NCBI GenBank assembly: GCA_029287615.1
Contig: JARFQV010000064.1
Span: forward strand, 1 to 46,273
Direction: 5' to 3'
DNA from: Pseudomonadota bacterium
GTDB taxonomy: Bacteria > Pseudomonadota > Gammaproteobacteria > UBA9214
Length of the DNA stretch: 46,273 nt
The position numbers and the translations under genes were made by a program. How positions within the stretch are numbered: the stretch's first letter is position 1; every line of letters begins with the position of its first letter. The notes under the pieces were generated by a model. It was not told where the DNA came from and searched no databases. It was given only the letters and a program-made list of their open reading frames with translations. Positions 1 to 46,273 of this stretch are shown here, piece by piece.

Positions 1-202
1 ACTCAGGCATGCTGATAGCCCTGGACTGGTTGATCAGTTGCGGATAGGTTTGGGCGTACTCATGACACGTGCTTACGGGATTCTTTGCCAAGATTCGCAT
101 CCCTTTGGGTCAATTAACAAATGGCCAGCAGAATCAATTATAGCGTGCAGATGGTGTGGTTGTATTGTGCTGGTCACGGCCCGGAGCAAACAGGTCGGCA
201 AG

Positions 203-510
203 CTACCGACTCAGCTTCGCCAATCGCTGAGCTGGGATCGGGGTATGGAACTGATTGTGCAGAAAACCATCACCATGGCCACTGATGCCAGGTTCTGTTT
301 TTGTAATCCACGCAGCACCTGGCAGCATGGCACGAACGAAAACACGAACCGATTGCTGCACCAGCACCTCCCAAGGGGACGGAACTCTCTGTGTTTTTAC
401 AGGCAGACTTGAACCAAGTCGCTCGAAAACTGAAACAGCGTCCCAGAAAAACCGTGGGATATAAACACCAGCAGATAAACTACAAGCAAGTTTTGCGCCA
501 GTCAGTTGAA
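203..510 (+). pseudogene. IS30-family transposase, C-terminal remnant (frameshifted)
   Basis: The reading frame from about 203 to 412 encodes the conserved IS30 core, with LSWDRGMEL, FCNPRSTWQHGTNENTNRLL and LPRG in the order found in IS30 DDE transposases. The continuation, QADLNQVARKLKQRPRKTVGY, lies in the next frame (from about 391), so a frameshift separates the two halves. Little of the N-terminal two-thirds is recognisable upstream, and I found no clear terminal inverted repeat. It is a dead insertion-sequence scar just before the radical SAM gene. The family is assigned from the motifs; the exact edges are uncertain. Confidence 0.75.
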
Positions 511-631
511 CCCGCTTGCTCTGATAGATCGGCACACCAAGGCTTACCCTACTGTCACTCGTTCGAGATTTATCTTGACCGCTCGCGATGCTTTGAATCA
601 CAATCGAGGGTGTGGAAAACTTGGCAGCGCT

Positions 632-2827
632 ATGGGTGGTGAGATTAAACACTTCGTCTTTTTCGTACCGTTTGACCTGAACCAGCAGATCTATCCATGG
701 GGCCCGCATCTGGTTAGCAAGGCTCTTGAGCAGAACTGCCACGGCGTCTCGGCACGCGTTGTTGACTTGCGGGATGTGCCTTATTTTCGAGAGGCATATC
801 AATACTTTATCGACCATGTTCCGTTGGGGCAACTGGAATGGGACCTCCGCAAACTGGCCGACTCCTCGTGGGAAAGATTCGCGTTTCAAAAGAACTCATT
901 GTTTGCGGGCGCAGCACTCTATGGAGCGGGCCTGCTACCCAGGCTACGACACATCGTGCCTGATGTGCCGGTTCAGGGCGAACATCTGGATCAAGTCAAA
1001 TCAATCCTGGAATGCGGTCTCCGGGAACAGTTCGATTCAGTTATAAAGGAGGATCCCGAGACAACATGGGGATTCTCCACTTTTGATGTTTTCGTAGAGT
1101 CTCTTCTGTTGGGCAGGCTGCTCAAGGAGATCTATCCGTCTACGTCAGTATTGCTTGGCGGGAGTAGAATAGAACGCTCGGCGGCACGCAAGGTTATCGC
1201 GAATCGGGCAAGTCAGGTCGATGGTGTCATCCTGGGGCCCGGCGAGAAGCCCATGGTGCACATTGCGCGAGCCTTGCTGAATGGTCAGCGCATTGGAGAA
1301 ATCGACCACGAACGGCTCATGAACAAGCGGTTTCTGGCGAATACGAAGTACACCGACGACTATGTACGATTGCCTCCCGCACAAGTAGATGGGAAGTTTG
1401 AACTGGATTTCGATGCGGTCGCATGGGATCCGGTCAGTGGAATCATCCATATTCTGGAAGACGTCCGTTGTAGATGGAGCGAGTGCACGTTCTGCCGAGA
1501 GGCTGAGTTTTTCCAAAGATACCACAAAGACTTCTATTCGCCAGAGATCGAGGATATCGCTAGATCCGTGGCAAGCGTTCTCAAGGGAATAGCGGAAACA
1601 GGCACATCTCACGAAGAAATCAGGATCACGATAGATTCGGATGATCCAACAATGGAGTGTATCGAGAGGATTGTTCGCTATTGCGTGCTTGAGATGCCCG
1701 CCGACCTCAGGGACGCGTTACCCAAGATCCGGATGTGGAGCTATTGTCGGGTTCGCCAGATAGCCAAGGAGGGCTGGGAGCGTATGCACTATCTCAAAGG
1801 AGCGCCAAAATTTCAGCTCGACCTGAACATTCCGATCGAGACGATGAATCCCGTGACCCTGCAGCGGATGGTCAAGGGAAACAACGTGATGACGAATATC
1901 AAGGCGCTCAAGGTCGCGATGGATTGCGGAATAAACCATAGCGGATGCTGGATCTTCTCGTTCTACCCTGGCGAGGATTTTCAGTCTGTCAAGACGGAGA
2001 TGGAGTACTGGAAAGCAATTTATCATTTGATTCCACCTGGTGGTACTACCCCGATGTGGGCATCCGAGGGTAGTCCGATGGGGCAAAGGCAAGAACGGTA
2101 TGGCATTGAGATCCAGCAATCAGACGAGCATCCGCTCGTGAAGGAGATGCTAGGCTTCGGTGTTCCGTGGGGATCCTATGCGTCTTACAGACTCACCGAT
2201 CTGGAGCCAGGGATCAAGGGAAGATTAGTGTCCGAGTATCACAGGTTTATGGAGGCCAGGAGGATTTGCTATGGGAAATCGGAGTATTCACCTGGCAATC
2301 TCATAAAGCAAGCTGGTCTCTGGTTACGATTCCTGTCGTGGCAATGCCTGGCCCTTGATTTTACCTATCTACAGCGAGTCTTGTTCTACAGAAGGTGGTT
2401 TAGTCCAAGGCGGCGCGACAAGTCTCAAAAGGACAGAGGTTCGTTCAGGCTGAATGGCAACATGCTGGTTCGGACGATACCGGGACGAATGTGGGGCCGC
2501 TCAAAGACAACGAGGACGACCGTGAACGAAGTGGAATTGCGTCTGCTTAGATTTCTTTATCACCATCGCAAGCGAAGCGAGCTTTTTGCCCATATGCAGG
2601 GAGAGCTATCGAAGGATGAGGTCCTTCAGCTTCTGGAAAAACATCTCAGGCTGGGATCAGTTGCAACATATGGAAATACATACATTTCGGTGTTTTGTGA
2701 TCCTGAGCATGTTGAGCGACTAAGCAGGACCGATCTGGATGGAATGATGGAAGTAACGGCGAAACCCAGGTTCCCTCCCATCAACACGGCATCCCTTCCG
2801 GTGCTTGGGGAAACGATGACCGGCTGA
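632..2827 (+). CDS. B12-binding domain radical SAM protein, substrate unknown
   Basis: A protein of about 731 residues. The first 270 residues resemble a cobalamin-binding Rossmann domain, with the pattern WGFSTFDVFVESLLLGRLLKE, then LLGGSRIE, then GVILGPGEKP. The radical SAM domain follows with the cluster motif CRWSECTFC (Cx4Cx2C), a spacing common in B12-dependent members. Later segments (LNIPIETM, MVKGNN, WIFSFYPGED) fit the TIM-barrel half of RiPP-maturation-like or other uncharacterised B12 radical SAM enzymes. The last 150 residues are basic and may form a winged helix. The frame is open upstream to 506, but similarity starts at the ATG at 632, so I chose that start; its ribosome site is weak. 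No precursor peptide or partner gene is visible beside it. The substrate is unknown. Confidence 0.85.
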   Translation: MGGEIKHFVFFVPFDLNQQIYPWGPHLVSKALEQNCHGVSARVVDLRDVPYFREAYQYFIDHVPLGQLEWDLRKLADSSWERFAFQKNSLFAGAALYGAGLLPRLRHIVPDVPVQGEHLDQVKSILECGLREQFDSVIKEDPETTWGFSTFDVFVESLLLGRLLKEIYPSTSVLLGGSRIERSAARKVIANRASQVDGVILGPGEKPMVHIARALLNGQRIGEIDHERLMNKRFLANTKYTDDYVRLPPAQVDGKFELDFDAVAWDPVSGIIHILEDVRCRWSECTFCREAEFFQRYHKDFYSPEIEDIARSVASVLKGIAETGTSHEEIRITIDSDDPTMECIERIVRYCVLEMPADLRDALPKIRMWSYCRVRQIAKEGWERMHYLKGAPKFQLDLNIPIETMNPVTLQRMVKGNNVMTNIKALKVAMDCGINHSGCWIFSFYPGEDFQSVKTEMEYWKAIYHLIPPGGTTPMWASEGSPMGQRQERYGIEIQQSDEHPLVKEMLGFGVPWGSYASYRLTDLEPGIKGRLVSEYHRFMEARRICYGKSEYSPGNLIKQAGLWLRFLSWQCLALDFTYLQRVLFYRRWFSPRRRDKSQKDRGSFRLNGNMLVRTIPGRMWGRSKTTRTTVNEVELRLLRFLYHHRKRSELFAHMQGELSKDEVLQLLEKHLRLGSVATYGNTYISVFCDPEHVERLSRTDLDGMMEVTAKPRFPPINTASLPVLGETMTG

Positions 2828-3010
2828 TCTTGCAGTATTTTCTGGCTGGATGGTCTTTTGCACGCATTGCAGCCGCTTAGTTCGCTGCCTGGGCCCCCAG
2901 CAAGCATTGCTGGATACCCTTACGAAATAGCAAAGATAAATAACTTGGCCCCAGGCGTATCTATTTCTTCCAGTAATCTCAGATTTATGTTCTTGCGGAT
3001 CAGGGCAGAT

Positions 3011-4855
3011 TCAGGATGCGCCGGCCAGCGCCTCGTCCAGAGTCTCCCCGGCTTGTCCGTGGCGTAACTGCAAGGCGACCAGGCGCGAGTAGAGTCCTTC
3101 TTGCGTCAACAGCTCGGCGTGACTGCCGCTCGCAACGATGCGTCCCTGTTCCATCACGATGATCCGGTCGGCGTTCAGCACGGTCGCAAGGCGATGCGCA
3201 ATGACCAGCGTCGTGCAATTCTGCATCAGGTTCTCCAGCGCGTGCTGCACCAGTTTCTCGCTCTCCGCGTCCAGGGCGCTGGTGGCCTCATCCAGCAATA
3301 ATATGGGCGGTGCCTTCAGGATCGCCCGGGCGATGGCAATGCGCTGTTGTTGCCCGCCCGACAGGCGAATACCGCGTTCACCCAGGAATGTACGATAACC
3401 CTCCGGCAAGCGTTCGATGAATTCGTCCGCCGCCGCCGCACGGGCAGCGGCCCGCACCTCGTCATCGGAAGCGTCCGGCCGGCCGTAGCGGATGTTCTCC
3501 ATGACATTGTCGGCGAACAACACGGTATCCTGCGGCACGATGCCGATGCGAGCACGCAATTCGTCCGGCATCACGTTCGCGATATCGACGCCGTCAAGCA
3601 GTATACGTCCCGATCGAGGGTGATAAAAACGTAGCAATAACTGAAACACCGTGCTTTTGCCGGCGCCTGAAGGCCCGACGAGCGCGACTGTCTCACCGGG
3701 TTGTACCTCCAGCGAAATACCCTGCAAGGCAGGCTGTTCCGGTCGCGACGGGTAGTTGAACGTCAGCTGCTCGAATACGATCTGCCCTTTGACTGGCACC
3801 GGTAGCGGTACGGGCTTCTTTGGCGCATCGATGTCGGGATGAGCGTTCAGCAGTTCTACCAAACGCTCAGCAGCACCAGCGGCGCGCTGCAACTCGCCCC
3901 AGATTTCGCTCAAGGCTGCGGTCGAGCCGCCGACGAAAATCGCGTACAGCAAAAACTGACCGAGCTCGCCGCTGCTCATACGCCCTGCGATGACATCCTG
4001 CGCACCCACCCACAGGACAAACACAATCCCGCCGAACACCACCATAATGCCGAATGCGATGAGGAGTGCCCGGATCCGTATGCGTCGCCGGGCCGCGTTG
4101 AATGAATTCTCGACAGATTCCCGGTAACGTCCGGCCTGCAGGGCTTCGAGCGAAAACGCCTGGATGATATGGATTGCCCCCAGTACCTCACCGGCGATCG
4201 CGCTGGTATCTGCGATTCGGTCCTGGCTGTCGCGCGAAAGCCGCCGCACCCGGCGGGCAACCACAATGATAGGTAGTACGACCAACGGCACCAGTAACAT
4301 GATAATCGCAGTCAGCCGCGGACTGGTGAGCGCCAGCATGATCAGCGCCCCGGTTAGCATAACCAAGCTGCGCAGTGCCACCGACAGCCTGAAAACGACG
4401 ACGTATTGAATCAGCGTTGTGTCCGTGGTCAGTCGCGACAGCACTTCGCCAGTGCGTGTCACCTCGAAAAACGTCGGTCCCATACGCAACACATGCTGGA
4501 AAACCGCTGAACGAATATCTGCGATCACCCGCTCACCCAGCCAGTGAACCAGATAAACCCGCATCGCAAGGAATACAGCCATCAAACCGGCCAACGCGAA
4601 CAGGGCGAAAAAATATCGATCTATGGAACCCGCCTGTTCGGCCAAGATGCCCGAATCAATGACATGGCGAATCGCCACCGGCATGGCCAGTGTTGCACCG
4701 GCGGCAATCAGCAACGCCAGCAGGGACAGGCTTATGGTTCGCGTATAGGGTCTCAGGAACGGCATCAGACCGCGTAGTGGGCGCAGCTTGCGGCGCGGCG
4801 CCGGGTCCGGTTCGCTATTCTGTTGTGGATTGTTGTTTGCAGGATTCAGGGACAC
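3011..4855 (-). CDS. ABC exporter, fused permease-ATPase (MsbA/LmrA type)
   Basis: A half-transporter of 614 residues with an N-terminal six-helix ABC exporter domain (about residues 25-330) and a C-terminal ATPase. The ATPase shows Walker A GPSGAGKST (394-402), Q-loop IVPQD, signature LSGGQQQR (498-505), Walker B ILLLDEATSALD (from about 518) and the switch histidine in VIAHRLA. It should homodimerise in the inner membrane and export a lipid or hydrophobic compound; the substrate cannot be told from sequence. I chose the GTG at 4855 because GGAGAG lies 10 bases upstream on the coding strand; a longer TTG start at 4924 has no such site. The basic, Pro/Asn-rich first 30 residues are cytoplasmic. 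It stands alone, convergent with the radical SAM gene. Confidence 0.93.
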   Translation of the reverse strand: MSLNPANNNPQQNSEPDPAPRRKLRPLRGLMPFLRPYTRTISLSLLALLIAAGATLAMPVAIRHVIDSGILAEQAGSIDRYFFALFALAGLMAVFLAMRVYLVHWLGERVIADIRSAVFQHVLRMGPTFFEVTRTGEVLSRLTTDTTLIQYVVVFRLSVALRSLVMLTGALIMLALTSPRLTAIIMLLVPLVVLPIIVVARRVRRLSRDSQDRIADTSAIAGEVLGAIHIIQAFSLEALQAGRYRESVENSFNAARRRIRIRALLIAFGIMVVFGGIVFVLWVGAQDVIAGRMSSGELGQFLLYAIFVGGSTAALSEIWGELQRAAGAAERLVELLNAHPDIDAPKKPVPLPVPVKGQIVFEQLTFNYPSRPEQPALQGISLEVQPGETVALVGPSGAGKSTVFQLLLRFYHPRSGRILLDGVDIANVMPDELRARIGIVPQDTVLFADNVMENIRYGRPDASDDEVRAAARAAAADEFIERLPEGYRTFLGERGIRLSGGQQQRIAIARAILKAPPILLLDEATSALDAESEKLVQHALENLMQNCTTLVIAHRLATVLNADRIIVMEQGRIVASGSHAELLTQEGLYSRLVALQLRHGQAGETLDEALAGAS

Positions 4856-5472
4856 GATTCGGGTACTCTCCGCAATTTGTAAAGTCGAAACGAATGAAAT
4901 CCAGGTCTTTACTTGATGGTTCAAGTTTCGTCTTTACAAGGCGCCTTGATATTTCATGGCACCCGGAAAGTCTCCTCCTCACGAAGGGGAGATTTGGACG
5001 GGATTTGGAAAATTCACCATTTCATGCAATTAGTGCAATTTCAAGTAGGTTCCTCTGGTCTCGTAGATAGTGCCAATGACGGGCAAGGCAATCCCCTCGC
5101 GCGCTGGCGGGGGAGTCAGCCATAGTATAAGGAAAGACAGGCGGACCCTGAAACCCGGTCACGAGTATTATCCTGGGTTCGTGGCCCGGCTGGTCGTACA
5201 GGACACTTGCCCTGTGCCCGCTCCAATCCAATTCGTCCGAACGATCGACCTGAATTCACTGCTTCGGGAATTTCCGCCGAAACCAGGGAACTTGAGCTTG
5301 CAGATACAGTTTCCGCTCGCATAAAGTGCATGGGAGCAGTGAATACACCGCTGAACCTGAATTTTTCGAATACTGTGTAATAAACATCGTACCATTCTAT
5401 CGGAAAGGCAGGATAACCAGGAAAAAAGCTGTTTTACGACTGACGGGTTTAATCAAACTAGGGAGATTGACC
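4856..5472. other. Divergent intergenic region without recognisable gene
   Basis: About 615 bases between the ABC exporter (leftward) and the AI-2E permease (rightward). Open frames on both strands are short and resemble no family I know. It must hold both promoters, but I could not pick out a convincing -35/-10 pair. Confidence 0.5.
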
Positions 5473-6576
5473 ATGAGTAACTCATTAACGTCCACCGACG
5501 ACAAGCTCTACAATCGCAGGGCGATCGAGGCGGCAATACGCATAGGTCTTGTATTGCTGCTGGTCATATGGTGTTTCTATATTGTGAGGCCGTTCATTCT
5601 TCTGGTCCTCTGGGGAGCCATCATTGCCGTGGCCGTGTATCCACTGTTTGTAAAGCTGCAATCCGTGCTCGGGGGGCGTCAGAAGCTGGCCGCGACCCTC
5701 ATGTCGCTTATTGCACTGGCCATGCTGGTCATACCAAGTGTGATGTTATCGGGATCCGCTATCGAAAATTCGCAGAAGCTTGCCACGGGGTTGGAGGAGG
5801 GGACTCTCAGCATCCCGCCGCCGTCAGACAGTGTACAGGCCTGGCCGCTTGTGGGAGAAAAGCTGCATAAGTCATGGAGCCTGGCAACCAGCAATCTGAG
5901 TGCCGCAATCAACAAGTACCAGGAACAGTTCACGGAGTTCGCAAAATGGATTCTGGCCGCGGCTGCCGGGGCAGGCGCCGTGCTGTTGCAGTTTATTGTT
6001 TCCATCATTATCGCGGGGATGCTGCTGGTCTATGCGAAAAGTGGTGTTGAAGTAGTGGAGAAGATATCTGCCCGGCTGATGGGGGAGCGGGGTGGAAAAA
6101 CATTTGCCGGGATGGCTGGCGCCACTATACGCAGTGTCGCCCAGGGTGTGCTTGGTGTTGCGGTTATCCAGGCTGTTCTGGCAGGGATCGGTCTGCTCGT
6201 TATCGGGGTTCCCTATGCCGGCATCTGGACGCTGCTGGTCCTGTTACTGGCGATCATACAGCTGCCGACCATCCTGGTCCTGGGGCCAATCATTATCTAT
6301 GTTTTCACCATCACCAGCACGGTGCCCGCCGTCATTTTCATGATCTGGAGTCTGCTGGTCGGAGTAAGCGACTCTGTGCTGAAGCCCCTGTTACTCGGAC
6401 GTGGTCTGGACATTCCCATGCTCGTCATACTACTCGGCGCGATTGGCGGCATGATTCTATGGGGAATCATCGGCCTTTTTGTCGGGGCTGTGGTGCTTGC
6501 AGTCGGCTACAGATTGTTCGTGCTCTGGTTGACCGAGGGTCTGGAGGCGGTAGAGGATGTGCCAGTAGATACCTGA
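5473..6576 (+). CDS. AI-2E family transporter (UPF0118/PerM-like permease)
   Basis: A membrane protein of 367 residues with the AI-2E/PerM layout: two or three N-terminal helices (about residues 20-75), a soluble stretch rich in charged residues (about 95-155), then five or more helices. The conserved GVPYAGIWTLLVLLLAIIQLP segment and the late glycine-rich IGGMILWGIIGLFVGAVVLAV are typical. Family members move small molecules or ions (autoinducer-2 in one case, sodium/proton in others); the substrate here is unknown. The start at 5473 is supported by AGGGAG seven bases upstream. The frame is open further upstream to 5326 without family-like sequence. It appears monocistronic, with two strong hairpins after the stop. 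Confidence 0.92.
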   Translation: MSNSLTSTDDKLYNRRAIEAAIRIGLVLLLVIWCFYIVRPFILLVLWGAIIAVAVYPLFVKLQSVLGGRQKLAATLMSLIALAMLVIPSVMLSGSAIENSQKLATGLEEGTLSIPPPSDSVQAWPLVGEKLHKSWSLATSNLSAAINKYQEQFTEFAKWILAAAAGAGAVLLQFIVSIIIAGMLLVYAKSGVEVVEKISARLMGERGGKTFAGMAGATIRSVAQGVLGVAVIQAVLAGIGLLVIGVPYAGIWTLLVLLLAIIQLPTILVLGPIIIYVFTITSTVPAVIFMIWSLLVGVSDSVLKPLLLGRGLDIPMLVILLGAIGGMILWGIIGLFVGAVVLAVGYRLFVLWLTEGLEAVEDVPVDT

Positions 6577-6653
6577 TCCTGATCTCTACTGCAGACATGC
6601 CCGGAGATCGCAGGGAGGCGGAAGTCGGCCATTCACTGCGTCACCAGTACATT

Positions 6654-6710
6654 TTTCTCCATCATCCCGGCCGGATGATGGAGAAAGCCGGGAATTATTG
6701 CTGTTCCCGG
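6654..6710. terminator. Two adjacent strong hairpins after the AI-2E gene
   Basis: The first is a perfect 14-bp inverted repeat (TTTCTCCATCATCC, 6654-6667, with its complement at 6673-6686) around a 5-base loop. The second pairs CCGGGAA (6688-6694) with TTCCCGG (6704-6710) around 9 bases. Neither is followed by a T-run, so a simple intrinsic terminator is not certain. They could also stabilise a 3' end or be a repeat family. Confidence 0.55.
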
Positions 6711-6775
6711 GCCTTATATAATTGGCTCTTCCCCTAATCGGGTGGGTAAACCAAAGTCATTGTATTTCTCACAGA

Positions 6776-6893
6776 GGCGCAAAGTGCGCCAGGCATGAAT
6801 GATATTAGCCTGCTAACCAATCGCTTAGGAACGCAATACACAAGCACACCGTTGCGTGCCTGGCGAGAGCCATATCGCACTTTAATCATAAGC
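6776..6893. repeat. Nested inverted-repeat element upstream of DUF389 gene
   Basis: GGCGCA-aag-TGCGCC forms a tight hairpin at 6776-6790. The segment AAAGTGCGCCAGGCA (6781-6795) recurs in inverse form around 6855-6890 as TGCCTGGCG and CGCACTTT, split by about 11 extra bases. The whole could fold as one long imperfect cruciform of roughly 115 bases. This suggests a small non-coding mobile element (MITE-like) or a regulatory fold; no target duplication was established. Confidence 0.4.
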
Positions 6894-6935
6894 AAACACG
6901 CCCAACTTGGTGAAGATCCATATAATTTACATTAA

Positions 6936-7003
6936 TTGACATTCATCACATCAATTGACACATATCAACGGGTCTTTCAAAGATACAATATATACTTCGC
7001 GAC
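6936..7003 (+). promoter_or_regulatory. FNR/ANR-type class II promoter for the DUF389 gene
   Basis: TTGACACATATCAA (6955-6968) differs from the FNR consensus TTGAT-N4-ATCAA at one base. A second, weaker box, TTGACATTCATCAC, lies at 6936-6949, 19 bases upstream. A good -10 hexamer TATACT is at 6991-6996, predicting a start near 7003 and placing the downstream box centre (6961.5) at about -41.5, the classical position for FNR activation. The spacing is read directly; oxygen-responsive control of the next gene is inferred. Confidence 0.65.
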
Positions 7004-7071
7004 AATGAGTTTTGTACAGGTAATATCCAGAGATACTGATTTTCTGTGTGGCTGATCATTCAAGGAGGTGG

Positions 7072-8892
7072 ATGGTTCGACTGCATCAAGCCGACTGTCC
7101 GAAAGGTGCTATGAGTATTATCGGATTTATCCCCGCCCCGGAGTCGGCGGCAACGGTGGTCGCCTGGGTCCAGGCGCTGGCCGATAAAGACGAAGAGACA
7201 AGATTCCTGTGTCTCGAGACCGGTTTCGGCGGACGAACCGAGCAGGCCGTTCGAGAGGCACTGGGCGGAACAGGCGATAGCACCGCGAATGTGGTGGCCA
7301 TCGACGACCCCATGCCCGTCGCGCGGGTGCGGGATCAGGTGCGCAAGATGCGCGGTCGCCTCCTCGTTACCGGGCCGTTCGAGTTGCCCGCGGTGAGCGG
7401 AAAAGCGCAGACCTCGGATGAACTGGTACGCATTGCTCCCTGTCAGACCTTTGCGTTGCTCTATGGTGGAAAGACGCCTTCCGAGGTCAAGAGTGTCCTG
7501 TTCGTGCCGACCGGGCGTAACCACGACCGATCGGCCTTGCGGCTGGTGGATTGGTTACGTCAACGCCGCGGGGTCGAAGTTACCATTGGAGCGGTCGAGG
7601 AAGAGAGCGGCGCCCAGTCGGGACGGGGGGGCGAGCGCTATATCCGGGCAATGTTGCACGATGAGGCGCTCGATGAGGAGGCGTTCGAGGTCAAGTCCGT
7701 AGCCGACCGTCTGAAGCACCGCGGCGTCATTACGCTCTTTGAGGACCACGACCTGGTGGTGACCGGGGCGGACGCCGTCAGCCGTGTGCGTCCGTTGCAA
7801 CAATCGCTGGGCGATGCCACCGTGGCCATCGTGAAGCGGACCCCGCCACTGCGTCGGCACGCAATGGCCGATTGGCTGCCCCGCATCAATCCCGCCGATC
7901 ATGCCGATCTGCGCACCGAACTTCGTCTGGGGTCGTCCTGGGGCCCCGATTTCGTCGGCATGCTGGGTCTGGCGTCGGCGATCGCCTCACTGGGGCTGTT
8001 GCAGAACTCACCGGCAGTGGTGATCGGTTCCATGCTCCTGGCACCGTTGATGACCCCGATGATCGGACTCGGGCTGGCCCTGGGGCAGGCAGACGGGCAT
8101 TTGGCGCGAATATGTGGTAAGTCCATCGCGCTGGGTTTCCTGCTGACACTGGCAGTCAGCTTCCTGATCGGGATCATCACTCCATCCGGTGTGACTTTGC
8201 CTGATGAAGTGATCGCACGAGGGGGGCCAAACGTCCTCGACCTGCTGATCGCCGTGTTCGCGGCGGCTGCCGCGACCTTTGCCATGGCGCGACCAAACAT
8301 AACCGGTGCCATCGCCGGGGTGGCCATCGCGACCGCACTGGTTCCCCCCGTTTGTGCCGTCGGCATCTCTCTGGCCAACGGGTCGTGGCTGAACGCCTTT
8401 GGCGCATTCACGCTGTTTTTCACCAACCTGATCGCCATCATTGTGATGTCGAGTTTTACCTTTTCGTTCCTGGGAATCACGGCGTCCCGGGCGCATCCAC
8501 GCCATCGCCGGCAGGCCTTGCTGGCTCGCTGGGGTCTCCTCGTGTTGCTACTGGCGCTTGCCGGACCATTGAGCACGACCCTGGTCGGGCAGCTCGAAGA
8601 GGGGAAAAGAGTGCCATTGGCATACCCGGTGACGAGGGCGGTCGCAAGGGCTGTGCTCGAGCGGGTGGCCCGGGACGAGGGTGTGGATATCGTTTTCATG
8701 GCGCGTCCGCGGCTAGAGGATCGGGTGGTGATCCACATCGCATCCCATGACAAACTTCCACCGTCCTACGCGAAGGAGCTGAGAATGATCGTGCGTGACG
8801 TGATGGACGACCCGGAGCTTCCTGTCAGCGTGATCGCGGTTCGCGGTTTGTGGCGCAACGACAGCGATTCCCCGAATAGCGGACCTCCTTGA
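7072..8892 (+). CDS. DUF389 family membrane protein with long N-terminal domain
   Basis: About 606 residues. The first 270 form a soluble region with alpha/beta character that may be related to universal stress or nucleotide-binding folds. The C-terminal part carries the DUF389 core: helices beginning at FVGMLGLASAIASLGLLQNSPAVVIGSM, the conserved LLAPLMTPMIGLGLALG, then FAAAAATFAMARPNITGAIAGVAIATALVPPVCAVG. DUF389 proteins are inner-membrane proteins without a settled function. Start choice is open: ATG 7072 lies only three bases after a near-perfect AAGGAGG, ATG 7111 (MSIIGF) looks like a natural first strand, and GTG 7048 extends the frame. The upstream FNR-type promoter points to expression under low oxygen. 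Convergent with the next gene. Confidence 0.88.
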   Translation: MVRLHQADCPKGAMSIIGFIPAPESAATVVAWVQALADKDEETRFLCLETGFGGRTEQAVREALGGTGDSTANVVAIDDPMPVARVRDQVRKMRGRLLVTGPFELPAVSGKAQTSDELVRIAPCQTFALLYGGKTPSEVKSVLFVPTGRNHDRSALRLVDWLRQRRGVEVTIGAVEEESGAQSGRGGERYIRAMLHDEALDEEAFEVKSVADRLKHRGVITLFEDHDLVVTGADAVSRVRPLQQSLGDATVAIVKRTPPLRRHAMADWLPRINPADHADLRTELRLGSSWGPDFVGMLGLASAIASLGLLQNSPAVVIGSMLLAPLMTPMIGLGLALGQADGHLARICGKSIALGFLLTLAVSFLIGIITPSGVTLPDEVIARGGPNVLDLLIAVFAAAAATFAMARPNITGAIAGVAIATALVPPVCAVGISLANGSWLNAFGAFTLFFTNLIAIIVMSSFTFSFLGITASRAHPRHRRQALLARWGLLVLLLALAGPLSTTLVGQLEEGKRVPLAYPVTRAVARAVLERVARDEGVDIVFMARPRLEDRVVIHIASHDKLPPSYAKELRMIVRDVMDDPELPVSVIAVRGLWRNDSDSPNSGPP

Positions 8893-8961
8893 TCAGGGAC
8901 GCAGATTTGCCAGGCAGATGAGCCGGATCGGCCTTCTTCGCCCAACCTCGCGGGTCCCCTG

Positions 8962-10218
8962 TTACCGGGCATAGAGCTTGTCGTCAACACGTGACCTGAC
9001 TTCTTTCCAGCCCACTTCCTGCAGCAGTTTCACGGCTTTCGGGTCGGCCTCACCCGTCACCCAGACTTGTCCGGGCGTGAGTTCCCGGCGCTTTATATCC
9101 GCCATTATGGCTTGCATACGGTCTTGAAAGCCTGGTGACGGTGTCAGATAGTCCGCGGGATATATGATATGAGTGACTCGGTCTTCCGTTACCGCAAGTG
9201 GGGCACTGCTGACCACGCTGATCTCCGTGATCTTTTGAATCTGTTCGTGGTAGGCAGCCATCAGCTCCGCCCAGTCGCGCATCATTCTTGCATCAGCGGG
9301 CGTGTTGACGAGCGCTGCCCGCTTGATAAAGCGTTCACGACCCGCTACCTTGCCCATGCTATCCAGCGCACCCACCAGGCGGGTTTCCGTTTCAGGATCG
9401 AAATCGTGATTGGACAGAAAGGCTTCTGACAGCGACGCGCCGACCCCCATCGCCGCGAGCTTGTCTTCGTTAATCTTCCTGATTTCTCGCGGGGATTTGT
9501 CCCGCACCAGCTTGCGCATGCCGTTGGCGGTTTTCGACAGGGACAGGGCGGTGGACGGTGTGCCGCCCACAGCGCGGAATCCCATGGAAACCGAGAAGCT
9601 GCCGCCCACAGCGGTCCAGGCGATCTCACCGATCGCTTCCTGCAGCGGCTGGAAATCGGAATAGGGATTCACCCCAAGCTCATAGGCAAAGGCGCGTTTG
9701 GCCGCGCCAAAACCCACAGCGGTCTTCGCGACGTTTTCCTGATCGGGATCATCCCCGGCAATCGCATAGCCGATGTCGGAAAAAAATCCACCCACACCGC
9801 GGCCGATACGGCTGACCGTATCCACGGGTTCGCTAACCAGGTTTTTTGCCAGATCGACCGGTGCCATGCCGGCCTTCTTCACGGCATCAACATACACCGA
9901 GGTCTTCTCCATTTTCTCCAGCGTCGCGACTGCGTTGATTTCATCGAGACGGGCCAGCAATTGCCGAGTGCTGACGACCACTTCCTTACCGGTGGGGCCG
10001 GTGAGCTCATAAAAGGCCCTGGCGCGATAAATCGTGGCTGTCGGGTCCAGCTGATATGCGGTGTCGGCAAACAGATCGCTCTTGACCAGTTTTGTTGCGG
10101 GCACTTCCACCGCCTCACCCGGGTTGGCAATCTCCGGAGCAACGGTTGCCGGTACTGCTGGTGATAACAGTGACATGATGCAGGTTGTGACTATCATCAT
10201 ATTGGTCGGGATGCGCAT
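8962..10218 (-). CDS. Exported hypothetical protein
   Basis: 418 residues beginning with a signal-peptide-like stretch (MRIPTNMMIVTTCIMSLLSP..AVPATVA), so probably periplasmic. The start at 10218 is set by AGGAGGAATCTTC directly before the ATG; the frame is open upstream to 10296 without support. The middle holds a glycine-rich segment (about IGRGVGGFFSDIGYAIAG) and a short hydrophobic patch. The rest is mixed, with charged helices and a C-terminal ITEISVVSSAPLAV...VTHIIYPADYLTPS region. The final YAR ends the chain without an anchor. I do not recognise the family. It is monocistronic between a convergent DUF389 gene and a divergent sugar-transfer gene, so context gives no function. Confidence 0.8.
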   Translation of the reverse strand: MRIPTNMMIVTTCIMSLLSPAVPATVAPEIANPGEAVEVPATKLVKSDLFADTAYQLDPTATIYRARAFYELTGPTGKEVVVSTRQLLARLDEINAVATLEKMEKTSVYVDAVKKAGMAPVDLAKNLVSEPVDTVSRIGRGVGGFFSDIGYAIAGDDPDQENVAKTAVGFGAAKRAFAYELGVNPYSDFQPLQEAIGEIAWTAVGGSFSVSMGFRAVGGTPSTALSLSKTANGMRKLVRDKSPREIRKINEDKLAAMGVGASLSEAFLSNHDFDPETETRLVGALDSMGKVAGRERFIKRAALVNTPADARMMRDWAELMAAYHEQIQKITEISVVSSAPLAVTEDRVTHIIYPADYLTPSPGFQDRMQAIMADIKRRELTPGQVWVTGEADPKAVKLLQEVGWKEVRSRVDDKLYAR

Positions 10219-10555
10219 GAAGATTCCTCCTGTCTGTGTGTGCGAGCACGATGCATTTGATCGCCTTGCGGCGGTATCTGCTGGATACGATACCATTCCC
10301 GGTTCGCCTGCCGCATCGCATGATTTTCTGTATGAATGACCATTCTATCATTCTGCACCAACCGAAAGGATGACCTGAATCAGGTACCAGGTATAACGCG
10401 AGTAAAGCAGCAGGGTAGGAGGTGGCCTGTGGATAAAGTAATGGCCCGGACTGGAATGTCACCTGTACGGGGCCTTTTGCTATTCTCGGTAGATCAATCA
10501 ATAATACGCTGATCTGACAGCTCTTTTTAAACTCAAGCCATTTTCACAATCACAG
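10219..10555. other. Divergent intergenic region
   Basis: About 337 bases between the exported hypothetical (leftward) and the DUF2723-like gene (rightward). A short hairpin GTATC-tgctg-GATAC lies at 10274-10288. No gene and no convincing promoter hexamers were identified. Confidence 0.4.
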
Positions 10556-12088
10556 ATGAGTACGAAAAGCAGAGAGTTATTGTATGCGGCACTGATATCA
10601 ACATTTTTCCTGTTGGTCTATTACTCGAATATATGGGAATCGTACGGGTTCGGCGAGGCAGGATCCTTTCAGCTAAAAGGTATCCTGGGATACTCTGGCA
10701 TAACAGTCGTAGATCCCTTGACGCATCCCGGCTACATTATCCTGGCCTCAGCCTTCTATCGACTAATCGGCGATGTGTCATTTGCAAGTATTTTCTCTGC
10801 AACCACATCAGCGCTCACTATTTTTGTCTTCATCATCCTTGGATCCAGGCTTGCAGAAAACAAAAATATAGTTGCAATATTTGCAATCATGCTGGGGTTT
10901 ACCCACTCATTTTTCTGGTTGGCCACAATACCGGAAGTCTACTCCCTGCATATATTGATAGTGAGTATCGAAGTGTTGTTATTCTTCCAGTTTCTGGAGA
11001 AACAAAAAATAATTTATCTGTACAGTATCGCCTTGCTATCCGGTTTCAATACCGGTGTACACCAAATGGAGGTCTTTAACGCGCTTGCGATTGCGATAAC
11101 CGCCTTGCTGTTTTCCGAAAACAGAAAATCAATATTGATTCATTCTCCCCTGATTGTCCTCGCTTTCCTGGTGGGTTTTTCCCCATCCCTGTACCTGGTG
11201 CTGAAAAAAGTGGGTATAGAAGCACTGGATTTGAACGTCGTGATTGAAAAACTGTTCGTTGGGAGGTTCGAAAAGATACTGTTTAGCGTAAATACCGGTT
11301 CGACTACCGCTTCACCTAGAAAATATTCCATGCCACTGCTGTTGATAAGCTTCATGAGCCCGGCTCTCCTGTTTGCCATTATCAGGTCATTCCGTGTATG
11401 GAAGCCTCCCGTCGACGCGAAGGTATTTTATCTGGTTCTTGTATTTGTACTGAGTCTCGTATTTGCACTGGGTTTTGATGTTGAAGATTCGTTTACTTAC
11501 ACGCTTCCGGCAGTGTTCTTTATGTATCTACTGGCAGTCTCTTACTTCAAATCCAAAAAGCCCGGTACCTTTCACAAGATACTGCTTTCCGGTTTTATTT
11601 TGCAGCCCATCGTGTATACGGCCCTGCCGTATTACGCCCAGGATTTAAATCTTCCGCAAAAGAGCAGGACGATTCCATACCGGGACACTTATAAATACTA
11701 TTTGCATCCTTTCAAGCGGGAACTAAGTTCTGGAACAGATCTGCTGATCAGGGATACGAAAGAAATCATTAACCGCGTAAGCGAAAAGAACAACTGGTCT
11801 GATATTCTTGTCCTGACCGACTATACGCTAAACCGCCCGCTGCATGTCGCAAAACGGGTAAGCCGGCATTTAAGAAGCATAAAAATATACATCTCCAGCA
11901 GATATCCGAATGCAGAACAATTTTATAATGTCTGCAAGATGTATCCAGGTGTACAGGTTCTATCCTATTTCGTACATCCTGACAGTGTGAAAAAACTGGG
12001 TGTGACAACCTACACGGAAAATGAAACGACTATGTACCAATTCTCCTGTGACAATATGATTCAACAGAATGCAGGCCAGGAGAAATAG
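10556..12088 (+). CDS. Multi-spanning membrane protein, DUF2723/GT-C-like glycosyltransferase
   Basis: 510 residues with about ten hydrophobic segments in the first 350, then a soluble tail of about 150 residues. The first loop reads YGFGEAGSFQLKG...VVDPLTHPGYIILASAFYRL, which matches the acidic loop plus THPxGY signature of DUF2723 (GT-C fold) proteins that transfer sugars from polyprenyl-phosphate donors. The proposed catalytic acidic residue is the Glu in GEAG. The gene is visibly richer in A and T than its neighbours, suggesting separate acquisition. It starts the glycan island and is convergent with the two aminotransferase genes. Assignment to GT-C is by topology and the loop motif; donor and acceptor are unknown. 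Confidence 0.7.
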   Translation: MSTKSRELLYAALISTFFLLVYYSNIWESYGFGEAGSFQLKGILGYSGITVVDPLTHPGYIILASAFYRLIGDVSFASIFSATTSALTIFVFIILGSRLAENKNIVAIFAIMLGFTHSFFWLATIPEVYSLHILIVSIEVLLFFQFLEKQKIIYLYSIALLSGFNTGVHQMEVFNALAIAITALLFSENRKSILIHSPLIVLAFLVGFSPSLYLVLKKVGIEALDLNVVIEKLFVGRFEKILFSVNTGSTTASPRKYSMPLLLISFMSPALLFAIIRSFRVWKPPVDAKVFYLVLVFVLSLVFALGFDVEDSFTYTLPAVFFMYLLAVSYFKSKKPGTFHKILLSGFILQPIVYTALPYYAQDLNLPQKSRTIPYRDTYKYYLHPFKRELSSGTDLLIRDTKEIINRVSEKNNWSDILVLTDYTLNRPLHVAKRVSRHLRSIKIYISSRYPNAEQFYNVCKMYPGVQVLSYFVHPDSVKKLGVTTYTENETTMYQFSCDNMIQQNAGQEK

Positions 12089-12194
12089 CCGAAACAGGGG
12101 CGGGTTATCAATGCCTGAGGGACCGGGAGGTTGTGATTCATCCCTGTGTGAGCTTTCCGTGAATGCGAGACTGGTCGGTTAAAGCCTGCGGTGC

Positions 12195-13346
12195 TTATAA
12201 ATCTGCTTTCACCGCATAAAAATCAAAGATCGTCTGAACAACGCGTAACACCTGGTGAGATTCGAGATCGTGATAGAAAGGCAGGCGAACAATGCGGCGA
12301 CTGACATCCTCGGTAACAGGCAGTACGACAGATTCGTAGCCGAGCCTCTTCCCCATGGTGGATTTGTGTAATGGGCTGAAGTGGCAGGCAGCAGATATTC
12401 CCCGCGAGTTCAGATGGGACAGGAGGTCTTTTCTCACCTGCCCGGTTTTAACCAGGAAGAACAAGCCATGATAATTGATCTGGCAGTCGGCGGGTGTCGC
12501 TGGCAAGCGAATCAGTCCGCGTTCGGCCAGTGGGGCAAGCGTTTTCAGGTACAGTTCGTACAGTACGCGTCTTTGCGACTGGATTTGCTCGAAGGTTTCC
12601 AACTGAGCCGAGAGGAATGCGGCAAGCAGATCGGAAAGTACGTATGAGTTACCTGAATCGACACAGGTATACTTATCTACCTGGCCCCGGAAAAACTGGC
12701 TGCGGTTGGTCCCTTTTTCCCGGATAATCTCGGCACGTTCATATTGTGCCGGGTTGTTGATGACGATTGCCCCTCCCTCACCGCAGGTCGGATCCCTGGT
12801 CTCGTGAAAGCTGAATACACCGAAGTCTCCGAGACAGCCCAGGGCCTTGCCGTGATAGCGGGCACCGAATCCCTCTGAGACGTCTTCTACTACCCGTATC
12901 GTTTTGTCTTCCGTGATCTTCAGCAGACGGCTCATGTCGCAGGCCGTACCTGAATAGTGCAGGGGCAGGATTACCCGTGTCCTGTCGGTAAGGCACGATT
13001 CAACCTGCTCTATATCGATGTTGAGTGTGTCACTGTCGACATCGGCGAACACAGGCCTGGCGCCCACGGAAAGGAAGGCATTGGCCGCAACCGGGCTGCA
13101 GTATGCAGGCATTACCACCTCGTCGCCGGGTTCCAGGTCGCAAAGCAGGGCCGCGATATGTAAGCCGCTGGAGCAAGAGGTCGTGAGCAATAGGTGGCCG
13201 GAACCGATGATATTGCCGATAAGCCGCTCGCATAATCTGGTATACGGGCCATTACCGGAGGTTTGCCCCTGAAGGACGCACTCGCTGATGAAGTCCAGTT
13301 CCCTGCCTGTCATGAATGGCTTGTAGAACGGGATTTGATCGTGCAT
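12195..13346 (-). CDS. DegT/DnrJ/EryC1 (WecE-like) paralogue lacking the PLP lysine
   Basis: 383 residues, full length for the sugar-aminotransferase family and collinear with the upstream paralogue. The Schiff-base motif SFHETKN of active WecE proteins reads SFHETRDPTCGEGG here, so the PLP lysine is Arg184 (codon AGG at 12795-12797). Other cofactor-site positions also differ: YTF becomes YCS, and EDAAQG becomes EDVSEG, though the Asp of VED remains. It should therefore not work as an ordinary aminotransferase; it may be a structural partner of the active enzyme or have another activity. The ATG at 13346 overlaps the upstream stop by one base (TAATG), so translation is coupled. The frame extends further upstream but that part overlaps the paralogue and is not used. 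Confidence 0.88.
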   Translation of the reverse strand: MHDQIPFYKPFMTGRELDFISECVLQGQTSGNGPYTRLCERLIGNIIGSGHLLLTTSCSSGLHIAALLCDLEPGDEVVMPAYCSPVAANAFLSVGARPVFADVDSDTLNIDIEQVESCLTDRTRVILPLHYSGTACDMSRLLKITEDKTIRVVEDVSEGFGARYHGKALGCLGDFGVFSFHETRDPTCGEGGAIVINNPAQYERAEIIREKGTNRSQFFRGQVDKYTCVDSGNSYVLSDLLAAFLSAQLETFEQIQSQRRVLYELYLKTLAPLAERGLIRLPATPADCQINYHGLFFLVKTGQVRKDLLSHLNSRGISAACHFSPLHKSTMGKRLGYESVVLPVTEDVSRRIVRLPFYHDLESHQVLRVVQTIFDFYAVKADL

Positions 13347-14515
13347 TAGCGAATTAGGACCGGCAATTCTTGCTTCCCGCCGCAGAAGAAGTTCCGGATT
13401 GCCGATGTAACCTCGTCGACCTGGGTATCCGTAAGATCGAAGTACAGGGGGAGCCTGAGCAGCCGGTCGCTGACATCCTCTGTAACGGGAAGCATTCCCT
13501 TTCGGTATCCCATGGAAAGACCCATGGGAGAGGCATGGAGCGAGACGTAGTGAAATACTGCGAGAATCCCCCGTGCCTTGAGATGCTCGATAAGGGCGGC
13601 TCGTACCGGCTCGCTCGGCAACAATATGTAAAACATGTGATAGTTGATGGTGCATCCGCCGGGAATGAAGGGTAGACGGATGTCCCCGCGTTGCTCGAGA
13701 GGTACCAGGTTTTCGTGGTATCGATGATACACGGCCTGACGCCGACTGGTGATCTGATCCATGTTCTCGAGTTGTGCGTAGAGGAAGGCCGCCAGCAGTT
13801 CGGGCAGAAGGTAGGACGCACCAAGGTCCATCCACTCGTCGCACTCTACCATACCATGCAGGAATTCATGACGGTTCGTGCCGTCCTGCCGGATATACTC
13901 CGCCCGCTGGATATGGTCCGGGTTACGAACGACCAGTGCACCGCCTTCCCCGCAAGTGAAATTCTTGGTTTCGTGGAAACTGTAGCAACCGAAATCTCCC
14001 ATAGTGCCCTGATAGGCATCATGGTATCGGGCGTTTACACCCTGAGCCGCATCTTCTACCACCATCAGGCCTCTTTGCCCGGCAATCCTGTTTACTGCAT
14101 TCATCTCTGCGGGTACGCCTGCATAGTGCACCGGAACGATTACCCGGGTGCGGTCCGTAATTGCGGAATCCATGTGGGATTCGTCCAGATTGAGCGTGTC
14201 CGGGCGGATATCCACGAATACCAGCTTCGCTCCCTGCAGGAGGAAGGCATTGGCCGTAGAAACGAAGGTGTAGGAGGGAAGAATCACTTCGTCGCCGGGC
14301 TCGAGATTGCACAGTATCGCTGCCATCTCGAGCGCCGATGTACATGACGTTGTGAGCAGTACCCGTTCAGCGCCGAAGCGTTTTTCCATGAGGCCTTCGC
14401 AGGCCTGCACGAACCGGCCTGCCCCCCCGATCTGGCCAGCGGATACGGCCTCGGCCATGTAGTGCAGTTCTCGACCCACGATGAACGGTTTGTTGAACGG
14501 AATCCGGTAGCTCAC
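13346..14515 (-). CDS. wecE: dTDP-4-amino-4,6-dideoxygalactose-type transaminase (WecE/RffA-like)
   Basis: 389 residues of the DegT/DnrJ/EryC1 family, close in pattern to WecE. It has LLTTSCTSALEMAA, EPGDEVILPSYTFVSTANAF, VHYAGVPAEM, VVEDAAQGVNARY and the PLP-lysine motif FHETKNFTCGEGG with Lys184. WecE converts dTDP-4-keto-6-deoxyglucose to the 4-amino sugar using glutamate and PLP. The start is a GTG (MSYRIPFNKPF); no strong ribosome site is visible. It is the promoter-proximal gene of a two-gene unit with the lysine-less paralogue. With the WecD-like acetyltransferase in the same island it would give a dTDP-4-acetamido-4,6-dideoxyhexose. The exact sugar stereochemistry is inferred, not seen. 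Confidence 0.85.
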   Translation of the reverse strand: MSYRIPFNKPFIVGRELHYMAEAVSAGQIGGAGRFVQACEGLMEKRFGAERVLLTTSCTSALEMAAILCNLEPGDEVILPSYTFVSTANAFLLQGAKLVFVDIRPDTLNLDESHMDSAITDRTRVIVPVHYAGVPAEMNAVNRIAGQRGLMVVEDAAQGVNARYHDAYQGTMGDFGCYSFHETKNFTCGEGGALVVRNPDHIQRAEYIRQDGTNRHEFLHGMVECDEWMDLGASYLLPELLAAFLYAQLENMDQITSRRQAVYHRYHENLVPLEQRGDIRLPFIPGGCTINYHMFYILLPSEPVRAALIEHLKARGILAVFHYVSLHASPMGLSMGYRKGMLPVTEDVSDRLLRLPLYFDLTDTQVDEVTSAIRNFFCGGKQELPVLIR

Positions 14516-14903
14516 AAAGATTGTACCCGCATGCTGGATTGTTGGTGATCGGCTCGAGAGATCTCTGGTTCGATATACAGGAAGAACTACTTCATCGGAA
14601 CAATGACAAGTATGCCATTGTGTACCAGCCTATTTGCGGTACCTTGCTTCCCGTGCGTTACGGATCCGGTGATAAGACACTACGCAAATACTTGCTTGAT
14701 TGAGTATACTACAGAGTTTAATGGAAACGATGGATTGTGTGTCAGTCAATTGCAATGGAACCGGTCCGTAAACCACGGTTGTACATCGCTGGTTTCACCG
14801 GTTTTTCCCGCAACGGACAGCCTGTCCTCCCTTTTCTGACGGACCGGTTTGGGGTACGCTCTGAAACCATGATGCGTAAAACACACCACGGGCCTGGTGA
14901 TAA
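14516..14903. other. Divergent intergenic region of the glycan island
   Basis: About 388 bases separating the leftward aminotransferase pair from the rightward glycosyltransferase. It is richer in A and T than the genes, with a TATACT hexamer near 14705 that could be a -10, but no matching -35 at 17 bases. No gene was recognised. Confidence 0.4.
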
Positions 14904-15848
14904 ATGAGCGGTTCTGAGAAATGCCATGGCAAGCCTCATTTGTCGATCGTATCACCGGTTTACGGATGTGTGGACGTATTACCTGAACTGTGTGAGCAGC
15001 TCAATGTGCATTTGTCCCGCATAACGAAGAATTACGAAATCATTCTGGTCAATGACGCTTCTCCGGATGGTGCCTGGGAAACGATACAAAGTCTGGCCAA
15101 AGGTGATCCGCGTATCAAGGGCCTGGACCTTTCCCGCAATTTCGGGCAACAGGCGGCTATTACGGCAGGCTTGTCCGAATCAACAGGCGAGTGGGTGGTG
15201 GTCATGGATTGCGATCTGCAGGATCAGCCACAAGAGATCGCCAAACTCTATGCCAGGGCAAATGAGGGTTACGAGGTGGTTTTCGGGCGACGGTATCAGC
15301 GTAGAGACAAACCGCTGAAGGTTGCCCTTTCCCGAGTCTACAGAAGGATTTTCGATTACCTGACGGATAGCACCAGCGATCCGGCGGTCGCTAATTTCGG
15401 TATCTACAGGCGTAACGTTATCGATGCATATCTGACTATGGGGGAACGCAACCGCGCCCTGCAGTTGTTTATCCGCTGGCTGGGTTTCCGGAATACATCC
15501 ATTGATATCGAGCATGCAGCCAGAAGCACCGGGCAATCCAGTTACCGTTTCGCAAAGCTGTTCAGGATGGCGCTCACCAATATTGTTTCGCAATCCAACA
15601 AACCACTGAAGATTTCCATTGCCTTCGGTTTTTTCATGTCGCTGTGCTCCCTGATTTATGCCATTTATCTGGTCATACGCTACCTGCTGTGGGGTGTCCC
15701 TGTGGCTGGCTGGACCAGTGTCATCGTTTCCATCTATTTCGTCGGGGGGTTACTATTCGCCAATCTTGGAATTCTGGGTGTGTATATAGGCAAGGTGTTT
15801 GACGAGACAAAGGGAAGGCCGCTATACGTGATTCGGGAGCGGACCTGA
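14904..15848 (+). CDS. Family 2 glycosyltransferase, GtrB/ArnC-like
   Basis: 314 residues. An N-terminal GT-A domain starts with LSIVSPVYG and has VNDASPDGAW, LDLSRNFGQQAAITAGL and the metal-binding DCDLQDQP. Two C-terminal transmembrane helices (about 229-254 and 264-292) end in GVYIGKVFDETKGRPLYVIRE. This is the layout of enzymes that load a nucleotide sugar onto polyprenyl phosphate (GtrB, DPM synthase, ArnC). In this island it would provide the lipid-linked donor for the GT-C-like protein, with the sugar coming from the WecE/WecD steps. The ATG at 14904 is preceded by a weak GGTGA. It is followed by 120 bases and then the acetyltransferase, probably in one transcript. Confidence 0.88.
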   Translation: MSGSEKCHGKPHLSIVSPVYGCVDVLPELCEQLNVHLSRITKNYEIILVNDASPDGAWETIQSLAKGDPRIKGLDLSRNFGQQAAITAGLSESTGEWVVVMDCDLQDQPQEIAKLYARANEGYEVVFGRRYQRRDKPLKVALSRVYRRIFDYLTDSTSDPAVANFGIYRRNVIDAYLTMGERNRALQLFIRWLGFRNTSIDIEHAARSTGQSSYRFAKLFRMALTNIVSQSNKPLKISIAFGFFMSLCSLIYAIYLVIRYLLWGVPVAGWTSVIVSIYFVGGLLFANLGILGVYIGKVFDETKGRPLYVIRERT

Positions 15849-15968
15849 TTGGAATACTTTCCCGCTACGGTCAGTGTTACCTGTGCGTATTCTCGCCAAC
15901 GAATCCGGTTGTCTATGAAAAGATCAACCGCAAGAAACAAGAAAAAAGTAAAGATAGCCATATAAGCA

Positions 15969-16988
15969 TTGTTCAATACCAGATTCGTGGAAACCCGGAT
16001 CAGGGATCGAAGTACCGCTGAAGAGTTCCGAAAAGTGTATTATCGAAGCGATTGGCCAGAGACCGGGCTGGATGGTCCTGTCAGTGTTGTTGACCCCCCT
16101 GTAGCCACACCGGCCTGGCAGGGGGTTGGCAATCGTAAATGGCGTTGGGTCAGCGAACGGGACGATTTCGAATCACAGCTTTATGGCCTTCCGGTCTGGA
16201 ATCTGCGCCTGGAGATCCTGGATTCCGGTAGCGGGTGGCTTGCAAAGGGTCTGAACAGCACCCGGCTTTTCCGCAGCCTGCAGGAAATACTGCAGCAGTT
16301 TCTGGCGCAAACACCCTGGCCGCATGCCTATGTGGCCGCTAAAGTCGTACAGGATGAACCATTGTTTCAAGTGCTGGTTGATGCCGGTTTTGAACAGGTT
16401 GAACAACGTTGCCTCTACAAGTGCAACGTGAGGAACCTGGTACGATCCCGGGAAAATCCCGGGAATCCGGTTCAGTATAAATCACTGGCTGAAATCACTA
16501 TCAATCAGCGTGACCGGGTGAGGGAGCAGATCCTGGAGATCTGCCGCGAAGGATTCCAGCACGGATACAGCCGACATTATTCGGATCCCTTTCTCTTGTC
16601 AAAGGCAACGGGATTGACGTATATCCTGGAGGTGATGAGTCTGAACTTCAAGCGGGTACCGCTGGAGCTTGTTCTGCTGGCGCTGGATACCGATTCAGAC
16701 TGTCTATGTGGCTTCAGCATACTGAGTGAGCGTCCTGGTTCGGGAAATCCACACTATACCCAGTTACTGAGTGCGACAAGAAGGGAGTATCGAGGCAGGG
16801 GAGTTTATGCCGGGTTGACTCGCCAGTTGCCCCGGATCCTGCCAAACGATACGCAGTTGCTGAACGTTACCCATGCAGAAAATTGTGCGATGCGTCGCGC
16901 CTATCAGGACACTGGCCGTCTGCACTATGCCGATACGGTGGTGTTGAGGCGTATATTCGGATCTGCAGCACCTCCTGTGCGTGCCTGA
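15969..16988 (+). CDS. GNAT acetyltransferase, WecD-like
   Basis: Up to 339 residues. The second half carries a GNAT core with acetyl-CoA loop RREYRGRGVYAGLTRQL (motif A), followed by LLNVTHAENCAMRRAYQDTGRLHYADTVVLRR, the usual final strands. The first half has the pattern of WecD-type sugar N-acetyltransferases (WVSERDDFESQLYGLPVWNL resembling the ws.l.sd.fdt..FG opening). Together with the WecE-like enzyme it would acetylate a dTDP-4-amino sugar. The start is uncertain: the frame opens with TTG at 15969, with in-frame GTG codons soon after and no clear ribosome site. RecD2 follows closely but is functionally unrelated. Confidence 0.7.
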   Translation: MFNTRFVETRIRDRSTAEEFRKVYYRSDWPETGLDGPVSVVDPPVATPAWQGVGNRKWRWVSERDDFESQLYGLPVWNLRLEILDSGSGWLAKGLNSTRLFRSLQEILQQFLAQTPWPHAYVAAKVVQDEPLFQVLVDAGFEQVEQRCLYKCNVRNLVRSRENPGNPVQYKSLAEITINQRDRVREQILEICREGFQHGYSRHYSDPFLLSKATGLTYILEVMSLNFKRVPLELVLLALDTDSDCLCGFSILSERPGSGNPHYTQLLSATRREYRGRGVYAGLTRQLPRILPNDTQLLNVTHAENCAMRRAYQDTGRLHYADTVVLRRIFGSAAPPVRA

Positions 16989-17089
16989 ACGTATAGCATC
17001 CCATGCTGATGGGCATGGATGATGATCCTTCGCGGTACTGGAAACTCCGCCCATGCCATGGCCGAACAAAAAGGCTTAGAATCCGGCAG

Positions 17090-19309
17090 ATGGTACCCCA
17101 CTTCAAGGACAGGGACCGGCGGGATGGACCGGTAGAACGGTTGCAGGGCTCGGTCGAGCGCGTCACCTTCCACAGCGAGGAGAGCGGCTTCTGTGTCCTG
17201 CGTGTCAGGGTTCGTGGCCAGCGCGATCTGGTTACCGTGGTGGGCATGGCTGCGGTAGTCACCGCAGGCGAGTATGTCGAATGTGAGGGTGCCTGGAACA
17301 ATGACCGGCACCACGGGCTACAGTTCAAGGCACAACACCTCCGGGTCGTTCCGCCGAGCACGCTGGAAGGTATCGAAAAATACCTCGGTTCGGGGATGGT
17401 AAAGGGGATCGGTCCCCACTTTGCCAGGAAACTGGTCGGTGCGTTTGGCGAAACCGTGTTCGAGGTCATCGAGCAGGATCCGGACCGGTTGCTCGAACTC
17501 GATGGTATCGGCCCCAAACGCAAGGAACGCGTCATGCAGGCGTGGTCCGAACAAAAGGTGGTTCGGGAGATCATGATCTTTCTCCAGTCCCATGGAGTGG
17601 GTACGGCCAGGGCGGTTCGCATCTACAAGACCTATGGTGAGCAGGCGGTCGAGCGGGTACGTGAAAACCCGTACCGCCTGTCTCTGGATATTCACGGCAT
17701 CGGGTTCAAGACCGCCGATGCCATCGCCCGGCGACTGGGTATCCCGTACGATTCCCTGATTCGAGCCCAGGCCGGTGTGCGACATAGGCTGCAGGAGAAC
17801 TCGTCTCAAGGGCATTGCGCCGCATATCGGCAAGACCTGAAGGAGACCACGGCCAGGATGCTGGAGGTGCCCGAGCCAGTAGTGGAGGCTGCGATCGAAT
17901 CCGAGCTGGCTGCAGAAAACCTGGTGCAGGAAACGATTGAGGGAGAGATCGCACTCTTTCTTGGCTCCCTGCATCGTTCGGAGAATGGCATCGCCCTGCA
18001 TCTGGCAAGATTGCTGAAGGGTGTCCCTCCCTGGGGTGGGATCGACGCGGGAAAGGCGATTCCCTGGGTCGAACAGCAGACCGGGCTGGAACTCTCCCCC
18101 TCGCAGCGTCGGGCGGTATCCATATCGGTAAATGGCAAGATTACCGTCATTACCGGTGGTCCTGGTGTGGGTAAGACCACGGTGGTCAACAGCATCCTCA
18201 CGATCGTTCGAGCCAGGAGAGCCCAAATCCGGCTCTGCGCCCCGACGGGCAGGGCAGCCAAGCGACTGTCCGAATCGACCGGACTCGAGGCAAGCACGGT
18301 CCACCGGCTGCTCGAATTCGATCCCAGGACCATGGGATTCAGGCACGATCAGAACGATCCGCTGGATGCAGACCTGCTGGTCATGGACGAGGTCTCGATG
18401 ATGGATGTCGTGCTGATGAACCAGTTGCTGCGCGCGATACCCGACCATGCGGCGGTGCTTCTGGTCGGGGACGTGGACCAACTCCCGTCGGTAGGGCCGG
18501 GCGCTGTACTGGCCGATATCATCGCCTCGGAAGTAATCCCCACCGTCTGCCTCACGGAGATCTTCCGCCAGGCAGCCAGCTCCCGGATCATCGTCAATGC
18601 CCACCGGATCAACGAGGGGCTGCTGCCGGAAGAGCCCGGGGACCAGGAACAGAGTGATTTCTATTTTATTCCGGGAGAATCGCCGGAGGCGATCCACGCC
18701 AAACTGATGCAGGTGGTCACCGAACGGATACCCGCCCGCTTCGGTTTGCACCCCATCAACGATGTGCAGGTCCTGACACCCATGAACCGGGGCGGGCTCG
18801 GAGCCCGCTCGCTCAATGTTGATCTTCAGGCGCGACTGAATCCCGACGGAAATCCCCGTATCAGCCGCTTCGGCTGGAGCTATGCCCCCGATGACAAGGT
18901 CATTCAAATGGTGAACGACTATGACAAGGAGGTTTTCAACGGGGATATCGGACGGATCATCAGTATCGATGAGGAGGAGGGCGTGGCCGGCATCGATTTT
19001 GATGGCCGGATCGTCGAGTATGAATTCGGGGAACTGGATGAGATCTCACTGGCCTATGCCACCAGTGTACACAAGAGCCAGGGTTCGGAATACCCGGCGG
19101 TGGTGATCCCGTTGGCCATGCAGCACTATATGCTGCTGGAGAGAAACCTGCTCTACACAGCCGTTACCCGGGGCAGGAAGCTGGTCGTGGTGATCGGGCA
19201 GAAGAAGGCGCTGGCCATGGCGGTAAAGCGAATCGGTTCCCTGAAACGCCTGACCAACCTCCGGTACCGGCTGCGCAGGATTGTGGGGGATAAGCCCGTT
19301 GGCAATTGA
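17090..19309 (+). CDS. recD2: RecD2-type ATP-dependent 5'-3' DNA helicase
   Basis: About 739 residues, the size of RecD2. An N-terminal OB-like region begins at RLQGSVERVTFHSEESGFCVLRV. Helix-hairpin-helix segments follow (KGIGPHFARKLV, LDGIGPKRKERV, IHGIGFKTADAIARRLGI), then the superfamily 1B helicase with Walker A GGPGVGKTT (356-364), the CAPTGRAAKRLSE motif, Walker B VMDEVSMMD, GDVDQLPSVGPG, and the late VHKSQGSEYPAVVIP and LLYTAVTRGRK motifs. It is the RecBC-independent helicase found in many bacteria and thought to act in repair of stalled or oxidised DNA. Start ATG 17090 is preferred over 17003 because similarity begins after it, though neither has a strong ribosome site. Confidence 0.93.
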   Translation: MVPHFKDRDRRDGPVERLQGSVERVTFHSEESGFCVLRVRVRGQRDLVTVVGMAAVVTAGEYVECEGAWNNDRHHGLQFKAQHLRVVPPSTLEGIEKYLGSGMVKGIGPHFARKLVGAFGETVFEVIEQDPDRLLELDGIGPKRKERVMQAWSEQKVVREIMIFLQSHGVGTARAVRIYKTYGEQAVERVRENPYRLSLDIHGIGFKTADAIARRLGIPYDSLIRAQAGVRHRLQENSSQGHCAAYRQDLKETTARMLEVPEPVVEAAIESELAAENLVQETIEGEIALFLGSLHRSENGIALHLARLLKGVPPWGGIDAGKAIPWVEQQTGLELSPSQRRAVSISVNGKITVITGGPGVGKTTVVNSILTIVRARRAQIRLCAPTGRAAKRLSESTGLEASTVHRLLEFDPRTMGFRHDQNDPLDADLLVMDEVSMMDVVLMNQLLRAIPDHAAVLLVGDVDQLPSVGPGAVLADIIASEVIPTVCLTEIFRQAASSRIIVNAHRINEGLLPEEPGDQEQSDFYFIPGESPEAIHAKLMQVVTERIPARFGLHPINDVQVLTPMNRGGLGARSLNVDLQARLNPDGNPRISRFGWSYAPDDKVIQMVNDYDKEVFNGDIGRIISIDEEEGVAGIDFDGRIVEYEFGELDEISLAYATSVHKSQGSEYPAVVIPLAMQHYMLLERNLLYTAVTRGRKLVVVIGQKKALAMAVKRIGSLKRLTNLRYRLRRIVGDKPVGN

Positions 19310-19397
19310 GGCAAACCGGCTGCTACGAAGCATGGCACCTGTACGGTATGCCAGGTAATCGCCCTGGTTTAACCCTGGATCATTTGTCCGCAACCAA

Positions 19398-19419
19398 CCC
19401 GGACTACCGACTATCCGGG
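19398..19419. terminator. GC hairpin between convergent recD2 and osmC genes
   Basis: CCCGGA (19398-19403) pairs with TCCGGG (19414-19419) around a 10-base loop in the short gap between two converging genes. There is no T-run on either side, so this is a weak candidate for a shared terminator. Confidence 0.3.
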
Positions 19420-19439
19420 CTGGCTGCAGGATCATGCTC

Positions 19440-20027
19440 CTATTTCGCACTCACCTGGATATCCACGTTCGCGCCCTGGGTAATGGTGTTGAATACGGGT
19501 GAAAACGCGGCCAGTCCTTTCAGCCTTTCCAGGTTCTTCACGTCTGTCTTGACCCTGAAGTTGACACGAATGTCGGTAAAGCCTTTCGGCACATCGCTGG
19601 AAAGCCCGAGGAAACCCCGCAGATCCAGATCACCTTCCAGTTCGGATTCCAGTTTCTCGATATGGATCCCTCGTACCGCCGCGTGTGCAACCATGCTCGT
19701 GGTTACGCAGGCAGCCAGGGCGTTAAGCAGATGCTCGACCGGATTGGCGCCCTCATCACTACCCGCCAGTATCGGTGGTTCATCGGCATGCAGTTCGAAC
19801 GTCTGTTTATGGGCGATCTCCTGGCGGGCTCCGTAGAAACCGGTGATCGTGGTGCGATTCTGGTTACCACCCATCCAGGTGTTTCGGGCGCGGAACCTGC
19901 ATTGTCCCAGGTCAGGCTCCTTTTCAATCGCCTGCACGGTCCCCTGCAGGGTCTCCAGGTGGATGCCATTGACCGTACCGTCATTCGTGCTTGCCTGCGT
20001 ACGCTTGCCTTTCATCTGGTTCTTCAT
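19440..20027 (-). CDS. OsmC family protein
   Basis: 195 residues. The OsmC/Ohr fold is evident from FELHADEPPILAGSDEGANPVEHLLNALAACVTTSMVAHAAVRGI, where Cys107 is the usual first reactive cysteine. The second cysteine of peroxidatic OsmC/Ohr proteins (in the CPVSN-like motif) is Ser176 here (AAFSPVFNT). The protein may thus belong to the subgroup with one conserved cysteine rather than being a typical organic hydroperoxide reductase. The first 35 residues are a polar extension. The start is supported by AGGAG eight bases before the ATG. It is divergently transcribed from a GlxA-type AraC regulator 153 bases away, which is the likely controller. Confidence 0.9.
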   Translation of the reverse strand: MKNQMKGKRTQASTNDGTVNGIHLETLQGTVQAIEKEPDLGQCRFRARNTWMGGNQNRTTITGFYGARQEIAHKQTFELHADEPPILAGSDEGANPVEHLLNALAACVTTSMVAHAAVRGIHIEKLESELEGDLDLRGFLGLSSDVPKGFTDIRVNFRVKTDVKNLERLKGLAAFSPVFNTITQGANVDIQVSAK

Positions 20028-20058
20028 GATTTTTCTCCTTGCCGGGTTCGGTTACACG

Positions 20059-20071
20059 ATGAGTCACTCAT
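20059..20071. promoter_or_regulatory. Palindrome ATGAGT-C-ACTCAT upstream of osmC
   Basis: A perfect 6-bp inverted repeat with one central base, 32 bases upstream of the OsmC start and inside the OsmC/AraC divergent region. It is a candidate operator for the adjacent regulator or another dimeric repressor. AraC proteins usually bind direct repeats, so the binder is unknown. Confidence 0.35.
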
Positions 20072-20180
20072 ACTGCGAACAGTGAAAAGCGACTTGAGAT
20101 ACAGAATAGGCCCAGGTTGATTGAAGTATAAGATGTGTTTTTGACAAAAACGGGGCATTTGTGCCACTAATAGGGGCGTC

Positions 20181-21224
20181 ATGATGAACACTTCCAATAA
20201 TGGCCCGGTTGAAGTCCTGATCGTCGCTGTGCCGGAGACCGCGGGTTCCGCACTGTACGGTATGGTGGATGTGCTCCTGGCCGCCGGAAACATCTGGCAG
20301 ACGCTGGTGCGGACCGAACCGGTGCAGTCCCTGTTCCGGGTCCGGATCATCGCCCCGACCGGGGAGGCATTTACCTGCGGAAACAGGATCCCGGTTTGCC
20401 CCGATTGCTCCGTTGCAGACAACCCCGGGGCCAGCATCCTGATCTTGCCCGAACTCTGGCTGGGTCCGGACGAGGACATCCGGGGACGCTATCCTGAATT
20501 GATGGAATGGATACGCCAGGCATACCGGGAAGGCGCCAGCCTTTACTCCGCCTGTTCCGGGGCTGTCATGCTGGCCGAAACCGGTCTGCTGGATGGATGT
20601 GAAGCCACCTCTCACTGGGGCTATCAGGATCTTTTCAGCAAGCGATACCCGAAAATCCGCTTCCGCCCGGAACCGAATCTTGTTTTCGCCGATCCGGCAG
20701 GCCGGATCGTTACTGCAGGTGGCACCACTTCCTGGCACGATCTCGCCTTGCATATCATTACCCGCCACTGCAGCCCGGGGGAGGCGCTGCGTATCGCCAA
20801 GGTATACCTGCTGAAATGGCACAGCGAGGGGCAGTTACCCTATGCATCTCTCGTGCGCCGGGGGCCGCACGCGGATTCCGTGGTGCGGAGCTGCGAGCAA
20901 TGGCTGGGCGAGCATTTCCGGGATAGCGATGCAATCCAGCAGGTCCTCATGCAGATAAACATCCCGGAACGCACCTTGAAGCGACGTTTCAAGGCGGCGA
21001 CCGGATCCACGCTGATCGATTACCTGCAGAACCTGCGTGTCGAAGCAGCCAAACGCCTGCTCGAGACCGGGCAGATGCCAGTGGATGAGATCAGTGCAAG
21101 TGTCAGTTACGAAGACCCGTCCTTTTTCCGCAGGCTGTTCAAGCGACGCACGGGCCTCACCCCCGCTGCCTATCGTCGCATGTTCCAGCCGGTCTTCGAT
21201 GCACCAATAACCGGGCGGAATTAG
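20181..21224 (+). CDS. GlxA family transcriptional regulator (DJ-1/PfpI domain plus AraC HTH)
   Basis: 347 residues. The N-terminal 190 form a DJ-1/PfpI class I glutamine amidotransferase-like domain, with the nucleophile-elbow-like YSACSGAVMLAETGLLDG followed by ATSHWGY. The C-terminal 110 residues hold the two AraC helix-turn-helix units (IPERTLKRRFKAATG.TLIDYLQNLRVEAAKRLLE, then DEISASVSYEDPSFFRRLFKRRTGLTPAAYRRMF). Such regulators usually activate neighbouring catabolic or stress genes. AGGGGCGTC precedes two consecutive ATG codons at 20181 and 20184. The divergent osmC-like gene is the obvious candidate target. It converges on the reverse transcriptase gene. Confidence 0.92.
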   Translation: MMNTSNNGPVEVLIVAVPETAGSALYGMVDVLLAAGNIWQTLVRTEPVQSLFRVRIIAPTGEAFTCGNRIPVCPDCSVADNPGASILILPELWLGPDEDIRGRYPELMEWIRQAYREGASLYSACSGAVMLAETGLLDGCEATSHWGYQDLFSKRYPKIRFRPEPNLVFADPAGRIVTAGGTTSWHDLALHIITRHCSPGEALRIAKVYLLKWHSEGQLPYASLVRRGPHADSVVRSCEQWLGEHFRDSDAIQQVLMQINIPERTLKRRFKAATGSTLIDYLQNLRVEAAKRLLETGQMPVDEISASVSYEDPSFFRRLFKRRTGLTPAAYRRMFQPVFDAPITGRN

Positions 21225-21279
21225 CGACATGGTCGTGACCAGTTGCTGCTCGCCCCGGACCGGGATCGTACTCCGTTGT

Positions 21280-21314
21280 ATATCCGGTAATCGGATTTCC
21301 GGGCAACCGGATAT
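21280..21314. terminator. 9-bp inverted repeat between AraC and reverse transcriptase genes
   Basis: ATATCCGGT (21280-21288) and ACCGGATAT (21306-21314) pair perfectly around a 17-base loop that itself contains CGG-attt-CCG. It sits in the 139-base gap between converging genes and probably ends one or both transcripts, though no T-run follows. Confidence 0.4.
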
Positions 21315-21363
21315 CAGTAGTTCGTCATGGTCGGTCAGTGATCGATAACCCTGGTGGCTGTGA

Positions 21364-22686
21364 CTACTTCCATCTGACCTGTTCCATCAGTGTTTGCAGT
21401 TTTTTCCCTCGCTCAGGATTCAGGAAGGAGATATTGCTGACTCGCCCCTGCAGGTGCTGGCGAAAATCCTGGCGCTTGTCCCGATTCTGGGATTCCGGCC
21501 CGTGGGTGACGCAATTAAACAGCGTTGCCTTGAGTGTGTCATATTCGCACCGTGCAGGGTTTGGCCTTACATTCACCGTGATCCCGCAAAAACGCTGACG
21601 TTGTGACCTTGTCATCATACGAGTTTTGCGGTGATTCAGTCGAAAACCCTCTTCCAGAGTGATAGCGCCGATCAGGGGCAGCACAGTCCTGGCCAGATAG
21701 TGCCGGTCAATCGTCCCGGAAATGGCGAGGTCATCGGCATATCGGGTGTAGTGCAGATCCAGTCGCTGCCCCAGTCCGTGTAATCTGGAATCGAGGTGCC
21801 AGGCACACAGATTGGCCAGCGCGGGGGAGGTTGGTGCTCCCTGGGGTAAATGACGGTTGCGCAGCATCTTTCTAAAATCCCAGGGAAGCTGCCGGAAGGC
21901 CGGGCCCGCGAGAGGGACTGACGTTCGGTGGGTGCAAAGGCCGGCAAGGATTCTGCTGACTCCGGAGGGATAACCCAGGCTGCTGAACACCGCCCTGACA
22001 CGAGCCCAGCCGACAGAGGGGAAGAAGTTCTGCAAGTCCAGGCGCAGCAGCACATCCCGGCCGAGATGGGGCATCACAGCAGTTTTACAGGATCTCCCCC
22101 GGCAAAATCCGTGAGCGGATGCATGGATGGGCACCCGATCGAGAATCTCTCCGAGAATCATGTGCTGCACGGCCTTGAGCCGCGGCTTCGGTTTTTCTAG
22201 CAGGCGTTGATGTCCGTGTCTACGGGATTGCCATCCGTAGTGGTAGTGATGCAGCCTGGTATCCTGCTCGGGTTCGTGCCGTCTATCGATGCCCGCAAAC
22301 CATTCCAGTTCCTTATCCGATAATCCCAGCCAGATTGCCAGATCATGTACGGTTGGTATCAATGGCAGTGGCTGTGTGGCAAGACCAGGGATCATGGCCT
22401 GCATGGTTGCGGGTTGAAGCGGTAATCGAATGACTGTCTCTTGTGCGCCAGGCTGTTTGAAGCGTTCCCGGAAATCATTGTCTGTCGACAGAACCTCCAC
22501 CAGGCGTGAAAAGGAGGGCGAGCGCTCGGACCCGCAGTGAAATAGTATCCTTGCAGCCAGTGCGGAAGGGTCTGGTGGTCCACCGCTCAGCGCAGCGGAT
22601 AACAGGTCGGTGAGCGCTACCTTGCTCCAGGGCGTATCGAGGATGACAAGCGACAGCTGTCGAGCGGCAGTTTGAAGCGGATTCAT
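21364..22686 (-). CDS. Retron-type reverse transcriptase with N-terminal extension
   Basis: 440 residues. About 110 N-terminal residues match nothing I know; they are followed by a retron-like approach region, LAIWLGLSDKELEWFAGI (116-133). The RT core then shows RRHGHQRLLEKPKPRLKAVQ, motif A LDLQNFFPS with Asp217, motif B PQGAPTSPALANLCA (281-295) and the catalytic YADD (316-319). The C-terminal GRVSNISFLNPERGKKL segment is typical of the retron thumb. The usual retron VTG triplet reads FCG (CGITVN, 367-372), a deviation. There is no maturase or HNH domain, so a group II intron is unlikely. Directly upstream on the same strand is a region folding like an msr-msd RNA. The ATG at 22686 starts about 30 bases after the proposed a2 segment. 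Confidence 0.88.
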   Translation of the reverse strand: MNPLQTAARQLSLVILDTPWSKVALTDLLSAALSGGPPDPSALAARILFHCGSERSPSFSRLVEVLSTDNDFRERFKQPGAQETVIRLPLQPATMQAMIPGLATQPLPLIPTVHDLAIWLGLSDKELEWFAGIDRRHEPEQDTRLHHYHYGWQSRRHGHQRLLEKPKPRLKAVQHMILGEILDRVPIHASAHGFCRGRSCKTAVMPHLGRDVLLRLDLQNFFPSVGWARVRAVFSSLGYPSGVSRILAGLCTHRTSVPLAGPAFRQLPWDFRKMLRNRHLPQGAPTSPALANLCAWHLDSRLHGLGQRLDLHYTRYADDLAISGTIDRHYLARTVLPLIGAITLEEGFRLNHRKTRMMTRSQRQRFCGITVNVRPNPARCEYDTLKATLFNCVTHGPESQNRDKRQDFRQHLQGRVSNISFLNPERGKKLQTLMEQVRWK

Positions 22687-22715
22687 CCGTACCCAGCTCT
22701 TGTGCCAGAGCGAGG

Positions 22716-22881
22716 GGCAGCCAGTGCTCCGACTATTCTCGTTTGGCGCGGACGTTCCTGCGTGCAGCGCAGTTTCGTCCGTGCGATGTATTGCCAGTTA
22801 CTACCAGCCCCCGGGGTTACCCCGGAGGTTCCCTCATGACACCACAAGGTACACAGGGACGACTCGGAGATGACTGCCGGA
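22716..22881 (-). ncRNA. Candidate retron msr-msd RNA
   Basis: Read on the minus strand. Segment a1 (GGCAGTCATCTCCGAGT, 22878-22862) can pair with a2 (AGTCGGAGCACTGGCTGCC, 22734-22716): eight pairs, a small internal loop, then six more. Between them are a hairpin closed by TCCCT/AGGGA (22859-22830) with an inner ACC-ttgt-GGT, a perfect CCGGGG-taa-CCCCGG hairpin (22825-22811), and a long imperfect hairpin (22784-22746). The long hairpin's outer 9-bp arm has one wobble, with an inner CTGCG/CGCAG arm. The order a1, short hairpins (msr), long hairpin (msd), a2, RT matches known retrons. The priming guanosine and the msr/msd border are not assigned. Confidence 0.62.
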
Positions 22882-22887
22882 GGCCAG

Positions 22888-22915
22888 CTTACAGCCCTGT
22901 TTTCTGCGTTGTCAA
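22888..22915 (-). promoter_or_regulatory. Promoter for the candidate retron transcript
   Basis: On the minus strand a perfect -35 TTGACA (22915-22910) is followed after 16 bases by TGTAAG (22893-22888), a 4-of-6 match to the -10 consensus. Transcription would start near 22881, only a few bases before the proposed a1 segment. That places one transcript across the structured RNA and the reverse transcriptase gene. Confidence 0.5.
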
Positions 22916-23039
22916 CTTAACCCGAACAATGGCTGAAAGGGCTTGTTCAGGGAAGAAACCGGATCGGCCGCAGGATTCGCAAGGGATTAGCGGTGCCGTG
23001 TTCTGCAAACGCGGTTGCTCGCGGATCAATGAAAACAGC

Positions 23040-25127
23040 CTACTGGCATTCGGAGGCACGGGCCAATTTAACATTATTGCTTGCGCTGAACTCATCAAAA
23101 TTCAGAATCGTCGGTGCAAAGCCATCGGCATAGACCTGTAATTTAACCTGTCCGTTACCGTCCAGCGGGACGTTCAATGCATAGGTACCTGCCCCGTCAC
23201 AGGAAAACATGTATTGTCCGTTCGCCAGCACCATGGCGCAGATTGGTGTTTGCGGATCCTGACCCACCAGCACCTGTCCGGATATATCAATCCACTGACC
23301 GGCAGAACCCGGGTATACACCAGGGTCGGCTAACTGATTATAGTCAGGACAACTTCCGGCAGCAGACATGGTGATGTCTTGTTGTCCCGATTCGTAAAGA
23401 TTGACGATATAGGGATGGAAGCCGTCCGCATACACCTGTAATTTTATGCTGCCGTCTGTTTCCTGGGAGAGATTGCTTAACGAGAATAGACCAGTGGGAT
23501 TGCAGGAGAACACATATTGCCCACTCGCCAGAACGATGGCACAGATCTCCTGTCCATCGGCAGATCTTATCATGCTGCTGGGGATCCCGGTGCTCCCGGG
23601 CAGATATTCCACTGCACCCATATCCGGTTCGGCACCCGGGACATCCGTGCCATAGAAATCCTCGGTGATTCCGACATATGCTCCGGCATTGATGAGCGGA
23701 CTGCTCGCCAGCGGTGACCAGGTCAAGGGATCGATTCCGAGGTTGTTATCTGCAACATCGTTAACACCCAGTATTTCAGGATAAATCTCTCCGCTCCAGG
23801 TGTTGCCGGATATTCCGGACCAGGCGTTATAGTCCGCGGACAGGTTTGTAACACTATCTGTGTCCATGGAAAAAATACCGTTGTTAAACACGTTATTCTT
23901 GATTTCGACAGTATCGGTATTGACTATCTGCACTACCCATCCCGAAAAGCCGGGTTGGTTATTGAATGTGTTATGGAACAGCGCTACGTTGCTCGCGCTA
24001 TTCAACCGCACCCCACTCGGTATCTGACTTCCGTAGATTCCCGGATCGGCCGGTTCCTCGAAGACATTGCTGGATATCAAGAGATCTCGATCCGGGCGTT
24101 GTTGCGTATTTGTTCCTTTGGCGATATTCAGGTGTATGACGTTATCGTAGAAGTGGTTCTTTCGAATGGTAACGCCACTGGCCTGGTTCAGGACGGCAAG
24201 AGAAGTACCGATTGCCCCGGTTGCATCCTGTCCCGGCAGCGTGGGACGGAAACCATGGATCGTGTTATTCTCCACCAGGATCGGTCCGGGTCCATGCTTG
24301 ATGCCAATCGCAGTCTCTCCCACATTGCCAAAGCCCGGGTCTTGCACGACAGCGCCTGTTGTATCCCTGTATCTGTATGGCCTCACGATCTCGAATTCAT
24401 TATGGCTGATCTCGATGTCTGTATACCGGGAACCCGCTGAATCCAGTAACTGAATGCCATTGGCACCAATATCAGTAAAACGATTTCCTGCAATCGTTAT
24501 AGTGTCAGCCTGGTAGGTCATCATGATTCCGAAAATATCAACGCCTGAACGACGGCTTCGCAGATTATCGAAAATATTGTTCTCAATCAAAATGGACGTG
24601 CCACAGTTGATTCGAATGCCATCAAAATCACTGTGCTGAAAGTTAACGCGTCGAACGGTAATATTCTCGGCCAATGAGACACACTGGCTGCTTTCCGGAA
24701 GAATGCTGGTATCACGCCGCCCGATAACCATGGTTTTTGAATTCTGGAAAACAAGGTCTTCAAAGATCCACCCTTTCCTGCCACCAATCGCGAAGGCCGT
24801 CGTATTGCTTCCGATAACCGGTGTTTCATTCGGATAGGACGTTATGGTGATCGGATTGGCAGGTGTGCCATCTGTATAATTGCTCGTATCAAGATTAACC
24901 GTTTCGGAATAAAGACCTGCGCGCAGATAAAGGGTATCACCGGGGGATAGCTGTCGCATTGCATACGACAACGTAGCGAAGGCATCATCCGGCAGGAGGC
25001 CACTGTTTCTGTTGTCACCCACATTGACATGAACATGGTAATCTGTCGCATAGGCAGATGCAGTACACAGCAACTGGATAACCAACAGGACTACTATTCC
25101 AGGAGAGTCAACAGGTATTCCTTTCAT
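23040..25127 (-). CDS. Secreted right-handed beta-helix protein with two C-terminal tandem modules
   Basis: 695 residues. A signal peptide (to about ASAYA) is followed by DYHVHVNVGDNRNSGLLPDDAFATLSYAM, a typical opening of parallel beta-helix (DUF1565/pectate-lyase-like) proteins. Many rungs of the type ITVRRVNFQHSDFDGIRI and ILIENNIFDNL run to about residue 500. The C-terminus has two copies of a module of about 65 residues: ICAIVLASGQYVFSC..IKLQVYADGF and ICAMVLANGQYMFSC..VKLQVYADGF, each with paired cysteines. The role is probably binding or cleaving a polysaccharide outside the cell; no catalytic residues were identified. The ATG at 25127 has AGGTGG five bases upstream; an upstream GTG at 25136 is less likely. 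Confidence 0.85.
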   Translation of the reverse strand: MKGIPVDSPGIVVLLVIQLLCTASAYATDYHVHVNVGDNRNSGLLPDDAFATLSYAMRQLSPGDTLYLRAGLYSETVNLDTSNYTDGTPANPITITSYPNETPVIGSNTTAFAIGGRKGWIFEDLVFQNSKTMVIGRRDTSILPESSQCVSLAENITVRRVNFQHSDFDGIRINCGTSILIENNIFDNLRSRRSGVDIFGIMMTYQADTITIAGNRFTDIGANGIQLLDSAGSRYTDIEISHNEFEIVRPYRYRDTTGAVVQDPGFGNVGETAIGIKHGPGPILVENNTIHGFRPTLPGQDATGAIGTSLAVLNQASGVTIRKNHFYDNVIHLNIAKGTNTQQRPDRDLLISSNVFEEPADPGIYGSQIPSGVRLNSASNVALFHNTFNNQPGFSGWVVQIVNTDTVEIKNNVFNNGIFSMDTDSVTNLSADYNAWSGISGNTWSGEIYPEILGVNDVADNNLGIDPLTWSPLASSPLINAGAYVGITEDFYGTDVPGAEPDMGAVEYLPGSTGIPSSMIRSADGQEICAIVLASGQYVFSCNPTGLFSLSNLSQETDGSIKLQVYADGFHPYIVNLYESGQQDITMSAAGSCPDYNQLADPGVYPGSAGQWIDISGQVLVGQDPQTPICAMVLANGQYMFSCDGAGTYALNVPLDGNGQVKLQVYADGFAPTILNFDEFSASNNVKLARASECQ

Positions 25128-25695
25128 GACAGCCACCTATGCACTTCTATGTTCCCAGGTATAACGGCATGGCTACCCGACTCTGAAAATGCTGTTTTGC
25201 AGGACAGAAACAACCAGGATTGCTGTTGTTTGCATCCACTACCCAGGTATCTGATCTTTAGAAGAAACCTGGTTGAGTGTGATGATGCAGGGGTTACGGA
25301 AATTCGGCATATGACTCCCGGATCTTGTAACACAGTTCAGGATCACGCCCGAAATCGTGTGAATAGTGGCGCATGCAGATAAATGGGTGTGAAAGGGATG
25401 CCACAATCAGATAACCCATTAGATCAGTGGGGCGGCTTCTCCGCTTCACACTGAAGCTGCCCTTTATTCAAGGTTTGTATACTATTCCCGGGCTTGATTC
25501 TGTGACGCAGTTTGCAAAATACCGTGAACACAGTTTATGACCACCAGGGATGACAGAGTGTTTTCTGAAGGGATGGGGGGATGGAGGAAGGGGCGAAAGG
25601 GCGATCGTCACCCGCCAAAACATACCCGCAGTGCCTGAGTTCGTGGCTGATGTGAGAGTGCAAGAGGACTGCGGGATAACCGGGTAATGGGCAAT
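25128..25695. other. Long intergenic region with a lone plus-strand terminator
   Basis: About 568 bases without a recognisable gene. GGGCGGCTTC (25430-25439) pairs with GAAGCTGCCC (25453-25462; one G-U pair), followed by TTTATT, which reads as an intrinsic terminator for plus-strand transcription. No plus-strand gene lies upstream within the gap, so an unannotated small RNA is possible. A purine-rich stretch lies near 25560-25600. Confidence 0.45.
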
Positions 25696-26115
25696 TTACG
25701 GACCCGCTGTATCACCCCGTACAATGCTTCCCCGAACCGGGCGGGAAAAGAACGTCTTCAGTAACAAGTCGAGTGACAACGCATCACTGCGATTCCAGGG
25801 CAGCAGGCTAAGACAGCGCGCCATGGTGCAATAGCCAAATAGTACCTGCGCCCATGTTCCGATGGCGGGAATCCAGTACATCCATTGCAGAGGCTCTGGC
25901 CACGACACAAGAAGAAGCATCAGATACCAGAACCGCACTTGTACCGGGAATGCAGTAAGGCCGCCTTCTCTGGACACGAAGTGTATTAACTGAATAATCG
26001 TAAGACCGATCGCAAAGAAAAATCCCGCCTGGTTTCCGGTTATACCCAGTGTAAGCAGACCTGCTGTTACCAGCAAATACCACCAGCCAAAATCTTTATA
26101 CTCAATCAGTAACAT
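25696..26115 (-). CDS. Small conserved membrane protein
   Basis: 139 residues with four hydrophobic segments (LLVTAGLLTLGITG, FFFAIGLTIIQLIHFV, FWYLMLLLVSW, IPAIGTWAQVLFGYC), then an amphipathic tail ending in a conserved-looking FFSRPVRGSI. I recall similar unnamed proteins in sulfur-oxidising and other proteobacteria, but know no function. It is divergent from the tandem HMA-like gene 300 bases away, so a shared role in metal handling is possible but only inferred from context. Confidence 0.7.
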   Translation of the reverse strand: MLLIEYKDFGWWYLLVTAGLLTLGITGNQAGFFFAIGLTIIQLIHFVSREGGLTAFPVQVRFWYLMLLLVSWPEPLQWMYWIPAIGTWAQVLFGYCTMARCLSLLPWNRSDALSLDLLLKTFFSRPVRGSIVRGDTAGP

Positions 26116-26414
26116 AGCCGTACCATCCGTTTGTATTCATACAGAAACAGGTGCCATCAGCTTGAGCGCGGCCGCCTTTTCACGCGCCTTCAAGAAGGCA
26201 CTCGGTACGGCACCGGCGACCTGGCGACGTTCGAATCGTAACAGCGGTTGACTACCACAAATCCTGTTTAGCGCACATTGCCGCCCCACAGCTTTGTAGG
26301 GTGGGCGGTATAGTCTGCAGGTGCGGGTGCACACTACTATCCGGCAAATGGATTGAAGAAGCGGCAATTACCACATACACTTTTCCATAGTTCAGATCCT
26401 GGATTCCACGGACA

Positions 26415-26921
26415 ATGGTCAGAATCGTACATGTTACCCGGGGGCGGCTGCGCATGCGCCTCGATGAGGTGAGGAGCCGCCCCGCTGTAGCTGCGCAGCT
26501 CCATGAGCAGCTCATGGCCGTATCGGGGATTCATCAAGTGGAAATCAAATCCCGCACCGGCAGCGTGTTACTGGCCTATGATCCGCGTGTACTTGGATCG
26601 GCGGATTTTCTGGATGAATTTTCCATGGCCATGGGAAAGCTGTTTCCCGCCTATTTTGCACCCGGGCGTCTTCGCATCAGAATCGATCTGCTCAGGGGAA
26701 GACGCAAGCTCGCCGGCAGGATTCAGCGGCTGCTTGGGCCCGTTGGGGGTATCCACCGGCTGGAGATCGATCCGGCCGATGGTGCCTGCTTGCTTGTCTA
26801 TGATTCGCAAGTGATCACTTCACCCGAGTTTATCGATCTTGTGTCGCGTTCCCTGGCCGTAGAGCTGCCTCTGATCGATGTAAAGAAGATTTTTTCCCGT
26901 ACCGGTCTCGGACGGGGATAA
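26415..26921 (+). CDS. Tandem heavy-metal-associated-like (HMA_2 type) domain protein
   Basis: 168 residues made of two related ferredoxin-like units. Unit one runs from VHVTRGRLRMRL through GIHQVEIKSRTGSVLLAYDP; unit two from FAPGRLRIRI through GIHRLEIDPADGACLLVYDS. Both keep the GRLRxR opening, the GIxxxE strand and the final hydrophobic strand, but neither has the CxxC metal site of classical HMA domains. Such units occur in P-type ATPase N-termini and as stand-alone proteins of unknown function. There is no signal peptide, so it is cytoplasmic. Start ATG 26415 follows a weak ribosome site. Confidence 0.75.
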   Translation: MVRIVHVTRGRLRMRLDEVRSRPAVAAQLHEQLMAVSGIHQVEIKSRTGSVLLAYDPRVLGSADFLDEFSMAMGKLFPAYFAPGRLRIRIDLLRGRRKLAGRIQRLLGPVGGIHRLEIDPADGACLLVYDSQVITSPEFIDLVSRSLAVELPLIDVKKIFSRTGLGRG

Positions 26922-27036
26922 CGGTTCGATGCCTGGATATCTACCTGTATTGAAACTGGTTTCGGGTGCAGGGGTTGCGGGTGGGTCTGTTGCAGGAGTC
27001 CCCGATATCGAGGATCAAGGCGGGGTCTGAAGTAGC

Positions 27037-27399
27037 ATGTGGTTAATCGACCAGATAGCGGAACGGAAAATCAACGAGGCGGTTGAGAGGGGTGATCTCG
27101 ATAATCTGCCGGGATCAGGCAGGCCTCTCAGGCAGGACGAAGACCTGTTGGTGCCTGAAGAGCTGCGGGTCGCGTACCGGTTGTTGAAAAATGCCGGTTA
27201 TCTCCCACCCGATGTCGAGTTACGCAGGGATATCGAGAGCACCGAATCATTGCTGATTCAGGCGAGTACGCAGGAAGAATCCAGCAGTTTGAATAAACGT
27301 CTTGCCTACCTGCGTATGAAGTCAAGCATTTCAGGTTCTCTCTCTCCCCTGTTTACCGAAGCCTTTTATACAGCAAAGCTGGAAGAGAAAGGTCAATAG
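27037..27399 (+). CDS. DUF1992 (DnaJ-homologue subfamily C28-like) protein
   Basis: 120 residues. The start MWLIDQIAERKINEAVERGDLDNLPGSGRPL is the hallmark of DUF1992, including the conserved LPGxGxPL. It continues with ELRVAYRLLKNAGYLPPDVELRRDI and a charged helical end. The family is widespread in proteobacteria and related to the human DNAJC28 conserved domain, but lacks a J domain and a proven function. Length and start fit the family. Confidence 0.9.
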   Translation: MWLIDQIAERKINEAVERGDLDNLPGSGRPLRQDEDLLVPEELRVAYRLLKNAGYLPPDVELRRDIESTESLLIQASTQEESSSLNKRLAYLRMKSSISGSLSPLFTEAFYTAKLEEKGQ

Positions 27400-27454
27400 G
27401 TTGGGTTGTACAGGCCGAATCCGGTCCGGGAGGCGCGACCTTGAGGTGGTTACC

Positions 27455-28192
27455 TTAGCGTTTCCGCCGTGGTCTGGACCTGGGCGGTGCATCCGGCTGC
27501 CTGGCGCCCGAGCACTTTTTGCGCCTGCCCTGAAACAGGCTGTACCCCTCCTGTTCCTCCAGGTAGACCAGCAATTTGACGATATGATTTTGCGCTTCAG
27601 CCAGCCTGTGGCGGCCTTCTATCTGTTCCGCATCCCGGGCATCGCGCAGTGTCTTGAGGCTCTGAATTATGGACTGACTGTCCTTGAGGGGTGCCTTCTG
27701 GAGGCGGTCCCTGAAGTCATAGTAGGAAATGGTATCGAGCTCATGTCCATACTCGCCTTCCATCGTATGCATCACTACCTTGCCGAGTGCCTTCTGCTCG
27801 GGGATGAAGAAGTTGAACGGCCCGACCGGGGCCCCCGGGGTGGTCGTGGCGAGTGCCCTGCGCACGGCCGTCACACAACCGATTACCGTGGGATCCTGTG
27901 TGTAGGGGCCATAGCGGTTTACGGCCGCCGACCAGCCGAAGAAACGAACCAGGAGGTACAGGGTTTCTTCTGCGTAGGAGCCGTCCGGATACCGCTCCTG
28001 CAGGACTCCAAGTCCTCCGAGTTCCAGGATCTTGTAAATGCGGCTCTGCAGGTCCTCGCAGGCCGACATAAAGGGATTCACGTATAGCGCCGTCAGTCGC
28101 TGGCGCTCCTTCTGGCGCTCCTGCTCCTGACTGTGCGCCCAGGTCAGCGCTGCCCAAGCCCCCATTGCCAGAGGAATCAACCACTGCTGCAT
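27455..28192 (-). CDS. Conserved hypothetical protein with N-terminal membrane anchor
   Basis: 245 residues from the ATG at 28192, which has an AGG five bases upstream; a GTG at 28225 lacks a site. The first 18 residues (MQQWLIPLAMGAWAALTWA) are one hydrophobic helix, followed by a basic coiled segment (HSQEQERQKERQRL). The body, YVNPFMSACEDLQSRIYKILELGGL...RYPDGSYAEETLYLLVRFFGW...NRYGPYTQD, is a pattern I recall in unnamed conserved proteins. The C-terminus is Arg/Pro/Lys-rich and probably disordered. No catalytic motif is apparent and the function is unknown. Confidence 0.8.
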   Translation of the reverse strand: MQQWLIPLAMGAWAALTWAHSQEQERQKERQRLTALYVNPFMSACEDLQSRIYKILELGGLGVLQERYPDGSYAEETLYLLVRFFGWSAAVNRYGPYTQDPTVIGCVTAVRRALATTTPGAPVGPFNFFIPEQKALGKVVMHTMEGEYGHELDTISYYDFRDRLQKAPLKDSQSIIQSLKTLRDARDAEQIEGRHRLAEAQNHIVKLLVYLEEQEGYSLFQGRRKKCSGARQPDAPPRSRPRRKR

Positions 28193-28320
28193 GGATACCT
28201 GTATCCTCTCTTGCTGGTTCAACACAGGTGAGGTAACAGTTTCTCTCTAACCGGTTTGTTTGTCCACTCCGTTTTTGGGTAGTCAATCCTTGTCCCGGCT
28301 GTACATCGGCCTCTACGCTA

Positions 28321-28755
28321 TCAGTCCCGCGAATACAGCATCCGGGCGCGGCGCTCGAACAGCGGCAGCAACTCGCTGCTGCCGGTCTCCAGCAATAGCT
28401 GCAGCGCGCCATTCACAAGGCCCGGTTTCATGGTCAGTCCCAGGTCAACCGCAACCCTGCAGTCTACAACGCTGATCGGCGTAAAGGACCAGTCTATATG
28501 CAGTTCGTGGAAAGGGCCATCGTTTGCGGTAATGTGAATACCACAACAGGGCTCCAGCAGTGCCTTCGTGTGAAAGTCGAATACGGCCAAACCTGCCCGC
28601 AACTGCTGTTCGGCAAGGAGAAAGTTGTCACTCCTGTCCACTACCCGTGCGTATTTCCAGCCGGGAAGAAACTCCGGGTAACGCTCGATATCGGCCACCA
28701 GATCGAATACCTGTCGTCATGGGTAGGGGAAGTGCATCGAGTCGCGGTAGCGCAT
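28321..28755 (-). pseudogene. RatA/COQ10-type polyketide cyclase-like (SRPBCC) gene with in-frame TGA
   Basis: The frame reads MRYRDSMHFPYP, then TGA (28719-28717), then RQVFDLVADIERYPEFLPGWKYARVVDR and the rest of a COQ10/RatA START-like domain to RARMLYSRD. Alignment in my head to the family (PYTPEQLFDLVADVERYPEFLP) shows that the TGA replaces one residue without changing frame, so this is a nonsense change rather than a frameshift. A GTG at 28698 could restart translation but would lose the first strand. Family members bind a lipid such as ubiquinone. The likely status is an early pseudogene, or a sequencing error. Confidence 0.65.
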
Positions 28756-28883
28756 GGTCCTGGCCTGGTCGAGGTTGAGTCTAATCGTCGTTATCGACTG
28801 ATCGGAGATCCGCCAGCAGATTTATCCGGTGCTGTTTGATATAGATCAACCAATCCGTACTTTCATTCTGCAACTCCAGTTAA

Positions 28884-29474
28884 TCGTACATACTTAACCC
28901 GACCTGTGCGGTACCCATCCACAAGGTGATTACCGACAAGCCTATCATCAAGGTGCCGGGTTGTCCGCCTATCGCGGAAGTGATGACGGGAGTCATTACC
29001 TACATGCTTAGCTTTGACCGGTTCCCGGAGCTGGATCGACAGGGGCGGCCAAAGATGTTCTACAGCCAGCGCCTGCATGACAAGTGTTACCGTCGACCAC
29101 ATTTCGATGCCGGTCAGTTCGTCGAGCGCTTTGACGACGAAGGTGCGCGCAAGGGCTACTGCCTGTACAAGGTGGGTTGCAAGGGCCTGACAACCTACAA
29201 TGCCTGTTCCACTGTCGAGTGGAACGGCAGGCTGTCCTGACCGGTCAAGTCGGGTCACGATTGTCTGGGTTGTGCGGAAGACAATTTCTGGGACCGTGGT
29301 TCCTTTTACGGCCCGGTTACCAATCTGAATGTTCCCGGAGGCGTCGAGGCTACAGCCGACAAGGTCGGCGCGGTGTTTGCGGGTGCGGCAGCCATCGGTG
29401 TCGCGGCCCATGCGGCAGCATCGCATTGTGCCAGAAGGGGCGTCCTGCATTTGCAGAGTACAGAAAGGCCGTAA
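28884..29474 (+). pseudogene. [NiFe]-hydrogenase small subunit, 5'-truncated with in-frame TGA
   Basis: The frame carries [26 protein letters not shown], then the characteristic [30 protein letters not shown] and [14 protein letters not shown] at 29238-29240 then falls exactly where family members have Trp or Phe in the sequence S-W-P. After it the same frame continues PVKSGHDCLGCAEDNFWDRGSFYG and GVEATADKVGAVFAGAAAIGVAAHAA up to a TAA at 29472. The distal-cluster ligands (His and three Cys), the medial-cluster cysteines and the last proximal cysteine are all intact. The N-terminal half with the other proximal ligands is missing (stop at 28881), and no large-subunit gene follows. It is a remnant of a group 1 membrane hydrogenase. 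Confidence 0.85.
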
Positions 29475-29837
29475 CGGTGTGGATCGATATGGCCCAGAAT
29501 GTGGTGATTGCGACAATCACCGTCACCCATCGCAGCATGATACGGATCCCCCCTCCGATATTCCCGGCCCTTGATCAAGATGACCTGCGAACTACCTGCT
29601 ATTATTAACTGTAGACGCTACCGTACACGAAGTCCCGGTTTCGAAATAAACCGCATGATGTGTGCAAAGGCCAATGATTTAACGGCAAGGTGGCAGTCCG
29701 TTCGCTACGTAGAGCAACGGGCGGGGGCTGGTGTTGATTCGCCGGTCGGCGGTGTCGTTGACTCGTACCGCAAGGCCACGATCCAGACAATCAACGGCCT
29801 GCACACAACCGATGGCATCCGTTCAGGCAGGCCCTGG
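29475..29837. other. Intergenic region downstream of the hydrogenase remnant
   Basis: About 360 bases. Frames on both strands were read for remnants of a hydrogenase large subunit (for example a DPVTRIEGH-like motif) and none was seen. No gene or structured element was identified. Confidence 0.45.
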
Positions 29838-30617
29838 TCAACACTCCGCCTTGATCAGCAGCCTTTGAGTTTCGCCTTGCGGCGCTGCGGCGGGTTCACC
29901 GGTATCTTCACCCAGCCCCAGTCCCAGCCCGAGGCCCAGGGGGTCGGCCTCTGCGGGAGCCGGTTTGGTGTCCTGCAGGTCCATTTCGCGAACCTGCTCA
30001 GTGCCCAGACCGAGTCCCAGTCCCAGCGGATCGGCTTCCTGTTCGGCCACTGGAACCGGTTCCGGTGTCTGGGCGGACACTTCGGGCAGAAGGCCCGCAT
30101 CGGCAACGTACTCTCCCGCGAAATAACAGGAGACTGCCTGATAACGGGCGCGTTCGGACGGATCCATTTCCGCAACACCGGCCTTCTCCGGGTCATGGAG
30201 ATAGGCCTGCCAGTAGTTGTAGCCACCCAGCAGGGCCAGTGCCTCGCGGCCTCTCAGCTGCAGCAGCAGAGCTGCCTGGGCGGCATGGGCACTGCCGTTG
30301 GAGTACACCACAACGGTCCGACCGGCCGGCAGGCTATCCAGGGAATCGGCGGATAGCAGGCTGGCGAGGGGGATGTGCCGGGCGTTCTCGATCTGACCTG
30401 CCTCAAAATCCTGTTCATCACGAATATCGATCAGTTCGAAATCCCGCTGCTCCCGGATCAGGCGGTCCGCCAGCTCCGGCACGGTGATATGGTCCTCTCC
30501 GGCCGCGATGCGCTGGGCGAGCGCCGCTGCGACGCTGCCATTAACCGTCCGGGTAGTGTTATCGCAGCCGGAGATGAGCAGGCTGGAGAGCAGGATGGTC
30601 AGCAATGGAATTTTCAT
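29838..30617 (-). CDS. Rhodanese-like lipoprotein with GLGLG repeats, active Cys replaced
   Basis: 259 residues. A lipoprotein signal ends in LISGC (Cys18), so the protein is probably anchored to a membrane facing the periplasm. A rhodanese domain spans about 43-150: FELIDIRDEQDFEAGQIENARHIPL, then VVVYSNGSAHAA, then GGYNYWQAYL. The catalytic cysteine position of the active loop is Ser106, so thiosulfate:cyanide-type sulfur transfer is not expected. The C-terminal 80 residues hold two acidic copies of EADPLGLGLGLG, an odd low-complexity element. It is the last gene of the sulfur-reductase operon, 12 bases after the PsrC-like gene, and may bind rather than transfer sulfur compounds. Confidence 0.85.
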   Translation of the reverse strand: MKIPLLTILLSSLLISGCDNTTRTVNGSVAAALAQRIAAGEDHITVPELADRLIREQRDFELIDIRDEQDFEAGQIENARHIPLASLLSADSLDSLPAGRTVVVYSNGSAHAAQAALLLQLRGREALALLGGYNYWQAYLHDPEKAGVAEMDPSERARYQAVSCYFAGEYVADAGLLPEVSAQTPEPVPVAEQEADPLGLGLGLGTEQVREMDLQDTKPAPAEADPLGLGLGLGLGEDTGEPAAAPQGETQRLLIKAEC

Positions 30618-30629
30618 AACGAGGTCCGT

Positions 30630-31625
30630 TCAATGGGTCAGTCGTAACAGCAGTTGCGGATCGAACTGCACGGCATAATCGGTCCAGGTACTGACCTGGC
30701 CCATTTCCACCGTCAGATAGCGCAGCATGAACCCGCCATACAGAACCAGAAAAGAGGCCACCATGGAAAAGCGGCAGATACCGCGCATTTCGAATATCTC
30801 CAGCACGATCGGGATCAGCAGACCGGGCAGCACGAACCATAGCCAGAATGGCACGGTGTAATCACCGCCCAGGACCATGTTGACCGTCTCCAGCTGTTGT
30901 GCCGCTCCGGTACTGAGATTGATGACGAGCATCGCGATCAGTGTCAGTTCGATACCGATGAGGGTGACATCGGCCCGGGTGAAGAAGTGTTTTTCGCAAT
31001 CCAGGCGGGAACCGATCAGGGCCAGCGCCCCGGCGCTGGACAGGCCGGAGACCAGAAACAGGGGGCCCAGCAGACCGGTATTCCAGAACGGCCGTGCGCT
31101 GAAGGCACTGAGCAGCACGCCGGTATAGACACCCAGGGCCACGGCGAGTGGAATGACCATCACAGCCACCGGGCGTCGGGCGTTTTCGCTGAGATCGAGC
31201 GCCCGGGTGCCGAGGGGAAGCTTCTCGACCCAGCCGGCCAGCGCTGGATAACCGCGCCGCAGGGTGGAAAGCGTCTGCAATATCATCAGGGGATAGACCA
31301 GAATGAGGATCCAGGCCCCCCAGGACATGGGGGAGGCCGGCTCGAAGCTGGTATAGAAGCGGAACACATGCAGCTTGTATTCCAGGTCGAGGAACAGCGC
31401 CGTCATACCGATCGACAGGGCAACCGGTGCCCAGAGGGCAAAGCGATCATGGGTGAAAGGCATCTCATCTGACTTGCGCGCCAGCACGGCGTAGGCGGCA
31501 AAGCACATAATGCCTGCCGTGAGGCCGCCGAGGAACAGGTATACGGGGATTTCCCAGCTCCATATCGCCAGGCTTGGATCCACCTTGGGATTGTGGCGGG
31601 CGGTAACCAGGAGTTCTTCGACCAT
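30630..31625 (-). CDS. psrC: NrfD/PsrC-type membrane subunit of molybdoenzyme complex
   Basis: 331 residues with eight or nine hydrophobic helices. The opening WSWEIPVYLFLGGLTAGIMCFAAYAVLA is diagnostic of NrfD/PsrC proteins, which bind quinone at the periplasmic side and pass electrons to or from the FeS subunit. Further conserved parts are LYKLHVFRFYTSFEPASPMSWGAWIL-like helices and YTVPFWLWFVLPGLLIPIVLEI. The start at 31625 lies nine bases after the upstream FeS gene's stop; the frame extends upstream only by overlapping that gene. Menaquinol or ubiquinol is the likely partner. The gene symbol reflects family, not a proven substrate. Confidence 0.9.
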   Translation of the reverse strand: MVEELLVTARHNPKVDPSLAIWSWEIPVYLFLGGLTAGIMCFAAYAVLARKSDEMPFTHDRFALWAPVALSIGMTALFLDLEYKLHVFRFYTSFEPASPMSWGAWILILVYPLMILQTLSTLRRGYPALAGWVEKLPLGTRALDLSENARRPVAVMVIPLAVALGVYTGVLLSAFSARPFWNTGLLGPLFLVSGLSSAGALALIGSRLDCEKHFFTRADVTLIGIELTLIAMLVINLSTGAAQQLETVNMVLGGDYTVPFWLWFVLPGLLIPIVLEIFEMRGICRFSMVASFLVLYGGFMLRYLTVEMGQVSTWTDYAVQFDPQLLLRLTH

Positions 31626-31633
31626 GCCGCAGC

Positions 31634-32176
31634 TCACACCAGGTAGTAGACGTTCGGGATGTTGCCGGTCTCGGGCAGCAGGGTCTTGTGTCTGCGGGTA
31701 CGCAGCAGACGGCTGACCTGGCTGTCCGGGTCGTTCAGGATGCCGAAATACATACACCCGGTCGGGCAGGCCGAGACACAGGCCGGATCCATTCCCTGAT
31801 CCACCCGGTGGTGGCAGAAGGTGCACTTGTCGATATAGCCCTGCGGGTGCATGATCAGCCGGGCGTCATAGGGACAGGCGGCAATGCAGGCCTTGCAGCC
31901 GGTGCATTTCTCCGCGGCTACCAGCACGATGTTGGTGTCCTTCCAGTAGTGACTGGCCCCGGTCGGGCAGTTGGTGACACAGGTGGCATGGCCGCAGTGA
32001 TTACAGCGCTCCGAACGGAACTCGGTGTGCAGATGCGGGTACTCGCCGCGTGTCTCCTCGACCACCCAGTCACGGTTGAGACCCGCGGGAACCTGGTTTT
32101 CGTTCTTGCAGGCCACCACGCAATCCCCGCAACCGATACAGGCCGTGGTATCGATTACCATGGCATAGTTGATCAT
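31634..32176 (-). CDS. psrB: Four-cluster ferredoxin subunit (PsrB/PhsB-like)
   Basis: 180 residues with four cysteine groups that bind four [4Fe-4S] clusters: CIGCGDCVVACKNEN, CNHCGHATCVTNCPTGA, CTGCKACIAACPYDARLI and CTFCHHRVDQGMDPACVSACPTG. This is the DMSO-reductase-family electron-transfer subunit. It has no signal peptide, so export must be as a partner of the Tat-bearing catalytic subunit. Its ATG is one base after the catalytic subunit's TGA (TGAGATG), so the two are translationally coupled. The residue pattern alone does not separate polysulfide, thiosulfate or tetrathionate enzymes. Confidence 0.92.
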   Translation of the reverse strand: MINYAMVIDTTACIGCGDCVVACKNENQVPAGLNRDWVVEETRGEYPHLHTEFRSERCNHCGHATCVTNCPTGASHYWKDTNIVLVAAEKCTGCKACIAACPYDARLIMHPQGYIDKCTFCHHRVDQGMDPACVSACPTGCMYFGILNDPDSQVSRLLRTRRHKTLLPETGNIPNVYYLV

Positions 32177-32177
32177 C

Positions 32178-34361
32178 TCATGCGTCCTCCCGTACCAGGG
32201 TGACGAAGCTGGCGCGCATCCCGGTACCCCCCATGACAGGATCGATCTTGATGTTGTGCATCAGTCCGGCATCATCCGCACCGGCACCATAGGCCAGCCG
32301 CTGCCGGGGATCAGTATGACCGAAGCCGTGAACCAGGAACACCGAGTCGGGCCGGATCCGCTGGGTGATCCGTACGCGGATACGATTGCTGTGGGTGCCC
32401 TCCGGATTTTTCAGGCGCACGTACTCCCCGTTACCGACCCTCAGGATTGCGGCGGCAGAGGGGTGCACCCACACGGTGTTTTCCGGCATGAGCTCGAAGA
32501 GCAGCGGATTGTTGATGGTGCGCCCGAAGGTGTGAGCCGCCGCACGTCCGTAATTGAGATGAAAAAAACCATCGGGGGGGCGTTCCGGTGGGGTGTATTT
32601 CGGCAGGGGATCATGTCCTGTACCGGCCAGGTGCTGCGAATAGAGTTCGATCCTGCCGCTGGGGGTATTGAACCGGACCGTTTTCCCCGGCTCGAAATAG
32701 ACCGGCGTCTTGCGGGGAAAGGCCTTGACCCCGACGTGTTCCATCTCAGCCAGCGAGGAACCGACCTGCCGGAGTTGCCAGTCCAGGACTTCGCGGTAAT
32801 CCTGCCAGGGAAAGTATTCCTCGAGGTCCAGGTGACCGGCGAGTGTCTTGGCGATCCACCAGGCGGGTTTGCTCTCGAACCTGGGTGAGAATCCAGGACT
32901 GCGCAGAGCCAGGGTCGGCGTGCGCTCGGCCTTGTTGCGCAGGTCGTCATAACGTTCCAGGTAGGTACACTCCGGCAGCACCACGTCGGCGTAGCCGGTT
33001 ATCTCTGCCGGCATGGTGTCGACCACGACGATCAGGTCCAGTGACTCCGCGGCCTGTTTCAGCTGACTGCGGATCCCCGGGATGGTCGTGATCAGGTTGG
33101 TCGCGTAGATGAACCAGCCCTTGAAGAAGGCACCAGGCCCTACCGAGTGGTCGATCAGTACATTGCTGATGCCAGTGGAGACCAGGGGATAGTCCCCCTG
33201 CACGATCGCCTTCCAGTCACGTTCCGGCCCGGGTGGTTCGGGGGCGGGATAGGGGGGTAAATCGACCTTCTCCTGCTGATAGAAACCGCCGGGACGGCCC
33301 CAGGAACCGAGCAGGGCGTTCAGGATGGCGATGGCCCGGCAGCGCTGGGTATCGTCTCCATACCAGGTGACATGGCGGCCCGGGTGAATCAGCGTTGCGG
33401 GTGCGGCCTGCGCCATGGCGCGGGCGGTCTCGCGGATCAGTGCCGGCTCCAGGCCGGTTTCCAGGTAGGCCCATTCGGGATTGTAGGGCTGCACGTGCCT
33501 GGCCAGCTCATCGAAGCCACTGCAATGTTGCTCTACATAGGTCCGGTCATACAACTGTTCGTTGATGAGGACGTTCATCCAGGCCAGCAGCAGGGCGGTG
33601 TCGGTGCCCGGCTTGATGGGCAGCCAGTGCCTGGATTTGGATGCCGGGACCGAGAATCGCGGGTCGACGGTAATCAGGGTGGCGCCCTGGTCGAGGGCCT
33701 GCATCAGGGTTTGTACCTGGCTGTTGTGCAGGTTCTCTCCGATATGCGAACCGATCAGCACGATACACCGGGAATTCGCCATGTCGGTACGGTCCGGCGA
33801 TCCCACCCCTTCACCGAAGGTCAGGCCAAAGGCGGTTTCACGCGGTCCACGGCACTGGGCAAAGGAAGGATGTGCATAGGCATGTGAGCCGTATGCCTGC
33901 AGCAGCCGCTGGAAGTGTTTACCGCCATCACCATGCGAAAAAAGGGCGATTCGGTCCCTGCCGTGTTCCCGGGCGATTGCCCGCATCTTCCCCGCAATGG
34001 TGTCGAAGGCTTCCTCCCAGGTGACCGGCTGGAAGGTCTGCTTGCCGTTTCGGGATACCCGGATCACTGGCTGTCGGAGGCGATCCGGGTCGCTGTAGCT
34101 GGCGATACCGCCGGTTCCACGGGTGCAGAGTCGTCCGTTGCAGTGGGGGTCCTTCGGATTGCCGACCACCTTCCATGGCTTGCCATTCTCGGTGTAGAGG
34201 GTAGCGGCGCACTGCCAGAAACAGATATTGCACACCGTGCGTCGGGTCGCGACTTCACCGCTGCCTGGCAGCGGTGGCGCAGAGCAACCTCCCAGCAGGC
34301 CGGGCAGCAGACCTGCCGAGCCCATCAACGCTGAGAGCTTGAGGAACTCCCGCCGGTACAT
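32178..34361 (-). CDS. psrA: Molybdopterin oxidoreductase catalytic subunit (PsrA/PhsA-like)
   Basis: 727 residues. A Tat signal (YRREFLKLSALMGSAGLLPG) implies folded export to the periplasm. The [4Fe-4S] motif is CNICFWQC with a fourth cysteine in RLCTRG (Cys44, 47, 51, 79). Cys171 in FAQCRGPRE is the likely molybdenum ligand, as in PsrA/PhsA. Later hallmarks are IGSHIGENLHN, VDPRFSVPASK, WLPIKPGTDTALLLAWMN and the final substrate-pocket region HTFGRTINNP. The Tat signal argues against cytoplasmic sulfite dehydrogenase SoeA. Placement among rhodaneses suggests polysulfide, sulfur or thiosulfate as substrate; the direction of catalysis is not decided. It starts four bases after the triple-rhodanese stop. 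Confidence 0.88.
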   Translation of the reverse strand: MYRREFLKLSALMGSAGLLPGLLGGCSAPPLPGSGEVATRRTVCNICFWQCAATLYTENGKPWKVVGNPKDPHCNGRLCTRGTGGIASYSDPDRLRQPVIRVSRNGKQTFQPVTWEEAFDTIAGKMRAIAREHGRDRIALFSHGDGGKHFQRLLQAYGSHAYAHPSFAQCRGPRETAFGLTFGEGVGSPDRTDMANSRCIVLIGSHIGENLHNSQVQTLMQALDQGATLITVDPRFSVPASKSRHWLPIKPGTDTALLLAWMNVLINEQLYDRTYVEQHCSGFDELARHVQPYNPEWAYLETGLEPALIRETARAMAQAAPATLIHPGRHVTWYGDDTQRCRAIAILNALLGSWGRPGGFYQQEKVDLPPYPAPEPPGPERDWKAIVQGDYPLVSTGISNVLIDHSVGPGAFFKGWFIYATNLITTIPGIRSQLKQAAESLDLIVVVDTMPAEITGYADVVLPECTYLERYDDLRNKAERTPTLALRSPGFSPRFESKPAWWIAKTLAGHLDLEEYFPWQDYREVLDWQLRQVGSSLAEMEHVGVKAFPRKTPVYFEPGKTVRFNTPSGRIELYSQHLAGTGHDPLPKYTPPERPPDGFFHLNYGRAAAHTFGRTINNPLLFELMPENTVWVHPSAAAILRVGNGEYVRLKNPEGTHSNRIRVRITQRIRPDSVFLVHGFGHTDPRQRLAYGAGADDAGLMHNIKIDPVMGGTGMRASFVTLVREDA

Positions 34362-34365
34362 TTGC

Positions 34366-35649
34366 CTAGAGCTTGTAGTTGCCCTGTTTATCGATGGTAA
34401 TCGTCTCGTTCAGAAAACGGGTCTTGAGGCCCATGTTGTTGAGCGTCTCATAGGCCATTTCCGCACGGATACCATTGGCGCAGTAAATAATGATTTCCTT
34501 GTCCTTTGGCAAGTCGGCGGCGACATCTTCCAGTTTCTCCAGCGGGATATGCCGGGCGTCCCGGAGCATGCCGGTGGCGGCTTCCTTTTCGGTGCGCACG
34601 TCAATGAAATAGATCCCGTCGCGGGATTTTTCCAGGGCAGCAAATTCCTCGGGTGCGATGGCGCCGGGAGCCAGTTTTTTCTGGTAAACGATCTCGGTGG
34701 CCGCCGGACCTTGTGCAGTCGGGAGGCTGGCCTCCTGCCAACCGGAGAAACCCTGGTAGAGTACTGTGGTTCCCGTGTAGCCCCAGTTGCGCAATTCCTT
34801 GTAGGCGAGCAGGGCCTCCCTGGAGGTGTGACTGTGGGCATAGATAACGATCGGGGCCCGCATATCGGTCACACCCGGCAGTTCTGCCACGGTTTTTTCC
34901 TGCACAAAACGACTGGTCATGGCCTGCAGTTCTGCCAGTGGCAGGGCGACCGCACCCTGTATATGAGACTGGCTGCTCGACTTCGTGTCGCGCACATCCA
35001 GGATCACGGTCTGTTCATTCAGGTTTTTCGCCAGCCAATCGGCCTCGGCATGCACGGGAAGCTTGCTCTTTCCCCAGCCGGGAAGGCCTGCCTGGTAACC
35101 CTTCAGGTTGGTGTAGCCGGCCTTTTGGGCCATGTCTACCGCGATCCCGGTGTACGGACAGGTTGGGCCACCGCAGTAGAAGACCAGCAGTGCATCCTTG
35201 TCCTCGGGAAGCAGGCTGAGAAAATTCTCGTCCTTGGGGTGCGCCGGTCGGGCACTGGGCACATGGGCCTTGCCGAAACGCTTCACGGGGCGGGCATCGT
35301 AGAGGTAATAGGGTTGCTTGCCGGTCATGATCTTCAGCAATTCCCCCGAGTCGATTTCCACGCCGGGCGGTAGTGCAAACACGACCTTTCTGATCGTCTT
35401 GGCGGGTTGCCCGGGTTCGCGTTCAGCCTCGATGAGGTCCGGTGGGCTGAGTTCCCCGATGCTGGTGAAACCGTCGAATTTGGTGTTACCGTCGGTGCGG
35501 ATCACGACTTTTTGGTCCTTGACACCGATCTGGACAGTCCCGGCCTTGGTGGAAACCGTCTGGATGCGTCCCTTGACCACCTCGGCACGCAGGATCTGGG
35601 TAATTGCGACTGAAACGAAAAGCGAGATCAACAGCAACCAAATCTTCAT
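34366..35649 (-). CDS. Exported triple-rhodanese protein
   Basis: 427 residues with an N-terminal signal (MKIWLLLISLFVSVAI..). After a small beta domain (about 23-95, VKGRIQTVSTKAGTVQIGV) come three rhodanese domains. Domain 1 has the active loop FYCGGPTCPYTG (Cys159), domain 2 reads VIYAHSHTSRE with Ala271 in the cysteine position, and domain 3 has IIYCANGIRAEM (Cys390). So two domains are potentially active and the middle one is not. The start at 35649 is supported by GGGGGGATTGAAG before the ATG. It is the first gene of the five-gene operon with psrA-like, psrB-like, psrC-like and the rhodanese lipoprotein, and probably delivers or traps sulfane sulfur in the periplasm. Confidence 0.9.
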   Translation of the reverse strand: MKIWLLLISLFVSVAITQILRAEVVKGRIQTVSTKAGTVQIGVKDQKVVIRTDGNTKFDGFTSIGELSPPDLIEAEREPGQPAKTIRKVVFALPPGVEIDSGELLKIMTGKQPYYLYDARPVKRFGKAHVPSARPAHPKDENFLSLLPEDKDALLVFYCGGPTCPYTGIAVDMAQKAGYTNLKGYQAGLPGWGKSKLPVHAEADWLAKNLNEQTVILDVRDTKSSSQSHIQGAVALPLAELQAMTSRFVQEKTVAELPGVTDMRAPIVIYAHSHTSREALLAYKELRNWGYTGTTVLYQGFSGWQEASLPTAQGPAATEIVYQKKLAPGAIAPEEFAALEKSRDGIYFIDVRTEKEAATGMLRDARHIPLEKLEDVAADLPKDKEIIIYCANGIRAEMAYETLNNMGLKTRFLNETITIDKQGNYKL

Positions 35650-35837
35650 CTTCAATCCCCCCGGGATCTTTGCTGAAACTGATTTAAGAGCGGTTCCGCG
35701 GTATCGGAGCATCCAATACCTTGGATCGTATAGGGATATGCTGGGCCATGCAACAAACGAAGAACGGCGTAGTATGGCGCAAGGCAGGCAGTTGAAACGG
35801 GGATAGCCCCTTGCCAGGGGCCGCATGGAGAAGCCTG

Positions 35838-35861
35838 AATTGATTTATCAGCGGATCAATT
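35838..35861. promoter_or_regulatory. Inverted repeat AATTGAT-N10-ATCAATT in divergent region
   Basis: A perfect 7-bp inverted repeat in the 260-base gap between the sulfur operon (leftward) and the ferritin-like gene (rightward), ending 48 bases before that gene. It is a candidate operator for a dimeric regulator. The 10-base spacing excludes a standard FNR box despite the TTGAT/ATCAA ends. Confidence 0.35.
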
Positions 35862-35909
35862 GCAAGATGATGCGGGGGATTGACTCACGTATCAGAGCAA
35901 GGAGGAGTT

Positions 35910-36470
35910 ATGAAACATCCCGAGATCACCGAAGACATGATCTTTCAGTGCTTCAGCGCCGCGCAGCGGTGTACCGACCAGCACGGGACCGCCGCATCCT
36001 TTGTGGATGTCGAGGAGTATGAGAACCAGATCATGTATCCGGAGTTTGCCCGCTGGGCGGAGAAGGCCGGACAACGGGACCTGGCCCGCCTGTTCCGCAA
36101 GGTTGCCGGTGAGGAAAAGCTGCATGCGGTGTGGTTGCGCGAACTCTATGACGACATTGGCGTGCCACCGCGAGGGGAAGATACGCAACGGGCCATCGAT
36201 GCACTGGAGACGATCAAGGCCAACTGCGATGCTCTCGTAGCGATGAACCCCAAGGGTGTGGTGGAGAAGGCGCTGAGTGTGGCGATCCGGGTCGAGGAAC
36301 GCGAGTACCGGGATATCTATCCGCGTTTCCGGGACCAGGCACTTGAAAATGACGATGCCCAAACGGCCGCCGTCTATCAGCGGGTGATCGATTCCGAGCA
36401 GCAGCATGCCGAATGGTTTCATGCGGCTTTGAAAGACGTTCAATCAGCCGCTGTTGCCGAAACTGCTTGA
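35910..36470 (+). CDS. Ferritin-like/rubrerythrin-type di-iron protein without rubredoxin domain
   Basis: 186 residues, all helical. Di-iron ligand motifs are EEYENQIMYPEFARWAEKAG, VAGEEKLHAVWL, RVEEREYRDIYPRF and DSEQQHAEWFHAAL, the paired E and ExxH arrangement of rubrerythrin-like four-helix bundles. There is no C-terminal rubredoxin (CxxC pair), so it resembles sulerythrin or other truncated rubrerythrins that act on peroxide or store iron. The start is set by AAGGAGGAGTT before the ATG at 35910. Its 3' end overlaps the prenyltransferase frame, suggesting one transcript. Confidence 0.88.
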   Translation: MKHPEITEDMIFQCFSAAQRCTDQHGTAASFVDVEEYENQIMYPEFARWAEKAGQRDLARLFRKVAGEEKLHAVWLRELYDDIGVPPRGEDTQRAIDALETIKANCDALVAMNPKGVVEKALSVAIRVEEREYRDIYPRFRDQALENDDAQTAAVYQRVIDSEQQHAEWFHAALKDVQSAAVAETA

Positions 36471-37341
36471 GACCGGTGCTCCGGCGCCGGAACTGATGAA
36501 GACGGGATGGTGGCAGGTCTTCAATCCTGCCATTTATCTCGTCTCTATTCTTCCCGGGGCCGGGGTATGGATGCTTGTCCGTCCAACCAGTAATGACCAG
36601 ACAGCCCTGATCCTGGGGACGGCCGCGGTTGTCATGCTGCAGCATGCGATCAACCTGCTGAATGATGTGAGTGACTGGCGCCTTGGTGCTGATGTCAACA
36701 AACTGGATTCCTGGGTTCGTTTCCACCACGAAAATCTGCATACGACCAGCCTGCACGGAGGGGTGAGCTTCCTGGCCGGTGGTATGCTCGGTCTGGGTGC
36801 GCTGTTTATAACCGGACGGTTCTGGATCCTGGGGATCGCCCTGCCAATGATCGCTCTGGGATATCTGTACAATGCAGGAAGGCGTCCCTTGTCCTATACC
36901 CGTCTCGGTGAATGGGTCACCGGGCTGTGCTACGGACCCGGCGTGGTTGGTTGTCTGTGGTTGCTCAGCGGACAGCCTGTCAACATGAGTGCGGTGCTGG
37001 CCATGCTGGCCTTCGCAGCCCTGGCCATGTCGTTGCTGCTTTCGCACCAGCCGCCACAGATTGAATCTGACCGCCTGGCAGGCAAGCATTCCTTTGCGGT
37101 CCGCTACGGGGCCAGGCAGACCTGCCGGGTCTCCCGGGGATTATTTGCCATTTTTCTACTGGCCTGTGGTTTCGCCTTGTGGCTCTCCGTGCACACCACG
37201 ACCACCCTGGTCGTATTCGTACTGATGGCCGTGCTGGCCCTCTACCAGACGATGCAGTCTCCCCTGAATCCGAAACGCATACTTCTCCCGGCCTCCACGG
37301 TTATAGTGGCAAGCCTGGCGGTGTTCCTGCTCGGTGCCTGA
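36454..37341 (+). CDS. UbiA/MenA-family prenyltransferase
   Basis: 295 residues with eight or nine helices. The first Asp-rich motif NLLNDVSDWRLGADVNKLDS and the second, ESDRLAGKHSFAVRYGARQ, match the UbiA superfamily, with the D..GK.(S/T)..VR.G form of MenA-like enzymes (1,4-dihydroxy-2-naphthoate prenylation). A menaquinone role would suit the adjacent sulfur-reductase complex, but related enzymes make other quinones or heme A. Start is uncertain: TTG at 36454 overlaps the ferritin-like gene, and ATG 36496 (MKTGWWQVFNP) has a weak GGA upstream and begins at the first helix. Confidence 0.85.
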   Translation: MPKLLETGAPAPELMKTGWWQVFNPAIYLVSILPGAGVWMLVRPTSNDQTALILGTAAVVMLQHAINLLNDVSDWRLGADVNKLDSWVRFHHENLHTTSLHGGVSFLAGGMLGLGALFITGRFWILGIALPMIALGYLYNAGRRPLSYTRLGEWVTGLCYGPGVVGCLWLLSGQPVNMSAVLAMLAFAALAMSLLLSHQPPQIESDRLAGKHSFAVRYGARQTCRVSRGLFAIFLLACGFALWLSVHTTTTLVVFVLMAVLALYQTMQSPLNPKRILLPASTVIVASLAVFLLGA

Positions 37342-37385
37342 ACGATGGCGCAGCCAGCCCGGGCGCATCCGCTTTAATTGAAAGG

Positions 37386-38717
37386 CTAAACATGATTTTG
37401 CGCCGGTCTCGAGGGCTTGCGTGTTCCACCGGATCGGCCTGATCCGGATTTATATCGAGGATCTGATGCCTTTTGGGCTGAGCGCTTGCGCTGTTGGGTA
37501 GCACTTGCCTGTTTCCTGGATCTGGACCGGATTTTACCGTTCCTGCCGTTCTGAATGGGATCGGCCTGAATGCTTGGATCGGGCGTATAACCATCCAGAA
37601 CCACCCTGGGGAGTTCACGTTTCAACAGTTGTTCGATATCTCGCAACAACTTGTGCTCATCCACGCATACAAGGGAGATGGCCTCACCGTCATTGCCGGC
37701 GCGTCCGGTTCGACCAATACGATGTACATAGTCTTCCGGGACGTTGGGGAGTTCATAGTTCACCACATGGGGTAACTGATCGATATCCAGCCCCCGGGCC
37801 GCTATATCCGTTGCGACCAGCACTCGTACCTCGCCCGTCTTGAATGCGCGCAATGCACGGGTGCGGGCACCCTGACTCTTGTTGCCATGGATGGCAGCGC
37901 TGCACAGGCCGTCCCCATCCAGTTGCCGGGCCAGGCGGTTGGCACCGTGTTTGGTACGGGTAAATACCAGCACCTGGCGCCAGTTGCGAGAACCGATGAG
38001 GTGACTCAACATCTCCCGCTTGCGGTGCTTGTCCACCGGATGGACCATTTGCTCGATCCGTTCGGCGGTGGTATTTCGGCGTGCCACCTCGATCAGTTCG
38101 GGGCGGTTCAGCAGGCGGTCGGCCAGCTGTTTGATCTCCCTGGAGAAGGTGGCGGAAAACAGCAGGTTCTGACGGGATCCGTTCTCAGGCAGCAGGGAAA
38201 GCAGCTTGCGGATATCATGGATGAAGCCCATATCGAGCATCCGGTCGGCTTCGTCCAGGACCAGGATTTCGATCTGCGACAGATCCACCGTTTTCTGTCC
38301 GGCGTGATCCAGCAGCCGGCCCGGTGTAGCCACCAGGATATCGACGCCGCGCCGCAGTTTTTCGATCTGTGGATTGATCTTGACCCCACCAAAGATGACT
38401 GCTGATTGAAGCGGCAGGTGGCGGCCGTAGGTGTCCACGCTTTCACCTACCTGGGCGGCCAGCTCACGGGTCGGGGTGAGTACGAGGGCGCGAACCGGGC
38501 GTCGAGCGTTGCCGGATTGGGTTGCGTGTAGTCGCTGCAGCACTGGCAGGGTGAAACCGGCCGTCTTTCCGGTGCCGGTCTGGGCACCGGCCATCACATC
38601 CCTGCCTTGCAAAATGACGGGAATCGCCTTGTGCTGGATCGGGGTGGGTCTGGTGTAGCCCTGCTCATCGATAGCGCGCAGGAGTTCGGCCGAAAGACCG
38701 AGGGTAGTAAATGACAT
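37386..38717 (-). CDS. rhlE: DEAD-box RNA helicase RhlE
   Basis: 443 residues. The Q motif ([26 protein letters not shown]), motif I AQTGTGKT, Ia PTRELAAQ, Ib TPGRLLD, motif II DEAD in [13 protein letters not shown], motif III SAT, ARGLDI and [10 protein letters not shown] are all present. The C-terminal 65 residues are basic and low-complexity ([16 protein letters not shown]), typical of RhlE tails that bind RNA. It is cytoplasmic and acts in RNA remodelling, ribosome assembly and cold growth. The ATG at 38717 is preferred because GGAGAG lies eight bases upstream; the frame continues to 38771 without support. Confidence 0.94.
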
Positions 38718-39277
38718 AGGGATTACTCTCCAGTTTTGCCCTCCCGATGTCAGCATTTGCTGGCGGGACACGGTCCGGGCTGGATAAAGGTATTCTTGTA
38801 GTAGCGGGAGGCTCTGCCCCTGACAGAGAAGGGGACGGGCAAACGGCTCAAGACACTTTCCTGCGACTTCAGGGTCGCGCGGGTGCAGACCGGTCAGGCA
38901 CCCGGAAAGCCGGTAGTATACCAGAAATCTGCATAGCTGTTGTTTTGGTATTCATTCCCGGCTCCGGGCTTCTGTGCCGGGCGATCGCACCACGATGCCC
39001 GGAAAGAGCTGCGCCAAATGGCCGGCATTGGTCCAGGCTGCAGAATCGGCAATAAACGGTCGACAACCTGTGCGGAACGCGTATTGTGTTGTTTTTGACA
39101 GCCGCATCACCTTTATCCGGTGTTACCTGGTGCAGAAACCACGGCACCATGCCGGCTGGATGGGACCGTTCCAGCATGTCGTTCGAAACGATTGCCGATA
39201 AATCGGGTCGTTGGTTTGGCACAATACAGAGTGATTCTTGATTATCTACTGAAAACCGGTCTATTCTCTATACTGTG
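38718..39277. other. Intergenic region between rhlE and the copper operon
   Basis: About 560 bases without a recognisable gene. It contains self-complementary GC segments, for example CCGGGC (38978-38983) with GCCCGG (38998-39003), which may be structured leader RNA for rhlE. No copper-responsive operator was recognised before 39278, though a TATACT hexamer ends at 39274. Confidence 0.4.
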
Positions 39278-39661
39278 ATGAATAATCGGATGTGCAGGCT
39301 TCTGCTGGTCATTATGACTCTCGCCCTGGTGGTATCACCGCTGCGGGGTGCACTCGCATTCCCGGCTGTGGATGACGCTGATCACTGCGCACAGATGCAG
39401 GATGATGAGCATTCCATGGAACAGATGACTGGTATGCAGGATTCAACGGCAGGAAATCCGGATACTGCATGTGAACTGGGTTGTGGCGGGGATTGCTGTG
39501 ACGGGGCATGCGGCACCTGTCTTCATGGATCGATGATCTTGTCCGATATCCTCGTGGGCATATCCGATGCACGCGATCATTCAGTGATCAAAGTCTCGGA
39601 CAACTTTTCGGGACGAACAGCCCACCCGCCGTTTCGACCCCCTATCCCTCTCCTGAGCTGA
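39278..39661 (+). CDS. Small exported Cys/His/Met-rich protein, probable metal binder
   Basis: 127 residues. A signal peptide (MNNRMCRLLLVIMTLALVV..GALA) is followed by a region rich in Met, His and Asp (DHCAQMQDDEHSMEQMTGMQ) and then a tight cysteine cluster, CELGCGGDCCDGACGTC. This composition suggests periplasmic binding of copper or silver. It resembles the small accessory proteins ahead of Cus/Cop operons (CopL-like), but I cannot assign a named family. The TolC-like gene follows after 80 bases. GTG at 39275 directly precedes the chosen ATG. Confidence 0.72.
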   Translation: MNNRMCRLLLVIMTLALVVSPLRGALAFPAVDDADHCAQMQDDEHSMEQMTGMQDSTAGNPDTACELGCGGDCCDGACGTCLHGSMILSDILVGISDARDHSVIKVSDNFSGRTAHPPFRPPIPLLS

Positions 39662-39742
39662 TTTGACGCACCCCGGTTTTACTGTCTCCTGGCAGTGAAC
39701 CAGCCGTGATCCGTACCAGTCAGTTGGCTTTGGAGAATCGCC

Positions 39743-41140
39743 ATGAATTACCCCCGGAATCGTCTCCGGTCTTCATGCAGCATCATTAATGCGTGGATTG
39801 CAACTCACCTAACCTGTTATCGCTGTGTACCGGTCCGGCTCACCAGACAGCGGGCATTGATCATCGCTTTCCTGGCGTTTGTATTGCCCGGTCTGGCCTT
39901 TCCGGTAACACCGGGAAAGGAGTCGGCCCCACACCACCTCTCGCTGGATGACGCGGTTGCGATCGCGATCGAAGGTCACCCGGGGCTTGCCGAGATGCGC
40001 TCGCGCGCCGAGGCCATGGCGGCCATACCATCGCAGGCCGGTGCACTGCCTGATCCCATGGTGAGTCTGAATGCCCTGAATTTCCCGACCGACGGCTTTG
40101 ATCGCGATCAGGAGGCCATGACCCAGCTGCAGATCGGAATCGAGCAATCTCTGCCGTTTCCCGGCAAACTCGAACTGAAGGAACAGGCGGCCGAATTCGA
40201 TGCCGGTGCGGCGGCCAGCAGTGTGGAGGAAACCCGGCTGCGTCTCGTGTACCAGGTGAAGCAGACGTGGTGGCAGATATTTTATCTGGACCGAGCGCTC
40301 GAGATTGTCTCCCGCAACCAGGATCTGTTGCGTCAGTTCGTGCAGATTACGCAGACCAGGTACAAGGTGGGCGAAGGTCTGCAGCAGGAGGTGCTGCTGG
40401 CACAGGTTGAACTGTCCAGGTTACTGGATCGCCAGATAGCCCTTGAGGGACTGCGACGGGAACAGGTCGCGCGCCTCAATGCACTACTGGATCGCAGTGC
40501 CGGTACGCCGGTGGAATTGTCGGATCAGATTGATCAGGAACTGCCCTTGATACTGCCGGAAGCGCAATTGTTCGCACTTGCCGAGGCATCCAGACCGTCG
40601 CTGGCGCAGAAGCGACAGGAGGTCGAGGCGGCGCGGTCCCGGCGCGATTATGCGAAGCGCAACCGTTACCCTGATTTCAAGCTGGGTGCCGCGTACGGGT
40701 TCCGTGATGGCCGTAACCCGGATGGCAGTTCACGTGCGGATCTCGCCACGATACGCCTGGGTATGAGTCTGCCACTCTATGCCGCCCGCAAGCAGGACAA
40801 GGCGGTGGACCAGCGTAACAGCGAACTCCTCCAGAACCAGTATGCACTGCAGGACGAGTGGGGAAAGGTGCAGGCGGAAATCTCCGCCGCGTTCGCGGAT
40901 TACCGGCGCGCAGGTGAACAGGTTCAATTGTTCCGGACGGGGATCATCCCCCAGGCCCGGCAATCTGTCGCCTCCATGCTGTCCGGCTACCAGGTCAACA
41001 AGGTGGATTTCCTGAACCTGGTGCAGGCGCAGATCACGCTCTACAACTACGAGACCCGCTACTGGAAGTCCTTCAGCGAGGCCAATCAGGCCCTGGCCCG
41101 CCTGGGCGCCGCCGTGAGCGAGGAGGTGGTCCATGAATAA
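39743..41140 (+). CDS. cusC: TolC-family outer membrane factor (CusC-like)
   Basis: 465 residues. After an N-terminal signal/anchor region (about 30-55) come the two outer-membrane-factor repeats: HHLSLDDAVAIAIEGHPGLAEMRSRAEA with DPMVSLNALNFPT, and later ARSRRDYAKRNRYPDFKLGAAYGFRDG. Long coiled-coil helices form the periplasmic barrel. It provides the outer-membrane exit of the tripartite copper/silver pump. The ATG at 39743 has GGAGAATCGCC upstream. The long basic N-terminus is unusual for the family. The stop overlaps the start of the CusB-like gene by eight bases. Confidence 0.9.
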   Translation: MNYPRNRLRSSCSIINAWIATHLTCYRCVPVRLTRQRALIIAFLAFVLPGLAFPVTPGKESAPHHLSLDDAVAIAIEGHPGLAEMRSRAEAMAAIPSQAGALPDPMVSLNALNFPTDGFDRDQEAMTQLQIGIEQSLPFPGKLELKEQAAEFDAGAAASSVEETRLRLVYQVKQTWWQIFYLDRALEIVSRNQDLLRQFVQITQTRYKVGEGLQQEVLLAQVELSRLLDRQIALEGLRREQVARLNALLDRSAGTPVELSDQIDQELPLILPEAQLFALAEASRPSLAQKRQEVEAARSRRDYAKRNRYPDFKLGAAYGFRDGRNPDGSSRADLATIRLGMSLPLYAARKQDKAVDQRNSELLQNQYALQDEWGKVQAEISAAFADYRRAGEQVQLFRTGIIPQARQSVASMLSGYQVNKVDFLNLVQAQITLYNYETRYWKSFSEANQALARLGAAVSEEVVHE

Positions 41141-42569
41141 GCAGATTGTGATGGCTGTCTTGATCGCGCTCGTGCTCGGGGGCGCTGGTGGTTACTGGAT
41201 GGCAGGCTTTTGGGGTGGCGGGGGCATGGTACCCGATGCCGTTGATGAAACGGCAGTCGATGAACCCGGGGTACTGTTCTACCGTAATCCCATGAACCCT
41301 GCGATCACCTCACCGGTGCCCGCGCAGGATGAGATGGGCATGGAATATATTCCGGTATATGCCGGTGAGCAGCCGAACAAGGAGCCCCGGGTCCTTTTTT
41401 ATCGCAATCCCATGAATCCAGCGATCACCTCACCCGTGCCCGCACAGGATGAGATGGGGATGGATTACATACCGGTTTACGCAGAGGAAAGCGGGGGAGG
41501 TGACGGCGAGCCAGCCGGTACGGTCCGAATCGACCCGGTCACCGTCCATAATATCGGGGTGCGGACGGCGATGGCTGAACAGCGATCGCTCAGCCGGCAT
41601 ATCCGCAGCGTCGGTCGAGTTGCTTTCGACGAGGAGCGGCTCTCCCGTCTCCACCCCAAGACCGAAGGCTGGATCGAGGAACTCTATATCGACAAGACCG
41701 GTGAACAGATTGGCAAGGATGCCATCCTGCTCAATATCTACTCCCCGCAACTGGTCAGCAGCCAGCAGGAATATCTGCTGGCCCTGAATAACCTGGATGT
41801 ACTCGGTGAAAGTCCGTATGAGGAAATCCGTCAGGGTGCCCGGGATCTGGTCAGCAGTGCGCGGGAGCGGCTGGAACTACTGGATGTACCGGAACACCAG
41901 ATCCGGGAACTGGAACGCTCGCGCAGGATCAAGAAACACCTGCATATCCATTCGCCCTTCGATGGAGTGATCATCAATATCGGGGCACGCGAAGGCCAGT
42001 ATGTTACGCCCGCCACCGAACTCTACAAGATCGCGGACCTGTCCAGGGTCTGGGTTTTTGCAGACGTCTACGAAAACGAGGTTGCCTGGATCCAGGCCGG
42101 CGATCCTGTGGACATGAAGCTCGCTGCAATGCCGGGCAAGGTCTTCTCCGGGCGTGTCGGTTACATCTACCCCTATGCCGAGGCCAAGACACGCACTATC
42201 AAGCTTCGCCTGGAGTCCGACAACCCGGACCTGCTCCTCAAGCCGGACATGTTTGCCGACATCACCATCCATGCCCAGCGCAAGGTCGATGCTGTTGTCA
42301 TCCCGGCCGAGGCAGTGGTGCGGTCCGGGGAACGCGAGCAGGTGTTCGTTGTGAGGGAGCCGGGCAAGTTCGAGCCACGTGATGTGAGGCTGGGTGTCAG
42401 CGCAAAGGGCATGGTGCAGGTCCTCGAGGGGGTGTCCGCGGGAGAACGGGTGGTTACTTCCAGCCAGTTTCTGATCGATTCGGAGTCCAAGCTGCGCGAG
42501 GCAACGGCGAAGATGCTGGAGGCAATGTCCGGCGAACAGGGGGGCGATGATGATCAGGGCAATCATTGA
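41133..42569 (+). CDS. cusB: Membrane fusion protein of Cu/Ag efflux (CusB-like), duplicated metal-binding domain
   Basis: 478 residues. An N-terminal anchor helix is followed by two nearly identical heavy-metal-binding domains (FYRNPMNPAITSPVPAQDEMGM, residues about 47-75 and 87-115), each with the Met pattern of the YHS-related domain in CusB-type adaptors. Then come the barrel-sandwich hybrid (LHPKTEGWIEELYIDKTGEQIGKDAILL), a helical hairpin with SPQLVSSQQEYLLAL, the beta-barrel (VWVFADVYENEVAWIQAGDPV) and a membrane-proximal domain. It links the inner-membrane pump to the TolC-like exit. Most relatives carry one such metal-binding domain, so the duplication is notable. Overlaps both neighbours. 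Confidence 0.92.
   Translation: MNKQIVMAVLIALVLGGAGGYWMAGFWGGGGMVPDAVDETAVDEPGVLFYRNPMNPAITSPVPAQDEMGMEYIPVYAGEQPNKEPRVLFYRNPMNPAITSPVPAQDEMGMDYIPVYAEESGGGDGEPAGTVRIDPVTVHNIGVRTAMAEQRSLSRHIRSVGRVAFDEERLSRLHPKTEGWIEELYIDKTGEQIGKDAILLNIYSPQLVSSQQEYLLALNNLDVLGESPYEEIRQGARDLVSSARERLELLDVPEHQIRELERSRRIKKHLHIHSPFDGVIINIGAREGQYVTPATELYKIADLSRVWVFADVYENEVAWIQAGDPVDMKLAAMPGKVFSGRVGYIYPYAEAKTRTIKLRLESDNPDLLLKPDMFADITIHAQRKVDAVVIPAEAVVRSGEREQVFVVREPGKFEPRDVRLGVSAKGMVQVLEGVSAGERVVTSSQFLIDSESKLREATAKMLEAMSGEQGGDDDQGNH
41271..41486 (+). repeat. Tandem duplication of the metal-binding domain in cusB
   Basis: Two units with a period of 120 bases begin at 41271 and 41391 and encode nearly the same 30 residues (FYRNPMNPAITSPVPAQDEM). 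They differ mainly at third codon positions (TACCGT/TATCGC, CCGGTG/CCCGTG), so the copies have been kept by selection at the protein level for some time. Confidence 0.85.
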
Positions 42570-45500
42570 CGCCTCGATACGCGACCGGTATCTGGTGCTC
42601 ATCGCCACGCTGTTCATCGTGGTAATCGGTGTGTGGGCGCTCAGGAATGTCCCGCTGGATGCCATCCCGGACCTGTCGGATGTTCAGGTCATCGTCTTCA
42701 CCGAGTACCCGGGACAGGCGCCGCAGGTAGTCGAGGATCAGGTGACCTATCCGCTCACCACGGCGATGCTTGCCGTTCCCGGGGCAAAGGTCGTGCGTGG
42801 CTACTCCTTCTTCGGGTTCTCCTTTGTATATCTCATCTTCGATGACGGTACCGACATGTACTGGGCGCGCTCCCGTGTGCTGGAGTATCTCAATTATGTG
42901 AGCAGCCGCCTGCCGGCGGGCGTGTCACCGACCCTCGGCCCGGATGCGACCGGTGTCGGCTGGGTCTATGAATACGCGCTGGTCGATCGCTCGGGGCAAT
43001 ACGATCTCGCCGGATTACGTTCGATTCAGGACTGGTATCTGCGCTACCCGTTGCAGACCGTCCCGGGTGTCTCCGAGGTTGCCTCGGTCGGTGGTTTCGT
43101 AAAACAGTACCAGGTCGAGGTCGACCCGAATGTCCTGCTGGCCTATGACATCCCGCTTTCGAAGGTCAGGCATGCGATCCGGCGTTCCAACCAGGACGTG
43201 GGCGGCCGTCTGGTGGAAATGGCCGAGACCGAGTACATGGTACGGGGCCTGGGGTACATCCAGGGTATCGAGGATCTGAAGCAGATCCCGGTGGGGGTGG
43301 ATGCCAGGGGCACGCCGATCCGGCTGGAGGATGTCGCCAATATCCACCTGGGGCCTGAATTACGGCGTGGTGTGGCGGAACTCGACGGCGAGGGTGAAGT
43401 GGCCGGCGGTATCGTGGTGATGCGTTATGGCGAGAACGCGCTGGCCACGATCGAGGGCGTGCGTGAAAAACTCGATCAATTGAAGAAGGGTCTGCCGCAG
43501 GGTGTGGAGATCGTGACGGTCTACGACCGGGGCAATCTGATCGAACGGGCCGTGAATAATCTCAGGGGAAAACTCATCGAGGAATCCATCGTGGTGAGTC
43601 TGATCACGATCCTGTTCCTGCTGCACGCCCGTTCCGCGCTGGTTGCGATCGTGTCATTGCCGATCGGCATTCTAATGGCCTTTATTGTCATGCACTGGCA
43701 GGGCATCAATGCCAACATCATGTCGCTGGGCGGTATTGCCATCGCCATTGGCGCCATGGTTGATGGTGCCATCGTGATGATCGAAAACGCCCACAAACAC
43801 CTGGAGCAGGGTGAGCGCAAAAAAGGCGGTCCGCTCGATCCCGATGAGCGCTGGAAGGCCGTGACCGGGGCCACCCGAGAGGTCGGTCCCCCCCTGTTCT
43901 TTTCGCTGCTGATCATCACGGTCTCCTTTCTGCCGGTGTTCACTCTGCAGGCACAGGAGGGACGGCTGTTCACGCCGCTGGCCTTCACCAAGACCTATGC
44001 CATGGCTGCAGCCGCCCTGCTGGCCATTACCCTGGTGCCGGTCTTGATGGGGTATTTCATTCGCGGCAGGATCCTGCCGGAGTCCAGGAACCCGGTGAAC
44101 CGGTTTCTGCACTGGATTCACGCGCCTGTCTTGCGTCTGGCGATCAACTGGCGCTGGAGCACCCTGCTGGTGGCGCTGCTTTTGCTGGGCGGAAGTCTGT
44201 ATCCGGTACTGAAACTGGGGAGCGAGTTCATGCCTCCGCTGGATGAGGGTGACATCCTGTATATGCCCACGACCTTTCCGGGACTCTCCATCACCAAGGC
44301 CAGGGAACTGTTGCAGCAGACCGACAAGATCCTGAAGACCTTTCCCGAGGTTGAGTCTGTTTTCGGCAAGGTTGGCCGCGCCGAAACGGCGACCGATCCG
44401 GCGCCGCTGGCCATGATCGAGACGACGGTCAGGCTCAGGCCAAAAGATAAATGGCCGGATCCCGGGAAGTCGACGAAGGATCTGATGAATGAAATGGATC
44501 AGGCGATCCGGTTTCCCGGGTTGGCCAATGCCTGGACCATGCCCGTCAAAACCCGGATCGACATGCTCTCGACCGGCATCAAGACACCCGTCGGCATCAA
44601 GGTCAGCGGACCGGACCTGGAGGTGCTCGAGAAGGTGGCCGGCAGTATCGAGCAGGCGGTAAAGCGGTTGCCCGATACCCTGTCAGCCTTTGCCGACAAG
44701 GCGGCCGGTGGTTATTACCTGGATTTCGACATCCGCCGGGATGAGGCGGCGCGTTATGGCCTGACCGTCGGGGATATCCAGGATGTAATCCAGACAGCAA
44801 TCGGCGGAATGAACATCACCTGGACCGTGGAAGGACTGGAGCGCTATCCGGTTAACCTGCGTTACCCGCGTGAGCTGCGTGACAATCTCGAGGAACTCAA
44901 GCGCGCGCTGATCAGCACTCCAACGGGTTCCCAGATCCCGCTGTCGCTGGTGGCCGACCTTCAGATGCGGCGCGGTCCACCCGCCATCAAGACCGAGGAT
45001 TCAAGACCCAATGCCTGGGTATATGTCGACATCACGACCTCGGATATTGGCGGATATGTAGCGAGGGCGAAGAACATTGTGGAGGATCAGGTCGTAATAC
45101 CGCCTGGCTATACACTGGCCTGGTCGGGCCAGTTTGAATACATGGAGCGCGCCGCGCAACGTCTGCGCATTGTGGTGCCGGTTACCCTGTTGATTATTTT
45201 TCTGTTGTTGTATCTTAATTTCCGGAATATCAGCGAGCCGCTGGTGGTCATGTTGTCTATCCCCTTCGGTCTCATTGGCGGCTTCTGGCTGGTGTACTGG
45301 CTGGGATTCAATCTCTCCGTGGCGGTTGCGGTGGGGTTTATTGCACTCGCCGGTGTCGCCGCCGAGATCGGTGTGCTGGTACTGACCTTCATCGATCACG
45401 AGCTGGCCCGATGCCGCCATGACAAGGCAGGTGTCGTACGCCTGAATGCCCGGGAGATCATGCAGGCCGTTCACAGAGGTGCCTCGGAACGCGTGCGGCC

Positions 45501-45696
45501 GATCGCGATGACGGCAACCGCGATCATCGGCGGCCTGTTACCGATCATGTGGAGTAGCGGTACGGGCTCTGGTGTGATGCAGCGTATTGCCGCACCGATG
45601 GTCGGTGGCATGGTATCGGTGACCATACTCAGTCTGCTGGTGTTGCCGGTGATTTACGGTCTGGTGCTGCAGTGGCAGGAACACCGGCGATCATGA
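42547..45696 (+). CDS. cusA: Cu(I)/Ag(I) efflux RND pump (CusA-like)
   Basis: 1049 residues, full length for a heavy-metal RND transporter with twelve membrane helices and two large periplasmic loops. The helix-4 signature GGIAIAIGAMVDGAIVMIENAHKHLE is the monovalent-cation (HME4) form, unlike the divalent CzcA form. Methionines corresponding to the CusA metal triad appear in ILYMPTTFPG, RIDMLSTGIKTPVGIKVSG and IGGMNITWTVEGLERYPV. It pumps Cu(I) or Ag(I) with the proton gradient through the CusB/C-like partners. The start overlaps cusB by 23 bases. No CusF-like chaperone or CusRS pair is inside the window. Confidence 0.94.
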   Translation: MMIRAIIDASIRDRYLVLIATLFIVVIGVWALRNVPLDAIPDLSDVQVIVFTEYPGQAPQVVEDQVTYPLTTAMLAVPGAKVVRGYSFFGFSFVYLIFDDGTDMYWARSRVLEYLNYVSSRLPAGVSPTLGPDATGVGWVYEYALVDRSGQYDLAGLRSIQDWYLRYPLQTVPGVSEVASVGGFVKQYQVEVDPNVLLAYDIPLSKVRHAIRRSNQDVGGRLVEMAETEYMVRGLGYIQGIEDLKQIPVGVDARGTPIRLEDVANIHLGPELRRGVAELDGEGEVAGGIVVMRYGENALATIEGVREKLDQLKKGLPQGVEIVTVYDRGNLIERAVNNLRGKLIEESIVVSLITILFLLHARSALVAIVSLPIGILMAFIVMHWQGINANIMSLGGIAIAIGAMVDGAIVMIENAHKHLEQGERKKGGPLDPDERWKAVTGATREVGPPLFFSLLIITVSFLPVFTLQAQEGRLFTPLAFTKTYAMAAAALLAITLVPVLMGYFIRGRILPESRNPVNRFLHWIHAPVLRLAINWRWSTLLVALLLLGGSLYPVLKLGSEFMPPLDEGDILYMPTTFPGLSITKARELLQQTDKILKTFPEVESVFGKVGRAETATDPAPLAMIETTVRLRPKDKWPDPGKSTKDLMNEMDQAIRFPGLANAWTMPVKTRIDMLSTGIKTPVGIKVSGPDLEVLEKVAGSIEQAVKRLPDTLSAFADKAAGGYYLDFDIRRDEAARYGLTVGDIQDVIQTAIGGMNITWTVEGLERYPVNLRYPRELRDNLEELKRALISTPTGSQIPLSLVADLQMRRGPPAIKTEDSRPNAWVYVDITTSDIGGYVARAKNIVEDQVVIPPGYTLAWSGQFEYMERAAQRLRIVVPVTLLIIFLLLYLNFRNISEPLVVMLSIPFGLIGGFWLVYWLGFNLSVAVAVGFIALAGVAAEIGVLVLTFIDHELARCRHDKAGVVRLNAREIMQAVHRGASERVRPIAMTATAIIGGLLPIMWSSGTGSGVMQRIAAPMVGGMVSVTILSLLVLPVIYGLVLQWQEHRRS

Positions 45697-45922
45697 GCCA
45701 CTGTAAACCAACGGAACCGGAGTCTGCGGTGATCCGGTGGTTGCCTGCCGTGCATGGCCGGGTGATGCTGTCTGCACGATAAGCAACTGCTCGTCAAAAC
45801 TACCGCGCAGCTTGCTGTATATTGCAGGCGTGTGCTATCGGTTATGTGTCAGGGATGAAATATTCGATAATCGCAAGCGGGGCGGAGCAGGTCATGATTT
45901 CGTGTGCACCAATGGCATCACA

Positions 45923-46273
45923 TTATTCGGACGAACCCTGCTGCTGCCGGTAGGCATCCAGATGTTGTTTTAAATCCCTCACATTCTCGATTCCCTGTTC
46001 ACCGTCACAGACACCAGCCTCCATGCAGATGTCCAGTATTTGCTTCTGGGGAAGGCCGAGCAGACCCTCGTTCTCCAGAATGGCGAACATCAACCAGAGC
46101 TTTTTGTTCTGAACCCGGTTTTTGATTATGGGACTCTGTACACCAAGGCACAGTTCACGCAGGAACTTTTCTTCGCGACCAAACTGTGACTGCAGCATCC
46201 GCTGTAGGAAATAGGGGAGGTAGAGTACGGAACGATCAAAGTGTACGGCCTTGCGGTAGGCCTCATCAACACC
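45923..46273 (-). CDS. Hypothetical protein, N-terminus beyond window edge
   Basis: The frame is open to the right edge and adds AYRKAVHFDRSVLYLPYFLQR before the first internal Met at 46198, so the true start is outside the window; 116 residues are visible. It is helical and charged (GREEKFLRELCLGVQS, NKKLWLMFAILENEGLLGLPQKQILDICMEAGVCDG) with four cysteines not arranged as a cluster motif, and ends in a polar QQQGSSE. I do not recognise the family. It converges on cusA and is probably independent of the copper operon. Confidence 0.65.
   Translation of the reverse strand, partial: GVDEAYRKAVHFDRSVLYLPYFLQRMLQSQFGREEKFLRELCLGVQSPIIKNRVQNKKLWLMFAILENEGLLGLPQKQILDICMEAGVCDGEQGIENVRDLKQHLDAYRQQQGSSE

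Follow-up and report, generated by a model that had tools for sequence, protein, structure and literature searches.

An RT gene that lies directly downstream of a structured RNA, with no effector gene at its side, raises the question of whether the locus is a retron and, if so, how it could act. Such a locus occupies the middle of the window, i.e. the whole 46,273-nt contig analyzed here, from a gammaproteobacterium of the lineage UBA9214. A preliminary description had proposed a promoter, an msr-msd-like RNA and a retron-type reverse transcriptase (RT) in this order. We consider it highly probable that the locus is an msr-msd-RT retron of an untyped RT clade, as judged by the conserved RNA pairing, the RT tree and the 18 top structural matches; this estimate covers identity and mechanism, and excludes a defence role.

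The structured RNA, delimited by covariance model R1 and by covariation, spans 165 nt on the minus strand (22716–22880), as do all its elements on that strand. Its closing stem (helices 1 and 2) is formed by the a1 strand (GGCAGTCA-t-CTCCGA, 22864–22878) and the a2 strand (TCGGAG-cac-TGGCTGCC, 22716–22732). Within it, folding placed stem-loop 1 of the msr (22830–22859), whose helices 4–6 covary, and stem-loop 2 of the msr (22809–22827), built on helix 7 with the near-invariant CUCCGGGG-UNA-CCCCGGGG. Stem-loop 3 (22746–22784, helices 8 and 9) is the longer one and is the presumed msd hairpin. The short hairpins followed by a long hairpin seen earlier between a1 and a2 are these three, and the 14-pair stem with the RT about 30 bases beyond it was recovered as well (14 pairs, one of them G-U, and 29 nt from the end of a2 to the RT start). 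Two unpaired residues flank the stem on its inner side: G22863, directly after a1 in the context GAGT (alignment column 26), is the predicted priming (branching) base, and the invariant G22733, just 5′ of a2 (alignment column 269), is the presumed first templating base. For the 165-nt RNA the predicted folding energy is −79.7 kcal/mol (z = −4.88), a value that none of 200 shuffled sequences reached. The element is single copy in the source genome, where no second copy was detected. No Rfam family was found in the whole window at gathering scores, or in 21200–23200 at E values up to 10.

Five gammaproteobacterial relatives, with RTs 48–54% identical to that of the window, carry the same RNA (164–169 nt). 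The model R1, built from these five sequences and the window, scored 131.7 bits at the window (E 2e-23, with the window itself in the training set) and, throughout the family, located the RNA immediately 5′ of the RT. Over 1.05 Mb, R1 gave no full-length match elsewhere, and weak reverse-strand matches fell only at or near the same elements. A second model, R2, was built from sixty sequences (alignment A5, the window and 59 other loci) and found 24 further loci outside its training set, at E 5e-6 or better. Of 568 confirmed matches the best 80 were kept, and in 75 of these relatives, from six phyla, the RNA is followed by the RT on one strand; across the family its median length is 167 nt and the gap to the RT is short. 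Three of the five loci devoid of the RNA (L040, L070 and L090) start at or near the RT, at contig ends. At the other two (L077 and L093) sequence upstream of the RT is present, yet neither RNA model matches it. L077 comes from a Rhizobiaceae metagenome-assembled genome.

In the sixty sequences, 91.2% of the cells are paired (66.9% in shuffles), two-sided changes occur in 45 of the 49 pairs, and the covariation score is 0.584, whereas shuffling gave 0.161 and sliding the partners no more than 0.087; these pairing and covariation figures are inflated because the alignment was fitted to the structure. When the six sequences were aligned without any structure, 15 pairs with compensatory change were found. 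The a1/a2 stem shows two-sided changes in all 15 pairs and ∼96% of cells paired across the 60 sequences; helix 7 of stem-loop 2 has 96% of its cells paired and invariant core pairs; and stem-loop 3 shows two-sided changes in 14 of 14 pairs. Since compensatory changes keep the same pairings in 60 sequences, these pairings are not due to chance. A comparison of homologous RT loci, which had been suggested at the outset, thus reveals conserved a1/a2 pairing and hairpins.

G follows a1 immediately in 58 of 59 sequences, mostly within AAGC, and immediately precedes a2 in 59 of 60. In retrons, priming takes place at a guanosine that lies at the inner end of a1; its usual context is TAGC, with GAGC in Mx65 and CAGC in Mx162 (PMC6868368). 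The position of the RNA, directly upstream of the RT and co-oriented with it, is also what a mere regulatory leader of the RT mRNA, not serving as template, would show. We regard this reading as most improbable: a long-range a1/a2 stem, invariant unpaired Gs and an msd-like hairpin kept across six phyla fit a template-primer RNA, and retron RTs require their cognate msr.

The RT gene (21364–22686, minus strand) encodes a 440-aa protein that PADLOC, AlphaFold2, Foldseek and the tree identify as a retron-type RT. The motifs reported earlier, Asp217 of motif A, PQGAPTSP and YADD, are all present in this ORF, and all 73 family RTs that were aligned have YADD. Residues 1–80 form a five-helix bundle, and residues ∼150–440 the RT and thumb. 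The protein is the only RVT_1 match in the source genome, and no other Pfam domain was found in it. Under PADLOC it scored 455.7 bits with RT_other and 433.8 with RT_outgroup, over nearly its full length, and 299.5 with RT_XIII. Its AlphaFold2 model (pLDDT 93.7) has a retron fold: the 18 best PDB matches by Foldseek are all retron RT chains, headed by the Ec86 RT (7v9x, E 1.7e-19; 7v9u, E 2.4e-18).

Two motif variants count against the retron reading. Where typical retron RTs have NAXXH (region X) the window RT has AVMPH, and where they have VTG (start of region Y) it has FCG. Each motif is typical, not universal, being present in 14 of 16 validated retron RTs; the validated Mx65 and Ec48 RTs lack the N, and those of Vc81 and Ec48 differ at VTG. 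In the clade, H is kept in 73 of 73 RTs and N in 17 of 73 at the first motif, and the second reads LAG in 29 of 73 and VTG in 19 of 73. The canonical forms are therefore partly retained. Also counted against this reading is that R1 and R2 gave no clear match to the proven Mx65 or Mx162 RNAs; R2 reported none at the Mx65, Mx162, type XIII, other retron or DRT2 loci. The lack of an effector gene is a further point against it.

An RT with its own non-coding RNA and no effector gene could as well belong to a non-retron defence system of the DRT2 or DRT9 kind, in which the RNA would be copied without a 2′–5′ branched primer to yield repeats or polymer DNA. NCBIfam Drt2 indeed matches the window RT weakly (28.6 bits, E 7.7e-7, against a cut-off of 390). 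The maximum-likelihood tree, however, splits the retron RTs and the family from the group II intron and DRT2 RTs with support of 100/99, and Foldseek placed the DRT2 and DRT9 structures far below the retron RTs. The retron order of the RNA, its a1/a2 stem and the invariant G at the priming site, as well as the absence of an R2 match at the DRT2 locus, also speak against such a system, which we consider quite unlikely. The RT phylogeny proposed in the preliminary description thus groups this RT with retron RTs. Within the tree the family is one clade (94/99), and Mx65, Mx162 and type XIII form another (93/97). The family falls with the retron RTs as its own clade, and its place inside the retrons is tentative, with several reference rows long-branched.

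If the locus is a retron, the RNA would be transcribed from a promoter with a predicted start at ∼22881. The claimed TTGACA is present as a −35-like element (22910–22915, minus strand), and TTGACTT stands at the same place in four relatives (L016–L019), which supports a promoter. The −10-like TGTAAG (22888–22893, minus strand), proposed from sequence, is weak, and because of this the TTGACA/TGTAAG pair was not listed by a consensus promoter scan of the locus. The RT would then hold the msr hairpins, and we infer that synthesis of msDNA would be primed 2′–5′ by the 2′-OH of G22863. Copying would run from G22733 through stem-loop 3 towards the RNA 5′ end and would halt between stem-loops 3 and 2. 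With the copied template cleared by host RNase H, the predicted product is a branched msDNA whose DNA part measures ∼58–75 nt.

The features of typed retrons I–XIII, an effector gene or a fused effector domain, are absent here. The ORFs up to 4.5 kb from the RT were compared across 88 loci: no accessory gene recurs, and the largest neighbour clusters are apparently generic enzyme families or Burkholderia synteny. The neighbours in the window are a RecD2-type helicase, an OsmC protein, an AraC/DJ-1 regulator and a beta-helix protein. Of the window ORFs scanned with PADLOC, none near the RT was a defence gene, and the RecD2 protein drew only generic helicase matches. The AraC/DJ-1 regulator downstream (20181–21224, plus strand) was considered as a partner and rejected: two relatives from the family of the source organism keep it paired with the same OsmC gene and, within the stretch examined, have no RT. 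The retron is therefore a lineage-specific acquisition or was lost in those two. The flanks shared by several Burkholderia species suggest long residence.

Two further neighbours were noted. In five planctomycete loci (L057, L065, L073, L081 and L088) a membrane-like protein of 225–294 aa is encoded 13–284 nt after the RT, on the plus strand. It is not shared beyond those five loci, and may serve this subgroup as a local partner or simply belong to a shared neighbourhood. A stretch of ∼180 residues at the C-terminal end of the beta-helix protein (23040–25136) recurs, 57–80% identical, in several other proteins of the source genome and in proteins of two relatives, as a shared C-terminal module would.

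With no effector gene beside the RT, the RT–msDNA complex may act by itself, by means of the N-terminal bundle of the RT, or together with a partner from another locus. An effector encoded elsewhere in the genome, a sub-case of the retron reading, would account for the lack of an accessory gene near the RT in the 88 loci. To our knowledge, typed retrons have their effectors adjacent, and the RT neighbourhoods examined yielded no candidate; we hold this sub-case to be possible, on the doubtful side.

The second sub-case is a single-gene toxin-antidote system, in which the RT would carry the effector as its own N-terminal helical bundle, restrained by the msDNA. The extension is present in all near-full-length clade members, which have no recurring neighbour, and residues 1–80 folded alone are confidently predicted as five helices (pLDDT 87.6); retron types XI and XII, as labelled in PADLOC, are single-gene fusions. 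The N-terminus is, however, the least conserved part of the RT (∼1.4 bits per column, against ∼3 in the RT) and holds no invariant residues, contrary to what is expected of a catalytic site. The bundle matched nothing in the PDB at E below 0.9, and no Pfam domain was found in it. Its low conservation and lack of a PDB match are evidence against a catalytic effector and are compatible with a binding or docking role. We rate the bundle as effector rather unlikely. As for the retron as a whole, an anti-phage sensing role would be the default guess, by analogy with other retrons.

The distribution of the clade was sampled by a scan of a genome collection with alignment A1. Of the 80 best-scoring among 568 confirmed matches, and hence as sample counts, 32 are from Planctomycetota, 20 from Pseudomonadota, 12 from Acidobacteriota, 7 from Verrucomicrobiota, 4 from Actinomycetota and 3 from Myxococcota, and 2 bear no phylum label. 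In 369 Gammaproteobacteria genomes, members were found in the source genome and three others, and the RT is absent from 22 other genomes of the source organism's family. Members also occur on plasmids and extra chromosomes of Burkholderia, Tsukamurella and Dietzia. Two scans of viral contigs gave no relatives, and phages gave distant RTs only, none spanning 80% of the query. In Myxococcus, genomes G057 and G063–G088 have two to five matches each to the window RT, belonging to several retron-type lineages, and 13 of the 27 genomes searched have a clade member. A further myxobacterial RT lineage of ∼540–550 aa (L108 and L109, in G066 and G076) branches near Mx65 and Mx162.

We offer, as a speculation with a limited chance of being right, that these are widespread early-branching retrons without an adjacent effector, in some hosts stably inherited chromosomal genes, whose msDNA serves a function other than effector-release defence or whose variable N-terminal bundle is a new built-in effector. 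How a retron functions without an adjacent effector is a question that dates from the discovery of the myxobacterial retrons. The clade offers more than 80 loci in six phyla, a precise RNA model, and a predicted priming base and DNA product, so that msDNA synthesis and function are directly testable. A further possible use of the compact RNA (∼165 nt) is as a new template scaffold for DNA production in cells.

Among known systems, the experimentally proven Mx65 (Retron-Mxa2) of Myxococcus xanthus shares the msr-msd-RT order with the window locus. We placed its RT at G085:C27:37959-39242, where contig number and published coordinates agree with the Myxococcus match and the length is 427 aa, as expected (PMC8934634). 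This RT is of similar length to the window RT and likewise has an N-terminal extension and a changed N in NAXXH; the priming motifs are also alike, GAGC in Mx65 and GAGT in the window. The two RTs are, however, only 41–44% identical over residues 102–431, and the Mx65 RNA is not clearly matched (18.4 bits with R1, none with R2). The window element is not Mx65 itself, which lies in a different clade; M. xanthus DSM 16526 has both Mx65 and a member of the present clade.

Mx162 (Retron-Mxa1), whose RT was recognized by its length of 485 aa and its sequence, and the type XIII RTs have a long N-terminal extension and belong to the same RT superfamily as the window RT. They form a separate branch. 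RT_XIII is the best-scoring model for the Mx65 and Mx162 RTs; the window RT scores 156 bits less under it than under RT_other. In structure, the closest match is Retron-Eco1 (Ec86), with TM 0.83 on the target for 7v9u. Its RT is shorter (∼320 aa), is 25% identical to the window RT over the match, and works with an effector, with which its structure was solved (7v9x), whereas none adjoins the window RT.

The closest fit is to two untyped retron models of PADLOC, RT_other (PDLC02949) and RT_outgroup (PDLC03740), which match the window RT over its full length, including the N-terminal extension, and under which other clade members score 456–555 bits. These are protein models only, with no type, effector or RNA. 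The locus was thus undescribed in part: the RT already fits untyped retron models, and the RNA belongs to no Rfam family. We found no paper on the RNA of this clade in a search that lay apart from the main retron census surveys, and an earlier description is possible. What is known is the RT, as an untyped PADLOC retron, and what is probably new is an RNA family of its own in a retron clade that lacks an adjacent effector.
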